From an uncultured Pelagibacteraceae bacterium (GTDB lineage Bacteria > Pseudomonadota > Alphaproteobacteria > Pelagibacterales > Pelagibacteraceae): DNA of 50,391 nucleotides. Each line of letters starts with the position of its first letter. Positions within the stretch are counted from its first letter, which is position 1. The DNA lies in contig CACMCJ010000007.1 in assembly GCA_902612235.1 (NCBI GenBank), positions 1-50,391 of the forward strand, in the 5' to 3' direction. A program made the translations under genes and the position numbers. The notes below the pieces were generated by a model. It was not told the origin of the DNA. It made no database searches and saw only the letters and a list, made by a program, of their open reading frames with translations. Shown piece after piece: positions 1-50,391 of the stretch.

Positions 1-1
1 T

Positions 2-286
2 AATATTTGTGAAACTTTAAAAATTGATATAAATGATGATTTAGTTCAAAATATTAATCAAATACTGAATACTTACAAAAAAAATAAAACTATAGACCTA
101 ATCAATATGATTTTATATTTAAATGATTACTATTTTCTTCGATTTAAACAAGGAAGTTTTGCAACGATTGAAAAAAATAATGAAAAGAGAATGTTTATTG
201 CAAACAACATTAATAAATATTTGATGTATAATATAAATCAAAATTCACTTATTAACGTCATAAATAATAAGCTTACAGATGAATAA
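2..286 (+). CDS. holB: C-terminal fragment, probable DNA polymerase III delta' subunit
   Basis: The second reading frame is open from the window edge to the TAA at 284-286, giving about 94 residues of a protein that starts outside the window. The stop codon overlaps the metG start by 8 nt, so the two are translationally coupled. The fragment is polar and helix-like, with no motif diagnostic by itself. The call rests on position: in alphaproteobacteria tmk-holB-metG-tatD is a common order, and the C-terminal domain of delta' is helical and poorly conserved. I see only the fragment and its coupling; the function is inferred from synteny. Another metG-upstream gene is possible. Confidence 0.5.
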   Translation, partial: NICETLKIDINDDLVQNINQILNTYKKNKTIDLINMILYLNDYYFLRFKQGSFATIEKNNEKRMFIANNINKYLMYNINQNSLINVINNKLTDE

Positions 287-1814
287 AAATTTTTACATCA
301 CAACGCCAATATATTATCCATCAGGAAAACCTCATATGGGGCATGCTTATTCAAGTATCATTGCGGATATTTTTGCCAGGTTTAAAAGATTAGAGGGTTT
401 TGATGTTTTTTTTCTAACTGGCACAGATGAACATGGTTTAAAAATACAAAGAGAGGCTGAAAAAAATAAAAAAGACCCTAAAGTTTTTTGTGATGATTTA
501 TCCCTAAGTTTTAAAGATTTAACGAAAATTCTACATCTATCAAATAATGATTTTATTAGAACAACTGAAAAAAGACACTTTAAGTCTGTTCAAGAAATTT
601 GGCAAAGATTAGAAAACTCAGGTGATATTTATTTAGATAAATATCGTGGTTGGTACTCTGTTTCTGATGAAGCATATTATGATGAAGATGAAATTACCGA
701 GGAAAATGGTAAAAAAATTTCAATTTCATCTGGTTCAACAGTTGACTGGGTTGAGGAAGAGTCATATTTTTTTAAATTATCTGCTTGGTCAAATAAATTG
801 TTAGAATTGTATAGGTCTAATGATGATTTTATATTACCCACTTCTCGTAAAAATGAGGTAATAAAATTTGTTGAAAGAGGGTTAAAAGATTTATCTGTAA
901 GCAGAACCTCATTTTCTTGGGGTATACCTGTACCTAAAAATAAAAAACATGTAATTTATGTTTGGTTAGATGCGCTAACAAACTATATAAGTGCTCTTAA
1001 TTTTCCTAATGAAAAAGATCAAAATTTTCAAAAGTTTTGGCCCGCAAGTGTTCATATTATTGGTAAAGATATTTTAAGATTTCATGCTATTTATTGGCCA
1101 GCTTTTTTGTTAGCAGCTAAATTACCCGTTCCTAAAAGAGTATTTGGGCATGGTTGGATACTCTCTGATGATAAAAAAATGTCAAAATCTTTAGGCAATA
1201 TTTTAGATCCTATCGAAATAATAAAAGACTATGGTGTAGACCAATTAAGATATTACCTAGTTAAAGAAGTTTCTCTAGGCAATGATGGAAGTGTTTCTAT
1301 GCAAAATTTAACAAATTGTATAAATAATGATTTAGCTAATAACTACGGAAATTTATGTCAAAGAGTATTTTCTTTTATCAAAAAAAATTGCTCAAACAAA
1401 ATACCTAAACCAAATAAATTAGATGAAATAGATGAAAAATTTTTGAATAAACTTAAAAATAATACATCAAATTTGATTACATTAATGAACAAACAAAATT
1501 TAAATGAATTTATAAAAATTGTTGTTAGTTATTCTTTTGATGCTAATAAATATTTTAACGATGCTGAACCGTGGGCAAAAAAAAAAGATGATCCAGAGAG
1601 AATGGAAAGTATTTTATTTGTTATTTGTGAACAAATTAAAAACATAAGTATTTTACTTAGTCCTATTATTCCAGTAGCAACTGAAAAAGTATTAAAAATA
1701 ATGAATTTAAACATTAAAAAATTATCTTTAGATGACATTCAAAACATGAAAAACTTTAATCATGATAAAGAATTAAATAAACTTGATATATTATTTAGTA
1801 AAATCGAAAAATGA
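279..1814 (+). CDS. metG: Methionyl-tRNA synthetase
   Basis: Charges tRNA-Met and initiator tRNA with methionine in the cytoplasm. It is a class Ia synthetase of 511 aa. The HIGH-type motif HMGH is at residues 19-22 and the KMSKS motif at 300-304. The region after residue 120 (GWYSVSDEAYYDEDE) lacks the CxxC zinc-knuckle cysteines, which fits the zinc-less MetG group of many alphaproteobacteria. There is no C-terminal Trbp111-like tRNA-binding domain, so this is the short monomer-type form. The start overlaps the upstream gene by 8 nt and the stop overlaps tatD by 4 nt (ATGA), indicating one operon. Confidence 0.96.
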   Translation: MNKNFYITTPIYYPSGKPHMGHAYSSIIADIFARFKRLEGFDVFFLTGTDEHGLKIQREAEKNKKDPKVFCDDLSLSFKDLTKILHLSNNDFIRTTEKRHFKSVQEIWQRLENSGDIYLDKYRGWYSVSDEAYYDEDEITEENGKKISISSGSTVDWVEEESYFFKLSAWSNKLLELYRSNDDFILPTSRKNEVIKFVERGLKDLSVSRTSFSWGIPVPKNKKHVIYVWLDALTNYISALNFPNEKDQNFQKFWPASVHIIGKDILRFHAIYWPAFLLAAKLPVPKRVFGHGWILSDDKKMSKSLGNILDPIEIIKDYGVDQLRYYLVKEVSLGNDGSVSMQNLTNCINNDLANNYGNLCQRVFSFIKKNCSNKIPKPNKLDEIDEKFLNKLKNNTSNLITLMNKQNLNEFIKIVVSYSFDANKYFNDAEPWAKKKDDPERMESILFVICEQIKNISILLSPIIPVATEKVLKIMNLNIKKLSLDDIQNMKNFNHDKELNKLDILFSKIEK

Positions 1815-2584
1815 TTATTGATTCACACTGTCATTTAACCTATGAGCCTATGTTCTCATCTTTAGATGAAACTATAAAAAGAGCTAATAATGATGGAGTT
1901 AAATATCTACTTACAATTTCAACCGAGGACCAAAGTTTTGATAAAATTTTAAAAATATTAGAAAAGTATAGTTGTGTATATGGATCTTATGGAATTCATC
2001 CTCATGAGGCTAAAAAGCACAAACAGATAAAATCAGATAATATCATCGAAAAAATAAAAAAAAATAAAAAAATTATAGGAATAGGAGAGACAGGTTTAGA
2101 TTTTTTCTATAAACATTCAGATGAAAAAGATCAAATAGAATGTTTTTATGAACACATAGATGCCTCACAAAAATCAAATTTGCCGTTAATTGTACATACA
2201 AGATCCGCTGAAAAAGAAACTCTTAATATTTTAAAAAAAGCCTTTAAAGAACGAGAATTTAAATTTTTGATACATTGTTTTACAGGTACGAAAGAATTTG
2301 CTTTTAAATTATTAGATATTGGAGCATATATGTCTGCAAGTGGAATCGTAACCTTTAAAAAATCACATGAATTAGCAGAAACTTTTAGAAAAATACCTTC
2401 TAATAGAATTCTTGTAGAAACGGATTCTCCTTACTTATCACCAGTCCCTTTAAGAGGAAAATCAAATGAACCTAGTCATATAATACACACTGTAAGATTT
2501 TTATCTGAAATTAAAGGAATTCCTTTTGAGAAATTTTCTAAAACAACCTCAGAAAATTTTTTAAACTTATTTAAACTTGTTTAA
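1811..2584 (+). CDS. tatD: TatD-family metal-dependent deoxyribonuclease
   Basis: Amidohydrolase-fold nuclease of the TatD/YcfH family, 257 aa, the normal length. The metal-binding HxH is at residues 6-8 (DSHCHL). Further conserved stretches are GIGETGLDF with its metal-ligand Glu, IVHTR, LIHCFTG, and ETDSPYLSP with the catalytic Asp near the C-terminus. Family members remove nucleotides from DNA 3' ends and are linked to repair of oxidised DNA. It starts inside the metG stop (ATGA overlap), and metG-tatD-MBL hydrolase is a recurrent alphaproteobacterial order. The exact in vivo substrate cannot be told from sequence. Confidence 0.93.
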   Translation: MIIDSHCHLTYEPMFSSLDETIKRANNDGVKYLLTISTEDQSFDKILKILEKYSCVYGSYGIHPHEAKKHKQIKSDNIIEKIKKNKKIIGIGETGLDFFYKHSDEKDQIECFYEHIDASQKSNLPLIVHTRSAEKETLNILKKAFKEREFKFLIHCFTGTKEFAFKLLDIGAYMSASGIVTFKKSHELAETFRKIPSNRILVETDSPYLSPVPLRGKSNEPSHIIHTVRFLSEIKGIPFEKFSKTTSENFLNLFKLV

Positions 2585-2592
2585 ACTTATTA

Positions 2593-3360
2593 ATGAAAAA
2601 TAAATTTACTATACTAGGATGTGGCAGTTCATTAGGCTCTCCGTGGATTACTAATTATAGCGGTAATCTTAAAAAACATTCAAAAAATATAAGAACAAGG
2701 TGTTGTGCGCATATTAAATATCAAAACCTTTCTATACTTATTGACACCTCACCAGATATTAAAAGTCAATTTCTAAAAAATAAAATTAATAATTTAGACG
2801 CAATTATCTATACTCATGAACATGCCGACCAAACTTCAGGAATTTTTGAAATGAGACCATTCTTTTGGAAAAATAAAAAAGTGATTCCTGTTTATGCAAG
2901 CAAAAGAACAATAAAGGCTTTAACGTCAACGCATAAGTTTTGTTTTTTTCCAAAACATGGATATAAGCCAATTATGAAGGCTCATGTTATTAATAATAAA
3001 TTTAACATCAGAAAAGGTAAAAAAAAACTCTTAATAAATTCATTTGAAGTACAACACGGTCTTATAAAAGCAACAGGGTTTGTTTTTAAAAAAATTGCTT
3101 ATATAAGTGATTGTAACAAGATTCCAAATAAATCTCTTAAAAAATTGTTTAATCTAGAATATCTTATAATTGATTGTCTTAAAATAAATAAACATCCTTC
3201 ACACTTCAATTACGAAGAAGCTATAGATTTAGTAAAAAAAATAAAGCCAAAAAAAACTATACTTACTAATCTTCATACTGACCTCGATTATTTTGATTTA
3301 AAAAAAAAGCTGCCAAAAAATATTTTACCAGCTTTTGATGGATTAAGCTTTAATTTTTAA
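2593..3360 (+). CDS. MBL-fold metallo-hydrolase (PhnP-like)
   Basis: Metallo-beta-lactamase-fold hydrolase of 255 aa. The variant metal motif THEHADQ lies at residues 74-80 (family consensus HxHxDH). Supporting motifs are ILIDTSPD before it and YISDCNK and ILTNLHTDLD after it. The GCGSS...RTRCCAHI N-terminus resembles the PhnP / cyclic-phosphodiesterase branch of the fold. It begins 8 nt after the tatD stop and is probably cotranscribed with metG-tatD. Its 3' end overlaps the convergent glutathione peroxidase gene by 11 nt. There is no phn cluster nearby, so a phosphonate role is not supported. I call the fold with confidence but not the substrate. Confidence 0.85.
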   Translation: MKNKFTILGCGSSLGSPWITNYSGNLKKHSKNIRTRCCAHIKYQNLSILIDTSPDIKSQFLKNKINNLDAIIYTHEHADQTSGIFEMRPFFWKNKKVIPVYASKRTIKALTSTHKFCFFPKHGYKPIMKAHVINNKFNIRKGKKKLLINSFEVQHGLIKATGFVFKKIAYISDCNKIPNKSLKKLFNLEYLIIDCLKINKHPSHFNYEEAIDLVKKIKPKKTILTNLHTDLDYFDLKKKLPKNILPAFDGLSFNF

Positions 3361-3895
3361 TTTGATCTTCAATTACCTTTAAAAATTTTTTTGAGTTTGG
3401 TTTTGTAAAAGATGCAAATGTATCGGCAACTTTTCCATTTCTACCAATTATTATTTTATGAAAGTTCCACTTTGGTATAGCAGATACTCCATGATTATCT
3501 TTTGCCCATTTATAAAATGGATGAGCATTCTTTCCTAATACGTCAACTTTTTCAGTCATAGGAAAACTAATTCCAAAATTTGTTTCACAAAAATCTTTAA
3601 TTTCTTGATTTGAACCAGGTTCTTGCCTAAAGTTGTTCGTCGGAACTCCAATAATTACCAAGCCTTGTTCTTTATACATCGACCAAAGACTTTGTAAATC
3701 TTCATACTGTGGAGTATAACCGCATCTACTTGCAACATTCACTATGACTACTACTTTATTTTTGTAATCACTTAATTTAATGATATCTCCAGCAATACTC
3801 GTAAACTCATAATCGTAAACTAAATTATTATAATTAGCTGATGCTTTATTAAAAAAACTAAACATTAAAAAAAAAAATATATATAAAATTTTCAT
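3350..3895 (-). CDS. Glutathione peroxidase-family protein, exported
   Basis: Thiol peroxidase that reduces H2O2 or lipid hydroperoxides, 181 aa. A hydrophobic N-terminus ending near residue 20 (KASA) looks like a Sec signal peptide, so it probably acts in the periplasm. The peroxidatic residue is Cys58 in NVASRCGYTP, the cysteine form rather than selenocysteine. The rest of the catalytic tetrad is visible as Gln91 (RQEPGS) and Trp143-Asn144 (KWNFHK). The usual FPxNQF stretch reads VPTNNF. The stop region overlaps the convergent MBL hydrolase gene. The start overlaps the NifU-like gene stop by 4 nt, suggesting cotranscription from the nhaA side. Confidence 0.93.
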   Translation of the reverse strand: MKILYIFFFLMFSFFNKASANYNNLVYDYEFTSIAGDIIKLSDYKNKVVVIVNVASRCGYTPQYEDLQSLWSMYKEQGLVIIGVPTNNFRQEPGSNQEIKDFCETNFGISFPMTEKVDVLGKNAHPFYKWAKDNHGVSAIPKWNFHKIIIGRNGKVADTFASFTKPNSKKFLKVIEDQIKN

Positions 3896-4299
3896 TTTTT
3901 AAATTTAAATGCTTTTATTATAGCGTCAAATGGCAATATAACACAGTTTGCCCTTTTTAAAGTGTTTTGATTCAAGATTTGCTTAAATTCTTTGTACCTC
4001 GGGGGAAAATTAAATTTCTTATTTTTTTTAATTTCTTTTAAAAAAATAATATCTTTTTTTAAATCCTTTAAACTCAAATTCTTCACTTTTTTTGCAAGAA
4101 GGCTTGCAGAAGCTTCACATAAAACACATGACTCTGTTTCATATCTCATAGATTTAATTTTATTCTTGTATGCTACTAGTTCTACTTTAATAAAGTCACC
4201 ACATAACGAATTTTTAATAGATGATTTATGAGTAAATATATTCAGAAGTCCTGAATGTTTCGTATTAGATGCAATCTTTATAATTTGATTGTTGATCAT
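3892..4299 (-). CDS. NifU/IscU/SufU-like iron-sulfur scaffold protein
   Basis: Small 135-aa protein of the NifU N-terminal family, which holds a nascent Fe-S cluster on three cysteines. The expected ligands are visible: Cys33 followed by Asp35 (LCGD), Cys58 and Cys61 (ESCVLCEAS), and Cys119 (ANCVILP). The ESCxxCxAS spacing is closer to SufU-like proteins than to classical IscU. It overlaps nhaA upstream and the peroxidase downstream by 4 nt each, so the three form an operon. No isc or suf genes are adjacent, though an A-type carrier (erpA) lies 26 kb away in the window. Whether it is a true scaffold or a specialised carrier is open. Confidence 0.82.
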   Translation of the reverse strand: MINNQIIKIASNTKHSGLLNIFTHKSSIKNSLCGDFIKVELVAYKNKIKSMRYETESCVLCEASASLLAKKVKNLSLKDLKKDIIFLKEIKKNKKFNFPPRYKEFKQILNQNTLKRANCVILPFDAIIKAFKFKK

Positions 4300-5468
4300 T
4301 TCTTAGAAGAAAATAATAGTAAGAAATATCCAAAGAGTGTAGAAAGAAGCGAGCCAGTTAACACTCCAATCTTAACTCCATCCATATATTCTAAATTATT
4401 TACAAAAGCTAAATTTCCAACAAATAAACTCATTGTAAATCCAATACCCGTTAATATTGAAACTCCATAAAGAGCTGACCAAGTAGAACCGGATGGTTTA
4501 TCGGCAAATTTAAGTTTAACAGATATATAAGAGAGGGCAAAAACGCCAATTTGTTTTCCAAAAAATAGACCTAAAACAATTCCAAGAGGCACAGGATTTA
4601 ACAAAGTAGCAAAAGTAAGTCCTTCAAGTGAAACTCCTGCATTTGCAAAAGCAAAAAGCGGCATTATTCCAAAAGCTACATAAGGTGACAATCCATGTTC
4701 CAACTTAAGTAACATTGACTCTTTATTTTTATTTTTGTTATGTGGAATTGTTAGGGCTAATAGAACGCCTGCAATTGTAGCATGTATTCCTGATTGATGA
4801 GTAAAATCCCACAGAAAAATTCCTACAATTAAGAAAGGTATAAAACTTTTTATTTTATATTTATTAAGAGCTATTAAAATAATAAAAGATAATAACATCA
4901 GAACTAAATATTTTCCTTCAATATTTCCAGAATAAAAAAAGGCAATAATAACGATTGCCCCTAAATCATCTATAATTGCTAGAGCTGTCAAAAAAACTTT
5001 AAGCGATATTGGAACCCTTTTGCCTAATAACGATAAAACTCCTAAAGAAAAAGCAATATCTGTAGCTGAAGGTATAGCCCAACCATTTAATGTTGTGCTG
5101 TCAGAATAATTTACAACGATATAGAATAACGCTGGCACCGCCATCCCTCCGACTGCACCAATGATAGGTAGCATAGCTTGTTTTGGATTAGATAATTCTC
5201 CCTGAATAAATTCTCTTTTTATCTCTAATGAAACAAAAAAGAAAAATATAGCCATCAGAACATCATTTATCCAATGAAGAACACTTAGTTTTAGACCAAA
5301 CTCTTTAGTACCAAGTGTGATATATTTTTCTAGGGTAGAAAAATAAATTTCACTTAAACCACCATTGCTAATTATAAGTGCTAGTATTGCAGCAAATAAC
5401 AAAACTAACCCAGAAGCAGCTTCAAGTTTAAAAAAATATTTAAATGGTTTTGTAATATGCTGTATCAT
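4296..5468 (-). CDS. nhaA: Na+/H+ antiporter NhaA
   Basis: Inner-membrane electrogenic sodium/proton antiporter for pH and sodium homeostasis, 390 aa, full length for NhaA. Multiple hydrophobic helices are evident. The ion-binding aspartates are present: Asp137 in PSATDIAFSLG and the Asp167-Asp168 pair in ALAIIDDLGAI. It is the first gene of the - strand unit nhaA / NifU-like / glutathione peroxidase. A TTGGCA-N16-TATAGA promoter sits just upstream (5483-5510), predicting a leader of about 8 nt. Sodium-driven homeostasis is expected for a marine bacterium. Confidence 0.97.
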   Translation of the reverse strand: MIQHITKPFKYFFKLEAASGLVLLFAAILALIISNGGLSEIYFSTLEKYITLGTKEFGLKLSVLHWINDVLMAIFFFFVSLEIKREFIQGELSNPKQAMLPIIGAVGGMAVPALFYIVVNYSDSTTLNGWAIPSATDIAFSLGVLSLLGKRVPISLKVFLTALAIIDDLGAIVIIAFFYSGNIEGKYLVLMLLSFIILIALNKYKIKSFIPFLIVGIFLWDFTHQSGIHATIAGVLLALTIPHNKNKNKESMLLKLEHGLSPYVAFGIMPLFAFANAGVSLEGLTFATLLNPVPLGIVLGLFFGKQIGVFALSYISVKLKFADKPSGSTWSALYGVSILTGIGFTMSLFVGNLAFVNNLEYMDGVKIGVLTGSLLSTLFGYFLLLFSSKK

Positions 5469-5482
5469 TGGTATTATTTACT

Positions 5483-5510
5483 TCTATAGAGACTATCTTT
5501 CAATTGCCAA
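5483..5510 (-). promoter_or_regulatory. Predicted sigma-70-type promoter of nhaA
   Basis: Read on the - strand: -35 TTGGCA at 5510-5505, a 16-nt spacer, -10 TATAGA at 5488-5483. Transcription would start near 5476, giving a very short leader. The -35 box overlaps, on the opposite strand, the -35 box of the tRNA-Pro promoter. Prediction by consensus only. Confidence 0.5.
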
Positions 5511-5532
5511 AATCGCTTAATTAACCTATAAA
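5504..5532 (+). promoter_or_regulatory. Predicted promoter of tRNA-Pro and the acyl-CoA operon
   Basis: The -35 box TTGCCA (5504-5509), an exact 17-nt spacer and the -10 box TATAAA (5527-5532) place the start near 5539, three nt before the tRNA. No other convincing promoter lies between the tRNA and the following coding region, so it may also drive the downstream operon. Confidence 0.65.
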
Positions 5533-5541
5533 ACAGACGTT

Positions 5542-5618
<77 letters not shown>

Positions 5619-5624
5619 TTCATT

Positions 5625-7865
5625 ATGAATATTGGTAAAGTTGTAGTAATTGGTTCAGGAACGATGGGGAGCGGGATAGCCGCACACTTATGTAATGCTG
5701 ATATTCCAGTTGTATTATTAGATTTAAAAACCGAAATAGCAGATAAAGCAAAAGAGAAAATCTTAAAATCCCGACCTCCGCTTTTATTTCATAAGAACAA
5801 AATCGATAATTTAAAAACGGGTAATATAAATGATAATTTTGATAACGTTAAAGATGCAGATTGGATAATCGAAGCAGTTGTTGAAAGAATTGATATAAAA
5901 CATCAAATTTATGATAAAATTTTTAAGGAGAGAAAAAAAAACTCTATCGTATCATCTAATACATCTACAATACCACTTAAAATTCTTTCTGAAAAATTAG
6001 AGCAAAAAGATAAAAAAGATTTTTGTATAACTCATTTTTTTAATCCCGTTAGATATATGGGTTTACTTGAAATTGTCAGAGATCATTTAAGTGACAAAAA
6101 TAAAATTAAGTTCCTCAAAGACTTTTGTGAAAAAAAATTGGGGAAAGGTGTGATTATATGTGGAGACACACCAGGTTTTCTAGGAAATCGAATAGGTGTA
6201 TATGCTATGCAAGTAGCCATGACAGAAGCAATAAAAATTAATTTAAGTGTTGAAGAAGCCGACGCTGTTTTTGGTAGACCTATGGGAATTCCAAAAACAG
6301 GTGTTTTTGCTTTATACGATTTAATCGGAATAGATTTAATGTCAGATGTTTTAAAAAGTTTTCAAAAAGAATTACCAAAAGAAGATGTGTTTCATAAGGT
6401 TGTTGAGGGTTTACCTGTTGTAAAAAAATTAATTGAAACAGGATATACAGGTAGAAAAGGTAAAGGTGGATTTTATAGAATGAATAAATCAAATATTAAT
6501 TCAAGTAGTAAAAAAATTTTAGAGGCACTCGATCTAAAAACTAATAAGTACTCTCCAGTAAAAAAAATTGATCTTAAAATTGATAAAGTAAATCTATTAA
6601 AATTAATAAATCGAGATGATAAGTATGGTAAATATGCATGGTCAGTTATTTCTAAAATTATTTTGTATTCATCGTCTTTAGTACCTACGATCACAGATGA
6701 ATATAATGATATTGATGAAGCTCTTAGACTAGGTTTTAATTGGTCTATGGGTCCGTTTGAAATGCTTGAGTCAATAGGATTAAAAAATTTTTTTTCAAAA
6801 ATTGAAAATGAAAATATTGAAAACAATAATTTTTTAAAAGAACTTAAAAATAAAAAATTAGAAAGTTTTTATGGTGAACGGCAAAAATATACAGATTTGC
6901 AAACGCTAGGAAAGGTTAAGAAAACAGTTATTAAATTGGACAAAAATGACTCTGCTGAAATATTTAGATTTAAAGATTTTAATATTGTTGAATTTAATAC
7001 AAAAGCAAACGCCTTGGACTATAATTCAATGGATGCTTTAAAAAGAGCTACTGATAAACCTTTAATAATTATAAATGAAAGCATGCAGTTTTCTGCAGGT
7101 GTAAATTTAAATTATGTGATGGAATTTATCAAAAACAAAGATTCTAAATCTGTGGAAAAATTTATTAAATACTTTCAAGAAACCTGTAAGCATCTAAAGT
7201 ATTGTGAAAAACCAGTTATATCTGCTCCATCCGGTCTAGCATTAGGAGGAGGTGAAGAAGTTTTGTTGCAAAGCAATTATGTTGTTGCTCATACAAATAT
7301 AGTGATGGGTTTAGTTGAAACTATAGTAGGCTTAGTTCCTGCAGGTGGAGGGTGCAAAGAACTTTTGTGGAGATGGACACAAACAGATATGGGAAAAAAA
7401 GATCCTGATTATGCTCCAATACAGGTATTTAATATTATTGGTTATGCAAAAACGGCCTCATCACCATTAGAGGCAAAACCTTTGTTATTTTTAGATAAAA
7501 ATCACAATGTTATAATAAATAGAAATAAGCTATTGCCGACAGCCCGATCTTTAATAGAAAAAAATGTTAATATGTCTCCCTCTAATAAATGTAAATTTAG
7601 ACTATCTGGTGACAATGTCAGAAAAAAAATGCACAAAATATTAGAAGAATTATATAATGAAAAGAAGATTCTTGATCACGGTATGGAAGTAGGTAAAGAA
7701 TTAGCTTATGTTTTAAGTGGTGGAGATACGAATTTAGATAAAGAAATAAGTGAAGATCAAATGTATAAATTAGAACTAAATAGCTTTATGAAATTAGTAG
7801 AAAATAAAAAAACCCAAGAAAGAATTGTTCATACATTAAAAACAGGAAAACCATTAATTAACTAA
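5625..7865 (+). CDS. 3-hydroxyacyl-CoA dehydrogenase / enoyl-CoA hydratase fusion
   Basis: Bifunctional beta-oxidation-type enzyme of 746 aa with the order dehydrogenase then hydratase, the reverse of E. coli FadB/FadJ. The N-terminal Rossmann motif GSGTMG is at residues 10-15 and the catalytic His137 is in THFFNPV. A second dehydrogenase C-domain follows at about residues 300-420. The crotonase part spans about 440-660 and has FSAGVNL as oxyanion loop. Its catalytic glutamates are Glu545 (GGGEE) and Glu565 (GLVETIVG), 20 residues apart as in active hydratases. It abuts the dehydrogenase gene with no gap (next ATG at 7866). There is no visible ribosome-binding site in the 6 nt after tRNA-Pro. 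It probably hydrates and oxidises enoyl-CoA intermediates for this operon. Confidence 0.9.
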
Positions 7866-9626
7866 ATGACAATATATAATGCTCCAGTTGAAGATATGAT
7901 GTTTCTTTTTGATAATCTTAAAGATAATAAGAATTATAAAGAAATTGATAAGTTTAAAGAAATAAGCTCTGACTTAGTAAAAGATGTTTTAGATCAAGCA
8001 GCAAAAATAAATCAGGAAATTGTACATCCTTTAGCTAAAATAGGCGATGACAGTCCTTGTGTGTATGAAAATGGAATAGTAAGATCACCACCAGGTTATA
8101 AAGAAGCTTATAAAAAATTCATTACTGATGGATGGACATCCTTGTCTTGTGATCCAAAATATGGTGGCCAAGGAATGCCAAAGACTGTGAGTACTTTTTT
8201 TGAAGAAATGTTATCTTCAGCAAGTTTGTCATTTAAATTATATAGTGAATTAAGTATTGGGGCTTATAATTGTATTCTTCATCACGCAGATGATAAAATT
8301 AAAGACAAGTTTCTTCCCAAAATAGTAGAGGGAAAATGGAGTGGAACTATGTGTTTAACTGAGTCTCAATGTGGAACTGATTTAGGTTTAATAAAAACAA
8401 AAGCTATTAAAAATTCAGATGGATCATTCTCTTTAACTGGACAGAAAATATTTATAACGTCTGGTGATCACGATTTAACAGAAAATATTATACATTTAGT
8501 CTTAGCGAAAATTCCGGGTGCACCTGCTGGCACTAAAGGAATAAGTTTATTTTTAGTTCCAAAGTTTAATGTGGATGAAAGTGGAGCAGTAGGATCTAGA
8601 AATGGTGTTAGCACATTATCTATTGAATCTAAAATGGGAATAAAAGGTTCACCAACTTGTGTTTTAAACTTTGATAACGCAAAAGGATTTTTAATTGGAA
8701 AAGAAAACAAAGGATTAAGTTCAATGTTTACAATGATGAATTTAGAAAGAATTATAGTTGGTATTCAAGGCCTAGGTATTGCAGAAACGGCCTATCAAAA
8801 TTCGCTTGCTTATACTAGAGAGAGAAAACAAGGTAAATCTAATGATAACAAAAATGGTGAAACAGATCTAATAATCAAACACGCAGATATAAGAAGAAGT
8901 TTAATGAACATGAAGTCAATAATTGAAGGTCAAAGATCTCTGGCTTTTTGGTTGTCTCAACAAGTTGATGTAAGCCTAAATCATTCAAATGAAAATGTTA
9001 GAAAAGAAGCAGACGAAATGGTCTCCCTAATGACTCCTGTAGTAAAATCTTTTTTTTCAGACATGGGTATGGAGATAACAAATGAAGCAATACAAATATT
9101 TGGTGGTTACGGTTACACAAGAGATCAAGGTATCGAGCAACTATACAGAGATAATAGAATTACACCAATTTATGAGGGAACAAATTCTGTACAAGCAATT
9201 GATTTAGTATTTAGAAAAGTGTTAACTAATCGAACATTGGAAAAATTTGTATCTTTGCTTCAAAATGAAATAAAAAATTATAATGATAAAGTTGAATTAA
9301 AAAGACTATCAAATATTCTTAAAGAAAAGATAAAACTTTTATTAGATTTTTCAAGATGGTTAGACGATAAATTAAAAAATCAAAAAGATGATATCAGCGC
9401 GGCATGCAATGACTTTTTAAAAGTTCTTGGTTATGTTGCTTTAGGTTATTCTTGGCTTAAAATGACTAAAGTAAGTTTTGACAATTCAAGTAAAAATAAA
9501 AATTTTTATGAAGAAAAAATTAACACAGCAAAATACTTTTTTGATAAAATTCTACCTAGAATAGACAGTCATTATCATTCAGCAATAGCTGGTAGTGAAA
9601 GCTTGATGAAAGCTAAATTTAACTGA
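7866..9626 (+). CDS. dmdC: Acyl-CoA dehydrogenase, DmdC-like
   Basis: FAD-dependent acyl-CoA dehydrogenase of 586 aa. It is longer than the classical 380-aa type because of a C-terminal extension typical of the DmdC (3-methylmercaptopropionyl-CoA dehydrogenase) group. Visible family motifs are CLTESQCGTDL, TGQKIFITSG, FGGYGYTRD and ITPIYEGTN, with Glu437 in the YEGTN position. DmdC converts methylmercaptopropionyl-CoA to methylthioacryloyl-CoA. Proximity to a DmdB-like ligase and a dmdA fragment in one operon supports that reading. General medium-chain acyl-CoA substrates cannot be excluded. The family call is secure; the DMSP assignment is inferred. Confidence 0.8.
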   Translation: MTIYNAPVEDMMFLFDNLKDNKNYKEIDKFKEISSDLVKDVLDQAAKINQEIVHPLAKIGDDSPCVYENGIVRSPPGYKEAYKKFITDGWTSLSCDPKYGGQGMPKTVSTFFEEMLSSASLSFKLYSELSIGAYNCILHHADDKIKDKFLPKIVEGKWSGTMCLTESQCGTDLGLIKTKAIKNSDGSFSLTGQKIFITSGDHDLTENIIHLVLAKIPGAPAGTKGISLFLVPKFNVDESGAVGSRNGVSTLSIESKMGIKGSPTCVLNFDNAKGFLIGKENKGLSSMFTMMNLERIIVGIQGLGIAETAYQNSLAYTRERKQGKSNDNKNGETDLIIKHADIRRSLMNMKSIIEGQRSLAFWLSQQVDVSLNHSNENVRKEADEMVSLMTPVVKSFFSDMGMEITNEAIQIFGGYGYTRDQGIEQLYRDNRITPIYEGTNSVQAIDLVFRKVLTNRTLEKFVSLLQNEIKNYNDKVELKRLSNILKEKIKLLLDFSRWLDDKLKNQKDDISAACNDFLKVLGYVALGYSWLKMTKVSFDNSSKNKNFYEEKINTAKYFFDKILPRIDSHYHSAIAGSESLMKAKFN

Positions 9627-9628
9627 AA

Positions 9629-11257
9629 ATGAGTGTATACGAAAAAAATTTAGAGAAAAATAAAGCTAATTTCGTTCCCTTAACACCACTTACTTTTTTA
9701 GTTAGAGCAAAGGATATTTACCCAAATTATGAAGCAGTAATATATGAGGATAGAAATTACACATGGTCAGAGGTTTATAAAAGATGTGTAAAATTTGCCA
9801 GCGCGCTCTCAAAGATTGGTATTAAAAAAGGGGACACTGTCTCTTTTTTGGCCTTTAATACCCCTGAAATATTTGAAGCACATTATTCTGTACCGATGAC
9901 AGGGGCAGTGCTAAATACAATTAATATTCGTTTAGACGCAAAAACGATTTCATATATTTTGGAACATGGAGAAGCAAAAGTATTAGTTGTAGATCGCCAG
10001 CTTCATGTAGAAGTAAAAAAAGCTTTAAGCATTATAAAAAGAAAGATTACCATTATTGATATAAACGATAAGTATGCAGATCAGTCAAAGTGTGAAAAGA
10101 TTGGTGATAGAGAGTATGAAGAATTTTTAAAAACTGGGGATGAGTATTTTCAATGGAAAATGCCCGAGGACGAATGGCAAGCTCTTTCATTAAGTTATAC
10201 TTCAGGTACAACAGGAAATCCTAAAGGAGTGGTATATCATCATAGAGGCTCTTACTTAATGTCTACTGGTAGCGCTACCGCGTGGAACATGCCTAATAGA
10301 TTAAATTTTTTAACAATTGTACCTATGTTTCATTGTAATGGATGGGGTTATCCATGGACTGTACCAATGTTAATAGGTCGAACTATTTGTTTAAGAAATA
10401 TTGACGTAAAAAAAATTTTTGAGTTAATAGACAAATACAACGTTACACATTTTGGAGGCGCTCCTATAGTTTTAAATATGATAACGAGTGCTCCTGAAAA
10501 AGACAGAAAAAAATTAAAACAAAAAGTTTATGTTTTGACTGCCGGAGCGCCACCTCCAAGTATTATTTTTAAAAAAATGAAGAGTCTTGGTTTTGAAGTT
10601 ATGCATGTATATGGATTAACAGAAACATACGGTCACGTAACACAATGTGCTTGGAATGAGTCTTGGGATGAACTTAATGAAGAAAAACAAAATGAAATTA
10701 AAGCAAGACAAGGTGTTCGATATCCAAATACTGAAGGTGTAGCTATAATGGATCCTGAAACTATGAAAGAAGCACCTAAAGACGGTAAAACTATTGGTGA
10801 GATAATGATCAAAGGTAATGTGGTAATGAAAGGATATTTTAAGGATAAAGATGCAACCGATAAAGCTATGAAGGGGGGTTGGTTTCACACTGGGGATTTA
10901 GCGGTAATGCATCCTGATGGATATGTAAAAATTCAAGATAGATCGAAAGATATAATTATTTCTGGTGGTGAAAATATTTCATCTATAGAAATTGAAAATA
11001 CTTTAGCAAAACATCCATCCGTATCTATCGCAGCTGTTGTTGCAAAACCTGATGATAAGTGGGGTGAGGTACCATGTGCATTCATAGAAATGGTAAAAGA
11101 TAAACCGGTCACAGAAAAAGAACTAATCTCTTTTTGCAAAGAAACTTTAGCGGGATTTAAAGTTCCAAAAAAAGTGGAATTTTGTGATCTACCAAAAACC
11201 TCTACAGGAAAGATACAAAAATTTGAGTTAAGAAAAAAAGCTAAAGAATTAAACTAA
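9629..11257 (+). CDS. dmdB: Acyl-CoA ligase, DmdB-like
   Basis: AMP-forming CoA ligase of 542 aa. The phosphate-binding loop SYTSGTTGNPKG ends at residue 200. The YGLTETYG motif, GWFHTGDLA, and DRSKDIIISGGENIS hinge region are all intact. The C-terminal catalytic Lys528 is in STGKIQK. The YHHRG and VPMFHCNGWGYPW stretches resemble DmdB (methylmercaptopropionate-CoA ligase) and related fatty-acyl ligases. It begins 2 nt after the dmdC-like stop. It would activate the acid left after DMSP demethylation so that the dehydrogenase can act on it. A short or medium-chain fatty-acid ligase is the alternative. Confidence 0.82.
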   Translation: MSVYEKNLEKNKANFVPLTPLTFLVRAKDIYPNYEAVIYEDRNYTWSEVYKRCVKFASALSKIGIKKGDTVSFLAFNTPEIFEAHYSVPMTGAVLNTINIRLDAKTISYILEHGEAKVLVVDRQLHVEVKKALSIIKRKITIIDINDKYADQSKCEKIGDREYEEFLKTGDEYFQWKMPEDEWQALSLSYTSGTTGNPKGVVYHHRGSYLMSTGSATAWNMPNRLNFLTIVPMFHCNGWGYPWTVPMLIGRTICLRNIDVKKIFELIDKYNVTHFGGAPIVLNMITSAPEKDRKKLKQKVYVLTAGAPPPSIIFKKMKSLGFEVMHVYGLTETYGHVTQCAWNESWDELNEEKQNEIKARQGVRYPNTEGVAIMDPETMKEAPKDGKTIGEIMIKGNVVMKGYFKDKDATDKAMKGGWFHTGDLAVMHPDGYVKIQDRSKDIIISGGENISSIEIENTLAKHPSVSIAAVVAKPDDKWGEVPCAFIEMVKDKPVTEKELISFCKETLAGFKVPKKVEFCDLPKTSTGKIQKFELRKKAKELN

Positions 11258-11270
11258 TTTAATTATAATA

Positions 11271-11720
11271 ATGGAAAAAATTTCAATTAATCTTAAGTGG
11301 AGTCTTGATGGTGGAAAATTATCACCTGGTAAATATTCAAATAAACATCAAATAAAATTTAATGATGAGATCGTTATTAACGGTGATGCGGCTCCAGACT
11401 GGAACGGAAATAAACAAAATAGTAATCCAGAACAAGCGCTTGCAGCAGCTTTAAGCAGTTGTCACATGATGACATTTTTAGCTCTTGCTGCCAAAATGAA
11501 TTGGCCAGTATCGGGATATACAGATAACGCGATAGCTACTTTAGGAAAAAATTCCAAAGGCAAAATGTCAGTAACAAATATTGAATTAAATCCAAAGATA
11601 GCATTTTCAAAAGAATTTTCTATAGATGAAAACAAAATGAAAGAGGTGCAAGAGAGAGCTCATCGATATTGTTTTATAGCTAACTCTTTGTCAGATGAAG
11701 TAAAGGTAAAGATTAATTAA
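11271..11720 (+). CDS. OsmC-family peroxiredoxin
   Basis: OsmC/Ohr-type thiol peroxidase of 149 aa, complete for the family. The two redox cysteines expected of the family are present: Cys64 in LSSCHMM and Cys134 in RYCFIANSL. The family reduces organic hydroperoxides with dithiol cofactors in the cytoplasm. It sits in the middle of the acyl-CoA operon, 13 nt after the ligase and 3 nt before the next gene. A role in handling peroxides or reactive thiol or sulfur products of the pathway is plausible, but this is inference from context. Confidence 0.87.
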   Translation: MEKISINLKWSLDGGKLSPGKYSNKHQIKFNDEIVINGDAAPDWNGNKQNSNPEQALAAALSSCHMMTFLALAAKMNWPVSGYTDNAIATLGKNSKGKMSVTNIELNPKIAFSKEFSIDENKMKEVQERAHRYCFIANSLSDEVKVKIN

Positions 11721-11723
11721 CCC

Positions 11724-12533
11724 ATGAATTATAGAAAAAATAGCAAGGTTTTAGAAACTTATTTAAACGAAAATGGGGTAATACGTTTTAACTTAAATAG
11801 CCCAGAGAATTTAAATGCTCTTTCTGAAAATATGATGAATTCATTACAAAATGCTTTAGACAAGGCAATTATTAATAAAAATGTAAGAGTAATAATAATT
11901 TCAGGAGAAGGGTCAACATTTTCATCTGGACATGACCTAAAAGATCTTAAAGCTGCAAGAAAAAGTGCAGATAAAGGAAAAAAATATTTTTTAAAGATAA
12001 TGAAAAAATGCTCAAAAATGATGCAAACAATAATTAAGTGTCCAAAACCAATAATCGCAGAGGTCGCTGGAACAGCTACAGCCGCTGGGTGCCAATTAGT
12101 TGCAAGTTGTGATTTAGCATACGCAAGTAGTTCAGCTAAATTTGCAACGCCTGGAGTAAATATAGGTCTATTTTGTTCTACACCCATGGTTGCTATTTCA
12201 AGAAACTTAACAAACAAACATTCTATGGAAATGCTTTTAACAGGAGAATTAATTTCATCAGATAAAGCCGCTAAAATTGGTTTAATCAATGATGTTATTG
12301 AAATAAATGAACTTAAAGACTTTGTGTTAAATAAAGCTGAAAAAATTTCAAAAAAATCCTCAGTAACTTTAAAAATTGGTAAAGAAGCTTTTTATAAGCA
12401 ATTAGATATGAAACTTTCCGATGCTTATGATTATGCCTCAAAAGTAATGGTTCAAAATATGCTTAAACTTGATGCAAAAGAGGGTATCGATGCTTTTATT
12501 GATAAACGAGAACCTAACTGGAAAGATAAATAA
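11724..12533 (+). CDS. Crotonase-fold protein, ECHDC3-like, catalytic glutamates absent
   Basis: Enoyl-CoA hydratase/isomerase superfamily protein of 269 aa. The oxyanion-hole motif FSSGHDLKDL is present (residues 67-76). At the two positions that hold catalytic glutamates in crotonase, this protein has Gln124 (AAGCQLV) and Gly144 (ATPGVNIG). The stretch around SAKFATPGVNIGLFCSTP is characteristic of the ECHDC3-like group. It is therefore unlikely to be a standard hydratase and is not a simple DmdD equivalent. Its place in the operon suggests it binds a CoA thioester. The activity (hydrolase, isomerase or another) is unknown to me. Confidence 0.85.
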   Translation: MNYRKNSKVLETYLNENGVIRFNLNSPENLNALSENMMNSLQNALDKAIINKNVRVIIISGEGSTFSSGHDLKDLKAARKSADKGKKYFLKIMKKCSKMMQTIIKCPKPIIAEVAGTATAAGCQLVASCDLAYASSSAKFATPGVNIGLFCSTPMVAISRNLTNKHSMEMLLTGELISSDKAAKIGLINDVIEINELKDFVLNKAEKISKKSSVTLKIGKEAFYKQLDMKLSDAYDYASKVMVQNMLKLDAKEGIDAFIDKREPNWKDK

Positions 12534-12553
12534 TTTTTAATAAAGGTTTTGAA

Positions 12554-13330
12554 TTGATTACAGAAATTAAAAAGAAAAAAATATTTTCAAATGATGTTGG
12601 ACATCCTTTTGATATAAAAAAACCGACTATCATTCTATTACATGGCAGCGGCCAATCTCATGTTGTTTGGTCCTTAACTGATCAATTTTTAGCTGACAAA
12701 GGATTTAATGTATTTACCTTAGATCTTCCAGGACATGGTAATTCTGAAGGACCTTGTTTAAAATCAATAGAAGAAATATCAAATTGGATAAATGATTTTG
12801 TTGATCATGTTGGTATTGAAAAATCTATATTGATTGCTCATTCACAAGGATGCTTAGAGGCTCTCGAATTTGCGAAAAGCTTCCCAAAAAAAGTTGAAAA
12901 AATTGTTTTTATTGCTGGGTCCTATTCTATACCTGTTAACAAAAGTTTAATTGATTTAGCTTTATCTGGTGATATGGAAGCTATAAATTTAATGATGAAA
13001 TGGGGATATGGATCCTCAAAACAATTTATTGGAGGCAATCCATTACAAAAAATACTTAATTCTTCTAGAGAGATTAGAGAAGTTTTGGCAGTAGATCTTA
13101 TTGCTTGTAATAATTATAAAAATGGTGTTGATGCAGTGAAAAGCATAACTTGTCCAACATTTTTTATTTTTGGTGAAATTGATAAAATGATAAAACTAGA
13201 ATTAGGAAAAAAATTTGCAAGCATGATTAAAAATTCTGAAATTCATATAATAAAAGATTGTGGGCATATGATTATATTTGAAAATGCATTCGAAATGAGG
13301 GAGAAAATTTTAGAATTTGTAAATAAATGA
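12554..13330 (+). CDS. Alpha/beta-hydrolase fold protein
   Basis: Alpha/beta hydrolase of 258 aa with the HGSG oxyanion motif at 30-33, DLPGHGNS, nucleophile Ser97 in AHSQG, a probable acid in FGEIDKM, and the catalytic His in [10 protein letters not shown] accept the TTG start at 12554 because AAAGG lies 7 nt before it and no in-frame ATG occurs until well inside the fold. The stop overlaps the dmdA start by 4 nt (ATGA), so it is in the same operon. The substrate is unknown; a thioesterase or esterase step on a pathway intermediate is conceivable. Confidence 0.85.
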
Positions 13331-13656
13331 AAAATTTTTTAATAAGTAAGTCCAGAAGAGTTAGATCAACGCCTTTTACTTCGAGAATCGAAAAACAAGG
13401 AGTAAAAAGCTATACAGTTTATAATCACATGCTTTTGCCAACTACTTTTTCTTCAGTTGAAGAAGAGTATTTACATTTAAAAAAAGATGTTCAGATCTGG
13501 GATGTCTCAGTACAGAGAGAAATTGAAATAACAGGAGTAGATTCTTACAATCTTGTCCAACTCATGACTTGTAGAGATTTATCAAAATCAAAAATTGGTA
13601 GCTGTTACTACTGTCCATTAGTGGATGTTAGCGGAGGTTTGATTAATGATCCTTTA
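13327..13656 (+). pseudogene. dmdA: Truncated DMSP demethylase (N-terminal ~109 residues)
   Basis: The first 109 or so residues match the aminomethyltransferase-like DMSP demethylase DmdA, which moves a methyl group from DMSP to tetrahydrofolate. Typical stretches are [43 protein letters not shown] and GGLINDP. Full-length DmdA is about 370 aa, so some 70% is missing. After 13656 the reading frame stays open to 13848, but that part is only the antisense strand of gyrA. The start overlaps the hydrolase stop (ATGA). The break coincides with the break in gyrA, so I treat it as cut by a rearrangement or assembly joint rather than as gradual decay. Confidence 0.88.
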
Positions 13657-15698
13657 CAAATTTTTACACCAATAATTTTATCATCTTGGTCTAATTTCAT
13701 CGCAATTTTCCCACTATTATTAATATTTACAAAATCTTCCAGAGTATTTTTTCTTATATTCCCTTTTGCTGTAGCAAAAACAATCATCATGTTTTTCCAT
13801 TCTGACTCATCCTCTGGTAAAGGCATTATTGAACTAATAGAGTGGTGATTTTTTAAAGGCAAGATATTAAATATTGACTTTCCTTTAGACGCGGCTGTGC
13901 CTTCTGGAATTTTGTGAGCTTTTATCTTGTAAACTAATCCTTGTGTAGAAAAAAACAATACAGGTGTATGAGTATTAGCAGTAAAAATTTGAACTACAAA
14001 ATCCTCTGCTCTTGTTGAAATTCCAGTCTTTCCTTTGCCACCTCTTCTTTGTGCTTTTAGGGAACTCAACGGACTCCTTTTTATATACCCTTGATTTGTA
14101 ATACTTATTACAACTGACTCTTTCTGAATAGTTTCCTCAATGTTGTAATTTAATACAGCATCAATAATTTTTGTTTTTCTTGGTTTACCAAATTTATCTT
14201 TAATATTTTCAAGTTCTCTAGTGATAAGTTTATAGAGTTCTTTTTTTGAATTGATGATTTTATTAAATTCCAAAATTAACTCTGCCAGGTTATTTACTTC
14301 TCCTTCAATTTCTCCAATTCCAAAAGCTGTCAATTTTTGTAATCTTAATTCTAAAATAGCACTAACTTGTTTTATTGTTAATTGATAACTTGAAATATTT
14401 TTCTTTTTTTCAATCAAATTAATTAATTTAGTACTTTTTTTAATCTTCCACTTTTTATTTAAAAGATTTTTTTTTGCAATATTTGTATCTTTTGAATTTT
14501 TAATTATTTTGATTACTTCATCGATATTTTCAACTGCTGAAGCAAGACCAATTAATATGTGCGCTCTTTCCTCGGCTCTTTTTAAATCAAATTTTACTCT
14601 TTTTGTTACAGTGTCTTCTCTAAATTTAAGAAATTCAGAGATGAAATCTTTTAGATTTAATATTTTTGGCTTACTATTAACAATTGCAAGAGTATTGAAT
14701 CCAAATGAACTTTCTATATTTGTTAGTTTGTAAAGCTGTCTTCTTATAGTTTCAGGTTCAACTGCCTTTCTTAATTCAATTACTACCCTTATTCCCTCTC
14801 TATTTGACTCATCTCTAATATCTCTTATTCCCTCGATTTTTTTATCTCTTACTAATTGTGCAATTTTTTCTATTAGTAATGATTTATTCACTTGATATGG
14901 TATTGATTTTATAATTAAACTTTCTCTTCCACTTTTTTTTTCTTCGAGATCTATCTCACCTCTAATTTTAAATGACCCTCTTCCTTGATTATAACCTTGT
15001 TTTAAAATATCTTTACCAATAATAATTCCCCCTGTAGGAAAATCTGGTCCAGGAACAAATTTCATTAACTGACCAATCGTTATGTCTTTGTTACCGATGT
15101 ACGCAATAGTGGCATTTATAATTTCAGAGAGATTATGTGGAGGAATACTAGTTGCCATACCAACAGCGATACCTCCTGCACCATTTACAAGTATATTAGG
15201 AAATTGTGAAGGGAGAACCTCAGGTTCTTTTTCTGTCTCATCATAATTTGATCTATAAGTAACAGTATTTTTTTCTAAATCTTCAGTTAAGTATTGGGCT
15301 ATTTTTCCAAGCTTTGTTTCTGTATACCTCATTGCAGCTGGAGGATCGCCGTCTATCGATCCAAAATTTCCTTGTCCAGATATTAAAGGAAGACTCATTG
15401 AAAAATCCTGCACTAACCTAACTAGAGCATCATAAACAGACTGGTCTCCATGAGGATGATATTTACCTATTACATCACCAACTATTCTTGCAGATTTTCT
15501 GTAAGATTTAGACCAATCATATCCACCTTTGTACATAGCATATATTATTCTTCTATGGACTGGTTTAAGTCCGTCTCTAACATCAGGTAATGCTCTACTA
15601 ACAATAACACTCATTGCATAAGACAAATAAGATGAACTCATTTCGTCTTGTACAAATATTGGTTTAAAAGACTTATTCTCTATTATTGTTTTTTCCAT
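13608..15698 (-). CDS. gyrA: DNA gyrase subunit A, C-terminally truncated at the breakpoint
   Basis: Type II topoisomerase A subunit, which breaks and reseals DNA to introduce negative supercoils. The ORF gives 696 aa where the family usually has 850-900. The catalytic Tyr125 (AMRYTET), the breakage domain and the GyrA-box QRRGGKG (about 550-556) are intact. The beta-pinwheel stops after residue 681, and residues 682-696 are antisense dmdA. About a third of the C-terminal DNA-wrapping domain or more is therefore lost. Gln86 ([10 protein letters not shown]) occupies the position of E. coli Ser83 in the quinolone-determining region. It follows ssb by 5 nt, a normal arrangement. An essential gene is unlikely to end this way, so an artefact is the first suspicion. 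Confidence 0.93.
13650..13662. other. Breakpoint joining dmdA (+) to gyrA (-) tail to tail
   Basis: Up to about 13653 the + strand encodes authentic-looking DmdA (INDP). From about 13656 upward the - strand encodes authentic GyrA, whose last credible residue is Cys681 at 13656-13658. Past the joint each frame reads antisense of the other gene. The changeover lies in the A/T-rich stretch CTTTACAAATTT. Confidence 0.85.
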
Positions 15699-15703
15699 AA
15701 AGT

Positions 15704-16165
15704 TTAAAATGGAATTTCATCATCTAAATCTTTTGTATCTTGATTTAGATTGTCGTTTGGTAACGAGCTTTTATTTTCTTGTATTAAGTTAGAATTTTCA
15801 TTTTTACTATTTCTACTATCTAACATTGTTAAACTAGAATTATAGCCCTGAAGAACTATTTCTGTAGAATATTTATCTTGACCAGAAGTCTCATCCTTCC
15901 ATTTTCTGGTGCTTAATTGACCTTCAATATAAACATTCGCTCCTTTTTTTAAATATTGTTGAACAACATTAACTAACCCCTCATTAAAAATAACAACTCT
16001 ATGCCACTCCGTTTTTTCTTTTCGCTCTCCACTAGATTTATCTTTCCAAGATTGGCTTGTAGCAATACTCAATCTAGCAACGTTTTTTCCATTAACCATC
16101 TGCTTAATATCTGGATCTGCGCCTAAACGACCTATTAATTGTACTTTATTTAAACTTCCTGACAT
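15704..16165 (-). CDS. ssb: Single-stranded DNA-binding protein
   Basis: Protects single-stranded DNA in replication and repair. It is 153 aa with an N-terminal OB fold (VQLIGRLGADP, then TEWHRVVIFN and GANVYIEGQL). An Asn/Ser-rich linker follows and then the acidic tip DDEIPF at residues 148-153, which recruits partner proteins. The gene precedes gyrA by 5 nt on the same strand and diverges from uvrA across about 100 nt. No GTTC-N7-GTTC LexA box is visible in that spacer. Confidence 0.97.
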   Translation of the reverse strand: MSGSLNKVQLIGRLGADPDIKQMVNGKNVARLSIATSQSWKDKSSGERKEKTEWHRVVIFNEGLVNVVQQYLKKGANVYIEGQLSTRKWKDETSGQDKYSTEIVLQGYNSSLTMLDSRNSKNENSNLIQENKSSLPNDNLNQDTKDLDDEIPF

Positions 16166-16266
16166 AATATTTTGACAAAATTTGTGAATTTATTTATTAA
16201 ATTTTTTTAATTCTTATATCACAATTGATTAATAAATATAAGATCATTATTATTTTATAAAAAAAT
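16166..16266. promoter_or_regulatory. Divergent ssb / uvrA intergenic region
   Basis: A 101-nt A/T-rich spacer that must hold the start signals of both ssb (-) and uvrA (+). TATAAG and TATAAA-like boxes occur on the + side near 16238 and 16255, but no convincing paired -35 is seen. I looked for the alphaproteobacterial LexA repeat and did not find it. Confidence 0.35.
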
Positions 16267-19146
16267 ATGTTGAAAAAAATCGTTGTAAAAGGGGCTAAAG
16301 AACACAACTTAAAAAATGTTTCTCTAGATATCCCAAAAGAGAAGCTAGTTGTCATTACTGGTCTGTCTGGATCAGGAAAATCATCTTTGGCGTTTGATAC
16401 CATCTACGCAGAAGGTCAAAGAAGATATGTTGAAAGCTTATCCTCTTATGCAAGACAATTCTTAGATAAGATGAAAAAACCAAAAGTAGATTTAATTGAG
16501 GGTCTTAGTCCTGCAATCTCAATCGAGCAAAAAAATACGTCAAAAAATCCTAGATCAACTGTTGCCACTGTTACTGAAATTTATGATTACATGCGTGTCT
16601 TGTTTGCAAGAGTTGGAATTCCTTATTCGCCATTTACTGGAAAACCAATCGTATCCCAACCAATAAGTGAAATGGTAGATAAAATAAAAAAACTACCTCA
16701 AAATAGCACAATTTATTTGTTATCACCTGTAGTAAGAGGCAGAAAAGGAGAATATAAAAAAGAGATCCAAAATTACAAAAAAAGAGGCTTTTCAAAAATT
16801 AAAGTAGACGGAAAATATCTAAATATTGACGAATTTCCAAATTTAAATAAAAAGGTGAAACATGATATTTCAATCGTTGTAGATAGAATAATTTTAAATT
16901 CAAAAATTGGTAATAGATTAGCTGATAGTGTGGAGACTGCTGTAAATTTATCTAATGGTTTGCTGATAGTAGAGTATGAAAATGAGACAATACCAAAGAA
17001 ATTTAGAAAACTTGAGAGTGTTTTATTTTCATCAAAATTTTCTTGTCCAGAGAGTGGTTTTACTATTGAAGAAATTGAACCCAGATTATTCTCATTTAAT
17101 TCTCCTTTTGGTGCATGCGAAGAGTGCGAAGGTATAGGGCATAATCTTAATGTAGATCCTAATTTAGTTATTCCAGATACAAAAAAAAGCTTACAAGATG
17201 GAGCTATTGAGCCTTGGGCAAAATCTACAAGTTTATATTACGCACAAACTTTAGCTTCGTTAGCTAAACACTTTAAATTTTCATTGACAGAACAATGGAA
17301 AAAAATCCCAAAAAAATTTCAAGAAATTATTTTATATGGTTCAGATGATGAAGAAATAAAATTTTCTTACGATGATGGATATGAGACTTATAATACAAAA
17401 AAAACTTTTGAGGGTGTAATAAATAATCTTGAGAGACGATATTTAGAGACTGATAGTGAGTGGAAAAGAGAAGAAATATCACAATACCAAAGTGAGTCTG
17501 ACTGTGAGAAATGTAAAGGGATGAGACTGAAAGATGAAGCCTTATGTATAAAAATTAACTCATTAAACATAAGTGAGATTACTGAAAAATCTATCGATGA
17601 AGCTCAGAAATGGTTTGCTAATTTAATCAATGTTTTGTCTGATAGAGAAAATAAAATTGCCCAACACATCTTAAAAGAAATAAATGAGAGACTCAGCTTT
17701 CTTCTTAATGTTGGTCTTAACTACTTAACACTATCGAGAGAGTCAGGAACACTTTCTGGAGGTGAGGCGCAAAGAATTAGATTAGCATCTCAAATTGGAT
17801 CAGGATTGACTGGAGTACTATACGTTTTAGATGAACCATCAATTGGCTTACATCAAAGAGATAATAAAAAATTAATTGCTGCTTTAAAAAAATTAAGGGA
17901 CTTAGGTAATACGGTAATAGTTGTAGAACATGATATCGAAACTATGGAAAATTCAGATCATATTATTGATATTGGTCCAGAAGCTGGGCTTAATGGTGGT
18001 GAGATAGTAGCTGAAGGTAATGTTAAAGAAATAATTAAAAATGAGAAAAGTATAACTGGAAGTTATCTTTCTGGCAGTAAATACATTCCTATTCCAAGAA
18101 AAAGAAGAACTGCAAAAAATGGAAGATTTATTGAGATCAGTGGTGCAAGCGGAAACAACTTAAAAAAAGTTCATCTAAAAATTCCAGTTGGAACTTTTAC
18201 TTGTGTAACCGGTGTTTCAGGAAGCGGGAAATCAACATTAATTTTACATACTTTGTATAACGCATTTAATCTTATGCTAAATAAAAATAAAAGTAGAAAA
18301 GTACCAAAGGCTTTTACCGGTTTCAAAGGTACTGAATTAATTGATAAAATTATTGACATTGACCAGTCACCAATTGGGAGAACTCCTAGATCAAACCCTG
18401 CAACATACACTGGTGCTTTTGGCCCCATAAGAGAATGGTTTGCAAGTTTACCAGAATCTAAAGCAAGAGGTTACAAGGTTGGAAGGTATTCTTTTAATGT
18501 AAAAGGAGGAAGATGTGAAACTTGTGAGGGAGATGGAGTTATAACATATGAAATGCACTTTCTCCCTGATGTTTTTATACCTTGCGATACTTGTAAAGGA
18601 GCAAGATACAACAGAGAAACTTTAGAGATTAGATTTAAAAACAAAAATATAGCAGATGTTTTAGATATGACAGTAGATGAAGGTTGTGAATTTTTCGAAA
18701 ATATACAAAATATTAAATCTAAATTGATTACCCTAAAACACGTAGGCTTGGGTTATATGAAAATTGGGCAGCAAGCTACTACTTTATCAGGTGGAGAAGC
18801 TCAAAGAATAAAATTAGCTAAGGAACTATCAAAAAGGCCAACTGGTAGAACGCTTTATATTTTAGATGAACCTACTACTGGTCTTCATTCTCATGATATA
18901 AAAAAACTACTCGAAATATTACAGGCATTTGCAAATACTGGAAATACAGTTGTGGTTATAGAGCATAATTTAGACGTAATCAAAACCGCAGATCATATTA
19001 TCGATATGGGTCCTGAAGGTGGAATAAATGGTGGTAAAATCATAGCTGAAGGTACCCCAGAAAAAGTATCGTTAGTTGAAGGCAGTTATACTGGTAAATT
19101 TATAAGAGAATTAATTGAAAATTCGAGTATGAAAAAAACTGCCTAA
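16267..19146 (+). CDS. uvrA: Excinuclease ABC subunit A
   Basis: Damage-recognition ATPase of nucleotide excision repair, 959 aa, the full usual length. Two ABC modules are present: Walker [10 protein letters not shown] near residue 33 and GVSGSGKST near residue 655. Each has a signature LSGGEAQR and a Walker B region ([20 protein letters not shown]). The zinc modules are visible as [20 protein letters not shown] and CDTCKG. The first finger reads CPESGF rather than CPxCG, so one cysteine is missing there; I believe this variant recurs in alphaproteobacterial UvrA. UvrB and UvrC are not in this window. Confidence 0.97.
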
Positions 19147-19172
19147 AAAAAATAATTATGTTATAATGAATT

Positions 19173-19775
19173 ATGGTTTCAATACTGCAATCACTATCTA
19201 AAACAGTTCATATATCTTTAGCTATAGCTGTCTTGCTTCTTGTGGGTTTACATTTTGGTGGAGATGGTTTTGCTTTTGATAGATATTTTTTTAGTTGGCT
19301 ATTTAGATATCTACATGTCTTAACTGGAATAATGTGGATTGGCCTATTATGGTATTTTAATTTTGTTCAAATTCCATCAATGCCTAATATTCCTGATGAA
19401 CAAAAACCAGCTATAGGAAAAGTTATAGCTCCTAAAGCATTGTTTTGGTTTAGATGGGCTGCGCTTGGAACGATAATTACAGGTCTTATAGTTTCATATT
19501 TGAACGGATATGCACATGAAGCAATGACATTAGGTATCGGAAGTGGTTATGGTAAAAGCACAGCTATAGGTATTGGTATGTGGTTAGGAATTATAATGGC
19601 ATATAATGTGTGGTTTATAATTTGGCCAAATCAAAAAAAAGCACTTGGAATGGTTGAATGTGAACCTGATGAAAAGGCGAAATCTGCAAAAATTGCAATG
19701 ATAACATCCAGAGTTAATACCTTGCTCTCTTTCCCAATGCTATTGTCAATGGTAGCTGCTCAAAATTTATATTAA
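19173..19775 (+). CDS. PuuD-like (urate oxidase N-terminal domain) membrane protein
   Basis: Integral membrane protein of 200 aa with about five hydrophobic segments. The HVLTGIMWIGLLWYFNFVQ and ALFWFRWAALGTIITGL stretches resemble the membrane domain of the urate hydroxylase PuuD family. Full PuuD is about twice as long and ends in a cytochrome c domain. Here there is no CxxCH and only part of the membrane domain, so I do not claim urate oxidation. Conserved histidines (YLHVLTG, AHEAMT) could bind haem. TATAAT at 19162-19167 lies 5 nt before the start, too close for an ordinary leader. The 3' end meets secF convergently. Confidence 0.7.
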   Translation: MVSILQSLSKTVHISLAIAVLLLVGLHFGGDGFAFDRYFFSWLFRYLHVLTGIMWIGLLWYFNFVQIPSMPNIPDEQKPAIGKVIAPKALFWFRWAALGTIITGLIVSYLNGYAHEAMTLGIGSGYGKSTAIGIGMWLGIIMAYNVWFIIWPNQKKALGMVECEPDEKAKSAKIAMITSRVNTLLSFPMLLSMVAAQNLY

Positions 19776-19777
19776 TT

Positions 19778-20686
19778 TTAAGGGACTATTTTCTCCTCTT
19801 TTTTCTCCAAGGTTTTATAGGTTACTTTAAAAAATTTCAAAACCGGTGATGCAACAAATATAGAAGAATAAGTTCCAATTAAAACACCAAGTATCATAGC
19901 GAAAGAAAATCCTTTTAATATTTCTCCTCCTAATACAAAAATTGATGTTAATGCTAAAAGAGTTGTAACTGATGTTATTATAGTTCTTGAAAGTGTTTCA
20001 TTTATCGAAAGATCAGCTATCTCGCTAATATTTAGTCTGTTGTATTTATTTAAATTTTCTCTAATTCTATCATAAATAACCACTGTATCATTCATTGAAT
20101 AACCTACTATAGTTAAAACTGCTGCTATTATAGAAAGATTTATCTCGAGTGATAAAATTGAAAAAATACCTATTGTAATTATCACATCATGAAACAAAGC
20201 TATTATTGATCCAATGCTGAACTGCCATTCAAATCTTATCCAAATATAAAAAAGCATAGCCGCTAGAGAGAGAGAAATAGCAATAATTCCAGATTGTAAA
20301 AGCTCTGAACTAACTTTGGGCCCAACATTTTCTACACGTCTAAAATTTATTTCGGAATTAAGATTATTTATTAATTCTTTTTTTATTTTAGGAATAATTT
20401 CACTATCATTGTCAGTTTTTTGTTCTACCTTAATTAAAAAATCGCCTTTATTACCAAATTCTTTAACGTTTACATCTCCTAAATCCATTGAATTTAAACT
20501 AGTTCTTATTTCAGAGATATTTACATTTATACTATCTGCTCTTAGCTCTATTAAAGTACCTCCTTTAAAATCAATACCGTAATTGAGACCTTTAAAGAAA
20601 ATAAAAATTACACTTATTAAAAATACTGCAAAAGAAAGAATATTGGCTAATTTAAACTTAGAAGAAAAATTTATATTTTTACTCAT
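19778..20686 (-). CDS. secF: Protein translocase subunit SecF
   Basis: Partner of SecD in the SecDF proton-driven complex that helps pull proteins across the inner membrane. It is 302 aa, the normal length. It has TM1 followed by the motif NYGIDFKGGTLIE, a periplasmic domain, then five helices with GYSMNDTVVIYDRIREN between TM4 and TM5. Its start overlaps the secD stop by 1 nt, so the pair is translationally coupled. It is last in the yajC-secD-secF unit. Confidence 0.97.
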   Translation of the reverse strand: MSKNINFSSKFKLANILSFAVFLISVIFIFFKGLNYGIDFKGGTLIELRADSINVNISEIRTSLNSMDLGDVNVKEFGNKGDFLIKVEQKTDNDSEIIPKIKKELINNLNSEINFRRVENVGPKVSSELLQSGIIAISLSLAAMLFYIWIRFEWQFSIGSIIALFHDVIITIGIFSILSLEINLSIIAAVLTIVGYSMNDTVVIYDRIRENLNKYNRLNISEIADLSINETLSRTIITSVTTLLALTSIFVLGGEILKGFSFAMILGVLIGTYSSIFVASPVLKFFKVTYKTLEKKEEKIVP

Positions 20687-22230
20687 TAAATTTTAACATC
20701 TCCCTCTTTTTTATTTAGAACAACTAAAGATGTTAAATGTCTAGCTAAAAAGTAAGCTGTGAATAGAGTTGTGATAATTCCTATCCCAAGAGTTATAGCA
20801 AACCCTTTTACTGGGCCTGAACCAAAAATAAAGAGAATAACTGCTGCAATTAAAGTCGTAATATTTGCATCAAGAACTGTTATTTTTGCTTTTGTATAAC
20901 CAATATCAAAAGCATGAATAGCTGATTTTTCTGTTTTTAATTCTTCTTTAATACGCTCAAATATCAAAACATTTGCATCCACTGCCATACCTACTGTTAA
21001 TATTATACCAGCTATTCCTGGTAACGTAAGAGTAGCCTCCAATATAGTTAACACTCCAACTAACATAACTAAATTAGAAATCAGCGCGAAGTTTGCGATT
21101 AGTCCGAAAATTTTATATTTATAAATCATAAATAATATTACTAGTATAAATCCTACTATTAATGATTTTATGCCTGAGTTTATAGAATCTGCGCCTAAAT
21201 CAGGACCAACTGTTCTTTCTTCCACAATTAATAAAGGTGTTGGCAATGCGCCTGAGCGTAAAAGTAATGCTAAATCAGTAGCTTCTTGAAAGGTAAAATT
21301 ACCAGAAATCATTCCATTACCTGTGGTAATAGGCTCATTAATAGATGGAGCACTTACAATTTTTCCATCTAAAATGATAGCTAGTCTTTTTCCAACATTA
21401 TCTGAAGTTGCTCGACCAAATTTTTGAGCTCCTAATCTATCTAATGAAAAAGATACTGTCGGTTGATTTGATTGAGAGTTAAAATTCGGTTGAGCATCTA
21501 TTAAATTTTCACCACTCATTACAACTCTCTTGCTTACATTAAGTGACTCACCGTTTTCTGTAATCAATTTTTCCACACCAAATTCCTCATTTTGTGCGAC
21601 TAGTCTAAAATTTAATTGAGCAGTCTTGCCAAGTAAATTTTTTATTCGTTCAGGGTCCTTAAGTCCTGGTAATTCAACAAGAATTCTTTTTTCACCTCTT
21701 TGAAGTATAGTTGGTTCTTTTGTTCCAACATCGTCTATTCTACGTCTTACTATTTCTATCGATTGTTTAAGAGCAGCATTATTTATAGTTAGTAAACCAT
21801 ATTTTGAAAATGATATTTCTAATTTGTTTTTTTCTAAATTTTTTAAATCTAACTCAAAAGAGTTATATTGACCAATATAAGGGTTAACTAAATTTTCCTC
21901 TTTTGAAAAAAAAATTAATTCAAATTTTTCAGGATTATCAATATTAAAAATTAAGCTTTTATCGTTTACTACAAAATTTGAATAATCTAATTTATTTTTT
22001 TTTAGAAATTTTTTGATTGGAATTACTTTTGCTTGAATTCTCTCTTTAACTAAAGGATCAGAATTTATTTCCAGCAAAAGATATGATCCACCCTGAAGAT
22101 CTAATCCTAAATTTACTTTTTTATTAATAAATGTTTTATTTTCAGTTTGTAAATTTAAAAGTGAAAAAAAAGATATTATTATTAATATAAGATATATTAA
22201 AAAAATATTTATTTTTGAAAAATTTAACAC
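20686..22230 (-). CDS. secD: Protein translocase subunit SecD
   Basis: RND-type membrane protein that completes Sec-dependent export. It is 514 aa, with KVNLGLDLQGGSYLLLEI after TM1, a large periplasmic region containing EIVRRRIDDVGTKEP, and the C-terminal membrane block with GMAVDANVLIFERIKEEL. It lies 9 nt downstream of yajC and overlaps secF by 1 nt. Everything expected of the family is present. Confidence 0.97.
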   Translation of the reverse strand: MLNFSKINIFLIYLILIIISFFSLLNLQTENKTFINKKVNLGLDLQGGSYLLLEINSDPLVKERIQAKVIPIKKFLKKNKLDYSNFVVNDKSLIFNIDNPEKFELIFFSKEENLVNPYIGQYNSFELDLKNLEKNKLEISFSKYGLLTINNAALKQSIEIVRRRIDDVGTKEPTILQRGEKRILVELPGLKDPERIKNLLGKTAQLNFRLVAQNEEFGVEKLITENGESLNVSKRVVMSGENLIDAQPNFNSQSNQPTVSFSLDRLGAQKFGRATSDNVGKRLAIILDGKIVSAPSINEPITTGNGMISGNFTFQEATDLALLLRSGALPTPLLIVEERTVGPDLGADSINSGIKSLIVGFILVILFMIYKYKIFGLIANFALISNLVMLVGVLTILEATLTLPGIAGIILTVGMAVDANVLIFERIKEELKTEKSAIHAFDIGYTKAKITVLDANITTLIAAVILFIFGSGPVKGFAITLGIGIITTLFTAYFLARHLTSLVVLNKKEGDVKI

Positions 22231-22239
22231 GAAAAAGAA

Positions 22240-22524
22240 TTATTTTTTTATTTCTTCTTTTTTTAGCAAACTAGTAATCGTTGTCTTTATAACTTGTACT
22301 TTTACGTTATCGCCAATATTTACTTCAATTCTATCATCTTCCATAACTCTTTCAATGGTGCCTATTATTCCTCCTGATGTTATAATCTCGTCTCCCCTTT
22401 TTAGAGACTCTACCATAGCTTTGTGATCTTTAACTCTTTTCTGTTGAGGTCTAATTAAAAAAAAGTAAAAAATTACAAATATTAAAATCAGAGGTATGAA
22501 TTGTGCTATTCCTTGGCCGCTCAT
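22240..22524 (-). CDS. yajC: Preprotein translocase accessory subunit YajC
   Basis: Single-pass inner-membrane protein of 94 aa that associates with SecDF. A hydrophobic helix runs from about residue 8 to 23 and is followed by the family hallmark FLIRPQQKR. The basic, beta-rich tail contains GDEIITSGGIIGTIERV. The first gene of the yajC-secD-secF unit, it is separated from serS by 47 nt. Confidence 0.97.
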   Translation of the reverse strand: MSGQGIAQFIPLILIFVIFYFFLIRPQQKRVKDHKAMVESLKRGDEIITSGGIIGTIERVMEDDRIEVNIGDNVKVQVIKTTITSLLKKEEIKK

Positions 22525-22571
22525 AAGTGGATAATTATAATAAAAGAGTTAGTTAAACAAGGGAATAATAA

Positions 22572-23819
22572 TCAAATTTTATCTAAATTATTCATATATT
22601 TTTTTAAAATATTCGGAATGGTAATAGATCCGTCTTGATTTTGATAGTGCTCTAAAAATGAGATCATTAACCTTCCGACTGCTACCCCAGATCCATTTAA
22701 AGTGCCAAGAAATTCGTTACCTTTTGATGACTTATATTTTGCACCCATCCTTCTCGCTTGAAAAGTCCCACATGATGAGCAGCTTGATATCTCTCTATAT
22801 TTTTTTTCAGTTGGTATCCATGCCTCAATATCATATGTTTTTTCTGCACTAAATCCCATATCGCCAGTAGACAAAAGGACTACTTGGTAAGGGATCTCTA
22901 ATTTTTTTAAAATTTCCTCGGCCGAATTTAACATTCTATCTAATTCATTGAGACAATTATTAGGCTCTACAATACTTACCAATTCAACTTTGTAAAACTG
23001 ATGTTGTCTCATCATGCCTTTTGTATCTCTGCCATAACTTCCAGCTTCTTTTCTGAAACAAGGGGTCGCTGCAACATATCTTTGAGGAAGTTGACTTGCA
23101 TCTAATACAGTGTCTTTCACCAAATTAGTTAAAACAACTTCTGCCGTGGGTATTAAAAATTTTTTTTGGTCCGCCTTAAGATACTTAATTTCAAACTGAT
23201 CATCTTCAAATTTAGGTAGTTGGCCTGTACCAAACATTATATCTTCATTTACAATTAATGGTGGTGAAATCTCTGTGTATTTAAATTGATTAACATGTAT
23301 ATCTAACATAAAATTTATTAGAGCTCTTTCTAATAAAGCATAATTTTCTTTTAGCACCACAAACCTCGAACCAGATAGTTTTATTGAGGTGTCAAAATCA
23401 ATTCTGTTATTTTTTGCTCCAAGCTCATAGTGGGATTTTATTTTAAATTTATGTTCTATAATATTTCCAACTTTTTTTATGAATTTATTTGATTTTTCAT
23501 CTTTTCCAACTGGAACATCATTTAAAGCAATGTTAGGAAGATTATAAAGAATATCATTAAGTTTTTGTTTTATTTTTTTTTGTTTTTCGGAGATTTTTTC
23601 TATTTCTATTGATATTTTTTTTGATTTCTCGAAATTTGACTTGTCTTTAGTTTTCGATAAAGTTTTTTTTTCTTGTTCTAACTGTTCTTTTTTTTGAATA
23701 AACTTTCTATTTTCACTGTCAACCTTTAAAAATAAATCCAAGTCAAAATCTAAATTTCTATCAATTAATTTTTTTTTATAAGTATTTAAGTTTTTTCTTA
23801 AATCTTTAAGATCATGCAT
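22572..23819 (-). CDS. serS: Seryl-tRNA synthetase
   Basis: Class II synthetase charging tRNA-Ser, 415 aa. The N-terminal 100 residues form the long antiparallel coiled-coil arm, seen as Lys/Glu-rich heptads, that grips the long variable arm. Catalytic motifs are visible: YTEISPPLIV, the motif 2 loop CFRKEAGSYGRDTKGMMRQH, and motif 3 GSGVAVGRLMISFLEH. It overlaps tatC by 8 nt. The tat-serS order is common in alphaproteobacteria. Confidence 0.97.
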   Translation of the reverse strand: MHDLKDLRKNLNTYKKKLIDRNLDFDLDLFLKVDSENRKFIQKKEQLEQEKKTLSKTKDKSNFEKSKKISIEIEKISEKQKKIKQKLNDILYNLPNIALNDVPVGKDEKSNKFIKKVGNIIEHKFKIKSHYELGAKNNRIDFDTSIKLSGSRFVVLKENYALLERALINFMLDIHVNQFKYTEISPPLIVNEDIMFGTGQLPKFEDDQFEIKYLKADQKKFLIPTAEVVLTNLVKDTVLDASQLPQRYVAATPCFRKEAGSYGRDTKGMMRQHQFYKVELVSIVEPNNCLNELDRMLNSAEEILKKLEIPYQVVLLSTGDMGFSAEKTYDIEAWIPTEKKYREISSCSSCGTFQARRMGAKYKSSKGNEFLGTLNGSGVAVGRLMISFLEHYQNQDGSITIPNILKKYMNNLDKI

Positions 23820-24582
23820 CTTCTAATTTTTCTTTTTCCACCTTTTTATTTTCAGTAAATTTAACAGTTATAATAGACAATTCATAAAGTAATAATAAAG
23901 GTATAGCTAGACCTATTTGTGTTATGGGGTCCGGCGGTGTTAATATTGCTGCAACAGTAAAAATTATAACAATAACGTATCTCCTTGTTCTTTTTAAATA
24001 GTCAGAGTTTACAACTCCTATTCTAGCTAATAAATTTAATAAAATAGGAAGCTGGAAGCTTATACCAAAAGCAAAAATCAATCTCATAATTAATGATAAA
24101 TATTCATTTACCTTCGCCTCTAATTCAATAGGTAAAGTTGTGTTTGATCCTAAAGTCTCAAATGATAAAAAAAACTTAATCGCTAAAGGCATTACTAAGT
24201 AATAAACTAATAAACCTCCTATAAAAAAAAGTATTGGAGTTGATATTAAATACGGCAAAAGAGCTTTTTTTTCATTTTTATATAAACCAGGAGCAATAAA
24301 TTTATAAATTTGAATTAATATAACTGGGCTACCCAAAAAAATTGCTGCAAAAAAAGCAACTTTCAAATATGTAATAAACGTTTCATGTAAAGCTGTAAAA
24401 ATTAACCTTCGTGATTTTTCATCATCTTTAACAGCATTGGCATAAGGCTCTACTAAAAAATTATATATTTGTTCTGCAAAAGTATAAGAGATAATAAATA
24501 TTGCTAAAATGAATAATATTGATTTAATTAACCTTGATCGAAGTTCAACAAAATGACTAGTAAAAGAATTATTATTTGTCAT
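23812..24582 (-). CDS. tatC: Twin-arginine translocase subunit TatC
   Basis: Core receptor of the Tat pathway, which exports folded proteins with RR signal peptides. It is 256 aa with about six membrane helices. The N-terminal SHFVELRSRL motif and the conserved FAFGISFQLPILL stretch before TM4 are both present. The start overlaps the tatB stop by 11 nt and its own stop overlaps serS, so tatA-tatB-tatC-serS read as one unit. Confidence 0.97.
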   Translation of the reverse strand: MTNNNSFTSHFVELRSRLIKSILFILAIFIISYTFAEQIYNFLVEPYANAVKDDEKSRRLIFTALHETFITYLKVAFFAAIFLGSPVILIQIYKFIAPGLYKNEKKALLPYLISTPILFFIGGLLVYYLVMPLAIKFFLSFETLGSNTTLPIELEAKVNEYLSLIMRLIFAFGISFQLPILLNLLARIGVVNSDYLKRTRRYVIVIIFTVAAILTPPDPITQIGLAIPLLLLYELSIITVKFTENKKVEKEKLEDA

Positions 24583-24808
24583 TTCCTTTTTCTTTATTGT
24601 TAATCTTTTCTTCTTTGGAAATTTGTTTTTCTACGTCAATTTCTTCGGTAACAGATGTGACTTCCCGTTGAAAGTTGCTAAACAGAGTTTTTAATTTTCC
24701 AATATAAGACCCAATTTTTTTTAAAGCTATAGGAAATTCTTTTGGTCCTAATACTAAAATAGCAATTACAACTACCGCTAATATCTCTAACCAACCAATT
24801 TGAGGCAT
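24572..24808 (-). CDS. tatB: Twin-arginine translocase subunit TatB
   Basis: Small single-pass partner of TatC, 78 aa. The N-terminal helix reads IGWLEILAVVVIAILVLGPKEFP, carrying the glutamate and GP hinge that mark TatB rather than TatA. An amphipathic helix and a charged tail follow; the tail is short compared with enterobacterial TatB. It lies 6 nt after tatA and overlaps tatC by 11 nt. Confidence 0.93.
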   Translation of the reverse strand: MPQIGWLEILAVVVIAILVLGPKEFPIALKKIGSYIGKLKTLFSNFQREVTSVTEEIDVEKQISKEEKINNKEKGNDK

Positions 24809-24814
24809 CTTAGA

Positions 24815-25015
24815 TTACTTGTTTTCGGAATTTGTATTATCTGAATTGCTATTATTGTCTTCGTTTTTTGAAGGAGTATCATCAGACATACCTTTCTTAA
24901 AACTTTTAATTCCCTTTGCTAGATCACCCATAATGCTTGAAATCTTTCCTTTTCCAAAAAGAATAACTACCAAAATTGCAATTATTATTATACCTGTCCA
25001 ACCAATATTTCCCAT
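24815..25015 (-). CDS. tatA: Twin-arginine translocase subunit TatA
   Basis: Pore-forming Tat component, 66 aa. A membrane helix covers about residues 5-20. The [23 protein letters not shown] amphipathic helix follows, with the FGxxK hinge characteristic of TatA. The C-terminus is a low-complexity Asp/Asn/Ser tail. First of the tat cluster; scpB ends 40 nt upstream. Confidence 0.95.
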
Positions 25016-25055
25016 ATATTATTTATACACAATAATTTCCAGTAAATAAATATCT

Positions 25056-25745
25056 TTATTCATCTCTTTCAGGAGTTTTATCTATTGCGGCTTCAATATC
25101 TTCATAAATATTCTGTTTATCGTTTAAAGTCTGTTCTTTAAAAAATTTTCCTGTCCCGAAAATTGATTTATCTATTTCAGAGGTATCTATAAGTCCAGCA
25201 GTACCAAGCTCATCAACAGTAGGCAAATCAGATAATTTTTGAATATTAAAATGATTTAAGAAATTTTCCGTAGTCATATATTGGATGGGCTTACCAGGGA
25301 CATCTTTCCTGCCAGCTGGCCTTACCCAATCAAGCTCTAACAATATTTCTAAAGTATTAGTTGCAAATGCAACACCCCTAATCTCCTCAATCTCAGAACG
25401 AGTTACAGGCTGATGATAAACTATAATAGCTAATGTTTCTATTGTTGCTTTTGAAAGTTTTCTCTGAGTAGATTTTTGTAAAGACATTAATTTAGAAAGA
25501 TCATCAGATGTTCTGAAAGACCACTTTCCTCTTATGCAAACTAAATTAAAACCTCTATTTTTATAATTTTCTTGTAACTTTTCTAAAATCTTTTTCAAAT
25601 TAACTGTTGTTTTTATTCTTTCTTCAATTGTCTCTAAATCTAATGGTTCTGCGGCAGAAAATAAAATTGCCTCAACTTGTCTTTCAATTTTTGAAACATT
25701 CGAGGGAAATGAAATTACATTATTTTTATTTTTATTTTTCTTCAT
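25056..25745 (-). CDS. scpB: Segregation and condensation protein B
   Basis: Condensin accessory protein that binds the ScpA kleisin and SMC in chromosome organisation, 229 aa. The N-terminus contains VEAILFSAAEPL, then paired winged-helix segments with ATIETLAIIVYHQPVTRSEIEEIRGV and the WVRPAGRKDVPGKP stretch, all standard for ScpB. The Lys/Asn-rich first 15 residues are probably disordered. Its start shares one nt with the scpA stop. Confidence 0.96.
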   Translation of the reverse strand: MKKNKNKNNVISFPSNVSKIERQVEAILFSAAEPLDLETIEERIKTTVNLKKILEKLQENYKNRGFNLVCIRGKWSFRTSDDLSKLMSLQKSTQRKLSKATIETLAIIVYHQPVTRSEIEEIRGVAFATNTLEILLELDWVRPAGRKDVPGKPIQYMTTENFLNHFNIQKLSDLPTVDELGTAGLIDTSEIDKSIFGTGKFFKEQTLNDKQNIYEDIEAAIDKTPERDE

Positions 25746-26485
25746 TAAGAGATATTCTTTTTTATCATAATTTTTTCAAATATTTTTTCTTGTGATATTT
25801 TTGTTAAGCCTTCTTTTGTTAATTCAAGACTAGCAGCGAAAATACCTGCTACTCCTGTTCTTTGCATATTTTTATGTAAATAAAATTTGGGAATTAAATC
25901 ATTAATATTTTTCCATTCTTTTATAAAATCAAAATTTTTTTTAATCTGCTTTATTCCTTCTTCAGCAGTGAAAACTGCTAATTTTGGAATATTAATTGTT
26001 TGAAATGTTTTTTGCATTTGTAAGTTCGCATAGGTTTTTAATAAATCATATAAAGAAACATCATATTCTGGTGTATAAATTGATCGTATCCCACCTTTCA
26101 TTCCTCTTGTAAAAATATGAACACCTAATCTTTTTTTTTGTAATATTTGATCTGACAAAAGTCTTATCAGCTCTAGTTTTTTTAATTGTAATTTAAGCTT
26201 CTCAGCTACTTCTGAAGCTTTAAAATCATCATCTTCATCTTCAGGCAATAAAAGTTTTGACTTTAAATATGCCAACCAAGTTGCCATAAGTAAATACTCT
26301 GAAGCAATTTCTAAATTTAATTTTTCACTATTTTTTATGAACAGTAAAAATTGATCTGCTAATTGTGTAATTGATATTTCAGCAAGGTCAACTTTTTGAG
26401 TTTTGGCTAAATCAAGCAAAGTTTCAAGTGGACCTGTGTAATTTGGAATATTTATTGAAATTTGCTCAAAATTTTTTGATTCCAT
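25745..26485 (-). CDS. scpA: Segregation and condensation protein A
   Basis: Kleisin subunit of the SMC-ScpAB condensin, 246 aa. Family stretches are YTGPLETLLDLAKTQKVDLAEISI near the N-terminus and ASEYLLMATWLAYLKSKLLLP. The C-terminal part carries the winged helix that contacts SMC heads. It follows nagZ by 9 nt, the usual nagZ-scpA-scpB order in alphaproteobacteria. smc itself is not in the window. Confidence 0.95.
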   Translation of the reverse strand: MESKNFEQISINIPNYTGPLETLLDLAKTQKVDLAEISITQLADQFLLFIKNSEKLNLEIASEYLLMATWLAYLKSKLLLPEDEDDDFKASEVAEKLKLQLKKLELIRLLSDQILQKKRLGVHIFTRGMKGGIRSIYTPEYDVSLYDLLKTYANLQMQKTFQTINIPKLAVFTAEEGIKQIKKNFDFIKEWKNINDLIPKFYLHKNMQRTGVAGIFAASLELTKEGLTKISQEKIFEKIMIKKNIS

Positions 26486-26494
26486 AGACTTACT

Positions 26495-27439
26495 TTATCT
26501 TAAAAATTTATAAAATTCTGATGTTTTTTTAATAGTAAATTGATCAATATATGGAACCTCATCGATTAATTTGATCGATTCACTGTAATTTCCAGCACAA
26601 TATAAAACCAAATTACAACCTGCAGATAATGTTTTTTTTGCATTGGTCACTAAATCGTATTTCAGTGCTTTCATTGAAATATCATCAGATATTAAGATTC
26701 CTCTAAATTTCATTTTTTTTCTTATAATCTTTGAAATTATCTTTTTAGAAAAACTTGCTACATTTTTTTTGTCAATTTTTTGGTATAAAATATGCGCAGA
26801 CATTGCAAATTGAGATGTTGAAGACATAAATGGAATAAAATCAATTTTACTTAATTCTTTTAAACTAAGTTTTACTTTCGGAAGTTTAAGATGACTATCT
26901 TCAGTTGAACAACCATGGCCTGGAATGTGTTTTATAACTGTGCCAATTTTATTTCTTTTATATTGTTTGACACAAAAAGTTCCCAATTTTTTAACAATAT
27001 CTGGTTTTTTTGAAAAACTTCTACTCCCAATAACTTTGTTTGTATTGTTTCTTAATACATCTAACACAGGCACAGTATTTATATTTATACCCAGTTTTTT
27101 TAATATTTCACACAAACTATTGATATAATTTTTATAAACTTGATAAGTAATATTTGGGTTAAATTTAAAATTATCACCAAAAAATTTTTGTGAAACATCG
27201 TTTTTTATTATTTTTTTTAGTCTAGAAACAGTTCTCCCTTCTTCATCAATTAATATCGGAAAATTTTTATCTTTTGTTAATTTTTTAATTGATTTAATCA
27301 AGTTTTTTAACTGATTAAATGATTTTATATTTCTAGTAAAAAGTATTAATCCCCAAGGTTTTTTATTAGCAAAGAGTTTTCTTTCTTTGTCAGAAAGTTT
27401 ATGAGAACGAATACTTAATATAATTGCTTTTTTTTTCAT
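26495..27439 (-). CDS. nagZ: Beta-N-acetylhexosaminidase NagZ (GH3)
   Basis: Cytoplasmic enzyme of peptidoglycan recycling that removes N-acetylglucosamine from anhydro-muropeptides, 314 aa. The active-site loop KHIPGHGCSTEDSH and the nucleophile motif ISDDISMKAL are both present, and LIDEEGRTVSRLK marks the GH3 substrate loop. There is no signal peptide. It overlaps the small membrane gene upstream by 4 nt and precedes scpA. The order argS-X-nagZ-scpA-scpB is a conserved alphaproteobacterial block. Confidence 0.94.
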   Translation of the reverse strand: MKKKAIILSIRSHKLSDKERKLFANKKPWGLILFTRNIKSFNQLKNLIKSIKKLTKDKNFPILIDEEGRTVSRLKKIIKNDVSQKFFGDNFKFNPNITYQVYKNYINSLCEILKKLGININTVPVLDVLRNNTNKVIGSRSFSKKPDIVKKLGTFCVKQYKRNKIGTVIKHIPGHGCSTEDSHLKLPKVKLSLKELSKIDFIPFMSSTSQFAMSAHILYQKIDKKNVASFSKKIISKIIRKKMKFRGILISDDISMKALKYDLVTNAKKTLSAGCNLVLYCAGNYSESIKLIDEVPYIDQFTIKKTSEFYKFLR

Positions 27440-27699
27440 TCAACTTTAAGAAGTTGCCAGAAATTCCTTGGTTTATTTTGTTTAATCTCTTCCTGATAAC
27501 CAGAATTAAATTCTATTACATTTTTGGTGTCATTTTTTAATTTTGGTAGATTAGAAATCTTACTTTTAACAATATTTTCAATATTTGACCTATTGATATT
27601 AATCTTTTTTATATTTTTATTAGATAAGTAATGTTTAAAGACGAATATAAGAAACAAAAAAGTTATTAAAATAAAAAATATATTAATCAATTTAATCAT
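27436..27699 (-). CDS. Small single-pass membrane protein in the SPOR-protein position
   Basis: Protein of 87 aa with one hydrophobic helix at about residues 4-24 and a Lys/Asn-rich remainder. No motif is recognised by itself. It sits exactly where many alphaproteobacteria encode a SPOR-domain (peptidoglycan-binding) membrane protein, between argS and nagZ. It overlaps nagZ by 4 nt and shares one nt with argS. The membrane anchor is kept but no SPOR domain is visible, so it may be a shortened relic or a different protein. It is too coupled to its neighbours to be a spurious ORF. Confidence 0.75.
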   Translation of the reverse strand: MIKLINIFFILITFLFLIFVFKHYLSNKNIKKININRSNIENIVKSKISNLPKLKNDTKNVIEFNSGYQEEIKQNKPRNFWQLLKVE

Positions 27700-29423
27700 T
27701 ACATTCTTTCTGGAAGAGAGACTCCTAAAATATTCATACCTCTTTGTACCACTATAGCCACTAAAGTTATTATTATATAAGTTTCAATATTTTTTATTTT
27801 TCCGTCTTTAATAAATTTGTATTTAGGATCTTGATTTCCTTTTGACCAGTATGAATGGAATAAAGTTGCCAATTCATATAGATAATATGGAATTCTGTGT
27901 GGTTCAAATTTTGATGATGAAATCTCAATTATTTTTGGCCATTCAAATATTTTTCTTAAAATTTTTATTTCAAAATCATTAAGTTTAAATTTATCTTTTT
28001 TCAAAACTACCTTATCATTTAAATCTAAATTTAGAGATCTAAACAAAGAACTTATTCTTGCAAAAGAATATTGAACGTAATAAACAGGATTATCTTTACT
28101 TTTTTCTAAAATTTTATCAAAGTCAAAATCTATTTCTACATCGTTACTTCTGTTTAGTAACATAAATCTAATTGAATCTTTGTCTACTTCGTTCAAAAGA
28201 TCTTGTACTGAAATAAATTCCCCTGCTCTCTTTGACATCTTAAATGGTTTACCTTTTTTAAAAAGTTTCACTAATTGACAAACTTTACATTGCAATTCAA
28301 CTTTATTTTCTGACAAGGCTTTTACGGCAGCAGAGATTCTTTTTATATAACCAGTATGATCAGCTCCTAAAATATTTATTAAACAATCATAATTTCTATT
28401 TATCTTATCAAGATGATAAGCAACATCGTTTGCAAAGTAAGTCCAGCTACCATCGTTTTTTTGCATTGCTCTATCAGTGTCATCTCCAAACTTTGTTGAT
28501 TTGAATATTAATCTTTTTATTTTTTTCCAATTTTTATCTTTTTCACCTTTTGGTGGTTCGAGATATCCTTCTACTACATATTTTTTTTTTTTTAAGTGAC
28601 TAATTGACTTCTCGACTAACTTATTTTCTACTATTTTTGTCTCTGAAAAAAACTTATCATGCTTTATTCCAAGATTATTCAAATCGGATTTAATTAAATC
28701 CATAGAAAAATTTAAAGACTCCTTTTTTAGGGCCTCAAAAGACTCCTCAAAATTTTCATACTTTACATTTTTATTTTTCTTTATAATATTTTTTGCAATA
28801 TCTATAATATATGCGCCTGGATAGAGATCATCCTTTTGAATAAATTTTTCACCATATTTTAATTCTCTAATTCTTAAAAATACAGATTTAACAAAACCTT
28901 GAATTTGTTTTCCGTAATCATTAATGTAATATTCTTTCGTTACACTATTTCCGTTAAACTTAAGTAAATTAGATAATACATCTCCATAAATAGCTCCTCG
29001 ACAATGACCAACATGCATCGGGCCTGTGGGATTTGCTGAAACGAACTCTATATTAAAAGATTTGTTTGTTTTTTTTGCACCAAAACTATTTCTGTTTTCA
29101 ATAATGCTATTTATATTTGAGATTAAAGCCTCATTTGAAAATCTTATATTTAAAAAACCTGGACCTGCTATCTCTATTTCTTTAAAATCTTTTAGATTGC
29201 TTAATAGTAAATCCTTAATTTTTTTAGACAAAAGAGTTGGATTAATTTTGTTTAATTTCGCTAACACTAAAGCTGCATTACATGACAAATCGAAGTCAAA
29301 ATCGGAGGGTGGTGTTTCAATCGTAATATTTTTATAATTATTAAAATCTTTTAAACCTAATTTCTCTTTATTTTTAGATAAAACTAAATTAATTTTTTTT
29401 AAATAAATTTCAAAGATATTCAT
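27699..29423 (-). CDS. argS: Arginyl-tRNA synthetase
   Basis: Class Ia synthetase charging tRNA-Arg, 574 aa. It has an N-terminal Arg-tRNA-synthetase-type domain (about 1-90), HVGH as the HIGH motif at residues 137-140, and FKMSKRAGEF as the KMSKS region. A C-terminal DALR anticodon-binding domain contains YVQYSFARISSL. Its start overlaps the dgt stop by 4 nt. Confidence 0.97.
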   Translation of the reverse strand: MNIFEIYLKKINLVLSKNKEKLGLKDFNNYKNITIETPPSDFDFDLSCNAALVLAKLNKINPTLLSKKIKDLLLSNLKDFKEIEIAGPGFLNIRFSNEALISNINSIIENRNSFGAKKTNKSFNIEFVSANPTGPMHVGHCRGAIYGDVLSNLLKFNGNSVTKEYYINDYGKQIQGFVKSVFLRIRELKYGEKFIQKDDLYPGAYIIDIAKNIIKKNKNVKYENFEESFEALKKESLNFSMDLIKSDLNNLGIKHDKFFSETKIVENKLVEKSISHLKKKKYVVEGYLEPPKGEKDKNWKKIKRLIFKSTKFGDDTDRAMQKNDGSWTYFANDVAYHLDKINRNYDCLINILGADHTGYIKRISAAVKALSENKVELQCKVCQLVKLFKKGKPFKMSKRAGEFISVQDLLNEVDKDSIRFMLLNRSNDVEIDFDFDKILEKSKDNPVYYVQYSFARISSLFRSLNLDLNDKVVLKKDKFKLNDFEIKILRKIFEWPKIIEISSSKFEPHRIPYYLYELATLFHSYWSKGNQDPKYKFIKDGKIKNIETYIIITLVAIVVQRGMNILGVSLPERM

Positions 29424-30559
29424 TTTATTTTTTTGTATAAATTTATGGCATATCTATCTGTCATACCAGCTATAAAATCACAGATCGATCTAACAATATT
29501 GGAGTTATCGTACTTACTAACATTAATATACTTGGACGGGTTTTTCTTTATTGAATAAAAAAGTTTATTAATAATTTTCTTTCCTTGTTCAGTGTTTTTT
29601 TTAACATTTTTATGAAAATACATTCTTTTCCTTAAAAAACTTTTAACTTTTTTATCAAATTTTTTCATTTTTGATGAGAACCTAACAATTGGATATTTTG
29701 TTTTATATATATCATTTAAATTTTTTATTTTATTTAATTTTATATTTTTCTGTGTTGTTAGAATTATGTCTTTTACCATTTCATTTATAATTTCTCTAAT
29801 AATTTGTCTTATGACTAGTTCTAAAGGAAATTTACTTAATTTTTTTTTATGTTTTAAAATAATATCTTTTAAAATAGGAATAGAAGATAAATCTTCAAGC
29901 TTAAATAAGTTTGATTTTAGTCCATCTTCAAGATCATGACTATTATAAGCGATATCATCTGAGATAGATGCAATTTGAGCCTCTAGCGATGGGCTTAATG
30001 AAAATTTAATTTTGTTTTTAAAATAATTTTTACCTAAAATTTTGTTGTATTTTTTAATATTATTTATGGGTCCATTGTGTTTTAATAACCCATCTAATGT
30101 CTCAAAAGTAAGATTTAAACCTTTGAAATTATAATATCTATTTTCTAAAAACAAAATTATTCTTATAGTTTGAATATTATGATCAAAACCTCCATAATTT
30201 TTCATACAATTATTTAATTCATCTTCACCAGCATGTCCGAATGGTGTATGGCCTAAATCATGCGCTAGGCTCAAAGTTTCACATAAATCCTCATTTAAAC
30301 CAAAAAATTTTGACAAGGTCCTAGCAATTTGAGCAACCTCTAAGGAATGAGTAATCCTTGTTCTAAAATGATCGTCCGTAGTATTTACAAAAACTTGTGT
30401 TTTATGTTTGAGCCTTCTAAAAGCTGTTGAATGTATAATTCTATCTCTATCTCGTTGAAAATCGGTTCTAAGACCAGTTTTACTCTCTTTAAAAAACCTA
30501 CCTTTAGAACTCAATGGAACTGCTAGTTTAGACAATGTATTTATTGAATTTTTTTGCAT
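29420..30559 (-). CDS. dgt: dGTPase-like HD-domain triphosphohydrolase
   Basis: Deoxyguanosinetriphosphate triphosphohydrolase-like protein of 379 aa, which splits dNTPs to the nucleoside and triphosphate. The HD-domain metal ligands are visible: His71 (THSLEVAQ), His100-Asp101 (AHDLGHTPFGHAG), and the later Asp in SDDIAYNSHDLEDG. The N-terminal RTDFQRDRDRIIHSTAFRRLKH is a family signature. The gene diverges from erpA across 31 nt and is coupled to argS by an ATGA-type overlap. Confidence 0.94.
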   Translation of the reverse strand: MQKNSINTLSKLAVPLSSKGRFFKESKTGLRTDFQRDRDRIIHSTAFRRLKHKTQVFVNTTDDHFRTRITHSLEVAQIARTLSKFFGLNEDLCETLSLAHDLGHTPFGHAGEDELNNCMKNYGGFDHNIQTIRIILFLENRYYNFKGLNLTFETLDGLLKHNGPINNIKKYNKILGKNYFKNKIKFSLSPSLEAQIASISDDIAYNSHDLEDGLKSNLFKLEDLSSIPILKDIILKHKKKLSKFPLELVIRQIIREIINEMVKDIILTTQKNIKLNKIKNLNDIYKTKYPIVRFSSKMKKFDKKVKSFLRKRMYFHKNVKKNTEQGKKIINKLFYSIKKNPSKYINVSKYDNSNIVRSICDFIAGMTDRYAINLYKKIK

Positions 30560-30572
30560 GGTTACTATATAG

Positions 30573-30578
30573 ATTATA
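30573..30578 (-). promoter_or_regulatory. Predicted -10 box of dgt
   Basis: TATAAT on the - strand, 13 nt before the dgt start codon, predicting a leader of about 7 nt. It shares two bases with the opposing erpA -10 box. A -35 box would have to lie inside erpA. Confidence 0.4.
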
Positions 30579-30582
30579 TACT
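30577..30582 (+). promoter_or_regulatory. Predicted -10 box of erpA
   Basis: TATACT on the + strand. A start 7 nt further on, near 30589, would give an almost leaderless erpA message (ATG at 30591). A -35 box would have to lie inside dgt. Confidence 0.4.
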
Positions 30583-30590
30583 AGATAATT

Positions 30591-30908
30591 ATGGAAAAAA
30601 AATTAGAATTTACTGATAGAGCTAAAATTCAAATAGAAAAAATCACAAAAAGTGAAGACGTAAAAAAATATTTTAGAATTACCGTGCAGGGAGGTGGCTG
30701 TTCAGGTTTTAAATATAATTTTAGTTTCGACAATAATGTAAATAAAAATGACATTTTATTTGATAAGACAATAATAGATATTGAGTCTCTAAATATTATC
30801 GAGGGCTCAACTGTAGATTTTAAGAAAGAAATGGTTGGTGAATCTTTTGTAATAGATAATCCAAAAGCTTCTTCTTCATGTGGTTGTGGTCTTTCTTTTT
30901 CAGTTTGA
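30591..30908 (+). CDS. erpA: A-type iron-sulfur cluster insertion protein (ErpA/IscA-like)
   Basis: HesB/IscA-family carrier of 105 aa that delivers Fe-S clusters to apoproteins. The three cluster-binding cysteines are Cys37 (GGGCSGFKY) and Cys97/Cys99 (SSCGCG), with the standard spacing. The ErpA rather than IscA name is by resemblance and by the absence of an isc operon here. It diverges from dgt and its TGA overlaps the xthA ATG by one base. Confidence 0.92.
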   Translation: MEKKLEFTDRAKIQIEKITKSEDVKKYFRITVQGGGCSGFKYNFSFDNNVNKNDILFDKTIIDIESLNIIEGSTVDFKKEMVGESFVIDNPKASSSCGCGLSFSV

Positions 30909-31684
30909 TGAAAATAATTTCCTGGAATGTAAATTCTGTAAGGGCAAGAATTAAAAATATTATCAATTACATTAAAGATGAAAATCCTGATATTTTATTA
31001 TTTCAGGAAATTAAAACACAGGATGAAAATTTTCCATATGACGACTTTAAAAAGTTTGGATATTTTTCCTATGTATTTGGACAAAAGAGTTACAATGGAG
31101 TTGCCATCGTATCAAAAGTTGCAATAAAAAATATTAATAAAAATTTTATTAAAGATCAGTCGAATCAATCAAGAATAATTACTGGAGAAATAGAATTTAA
31201 AAAAAAGAAAGTTGAATTAATTAATATATATGTTCCAAATGGTAATCCTGTAGAAACTGAAAAATATAATTACAAAAAGGATTGGTTAAAAAAATTTGTT
31301 TTAAAAATAAAAAAAAAATTGTCTGAAAACAGCAACTTATTGATTGCTGGAGATTTTAATATAATACCAGATGAAATTGACGTCTATGATTTTAAAAGAT
31401 ATGAAAATGATGCTTTAGGAAAATTAGAAATAAGAAAGAAATTTCGTGAATTATTAAATTTAGGTTTTAAAGATATTTATCGATTTAAAAATAAAGATAA
31501 AATTGAATATACTTTTTGGGATTATTTTGCTGGATCATGGCAAAAAAATTACGGGATGAGAATTGATCATTTTTTATTATCAAATAATTTAGTTGAAAAT
31601 ATTTTATCAATAAATATAAATAAAAAACCTAGGTCAAAAGAAAAGCCCTCTGATCACACGCCAATTGAACTAATAATCAATTAA
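30908..31684 (+). CDS. xthA: Exodeoxyribonuclease III
   Basis: Base-excision-repair AP endonuclease and 3'-5' exonuclease of 258 aa. I choose ATG 30908 because the protein then begins MKIISWNVNSVRAR, the family N-terminus; a longer reading from 30878 adds only ten hydrophobic residues inside erpA. Catalytic residues are Glu34 (LFQEIKTQ), Asp/Asn in AGDFNI, and Asp249-His250 (SDHTPIE). The start overlaps erpA (TGATG) and the end overlaps manC convergently by 8 nt. Confidence 0.96.
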   Translation: MKIISWNVNSVRARIKNIINYIKDENPDILLFQEIKTQDENFPYDDFKKFGYFSYVFGQKSYNGVAIVSKVAIKNINKNFIKDQSNQSRIITGEIEFKKKKVELINIYVPNGNPVETEKYNYKKDWLKKFVLKIKKKLSENSNLLIAGDFNIIPDEIDVYDFKRYENDALGKLEIRKKFRELLNLGFKDIYRFKNKDKIEYTFWDYFAGSWQKNYGMRIDHFLLSNNLVENILSININKKPRSKEKPSDHTPIELIIN

Positions 31685-32879
31685 CTCGACCATAAATATC
31701 TTCATACCGAATAATATCTGTTTCTTTTAAAATTGTCCCCAGCTGCACTTCCATAATTTTTACATTATGTTTATTTGGATTTTGTATTCTATGTATTGAT
31801 CCTTTTGGGATAAAAATTGTATCATTAGGTTTTATTGAAAAAAATTTTTTATTTAATGTAATTTTTGGTTTGCCATTAATTACAACCCAGTGTTCTGATC
31901 TATGAAAATGTTTTTGTAAACTTAAAACTCCTTTTGATTTGACATTAAGTTCTTTTATTAAAAAATTATTACCATTAAATAAATTTATATAATTGCCCCA
32001 TGGTCTATAAAAAATATTTTTTTTTCTGAAGTATTTTTTTTTATTTTTATTAAACATCAGAAGAATTTCTTTCCAACTTCCTAGATCAGACCAAGGAATA
32101 TTAAGTTTTATAGCATTAATATCGTTTGTTTTTTCAAGTATAGCGAAATCAAATGATTTTGATGGATTTTTAAGAAATTCTCTTTTATTTAAATAATACG
32201 TATTACGCTTAAATTTACTCTTTAAAACTGAACGCCATGTGTGTAAAAAAATTTTTTTTTGATATTTTTTAAAATTATTTATTAATGAATCTTTTCTTAA
32301 AAAAAATATTCCTGAATTCCAATATCCACCTTTTTTAATTATAAGTTTAGCTTTTTGTTTTTTTGGTTTTTCAATAAATTTATAAACAGAGTTAAGCTTT
32401 TTTCTTTTTTTAGTAACAAAATATCCAAATTGTTCAGAAGGAGTATTCGGTTTGATTCCAAAAATAAAAATATTCTTATTTGTTAAAAATTTTTTATTAT
32501 TTTGAATTTTTTGATTAAATTTGTTTACTTTTTCAATAAGATGATCTGCTGATAAAATAATTAAGGCTTGCTCATCAGGTATATCTTTTATTAATGCTGA
32601 AGAGAGAATAGCTGGTCCTGTATTTTTTTTTGCAGGTTCTAAAACAATCTTATATTTTTTGATTTTATGCTTATTTAGGTAATTTTTTACATTTTTAATA
32701 TATTTATGATTAGTGCTTATTATAGGTTCATCAAATAATGGGCTTTTAATTCTCTCAAGTGTTCTTCCAAACAATGTCCACCCCCCAAAATTAATGAATT
32801 GTTTGGCTTGATGTTTTTTTAAATTAGGCCACAATCTAGTTCCAGCGCCTCCACATAAAATAACTGGTCTAATTTTCAT
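31677..32879 (-). CDS. manC: Mannose-1-phosphate guanylyltransferase (with cupin domain)
   Basis: Makes GDP-mannose for surface polysaccharide. The nucleotidyltransferase motif CGGAGTRLWP is at residues 9-18, with ADHLI and FIEKPKK further in. A C-terminal cupin of the mannose-6-phosphate isomerase type carries the metal-site HFHRSEHW and IPKGSIHR. At 400 aa it is shorter than typical bifunctional ManC/AlgA (about 470), so whether the isomerase half is active is uncertain. It starts one base inside the ilvD stop (TAATG) and is Lys-rich. Confidence 0.92.
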   Translation of the reverse strand: MKIRPVILCGGAGTRLWPNLKKHQAKQFINFGGWTLFGRTLERIKSPLFDEPIISTNHKYIKNVKNYLNKHKIKKYKIVLEPAKKNTGPAILSSALIKDIPDEQALIILSADHLIEKVNKFNQKIQNNKKFLTNKNIFIFGIKPNTPSEQFGYFVTKKRKKLNSVYKFIEKPKKQKAKLIIKKGGYWNSGIFFLRKDSLINNFKKYQKKIFLHTWRSVLKSKFKRNTYYLNKREFLKNPSKSFDFAILEKTNDINAIKLNIPWSDLGSWKEILLMFNKNKKKYFRKKNIFYRPWGNYINLFNGNNFLIKELNVKSKGVLSLQKHFHRSEHWVVINGKPKITLNKKFFSIKPNDTIFIPKGSIHRIQNPNKHNVKIMEVQLGTILKETDIIRYEDIYGRVN

Positions 32880-34597
32880 TAAATTTTTGAATAATCTTTT
32901 ACTTCTTTTTTCTTACCCGGATGAGTTGGGGCTCCTAAATAAGCTGGACCAACTGTTTGCGCGTATTTCCACAATGTCCCAGACCCAAAAGCAGATTTCC
33001 TTGCTTTCCATTTTTTTCTTCGCGATATCAATTGCGATTTAGTTAATCTCACATTTATTGTTCCTTTTTTAGCATCTATGTCTATTGTGTCTCCATTTTT
33101 TAATAATGCTATTGGACCTCCAAGTGCTGCTTCTGGTCCAACATGCCCGACGCAAAAACCTCTAGTTGCTCCAGAAAATCTTCCGTCAGTTATCAAAGCA
33201 ACTTTTTCACCTTTCCCTTGTCCGTAAATCGCTCCTGTCGTTGATAGCATTTCACGCATACCAGGACCACCTCTTGGGCCTTCATATCTTATTATAATTA
33301 CATCTCCATCTTTATATTTTTTAGTTTGTACTGCTTTCATTGCGTCTTCCTCATTATCAAAACATCTGGCTTTACCTGTAAATTGTAATTTTTTAAGACC
33401 AGCTATTTTAACGATCGCTCCATCAGGTGCCAAATTACCTTTTAAACCTACAACGCCACCATCAGGAGATAGAGGATTGTTGTATTCTCTTAAAACTTTT
33501 TGGTTAGAATTAAACTTAATCTCGCTTAAATTCTCTTTCATAGTTTTACCAGTCACTGTCATACAGTCTCCATGAATAAACCCGCCATCATATAAAGTTT
33601 TTAATAACATCGGTACTCCACCAGCTTCCCACATATCTTTAGCAACATAATTTCCACCAGGTTTTAAATCTGCAAGATAAGGTGTTTTCTTAAATATTTT
33701 AGCAACATCCATTAAATCAAATTTTACTCCAATTTCATTAGCTAGAGCTGGTAAATGAAGTGCAGCATTAGTTGAACCTCCAGTTGCTGCCACAATAGTT
33801 GCGGCATTTTCTAAAGATTTTTTTGTAACAATATCTCTTGGTTTAATTCTTTTTTCTAATAAGTTCATTACTGTTTGACCGCTCTCAAAAGCGTATTTAT
33901 CTCTTTCCTCATAAGGAGCAGGAGTACCTGCTGAATAAGGTAGTGCTAAACCTATTGCTTCAGAAACGCATGCCATGGTATTTGCTGTAAATTGACCTCC
34001 ACAAGCTCCAGCGCTTGGACAAGCTACTAATTCTAATTCTCTTAGTTCTTCAGAGGACATTTTTCCTGAGGAGTGTTTACCTACTGCTTCAAACACATCT
34101 ACCACTGTTACGTCTTTACCTTTAAATTTTCCTGGCAAAATTGATCCACCATAAATAAATACACTTGGCACATTTAATCTCAACATAGACATCATTAAAC
34201 CTGGTAATGATTTATCACATCCAGCAATTCCAACCAGGGCATCATAACAATGTCCTCTAACTGTTAGCTCAGCTGAGTCAGCTATTACTTCTCTAGAAAT
34301 CAAGGATGATTTCATCCCTTCGTGACCCATAGCAATACCGTCTGTTACAGTTATCGTACAAAATTCTCTTGGCGTTCCTCCAGATTGTTTTACACCTTTT
34401 TTAACTGATTGAGCTTGTCTCATTAAAGCTGTATTACACGGTGCAGCTTCATTCCAAGTAGATACTACTCCCACAAATGGTTTTGCAACATCCTGTTCGG
34501 TCTCTCCCATTGCGTAATAAAAAGATCTATGTGGAGCTCTATCTGGTCCTAATGAAGTATGACGACTGGGTAGTTTTTTTTTATCAATTTTAGACAT
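32879..34597 (-). CDS. ilvD: Dihydroxy-acid dehydratase
   Basis: Fe-S enzyme of branched-chain amino-acid synthesis that converts dihydroxy-isovalerate to 2-keto-isovalerate, 572 aa. Cluster cysteines are seen in [10 protein letters not shown] and [11 protein letters not shown]. The [11 protein letters not shown] and [15 protein letters not shown] motifs are intact. It is packed end to end with valS (no gap) and overlaps manC, so valS-ilvD-manC is one transcription unit. ValRS and IlvD are linked by valine supply and demand. Confidence 0.97.
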
Positions 34598-37246
34598 TTA
34601 ATTAATACTTGATACAATACTTCTTAATTTTCCATCTTCAATAGTTAATTCTTTAACTAAATTTTTATCATTTTGTACTATTTCTTTTGGTGCATTTGTC
34701 ACATAAGCCTTATTTTTGAGCTTACTGTTTAAACCAGTAATTTGTTTGTTAATTAACTCTATTTTTTGCAAAATTCTCTCCCTTTGTGAGACTAAATTTA
34801 TGTCCTCATTAAAATTTAATGAAATTTTTTCCTTAAGAACTAAGATATCTAATGAATTTTTATCTTTTATCTTTTTCTTAAGGATATTATTTACTCTACC
34901 TACATGTTTAATCAAACTGATATTTGCTTTTACCAATTTTTCTAACCTTCCTGATTTATCCTCAAAAAATATATCACAATATAGCTTTGGAGTAATTTTT
35001 AACTCTGCTTTAGTAGATCTAATATTGGAAATTATTTCAATTAAATTATTTATATTATTTTGATTTTTTCCAAATTTATTTATCTTTTTAAAATCGGGCC
35101 AACTGGAAGAGATTAAAAAATTATGAAATATTTTTTTATAAGCATTTAAACCCCACAAGTTTTCTGTAAAGAAAGGAATAAATGGGTGAAGAATTCTAAG
35201 AATATTTGCCATCATAAATGATGAGAAAGATTTGGCTTCTTTAATTTCACTTTTATTTTTTGAATTAAAAATAGGCTTTAAAAACTCTAAATACCAATCA
35301 CAATAGGAGTGCCAAACAAATTGGTATGCATGTTTAGCAGCTTCATCAAACCTAAATATTTCAATATTTTTAGTAATTAAATTTTGTGTTTTTATAAATT
35401 CACAGTAAATCCAATGATTTATTGGAAGTTTTATTGAGCTCAAATTTATCTTTTTATTTAGCTTGCAATTATTAAGTTTTAAAAAATTATTTGCGCTCCA
35501 AATTTTTGTTATAAAGTTTCTATTTCCTATAACTCTATCTTTTGATAATTTTACATCTCTTCCTGGAGATGTCATTGATATTAGTGTAAATCTTAAACTA
35601 TCCGCTCCATACTCATTTATTAAATCTAATGGATCAATAACATTACCTTTAGACTTTGACATTTTCTGCCCTTTTTCATCTCTAACTAGTGCGTGAACAT
35701 ATACTTTACGAAATGGAGTATTATTTTTAAAATAATTTCCCATCATTAGCATTCTTGCTACCCAGAAAAAAATTATATCAAAACCTGTTACAAGAACTGA
35801 AGTTGGATAAAATTTAGTGAGTTCTTTAGTTTTGTTTGGCCATCCAAGTGTTGCAAAAGGCCATAATGCGGATGAAAACCATGTATCTAAAACATCAGTT
35901 TCTTGTCTAAGTTTAAATTTTTTATTTTTATTTTTTTTCTTAGCTAATACTGATGCAGCTTTTTCATTTTTAGCTACAAAAATATTACCATAATCATCAT
36001 ACCAGGCAGGTATTCTATGGCCCCACCAAATTTGTCGTGATATACACCATGGCTCTATTTCATTCATCCATTGAAAAAATGTTTTTGACCAGTTGGTTGG
36101 AAAAAAAGAGGTTTTTCCCTCTCTTACTATCTTAATTGGTTTTTTTGATAATTTTTTGGCATCTACAAACCATTGTTCTGTAAGAAGTGGTTCTATTATA
36201 GTGTTTGATCTATCTCCATATGGAACTTTATTTTTAATATTATCAATTTTTACTAAGGAACCTATTTCCTTTAATTTTTTAATTAAAAGCTTTCTTGCTT
36301 CAAACCTATCTAGTCCATGAAATTCTTTAACCCCATTTTTATTTATTTTACCATTTTTTTCAAAAATATTTATTATTTCTAATTTATTTCTCTTTCCAAC
36401 TTCGTAATCATTAAAATCATGTGCTGGTGTAATTTTTACAACTCCTGAGCCTTGTTCTGGATCAGCATAATGATCCGAAATAATTTTTACAGTTCTATTA
36501 ACAACCGGAATTAGAACATTTTTTCCAACTAAATGAGCATATCTTTCGTCCTTTGGATTTACAGCTACCGCGGTGTCTCCCATCATAGTTTCTGGCCTAG
36601 TGGTTGCGATAGTAATTTTTTGATCAGAGTTTTCGATTGAATAATTAATATAATATAATTGAGATTGAACATCTTTTTGAATAACTTCTAAGTCAGAAAT
36701 AGCAGTTTGCAACTGAGTATCCCAGTTAACTAATTTTTTATCCTTGTAAATTAATTTACTATTATAAAGGTCAACAAAAACTTTTATTACCGCCTCAGAT
36801 AAATCTTTATCCATAGTGAATCTAGTTCTCGACCAATCACAAGAGCAGCCTAATTTTTTAAGTTGATCTAAAATTATGCCGCCAGATTGATCTTTCCAAT
36901 CCCACACTTTTTTAATAAATTTTTCTCTTCCTAAGTCATCTTTTTTAATTCCTTCTTTTAATAGGTTATTCTCAACAACTGCTTGCGTTGCAATTCCTGC
37001 ATGATCCGTTCCTGGTTGCCATAAAGTTTCAAGACCTTTCATTCTATTAAATCTGACAAGAACATCTTGAATGCTGTTATTCAAAGCATGTCCCATATGT
37101 AATCTTCCGGTTACATTTGGTGGAGGAATTACTATAGAAAATTTTTTGTTTGATTTGTTTTTTCTTGGTTTGAACAAACCTCTTTTTATCCAAAAATCTG
37201 AGATTTTTTTCTCTTCCCTATTGTGATTATATTTTTTAAATTCCAT
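34598..37246 (-). CDS. valS: Valyl-tRNA synthetase
   Basis: Class Ia synthetase charging tRNA-Val, 882 aa. The HIGH motif HMGH is at residues 50-53 and KMSKS is in GQKMSKSKGNVIDPLD. The editing (CP1) domain includes TTRPETMMGDTAVAVNP and GSGVVKITPAHDFNDYEV. The C-terminus has a coiled-coil arm (about 820-880) typical of ValRS. Its stop directly abuts the ilvD start. Confidence 0.98.
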   Translation of the reverse strand: MEFKKYNHNREEKKISDFWIKRGLFKPRKNKSNKKFSIVIPPPNVTGRLHMGHALNNSIQDVLVRFNRMKGLETLWQPGTDHAGIATQAVVENNLLKEGIKKDDLGREKFIKKVWDWKDQSGGIILDQLKKLGCSCDWSRTRFTMDKDLSEAVIKVFVDLYNSKLIYKDKKLVNWDTQLQTAISDLEVIQKDVQSQLYYINYSIENSDQKITIATTRPETMMGDTAVAVNPKDERYAHLVGKNVLIPVVNRTVKIISDHYADPEQGSGVVKITPAHDFNDYEVGKRNKLEIINIFEKNGKINKNGVKEFHGLDRFEARKLLIKKLKEIGSLVKIDNIKNKVPYGDRSNTIIEPLLTEQWFVDAKKLSKKPIKIVREGKTSFFPTNWSKTFFQWMNEIEPWCISRQIWWGHRIPAWYDDYGNIFVAKNEKAASVLAKKKNKNKKFKLRQETDVLDTWFSSALWPFATLGWPNKTKELTKFYPTSVLVTGFDIIFFWVARMLMMGNYFKNNTPFRKVYVHALVRDEKGQKMSKSKGNVIDPLDLINEYGADSLRFTLISMTSPGRDVKLSKDRVIGNRNFITKIWSANNFLKLNNCKLNKKINLSSIKLPINHWIYCEFIKTQNLITKNIEIFRFDEAAKHAYQFVWHSYCDWYLEFLKPIFNSKNKSEIKEAKSFSSFMMANILRILHPFIPFFTENLWGLNAYKKIFHNFLISSSWPDFKKINKFGKNQNNINNLIEIISNIRSTKAELKITPKLYCDIFFEDKSGRLEKLVKANISLIKHVGRVNNILKKKIKDKNSLDILVLKEKISLNFNEDINLVSQRERILQKIELINKQITGLNSKLKNKAYVTNAPKEIVQNDKNLVKELTIEDGKLRSIVSSIN

Positions 37247-37277
37247 TTTTTCGATATTTAAAGATATATATCAGATT

Positions 37278-38540
37278 TCAAGATCTATTAAGTTTAAAAT
37301 CTAGGTATAAAGCAGCAGTCCAAGAAAAATTTTTAGCACCCATTCCTAAACCTGACTTACAACTGTAATATTCACGAAATTTTTTTTTTTCGACTAAATT
37401 AATGGTCTTTTTTCTTATTATTTCTGCAAACTTTTTATCTTTATTTTTTAATCCTTGATAAATAATCCAATTACAATTAACCCATACCGGTCCCCTCCAG
37501 TACCTCTTTTCCTCAAAAGATTTATGTTTAGAACTTATTGACGGAAAAAAATATTTCTCGTTTTTAGAATATTTTTTTAGGCTTTTAATTAACTCTCTAT
37601 TAATTAAATTATTGTTTAAATCAGCAAATAGCATAAAAAAATTAGTTATTGATGGTATTTCTACTGAAGTATTATTTTTAAGATCTTTATTTTTAAATTT
37701 CATTTTTTTTGAATTGTATAATTTTACAAGTTTGCTTTCATTTAAAAGAATATATTTTTTTAAAAAAGAGCTCTTTTTGCCTATAAATTTAAGTAAAAAA
37801 TCTAAATCTTTTAAAGCTTTTAAAAAAAGTGAATTAAAACCTACATCAACAACATTAAATTTTGATTTGAAGTAAAGTTTTTTAGGATCATAATTCAATT
37901 GTCTTAAGTGATTTTTTATCGTTACATATCTATCATAATCTATTTTTAGTGGTCTTTGACTTTTTTTAACAATTTTATTATCCTTTCTTTTGTAGTTAAG
38001 TTTAGAGTCTATTTTGACTTTACTCATCGGTTTGTCCCATAAAGGAGAATTGTCATACCCACTTTCCCATGGATGAAGTATGGAAATTAAACCAGTTCTT
38101 TTTGGATCTCTGTATCTAATAAACCATTTTAAATATTTTTTAATTTTTAATATTAAAGTTTGATATTTTTTTACTTTTTTTTTTGAAAATTTTTGTCTCT
38201 CAATAATTATCCTTAAAATACTTGCTAATATTGGTGGTTGAGTTATTCCAGATGAGGAAATTTTTCCACCACAATTCCAAGCTTTATAGTTAGGAGTATA
38301 ATTTAAATCTTTAATATGAAACAGAATATGTGGAATCATTCCATCATCCCACTGTCCCGAAATCAAAGTTTCAATTTCTTTAAATGAGTAATCTAAATTG
38401 AAATTAGAATATCCTAAAGCAATAAAAGCTGAGTCCCAATTCCACTGAGCTGGATAAAGTTTGGTATTAGTAGGTAAAGTATAATTTGATCTTCTATTAT
38501 TTATTAAAGTTTTTTTTGCAAATTTTATTGTACTATTCAT
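37278..38540 (-). CDS. MGH/GgH-like glycoside hydrolase (GH63-type)
   Basis: An (alpha/alpha)6-barrel hydrolase of 420 aa, the length of bacterial mannosylglycerate/glucosylglycerate hydrolases. Conserved stretches are QWNWDSAF (residues 32-38), GQWDDGMIPHI, PWESGYDNSPLWD with candidate acid Asp163, RYWRGPVWVNCNW, and the C-terminal FREYY...GLGMGAKNFSWTAAL with candidate catalytic Glu389. There is no signal peptide, so it acts in the cytoplasm on an imported glycoside. It shares one base with the ABC permease gene upstream and is last in the transporter operon. The family is well supported; the exact sugar is inferred. Confidence 0.82.
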   Translation of the reverse strand: MNSTIKFAKKTLINNRRSNYTLPTNTKLYPAQWNWDSAFIALGYSNFNLDYSFKEIETLISGQWDDGMIPHILFHIKDLNYTPNYKAWNCGGKISSSGITQPPILASILRIIIERQKFSKKKVKKYQTLILKIKKYLKWFIRYRDPKRTGLISILHPWESGYDNSPLWDKPMSKVKIDSKLNYKRKDNKIVKKSQRPLKIDYDRYVTIKNHLRQLNYDPKKLYFKSKFNVVDVGFNSLFLKALKDLDFLLKFIGKKSSFLKKYILLNESKLVKLYNSKKMKFKNKDLKNNTSVEIPSITNFFMLFADLNNNLINRELIKSLKKYSKNEKYFFPSISSKHKSFEEKRYWRGPVWVNCNWIIYQGLKNKDKKFAEIIRKKTINLVEKKKFREYYSCKSGLGMGAKNFSWTAALYLDFKLNRS

Positions 38541-39733
38541 TATCCTTTTACACTTCCAGCTGTTAAACCACTTACTAAATATTTTTCAAAATATACAAAA
38601 ATTAAAAGTATTGGCAAAGTGACTATCACTGATCCAGCCATTAAATATTGCCTTGGTGTTTCAGCGTCACCAGTTAAATGATTTATTGCTCTGGATAATG
38701 TGAATGTTTTTGGATTATCTAAAAACATTAGTGAAAACAAAAATTCATTCCAAGCTATCATAAATACGTATAATGATACTGAAGCAATAGCAGGTAAACT
38801 GAGAGGGATAATTATTTTAATAATTATTCCAAACCAGTCTTGCCCATCGATGAGTCCTGCCTCTTCAATTTCTTTGGGTATGCTTCTAAAATAACCTTGA
38901 AGCATATAAATCGCTACGGGCAAAGTAGTTGCTGTATAAACAATAAGTAATCCTCCAATTGAATTTCTCAAACCTAGTTGACTAAAAACAGTATATAATG
39001 GAATAACTAATACAATGGCTGGAAACATATAAATTATTAATATTGATGTTGAGAGAAAAGTTTTTCCAAAAAAATTTAATCTAGCAACAGCATAAGCTGC
39101 AGGTATAGCAAATAATAAAGTTATTAAAACTGTTCCAATAGATACATAAGAACTTGTAAGAATATATCTACCAAAATCATAAGTTTTGAAAATAACAAAG
39201 TATGATTTAAATATTTCAAAAATATTTTTTGAAATACCAATACTTAAATCTAGAGGATTTATCAGCAAAGCAGTCTGTGTTTTAAAGCTGGTAACAAACA
39301 TAATGTAAAAAGGAAATAATATGACTAATGCAAAAAATACTATTGCAAATAAAGACAAAAACTCAAACACGATTTTTTCTGATGTAAAATCCTGTATTAA
39401 ATATTTAAAATTATAATTCTTTAATTTATTTGTAAAAAATAAGGTTAATAAAAATATACCAAATGAAAACCAAAGAGGAGAGTTCTCAGTAAAAAAAGTA
39501 TATAAAATTGTAAATAATAAAGATAATATTAAAATTTTTAAAAGATGATTGAATTTATTTCCAATAAATATACAAATTAAAGTAAGTCCAAGTGATAATA
39601 ATAGATTTAGATTAAAGTTGAGACTAGTAAAATTTAAACCTTGTAAAGTTGCCATTATTTTCCATATACAAATTATTGTTGCTAAAAAAATTGATGATGC
39701 GAATAAAGTTATTATTAAAGATTTAAATTTCAT
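38540..39733 (-). CDS. Carbohydrate ABC transporter permease (MalG type) with extra N-terminal helices
   Basis: Inner-membrane permease of 397 aa. The MalG-like core begins near residue 123 (TM1, then PFYIMFVTSFK). It carries the EAA loop EIEEAGLIDGQDWFGIIIKIIIPL that contacts the ATPase. The first 120 residues are additional: about four hydrophobic segments at roughly 7-27, 41-58, 65-82 and 86-102 not found in ordinary 280-aa MalG proteins. It overlaps the other permease by 11 nt and the hydrolase by 1 nt. Confidence 0.9.
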   Translation of the reverse strand: MKFKSLIITLFASSIFLATIICIWKIMATLQGLNFTSLNFNLNLLLSLGLTLICIFIGNKFNHLLKILILSLLFTILYTFFTENSPLWFSFGIFLLTLFFTNKLKNYNFKYLIQDFTSEKIVFEFLSLFAIVFFALVILFPFYIMFVTSFKTQTALLINPLDLSIGISKNIFEIFKSYFVIFKTYDFGRYILTSSYVSIGTVLITLLFAIPAAYAVARLNFFGKTFLSTSILIIYMFPAIVLVIPLYTVFSQLGLRNSIGGLLIVYTATTLPVAIYMLQGYFRSIPKEIEEAGLIDGQDWFGIIIKIIIPLSLPAIASVSLYVFMIAWNEFLFSLMFLDNPKTFTLSRAINHLTGDAETPRQYLMAGSVIVTLPILLIFVYFEKYLVSGLTAGSVKG

Positions 39734-40982
39734 TTGCCTTCTTCCCGATTAATTTAAAATAAATAATCATAAAAGTTATTAATAATAGTACGATTACTAT
39801 TGAAACTGCTGAACCCATTCCAATATTTGATATCGCAAATCCTTGTTGATAGACACTGATTGGTAAAGTCAATGTGCCTGATGCACCGCCCGTTAATAAA
39901 AAAATATCTTCAAATTTATTAAAATTCCAAATAAATCTAATCATAAATAAAATAGACAAAATTGCTGTAATTTGTGGAAGAGTGATATAAAAAAATTTTC
40001 TAAATGGTCCAGCTCCATCGACATCTGCAGCTTCATAAAGATCCTTAGGGATACCTTGTAATCTTGCTAATATAAATAAAAAAGCTAATGGAAAATATCG
40101 CCAAATTTCAAAAAATATAACTGTGGTCAGTGCTAATCTTAGTTTAAATTCAATTCCTAACATATTTATAATTAAATACTTTTGTCCAAGTAAATTTATA
40201 GGTTTTTCAATAATTCCATAATTAATTAGAAGAGAATTAATAGTACCGCTATTTGGGTCCAAGAGTAAGGTCCAAGTATAAGCCAGGGCAACTACAGGAC
40301 CTACATAAGGAAAAAGTAGTATACTTCGTATAAATGATCTACCATAAAATTTTTGGTTTACCAGTTGAGCAGCAAATATACCAAGTATAATAGCGCCTAG
40401 TGTTCCAAAAAAAGTAAAATAAAAAGTTGTCATTAAAAGCTCAGAAAAATTGTTATTTAAGAAAACATTTTTAAAATTTTTAAGAGTAAAATCTGTTGTC
40501 AATAAAATATTGTCAGATTTTCCATTTAAATCTGGTTTATTAGCTTTAATTTTTTGAATATTAATATCGTTATTATTTGTCTCTTTAATTATAATTTCAA
40601 AATTCTCACGATAACCTGCCTCCCAATTCCCAAAAATACATTTAATTTTTTGTGACTTGAATTCACATCTTTTATCCAAATTAATTGGTTTAATATTTTT
40701 TGGAAATTTGTCTGAAAATTTAACTTCCTTAATATCTTGAATTAATGAGCTATTTCTTAGTTTATAGATAATTTTTAATTCAGAATTGTTATCCTGTTTG
40801 TTTTTAACGATTTTTTTTGCCCTTGGCTCAGGAATTCTTATATCTTTAAGTTCAACTTCTTTGAAACTAATCCATACATTTGCAAAAATTGGAAATAAAA
40901 TTATTGCAAAAACTAAGCATACAGCAGGTAAAAGAAGTATATATGCTGTCCTTTTTTCTATTTTTGATAGCGAGGTGCTCAT
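39723..40982 (-). CDS. Carbohydrate ABC transporter permease (MalF type) with a periplasmic insertion
   Basis: Inner-membrane permease of 419 aa. TM1 covers about residues 13-38 and the next helix starts only near 181. Between them lies a soluble stretch of about 120 residues, presumably periplasmic, with Cys106 and Cys115. Its pattern (LRNSS..., D.FPKNI, C...KIKCIFGNWEAG) resembles a DUF11/Ig-like repeat. The core then has the EAA loop EAADVDGAGPFRKFFYITLP. The start codon sits directly against a 16-bp hairpin with no ribosome-binding site before it. It pairs with the MalG-type permease and the solute-binding protein. Confidence 0.9.
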   Translation of the reverse strand: MSTSLSKIEKRTAYILLLPAVCLVFAIILFPIFANVWISFKEVELKDIRIPEPRAKKIVKNKQDNNSELKIIYKLRNSSLIQDIKEVKFSDKFPKNIKPINLDKRCEFKSQKIKCIFGNWEAGYRENFEIIIKETNNNDINIQKIKANKPDLNGKSDNILLTTDFTLKNFKNVFLNNNFSELLMTTFYFTFFGTLGAIILGIFAAQLVNQKFYGRSFIRSILLFPYVGPVVALAYTWTLLLDPNSGTINSLLINYGIIEKPINLLGQKYLIINMLGIEFKLRLALTTVIFFEIWRYFPLAFLFILARLQGIPKDLYEAADVDGAGPFRKFFYITLPQITAILSILFMIRFIWNFNKFEDIFLLTGGASGTLTLPISVYQQGFAISNIGMGSAVSIVIVLLLITFMIIYFKLIGKKANEI

Positions 40983-41017
40983 TTAAAAGCGGATAATATC
41001 TTATTATCCGCTTTTAA
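40983..41017 (-). terminator. Perfect 16-bp hairpin between binding-protein and permease genes
   Basis: The arms TTAAAAGCGGATAATA (40983-40998) and its exact complement (41002-41017) are separated by 3 nt. On the transcript the hairpin follows the binding-protein stop and its last base abuts the permease ATG at 40982. The U run is short, so it may be a partial terminator or an mRNA-stabilising stem rather than a full stop. Confidence 0.75.
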
Positions 41018-41029
41018 GAAATATATTTG

Positions 41030-42352
41030 CTAGAATTTTGCTAATTCAGCGTTGATTTTTTTAACTGCTTCATCAACAGATATCTGATCATCAATGTATT
41101 CCCTTGTAATTCTATTTAAGAATTGTGCGTTGATGATTTTTGATGCTCTAGAAAGTTCGCCTTCTTTTACTCCCCATCTGTTTGCAGTATCTAATCCTGC
41201 TACAATGTTATTAATTACATCTGGCGAATAAAGTTCAGTTAATGGTTTTTTTCTATCTACACCAACTGGTAGCTTACTCCAAGCTTTAGTGAATGCAGCC
41301 GGATCTGAAGAATTTCCTCTTCTTACAGGAAATTTTCCTTCAGGTGCAATCGCCAAAGTGCTTGTGTATCCTTCATCCATAGAGTACTCAACAAACTTTT
41401 TTGCTTCGTCAGTATCTGCGTCAGCAGTAATACCAAAATATCTCACGTCTGCCCAAGCAGCACCCTTCTTATTGTTTGGTCCACTAAAATTAGTGATGAA
41501 CCCAGTTTTGGATGCAAGTTCCGGTGATGTAGGATCACTATTGATTGTTGGAGGAGCTGAATCTCTTAGTCCAGCTAGTTCATCCATAATAAACGGTGAC
41601 CAAATTATCATTGGTGTTTTTCCTGCGAAATAAAGTTCTCTAGATTGTTTCCAGAATAATTCTCCTGGAGGACTAGCCTTAGCTATAACTTTATAAAATT
41701 CTAAAGAGTTTTTTAGAGCTTTTCCTTGCTTTTTTGTTCCACCCTTTTTAATAAAATTTACTCCGTTAGCTAAAAGAACATGCTCAAGAACTTGGCTCAT
41801 AAAGTTTTCATCAGTTTTGGTTGCAGCTACAAATCCAAACATGTCTCCGCCTGAAAGAACTTTCACAGCTTTTAAAATATTCTCGTAACTTGTTGGTGGC
41901 TCAAGACCTGCATTTTTAAATAAGTCCTTTCTATAAACTACCATTTGTGTCCATCCATCAACTGGTACAGCAGCAATTTTTCCACCTTTTTTTGCCATGT
42001 TCAATGCCCCTGGAGCAAAAGTTTTTTTTCCTAAACTTTTAACTACATCATTGTTTGCATTCACATCAAGTATGCCTGCTTCGGCCCAAGGTAAAACATA
42101 TTGAAGAGTATGATATATTACATCTGGAAGATTTCCTGCAGCTGCAGCGGCAGTTGCTCTAGACCCTAAATCTTTTTCCTCAACTGGAATAACTTCAACT
42201 TTAATACCAGTTTTGGACTCGAATGATTTTGCCATTTCCATTTGTTTTTCCATTCTTGCCGGCTGAACTTCAGTAGTCCAAAAAGTAATATCTGCAAAAC
42301 TATTAGACGTTAATAAAGTTAAAGCAAAAATGAATACTGTTATTTTTTTCAT
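41030..42352 (-). CDS. Periplasmic sugar/solute-binding protein (family 1)
   Basis: Extracellular solute-binding protein of the MalE/UgpB cluster, 440 aa. The N-terminal signal peptide ends near residue 20 (NSFADITFW). Typical family features are the bilobal length, LPDVIYHTLQYVLPWAEAGIL, and the aromatic-rich C-terminal half. It lies upstream of both permeases on the same strand and delivers the ligand to them. The ligand is unknown; the linked MGH-like hydrolase suggests a glycoside such as glucosylglycerate or mannosylglycerate. It has a strong Shine-Dalgarno, unusual in this window, implying high expression. Confidence 0.92.
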   Translation of the reverse strand: MKKITVFIFALTLLTSNSFADITFWTTEVQPARMEKQMEMAKSFESKTGIKVEVIPVEEKDLGSRATAAAAAGNLPDVIYHTLQYVLPWAEAGILDVNANNDVVKSLGKKTFAPGALNMAKKGGKIAAVPVDGWTQMVVYRKDLFKNAGLEPPTSYENILKAVKVLSGGDMFGFVAATKTDENFMSQVLEHVLLANGVNFIKKGGTKKQGKALKNSLEFYKVIAKASPPGELFWKQSRELYFAGKTPMIIWSPFIMDELAGLRDSAPPTINSDPTSPELASKTGFITNFSGPNNKKGAAWADVRYFGITADADTDEAKKFVEYSMDEGYTSTLAIAPEGKFPVRRGNSSDPAAFTKAWSKLPVGVDRKKPLTELYSPDVINNIVAGLDTANRWGVKEGELSRASKIINAQFLNRITREYIDDQISVDEAVKKINAELAKF

Positions 42353-42356
42353 TTTT

Positions 42357-42362
42357 CCTCCT
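42357..42362 (-). promoter_or_regulatory. Strong Shine-Dalgarno of the solute-binding protein
   Basis: AGGAGG on the - strand, 4 nt before the start codon at 42352. Most genes in the window have weak sites or none. Confidence 0.75.
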
Positions 42363-42436
42363 GTTAATTATTTAAATAATGTTTTAAGTTTAGCAATAAG
42401 ATTTAAATTCTTCAATGGTTTAAATGCATATGAGTT

Positions 42437-42445
42437 TGATATAAT
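42437..42445 (+). promoter_or_regulatory. Extended -10 promoter of the ABC ATPase gene
   Basis: TGATATAAT, an extended -10 (TGnTATAAT), 15 nt before the ATG at 42461. No clear -35 box is present, which extended -10 promoters can tolerate. The predicted leader is about 9 nt. Confidence 0.55.
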
Positions 42446-42460
42446 TAAAAATTTAGAAAA

Positions 42461-43516
42461 ATGGCTTTTTTAGAATTTAAAGATATAGACAAATCCTTTG
42501 GTGAAAACCATGTAATTAGAAAATTTAACCTAGAGGTTGAAAAAGGTAAATTTATAGTATTGCTAGGACCATCTGGTTGCGGAAAATCTACACTACTAAG
42601 GATGATAGCTGGGTTAGAAAAAATAGATGAAGGGAAAATCTTTTTAGAAAACAATCTTCTTAATGATTTGTTACCTTCTAAAAGGCAAATTGCAATGGTT
42701 TTCCAATCATATGCTTTGTATCCACACATGAATGTTTTTCAAAATATCTCTTTTGGCCTTAAATCTGAAAAAATTTCAAAAAATGAAATTAAAGATAAAG
42801 TAATTGAAGCAGCAAAAATTTTAAAAATTGAAGAATTTTTGGATAGAAAGCCAAAGGAACTTTCAGGAGGACAGAGGCAGCGAGTTGCTATTGGAAGGGC
42901 TATAACTAGAAATCCCAAATTATTTTTATTTGATGAACCTCTTTCTAATTTAGATGCAGCTCTAAGGTCAGAGATGAGAGTTGAAATTTCAAAATTACAT
43001 AAGAAACTTAAAAGTAATATTGTATACGTAACTCATGATCAAATTGAGGCTATGACTTTAGCTGATAAAATTGTGATAATGAATAAAGGAAAAATTGAAC
43101 AATTTGGAACTCCTGATGAAATCTATGATAATCCAAATAATATTTTTGTCGCTGAATTTATTGGAAATCCTAAAATGAATATTTTTAAGATCAAAACTAA
43201 AGATATTATTAATAAAAATACGTTTAAATTATTTAATAAAGAAATTAAATTTGAAAATTCAAAGTTTAAAAATGAGTTTTATGTAGGTATTAGGCCAGAA
43301 CATTTATCTTTAGAAAATAGAAGTGAAATTTCAGCTGAAATTAAAATCGATCTTATTGAAAATTTAGGTTCCGAGAAAATAATCTACACGCATGTAAATG
43401 GTGCTGAAATAAGAATAAAAAGTACTAAAAATATTAAAGATAAAAATATTACAATTTACTTACCTAAAAATAAGTTATATTTATTTGATAATAATAAAAA
43501 TAGATTAAAAACGTGA
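42461..43516 (+). CDS. Sugar ABC transporter ATP-binding protein (UgpC/MsmK type)
   Basis: ATPase of the CUT1 sugar transporter family, 351 aa. Walker A GPSGCGKST is at residues 36-44, Q-loop VFQSYALYPHM, signature LSGGQRQRVAIGRA, Walker B LFLFDEPLSNLDAALR, and H-loop VTHDQ. The C-terminal 110 residues form the TOBE domain (VGIRPEHLSL). It is transcribed away from the binding-protein and permease genes but is surely their ATPase. It could also serve other sugar permeases, as MsmK-type ATPases do. tRNA-Cys follows 27 nt after its stop. Confidence 0.94.
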   Translation: MAFLEFKDIDKSFGENHVIRKFNLEVEKGKFIVLLGPSGCGKSTLLRMIAGLEKIDEGKIFLENNLLNDLLPSKRQIAMVFQSYALYPHMNVFQNISFGLKSEKISKNEIKDKVIEAAKILKIEEFLDRKPKELSGGQRQRVAIGRAITRNPKLFLFDEPLSNLDAALRSEMRVEISKLHKKLKSNIVYVTHDQIEAMTLADKIVIMNKGKIEQFGTPDEIYDNPNNIFVAEFIGNPKMNIFKIKTKDIINKNTFKLFNKEIKFENSKFKNEFYVGIRPEHLSLENRSEISAEIKIDLIENLGSEKIIYTHVNGAEIRIKSTKNIKDKNITIYLPKNKLYLFDNNKNRLKT

Positions 43517-43543
43517 TTCTAATCATGATTCAATCTATAAGGT

Positions 43544-43617
43544 GGCCACGTGGCGGAATGGTTACGCAGAGGATTGCAAATCCTTTTATCCCAGTTCGAT
43601 TCTGGGCGTGGCCTCCA
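43544..43617 (+). tRNA. tRNA-Cys (anticodon GCA)
   Basis: A 74-nt cloverleaf with encoded CCA. The acceptor stem GGCCACG pairs with CGTGGCC, and the discriminator base is T, as expected for Cys. The anticodon stem GAGGA/TCCTT surrounds TTGCAAA, giving GCA. The T-loop is GTTCGATTC. A promoter of its own is not obvious, so it may be read through from the ATPase gene. Confidence 0.96.
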
Positions 43618-43626
43618 AAATATAAG

Positions 43627-43655
43627 TTGTTTTATTTAACTAAAAAAAGTATGTT
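43627..43655 (+). promoter_or_regulatory. Predicted promoter of tRNA-Asn
   Basis: TTGTTT (43627-43632), a 17-nt spacer and TATGTT (43650-43655) place the start near 43662, three nt before the tRNA. Consensus-based prediction. Confidence 0.5.
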
Positions 43656-43664
43656 GCGAATTAT

Positions 43665-43740
43665 TCCTCGGTAGCTCAGTTGGTAGAGCAGTTGACTGTT
43701 AATCAATTGGTCGCAGGTTCGAGTCCTGCCCGAGGAGCCA
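43665..43740 (+). tRNA. tRNA-Asn (anticodon GTT)
   Basis: A 76-nt cloverleaf with encoded CCA. The acceptor stem TCCTCGG pairs with CCGAGGA, and the discriminator is G. The anticodon stem GTTGA/TCAAT encloses CTGTTAA, giving GTT. The T arm is GCAGGTTCGAGTCCTGC. It ends 6 nt before the convergent regulator gene. Confidence 0.97.
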
Positions 43741-43746
43741 AAATAA

Positions 43747-44115
43747 CTAACCTGTTTTTTCGAACTTAGAAGTATTTCCTAAAATTTGAAGAATTTTTTC
43801 TTTTTGAGATTTGGATAGAGAAGCAAAAGTTCTGCTTAAAAAAGAATAATTTAAATCATCGTTATTGTTAATTTCTGACTGAGAAATTTCTTTAAAATCT
43901 TTATAATCCTCAAAAAAATAAATAATTGGAACTTTTAAAAAATGTGAAAGTTGCATAAGTCTATTTGAACTTACTCCATTCGTACCTTTTTCATATTTCT
44001 GAATTTGTTGAAATGTTACGTTAATTGCTTGAGCGACTTTTGTTTGAGTTAAACCTAAAGACAATCTTCGCATTCTTAGTTTTTTACCTAAATGTATGTT
44101 AAAATTACCTTCCAT
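43747..44115 (-). CDS. XRE-family helix-turn-helix regulator
   Basis: DNA-binding protein of 122 aa with a Cro/C1-type HTH at about residues 10-64 (RMRRLSLGLTQTKVAQ, then TFQQIQKYEKGTNG). The C-terminal tail contains SRTFASLSKSQKEKILQIL. AAAGGG lies 5 nt before the start and serves as ribosome-binding site. This type is common as a conserved single-copy regulator in alphaproteobacteria. It converges on tRNA-Asn, and its targets cannot be named from sequence. Confidence 0.9.
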   Translation of the reverse strand: MEGNFNIHLGKKLRMRRLSLGLTQTKVAQAINVTFQQIQKYEKGTNGVSSNRLMQLSHFLKVPIIYFFEDYKDFKEISQSEINNNDDLNYSFLSRTFASLSKSQKEKILQILGNTSKFEKTG

Positions 44116-44275
44116 TGAACCCTTTTTTTAATAACACTAAAACCTAATTTGAACTTTTTAGCAATAGTAAATATGTATTTTTAGAAAAAAAATTCAGCTT
44201 ATTTTTAATCAAAATATTCAGAAAAAAATCAAAAAATTGTTGACTCTAGACTAAAAAAGGTGAACGAAATTGCAA
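44116..44275. promoter_or_regulatory. Non-coding stretch between the XRE regulator and the DUF6134 gene
   Basis: A 160-nt A/T-rich spacer that must contain the XRE gene promoter and the 3' end of the DUF6134-like transcript. I see TTGACT at 44240-44245 on the + strand with no good -10 at 16-18 nt, and the short palindrome AATTGCAATT around 44269. No RNA gene or hairpin terminator is evident. Confidence 0.3.
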
Positions 44276-44959
44276 TTATTTATAAATTTTCAAGCGATAT
44301 TCCCAATATCCGCTTTTATCGAAAGCTGCTTTTACCCATAAAAAATTATTTTCATCATACCAAATGTCTGTGTTTAATTTTTTACTATCAGGTAAAGTTT
44401 TATCTGAAGACTTAAAATTAAAATGTAATGTTTTATAAACCTTATCACCTATTTTAATTTCTTCTTTACCTATAAAAGTAACTGTTTGAGGAATTAATCT
44501 GCCAGAAACGGCACTTATTTGCTCTTTTGCTTCTACAATTTGATGATTCCACCATGTGCCAACAATTGAATTTTTGCTAGCTTTACCTTTGTAAGATGAA
44601 CCATCTATTAAAAAATCATCATCTTCTTTATTAAATAATATATTTACATATTTTTTTTTATTATTTTGATTAGTTTTTGCAGAAAACTTGATTAATTGGT
44701 CGTTTTTGTAAGTTTCCTCACTTTCAGCGTAATATTTGTAAATTTCAACTCCAAATTTTTTTATTTTAAAACTTATTTCGCTGTTCACTGACGAAATGTC
44801 TTTTTTTCTATTAAAATCGTACTTATGATAGCCTATTGGCTTATTATTTCTAAATAGCTCATATTCTAAATAATTAAAATTTACGTAATGATCGACGTGA
44901 CTGATAGCCTTAAAATCTGTAAAAAATAAAATTATAATTGAAAGCAATATTTTTTTCAT
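44276..44959 (-). CDS. Exported DUF6134-like protein
   Basis: Protein of 227 aa with a cleavable-looking hydrophobic N-terminus (MKKILLSIIILFFTDFKAIS), so probably periplasmic. The stretch YELFRNNKPIGYHKYDF and the beta-rich remainder with DIWYDENNFLWVKAAFDKSGYWEYRL resemble the DUF6134 family. No enzymatic motif is visible and the function is unknown to me. The start codon lies only 12 nt from the divergent cysK start. Confidence 0.72.
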   Translation of the reverse strand: MKKILLSIIILFFTDFKAISHVDHYVNFNYLEYELFRNNKPIGYHKYDFNRKKDISSVNSEISFKIKKFGVEIYKYYAESEETYKNDQLIKFSAKTNQNNKKKYVNILFNKEDDDFLIDGSSYKGKASKNSIVGTWWNHQIVEAKEQISAVSGRLIPQTVTFIGKEEIKIGDKVYKTLHFNFKSSDKTLPDSKKLNTDIWYDENNFLWVKAAFDKSGYWEYRLKIYK

Positions 44960-44964
44960 ATATT
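44959..44964 (+). promoter_or_regulatory. Possible -10 box of cysK (leaderless message)
   Basis: TATATT followed 7 nt later by the cysK ATG (44972) would give a leaderless transcript. TTGAAA at 44938-44943 is at 15 nt spacing, slightly short. Both elements lie in or beside the start of the divergent gene. Confidence 0.3.
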
Positions 44965-44971
44965 TTTGATT

Positions 44972-45967
44972 ATGGAAAATAACAATATTTTATCTCAAAT
45001 AGGAAATACACCATTAGTAAGATTAAAACAAGCCTCTGAGTTAACAGAGTGTAATATTTATGGTAAAGCAGAATACTTTAATCCTGGGGAGTCAATAAAA
45101 GATAGAGCAGCTCTTTTTATAGTTAAAGATGCTTTAAAAAAAAAATTAATATCTAAAGGTGGAACTATAGTAGAGGGAACTGCAGGAAATACGGGTATTG
45201 GTTTAGCTATAGTGTGTAAGGAATATGATTTAAAACTCAAAATTGTAATACCAAAAACCCAATCAATTGAAAAAAAAAATACTTTAAAAAAGTTAGGAGC
45301 TGAACTTATTGAGGTTGATGCTGTACCCTACTCTGACCCAAAAAATTATGTTAAACAATCCAAAAAAATCGCTGATGATTTAAATAAGACTGATACAAAA
45401 GGTGTATATTGGGCAAATCAGTTTGATAATCTAATTAATACTGAAGCGCATATTAAAACTACATCTCAAGAAATTTGGAGTCAGACAGCAGGTAAAATTG
45501 ACGGTTTTATTTGTGCAGTTGGAACAGGCGGTACTTTATCTGGTGTATCAATTGGATTAAAGGAAAAAAACAAGAATATTAAAATAGCTTTATCAGACCC
45601 TATGGGTTCTTCAATGTATTCATACATAAAATATAATAAACTAGAAAATACTGGAAATTCTATAACTGAAGGGATTGGAACTGGCAGAATAACAAAAAAC
45701 TTTGAAAAGGCAATAATAGATGAAGCTTTTCAAATAAACGATAATGAGGCTTTAAATCTTATATATGATTTGATTGAAAAACAAAAAATAATATTAGGTG
45801 GTTCATCTGGCATTAATATAGCGGGTGCAATAAAACTTGCTAAAAAGATGGGTCCAGGAAAAACCATTGTAACGATTTTATGCGATCATGGTAAAAGATA
45901 CGCAAGTAAAATATTTAATAAAGATTTTTTAAAAGAAAAAAATTTACCAATTCCGAAGTGGTTATAA
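44972..45967 (+). CDS. cysK: Cysteine synthase (O-acetylserine sulfhydrylase type)
   Basis: PLP-dependent enzyme making cysteine from O-acetylserine and sulfide, 331 aa from this ATG. An in-frame TTG at 44966 would add two residues, but the ATG is preferable. The PLP lysine is Lys43 (SIKDRAA). [12 protein letters not shown] is the substrate loop, [10 protein letters not shown] the phosphate-binding loop, and [10 protein letters not shown] is the C-terminal serine motif. The tail NLPIPKWL is seen in alphaproteobacterial members. It overlaps aapP convergently by 6 nt. A related beta-substitution enzyme is the only serious alternative. Confidence 0.88.
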
Positions 45968-46693
45968 TATTTGGCTTAAAAAAAGTTTAGTTCTATCTGA
46001 TTTTGGATTATCAAAAAAATCTTTAGTTTTAGCTTTTTCTACAATTTTTCCTTCATCCATAAAAATCATATTGTCTGCTACTTCTTTGGCGAAACCCATT
46101 TCATGAGTTACAACAATCATAGTCATACCTGCTTTGGCCAAATCAACCATTGAGTCTAAAACTTCTTTTATCATTTCTGGATCTAGTGCTGATGTCGGTT
46201 CATCAAATAACATTATTTTAGGTTCCATGCATAAAGCTCTAGCCAACGCTGATCTTTGTTGTTGTCCCCCAGATAATTGACCAGGAAATTTTTTTGCTTG
46301 ATCGGCTATTTGAACTCTTTCTAAATTTTTCATCGCAATTTCCTCAGCTTGTTTTTTTGGCATTTTTTTAACCCAGATCGGAGCTAGCGTACAATTATCT
46401 AATATTGATAAATGTGGAAAAAGATTAAATTGCTGAAAAACCATTCCAACTTCAGCTCGAATCTTTTCGATGTCTTTTGTATTTTCTGAAATTTCATTTC
46501 CATCAACAATTATTTGTCCGTCTTGATGCTCCTCAAGTCTATTAATACACCTAATTAAAGTTGATTTTCCAGATCCAGATGGACCACAAATAACTATTTT
46601 TTCTTGTTGATTCACTTCAAGATTAATATCTTTTAAAGCTTGAAATTTGTCGAACCACTTATTTACATTCTTCAATTCAATTATTTTTTTCAT
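45962..46693 (-). CDS. aapP: General L-amino-acid ABC transporter ATPase
   Basis: PAAT-family ATPase of 243 aa. Walker [10 protein letters not shown] is at residues 37-45, Q-loop [12 protein letters not shown], signature [15 protein letters not shown], Walker [15 protein letters not shown], and H-loop VTHEMGFA. It energises the AapQ/AapM permease pair and follows aapM by 1 nt. GlnQ-type ATPases are nearly identical in motifs; the Aap name rests on the two long permeases next to it. Confidence 0.94.
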
Positions 46694-46694
46694 C

Positions 46695-47951
46695 TTATCT
46701 TTCAGTGCTCAATTTTCTTTCTAAATTTTGACTATATCTACTCATTGCATAACAAATTACCCAAAAAACAAGGCCAGCAAATACATAACCTTCCATAGCC
46801 ATACCAAGCCATTTTGGATTTGTCTTAGCTAAATTTACCATACCAGCTAGTTCTAGCAAGCCTACAACGAAAATTAAAGGTGTATCTTTAACTAACGCTA
46901 AGAACGTATTAGCTATGCCTGGTATAACTAATTTTAAAGCTTGAGGTAGTATGATTAAAAAATGCATTCTCCAATATCCCATTCCAAGTGATTTTGCAGC
47001 TTCATATTGACCTTTTGGCAAAGCCTGTAAACCTCCTCTTATCACTTCGGCCATATACGCAGCCTCAAAGAGAGTAATTGCTATTAAAACTCTAATTAAT
47101 TTATCTACATAAGTGCCATCAGGTAAAAACATTGGAAACATAACAGCAGACATAAATAAAACAGTTATTAAAGGAACACCTCGCCATAGTTCTATAAAAC
47201 CTATAGATGTAAATCTAATTGCAGGTAAATTTGATCTTCTTCCTAAAGCTAAAAACATGCCTATTGGAAAACATAAAATTAAAGCAAATGCAGAAACAAT
47301 AAATGTTAGCGACAGGCCTCCCCATGCGCCTGTTTCAACATATTTGAGACCAAATTCTCCACCTGAAATGAGTTTTAGACCAATAATAGGGTATACAAAA
47401 ATTAAAAAAATTAAAAAATATTTTTTTAATTTTGCTGGAACAAAAAATGAGGCTGCAACAAGGGCAAATAACATTATAAAAGCTGAATTAATTCTCCATT
47501 GTTCAGCATCAGGATACATTCCATATACAAATCTATTAAACCAAACTTTAACAAAAACCCAACAAGCACCACTGCCAGTGCAATCTTCTTTTGTATTTCC
47601 TGCAAAATTAGCATCAAAAAAAAACCAGTTTAATATAGGTGGAATGTATTTTATTAAAGCAAAAATAACTAATAATGTTAAAATTGCATTAAGATTATTT
47701 GAATTAAAGTTTGTATTTATTTTATCCAGTAGTCTGTTTCCGCTATATTCAATTCTAATAAAATATAGTCCAATAGTTCCAATAATTAATGGTGCGAAAT
47801 AACTTAATTTACTAGGTAAAAAACTTGTAAAATTTATCTTAAAAAAAGTATTTATTAAAACGTCTAAAAAACTTATAAAGATTAGGAAACCACCTAAAGT
47901 CACAAAATTGGCTAAGTTTTCTTTAGTGGGTCTGATCAAAATATTTTTCAT
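46695..47951 (-). CDS. aapM: General L-amino-acid ABC transporter permease AapM
   Basis: Inner-membrane permease of 418 aa. Like other AapM proteins it has a long N-terminal half with extra helices before the His/Glu/Gln-type core. The core EAA loop reads [24 protein letters not shown] soluble loop with CTGSGACW (residues 143-150) lies between helices. It shares one base with the aapQ stop and precedes aapP. Confidence 0.94.
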
Positions 47952-49129
47952 TATTTTTCCTTAATAGCCATTTTTTTATTGTACCAATTCATAAATACCG
48001 AAATTGATAAACTTAATGATAAATATGTGAGCATAGTAATTGAAATAATCTCAATAGCTCTTCCTGTTTGCATTAAAGCAGTTCCAGCAAAAACTAGAAC
48101 TATATCTGGATAAGCAATCGCTGCAGCTAATGATGAGTTTTTTGTTAAATTTAAATATTGATTAGTAGTAGGAGGAATTATTATTCTTAACGCTTGAGGC
48201 ATAACTACTAATTTAAGTATTTGACCTTTTGTTAAACCAATTGAAGCCGCAGCTTCCTTTTGTCCTTTATTTACTCCAAGAATACCTGCTCTTACATTTT
48301 CAGCTATGAATGTTGCTGTATACATTGACAAAGCCAAAGCAAGAGAAATTAATTCAGGAATTATACTTACGCCTCCTTTATAAACATAAACTGTTTTAGA
48401 TAGCTGTTCTAATTGTGGTATTTCAAATGATAAGCTTACACCGCCAATTAAAAAGGTTAATAAAGGTAAAACAATTAATAAACCTAAAGATATGTATAAA
48501 GTTGGTAATTGTTTTCCGAACTCGTCTCTTTGTTTTCTAGCATACTTTGAAATAAAAATAATTGAAATAATTGCTATAATAATTGAATAAAAAAATATTG
48601 AAAAATTAGTCCAAATAAACCGGGGCACATACCATCCTTTTACATTTAAAAAGCTAATATCATAAAAGTTAATTGAATCTACAGTCAAAGGTAATGCTCT
48701 TAGTGCAGCAAAATACCAGAAAAATATTTGTAATATTAAGGGTATATTTCTAAAAATCTCAACGTACCACTCTGCAGCTTTGGCAATTAAATAATTTTGA
48801 GATAATCTTCCTATACCTACTGTTACACCTAATAACGTAGCGAAAAATATACCTATAGATGAAACTAAGATTGTATTTAATAATCCTACTAAAAATGCCT
48901 TTGCATAAGAATGAGATCCGTCATAATCAATTAATGAAAAGGTTATATCAAAAGAGGATTCCTGAGAAAGGAAACCAAAACCAAAGGAAATTCCTCTGTT
49001 TCCCATGTTATTTTGTGCATTAATAGTGAAATAAATAATTATTAAAACCAAAAACAATACTGTTAATACTTGGGGGATTAAGTCCTTGTTTTTATTACTT
49101 AAATTAAGTTTAAAATTTTTAAAATTCAT
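47951..49129 (-). CDS. aapQ: General L-amino-acid ABC transporter permease AapQ
   Basis: Inner-membrane permease of 392 aa with the N-terminal pattern GFGFLSQESSFDI after TM1, a hallmark of AapQ/YhdX. The EAA loop is ENVRAGILGVNKGQKEAAASIGL. It forms a heterodimer with AapM. It lies behind a terminator hairpin that follows aapJ, so it should be expressed at a lower level than the binding protein. Confidence 0.95.
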   Translation of the reverse strand: MNFKNFKLNLSNKNKDLIPQVLTVLFLVLIIIYFTINAQNNMGNRGISFGFGFLSQESSFDITFSLIDYDGSHSYAKAFLVGLLNTILVSSIGIFFATLLGVTVGIGRLSQNYLIAKAAEWYVEIFRNIPLILQIFFWYFAALRALPLTVDSINFYDISFLNVKGWYVPRFIWTNFSIFFYSIIIAIISIIFISKYARKQRDEFGKQLPTLYISLGLLIVLPLLTFLIGGVSLSFEIPQLEQLSKTVYVYKGGVSIIPELISLALALSMYTATFIAENVRAGILGVNKGQKEAAASIGLTKGQILKLVVMPQALRIIIPPTTNQYLNLTKNSSLAAAIAYPDIVLVFAGTALMQTGRAIEIISITMLTYLSLSLSISVFMNWYNKKMAIKEK

Positions 49130-49153
49130 CTAGAAAAGAATATAGTTGAGAAT

Positions 49154-49186
49154 AAAAAAAAGGGCCAGATAAATCCAGCCCTTTTT
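49154..49186 (-). terminator. Rho-independent-like terminator between aapJ and aapQ
   Basis: On the - strand, AAAAAGGGC, a 12-nt loop region and GCCC are followed by eight U (from the A run 49154-49161). The stem GGGC/GCCC is flanked by A/U pairs. It lies 14 nt after the aapJ stop and 25 nt before the aapQ start, so it should attenuate transcription into the permease genes. Confidence 0.8.
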
Positions 49187-49200
49187 AATTTTATTAGCAA

Positions 49201-50247
49201 TTATCTTGCTGGTGGTACGTAAAGAATTCCACCTTTAGTCCATAATTCATTTGGACCTCTATTTGGTAAAATGTTCGTGTCAGCTATATGTTTTTTGTAG
49301 CTTTCTCCATAGTTACCAACTTGCTCGATGATTCTTAAGCTCCACTCATTATCAAGACCAAATGCAGCACCTAATTCACCTTCAGCACCAACTAATCTTT
49401 TAATAGCTGGATTGTCTGAGTCTTTTAGACTTGAAGCATTTGATGAATTAACACCATATTCTTCAGCTTCGATCATTGTGTTTAGAGACCATCTAACAAT
49501 ATCTTCCCATACTGAGTCACCTTGTCTTACAACAGGGCCTAGTGGTTCTTTAGAAATTGTTTCAGGTAATACTTTATGATCATCTGGTGCACTCAATTTA
49601 GTTCTTTGAGCAGCTAATCCCGATTTATCAGTTGTGTAAGTATCACATCTTCCAGCATCATAAGCTTGAACTACTTCGTCTGCTTTTTCAAACGCAATTG
49701 GTTCATACTTAATATTCTTAGAATTAAAGAAGTCTCTCATGTTTAGCTCGGTAGTAGTACCTGTATTTGTACAAGCAGATATACCATCTTTAAAATCATT
49801 CACTGAATTGATTCCAGAATTTTTTCTAACCATGAAACCTTGACCATCATAAAAGTTTACACCAACAAAAGTTAGTCCAATGTCAGCGTCTCTTGATAAT
49901 GTCCAAGTTGTGTTTCGTGCTAATACATCGATCTCTCCAGATGTTAAAGCTGTAAATCTTTCCTTAGCACTTAGTGGTGTATATTTTACTTTGTCAGCAT
50001 CACCTAGTACGGCTGCTGCAACAGCTCTACATACATCTACGTCTATACCAGTCCAGTTTCCAGATGCGTCAGCATTTGAAAATCCAGGAAGTCCTTGTGA
50101 AACTCCACATTTTACAAAACCGGCTTTTTTTGTATTGTCTAAAGTTTTAGATTTTTTTGAACCTGAACCTCCGCCACCTTGGCCACAAGCCACTAGCAGT
50201 GATGATGCAAGCACAACTAAAATCCAAGTTTTAATTGATTTCATCAT
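49201..50247 (-). CDS. aapJ: General L-amino-acid-binding protein AapJ, predicted lipoprotein
   Basis: Solute-binding protein of the Aap transporter, 348 aa, with broad amino-acid specificity in characterised relatives. Family stretches are VKCGVSQGLPGFSNADASGNWTGIDVDVCRA, LARNTTWTLSRD and DAGRCDTYTTDKSGLA. The N-terminus ends in a lipobox LVAC with Cys21, then a Gly/Ser-rich linker (GQGGGGSGS). It is thus probably lipid-anchored rather than free in the periplasm. The first ATG (50247) is chosen; a second ATG follows directly. AGAGAGG about 12 nt upstream is the likely ribosome-binding site. It is the first gene of aapJQMP. Confidence 0.95.
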   Translation of the reverse strand: MMKSIKTWILVVLASSLLVACGQGGGGSGSKKSKTLDNTKKAGFVKCGVSQGLPGFSNADASGNWTGIDVDVCRAVAAAVLGDADKVKYTPLSAKERFTALTSGEIDVLARNTTWTLSRDADIGLTFVGVNFYDGQGFMVRKNSGINSVNDFKDGISACTNTGTTTELNMRDFFNSKNIKYEPIAFEKADEVVQAYDAGRCDTYTTDKSGLAAQRTKLSAPDDHKVLPETISKEPLGPVVRQGDSVWEDIVRWSLNTMIEAEEYGVNSSNASSLKDSDNPAIKRLVGAEGELGAAFGLDNEWSLRIIEQVGNYGESYKKHIADTNILPNRGPNELWTKGGILYVPPAR

Positions 50248-50391
50248 AATTAATGATTTCCTCTCTTTTCTATATTGTTAACAATATTTTGGAAAAATTA
50301 TTCTCCAAAAATTTATTATGGATTAATACAATCTACTGATCAATATGATTTAGTGTTACAGTAACTCAAAAGCACACTAGATATAGATTTA
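50248..50391 (-). promoter_or_regulatory. Upstream region of aapJ with an inverted repeat
   Basis: This 144-nt edge region holds no gene. TTTTGGA (50287-50293) and TCCAAAA (50304-50310) form a 7-bp inverted repeat around a 10-nt loop, 40 nt before the start codon. It could be an operator or a leader hairpin. The short palindrome GTTACAGTAAC is at 50355-50365. A TTGAGT box (50369-50364) is a weak -35 candidate. The region is cut by the window end. Confidence 0.4.

Follow-up and report, generated by a model that had tools for sequence, protein, structure and literature searches.

Among binding-protein-dependent sugar importers, the P2 domain of MalF, which has an Ig-like fold, is the textbook example of how part of a permease can hold on to the binding protein. 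A figure legend of PMC3150292 assigns P2 to residues 91-271 of MalF, and passages of this paper describe direct contact of a segment within MalF-P2 with MalE. In the E. coli MalFGK2-MalE system, P2 is a large soluble domain in a periplasmic loop of the permease, the same loop that carries the inserted domain described here. By sequence, the closest solved relatives of the permease of interest are SugA-type permeases and MalF, with SugA of LpqY-SugABC the closest of all and sharing the common core; the entries concerned, 7cad and 8ja7, represent what we take to be the mycobacterial trehalose importer. The other family that has to be considered is DUF11 (PF01345; TIGR01451), an Ig-like fold that is usually found as copies in long secreted proteins, a setting that is not strictly defining for the family.

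The inserted segment of a MalF-type permease

The window analyzed here, a stretch of 50,391 nucleotides from an uncultured Pelagibacteraceae bacterium, encodes a MalF-type sugar ABC permease of 419 aa (39723..40982, minus strand). Like other CUT1 (MalFG-type) permeases it has both a BPD_transp_1 domain (1.8e-14) and an EAA loop, which we take to be EAADVDGAGPFRKFFYITLP at residues 317-336. The alignment of this permease to SugA (7cad_A) consists of two pieces, residues 6-46 and 167-415, of which the short first piece is weak by itself (i-Evalue 0.062). Between the two pieces lie 9 residues in SugA versus 120 in the permease, so that the latter has ~111 extra residues. The SugA alignment gap, together with hydropathy, delimits an inserted domain, probably on the periplasmic side of the membrane, at residues 46-166 (40485..40847, minus strand). 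It is located between TM1 (residues 15-33; 40884..40940, minus strand) and the first TM after the insert (residues 182-200; 40383..40439, minus strand), both of which were placed by hydropathy. Within residues 46-166, every 19-residue window averages 0.03 or less, and the region is therefore regarded as soluble. A reading made earlier from the sequence only had proposed a soluble stretch between TM1 and TM2, and both hydropathy and the SugA gap agree with it; of the interval it had given, the part for residues 42-165 (40488-40859) holds, whereas positions 40400-40487 belong to the approach to TM2 and its start. The DxFPxNI...C... pattern to which that reading had drawn attention is present at D91-I97, C106 and C115, as D91-x-F93-P94-x-N96-I97 ... 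C106 ... K-I-K-C115-I-F-G-N-W-E-A-G. The cysteine pair C106 to C115 (40638..40667, minus strand) is invariant in 21/21 aligned sequences, from SAR11 and others, and is a probable disulfide.

We further analyzed the insert by structure prediction. From 54 aligned inserts, i.e., that of the window and those of 53 of 80 SAR11 loci, AlphaFold2 predicted an all-beta domain in which eight strands are accompanied by a single short helix (mean pLDDT 83, pTM 0.73). The predicted all-beta part covers residues 54-156 (40515..40823, minus strand), and its strands are the same in the insert-only model and in a model of the full-length permease. The latter is poor overall (mean pLDDT 51, pTM 0.32), the membrane part included; its local pLDDT is 74-87 at residues 51-150 and drops past residue 150. 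With the insert model as the query, Foldseek returned 16 matches at E<=0.001, to beta-sandwiches that are presumably of the Ig-like type. VIA-align superposed the insert on the mu2-adaptin MHD (Z 11.3, rmsd 2.2, 109 aligned), the alpha-macroglobulin (A2M) receptor-binding domain (Z 10.3), integrin alpha-V (Z 9.6) and a cellulose-binding module (Z 9.5). These matches reflect a common arrangement and do not indicate function. MalF chains are not among the best 50 structure matches, which has no bearing either way on a common fold, and a PDB sequence search with the insert alone gave no match at E<=10. The insert is predicted to be an ordered Ig-like beta-sandwich. Disorder of the segment was also considered, and was ruled out by the AlphaFold2 model with its pLDDT of 83. 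The structure prediction that had been proposed with the sequence-only reading thus yielded neither disorder nor a domain that matches MalF_P2 by sequence.

The comparison with P2 concerns the position of the domain in the permease. The MalF alignment starts at permease residue 160, which corresponds to MalF 256, at the end of P2, and the MalF_P2 profile (PF14785) sits in the same TM1-TM2 loop of a control MalF (L190 in genome G689; 205 bits). Since P2 of E. coli MalF occupies this slot, a soluble domain at the place of the insert has a precedent. By sequence, the two domains show no significant relation: the MalF_P2 profile did not match the SAR11 permease or its insert at E<=10, and hhalign of the insert against MalF P2 aligned about 31 columns at a score of 24 and a probability of 8-10, which is not significant (no decoy set for P2). 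On these grounds the insert was rejected as a MalF_P2 homologue by sequence. The domains also differ in size, the insert having about 110 residues and the Pfam MalF_P2 model 164.

Relationship to DUF11, distribution and selection

The relationship of the insert to DUF11 was traced through its orthologues. Neither the SAR11 permease nor its insert matched Pfam DUF11 (PF01345, gathering cut-off 24.6 bits) at E<=10, and the DUF11 profile found no match in the source genome sequence examined. Among the non-SAR11 orthologous inserts, 16/22 match Pfam DUF11 at E<=0.01. Fifteen orthologues were scored individually; five of them are above 24.6 bits (L084, 32.7; L129, 28.9; L083, 28.2; L168, 25.7; L130, 25.7), and at the other end of this group L088 fails to match DUF11 even at E<=10, and L131 does not match it at E<=0.01. 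After DUF11, the next most frequent family is DUF7933, which matches 14 of the 22 non-SAR11 inserts with a weaker best E, and the NCBIfam model of the DUF11 repeat (TIGR01451) reached 16.1 bits in L084, below its cut-off of 24.

Profile-profile comparison pointed the same way. For this analysis a DUF11 alignment of 22 rows was made from 40 listed matches, leaving out the permease, matches with no locus available, weak matches, frames with inner stops and a few others. Against it, the insert family scored 61.7-66.5 in hhalign (probability 97), compared to a maximum of 17.4 for 200 column-shuffled decoys. The SAR11 rows alone scored 18.3 (2.8%), which is not significant, so that the assignment of the SAR11 insert to DUF11 rests on its match to the orthologous inserts, for which hhalign gave a probability of 99.7. 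A DUF11 call from the SAR11 copy by itself was rejected, this copy being too diverged. The DUF11-aligning segment, taken from the hhalign range of the SAR11 rows, comprises residues about 69-133 (40584..40778, minus strand), and its significance derives from the orthologues.

When the profile of the insert was run against 398 genomes of the phylum, 19 matched, 16 of them over the full length and all of these in its own class; the remaining three matches are weak and lie in DUF11 repeat proteins. In genome G022 there is a weak second match to the insert profile inside a 3202-residue frame. In the opposite direction, a DUF11 search over 142 genomes of the class gave 7 above the cut-off, and the sole match in one of them (G109) is the insert-bearing permease. 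Thus, the search with DUF11 finds the permease and the search with the insert finds DUF11 proteins, so that the two families are linked whichever of them serves as the query. Overall, few genomes of the class have DUF11.

The orthologous inserts share the RNSS, D..P and C...C features of DUF11. The most conserved residues of the insert are Y, RNSS, D..P and C..C, mostly the DUF11 framework; the cysteines are invariant in all alignments, and RNSS and D are not quite invariant in the larger set. The Ig-like beta-sandwich that characterizes DUF11 is also what the structure prediction shows. The setting is different: in DUF11 repeat proteins of the surface, copies follow one another in a long chain, whereas the permease has one copy in a polytopic membrane protein, and in SAR11 this copy alone is below detection. 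On the sequence evidence from its orthologues, the insert is a DUF11-type domain. The initial suggestion of a DUF11/Ig-like domain is thereby upheld, through orthologues above the Pfam cut-off, profile links in two directions and the predicted beta-sandwich; the profile search that was to examine it succeeded with the orthologues and failed with the SAR11 copy by itself.

A survey of SAR11 permeases, likewise proposed at the outset, found the insert in many genomes of the order. In a genome scan, the insert region is present in 80/80 SAR11 loci, the best 80 of 440 relatives, with one truncated after residue 396; since the 80 most similar were kept, this sample leans towards carriers. A match at E<=1e-20 is found in 48 of 147 genomes sampled from the order, and in 44 this is to the insert-bearing permease (43 full, 1 truncated at a contig end). 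This permease is therefore carried by about 30% of the genomes in the sample (44/147), with incomplete genomes counted as they are. In the other 4/48, the match is solely to a different permease and starts only at residue 166 or 167; a second permease of this kind is also found in 8/44 of the carriers. Within the family of G267, the insert is present in 17/29 genomes. In a sample of the class, 8/289 genomes, the source genome included, match over TM1, insert and core with 45-100% identity, and the other matches listed all start at or after residue 156. Among the genomes searched, full-length matches to the insert are limited to the insert-bearing permease subfamily. Relative to eleven non-SAR11 permeases of this subfamily, the window's permease is 53-55% identical in the core and 23-32% in the insert.

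A tree was calculated from 54 cores, of which 28 are insert-bearing, 22 are insert-free and 4 are MalF. All 28 insert-bearing cores are on one side of a branch with support 100/99, and none of the insert-free or MalF cores is inside. The nearest insert-free row, L089, is on a long branch, and the output of the tree calculation flags the insert-free rows for the long branches among them; L170, a near-copy of L169, had been left out of the family alignment and the tree. Most likely, the insert was gained once by the ancestor of the subfamily. Several independent gains within the insert-bearing permeases were rejected as the simplest reading, given one clade at 100/99. Because the MalF cores are outside the clade with that support, the simplest reading of the sequences is that a domain was gained at this one slot on two occasions, in MalF and in the insert-bearing clade separately. 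The permease of genome G155 (L082/L122) falls inside the SAR11 branch and is 74% identical to that of the window, in a genome assigned to another family; the genome is incomplete and the contig has a length of 5.2 kb, which points to a binning error or transfer.

Selection was assessed in the SAR11 loci. The SAR11 alignments contained 80 rows (the window and 79/80 loci, L036 being cut and dropped) or 54 rows (the window and 53/80). In 9 SAR11 pairs, the insert has a dN/dS of 0.10-0.19, compared to 0.03-0.07 in the core; the insert is therefore a maintained protein domain, a product of neither chance nor decay. A frameshift or a decaying stretch was rejected as well, since the region occurs in every one of the 80 SAR11 loci retained and evolves under purifying selection.

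The operon and its possible substrate

The permease gene is preceded by that of the cognate extracellular solute-binding protein (SBP_bac_8/SBP_bac_1; 41030..42352, minus strand), the putative docking partner of the insert, which was identified by profile match and operon comparison. It is followed by the gene of the MalG-type partner permease (38540..39733, minus strand), in which profile match and hydropathy reveal an extra hydrophobic N-terminal region of ~118 aa, and then by that of an MGH1-like/GH63-related hydrolase (37278..38540, minus strand). The hydrolase is related to glucosylglycerate hydrolase: NF047898, the model of that enzyme, is its best NCBIfam match with 283 bits, below the equivalog cut-off of 550. 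A UgpC/MalK-type ATPase (42461..43516, plus strand), recognized by profile match and operon comparison and probably of the same importer, is encoded divergently. An intercistronic hairpin (40984..41016, minus strand; 15 bp, -17.9 kcal/mol) separates the binding-protein gene from the permease gene, and may serve to keep the amount of binding protein above that of the permease. A perfect stem of at least 9 bp is present within the 50 nt before the permease in 56/80 SAR11 loci; L038 and L044 fail this test and yet have the same hairpin arms with one changed base.

At 21 loci examined, the binding protein was found at 20, the MalG-type permease at 21, the ATPase at 17 and the hydrolase at 16. Some of these misses are contig ends, as is the one for the binding protein. 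The available flanks of L044, L060, L124 and L133 contain no match to the hydrolase, and those of L068 and L080 none to the ATPase. In the SAR11 loci L044 (7443-11257) and L060, the insert-bearing permease occurs with no hydrolase match behind the MalG gene, and in L044 other genes take this place. The ATPase gene is divergent in all six SAR11 loci where it was found, and co-directional at the operon end in non-SAR11 relatives.

The binding protein of the window is 52-65% identical to those of ten non-SAR11 operons. Five relatives are plasmid-borne, in Thalassospira marina, Limimaricola variabilis, Ruegeria conchae, Maritalea myrionectae and Paroceanicella profunda; all five plasmid operons encode the binding protein, the insert-bearing permease, a carbohydrate permease and the ATPase. 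The MGH1-like hydrolase, annotated as 'hypothetical protein', is present in 4/5, and a glycerate kinase adjoins 2/5 (L130 and L132). A MalG extension comparable to that of the window is seen in these five relatives; in all six, 2 to 4 TM segments are predicted in it, and its sequence is little conserved. The insert-free relative in G247 (L089/L209) has neither the insert nor the MalG N-terminal extension; its operon encodes a LacI-like regulator and a GH13-like enzyme (both named by inspection), together with a binding protein that is 30% identical, permeases that are 35 and 38% identical and an ATPase that is 43% identical to those described here.

With a hydrolase nearest to glucosylglycerate hydrolase and a glycerate kinase in the context of the operons, the gene context suggests that the substrate is glucosylglycerate or a similar glycoside of glycerate. 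According to a passage in PMC12636525, offshore SAR11 genera have genes to make glucosylglycerate, so the hydrolase could also serve a solute of the cell's own.

A candidate docking domain for the binding protein

We propose, with a probability of roughly 0.55, that the insert is a DUF11-derived counterpart of P2 on which the cognate binding protein docks, possibly in a glucosylglycerate-type importer. The permease belongs to an alphaproteobacterial subfamily, forming one clade, of MalFG-type (type I) sugar importers, and the ancestor of this subfamily most likely gained one DUF11-type Ig-like sandwich of ~110 residues in the periplasmic TM1-TM2 loop. Standing on the periplasmic face of the permease as P2 does in MalF, the sandwich would provide a second grip on the cognate solute-binding protein, so that the latter would be held over the translocation pore through the ATP cycle. 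We infer docking by analogy with P2, and it is the best reading because the sandwich is fixed at both ends beside the pore of an importer that is dependent on a binding protein.

To compare the evolution of the insert with that of its partners, mirror-tree correlations were calculated for 55/80 SAR11 loci and 10/10 non-SAR11 operons. In the 10 non-SAR11 operons, the partial r between insert and binding protein is 0.46, with 4/500 permutations as high, and in the 55 SAR11 operons it is 0.09 (31/500). In SAR11, the mean distance is 0.07 for the binding protein, the most conserved part compared, versus 0.26 for the insert, among the least conserved, which is unlike the expectation for a tight, invariant interface. 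The measure is noisy, since the insert in the SAR11 operons also correlates with the ATPase (0.30, 0/500), and the ATPase cannot touch a periplasmic domain. With covariation this weak and mixed, docking is placed no higher than stated above, and a role in assembly is kept well below it.

In such an assembly role, the insert would be an assembly or stability partner of the MalG-type subunit, packing with its ~118-residue N-terminal extension and holding the heterodimer in place of the binding protein. The insert and the MalG extension co-occur in the window and the five plasmid operons, and the nearest insert-free relative, L209, is without both; in SAR11, moreover, the distances of the insert correlate with those of the MalG extension once the rest of the operon is accounted for (partial r 0.57, 0/500). 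This correlation is absent, however, from the 10 non-SAR11 operons (-0.08, 354/500), and fast-evolving regions can correlate without contact, as the value for the cytoplasmic ATPase illustrates. The MalG extension is also predicted to be in the membrane, where there would be little for a soluble domain to hold. We therefore consider an assembly role unlikely.

Besides docking to the binding protein, the sequence-only reading had raised the prospect that the domain touches the envelope. An adhesin-like insert might reach peptidoglycan, the outer membrane or a neighboring protein, and most other DUF11 matches in the searched genomes are indeed in long open frames, several of them surface-protein-like. 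A single domain of ~110 residues with both ends anchored in the inner membrane makes this very improbable, as do full-length insert matches only in the permease subfamily and a binding protein adjacent in 20/21 loci. A contribution to solute binding, in which the sandwich would bind sugar like a carbohydrate-binding module and raise its local concentration at the pore, appears slightly less probable still: the fold matches include cellulose- and chitin-binding modules, but unrelated sandwiches match equally well or better, the most conserved residues of the insert are mostly those of the DUF11 framework, and a dedicated binding protein is already part of the importer. The least probable reading is a functionless, tolerated spacer, given that the insert has a dN/dS of 0.10-0.19, even if this exceeds the value for the core by a factor of about two to four and type I permeases elsewhere manage without an insert, that its framework residues and cysteines are invariant across 21 divergent sequences, and that no insert-free core is found within the clade, in a small genome (965 kb of sequence).

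Returning to docking, the parts of the system are known, i.e., the permease family, the domain family and the slot, and in the literature searched, by titles and abstract openings, no permease with a DUF11 domain was encountered. The initial view of the domain as an undescribed permease feature thus needs qualification for the slot, in which MalF P2 is a precedent for a soluble domain, and within that search stands for DUF11. We see about even odds that an adhesin-type DUF11 was domesticated once in Alphaproteobacteria as a binding-protein docking domain, converging on MalF P2, and is now present in a good part of SAR11 (44/147 genomes of the order). If so, placing an Ig-like domain between TM1 and TM2 would be a general means by which type I importers are tuned. 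A second domain family in the P2 slot would show that the recruitment of such modules by importers is not a single event. Glucosylglycerate is described in a passage of PMC3686209 as a likely osmolyte of most Prochlorococcus strains; if it is the substrate, as gene context suggests, the importer could tie SAR11 to this Prochlorococcus osmolyte. The insert-bearing clade and its insert-free relative would offer a natural comparison for the benefit of an extra grip, a question of importance for oligotrophs living on very dilute solutes.
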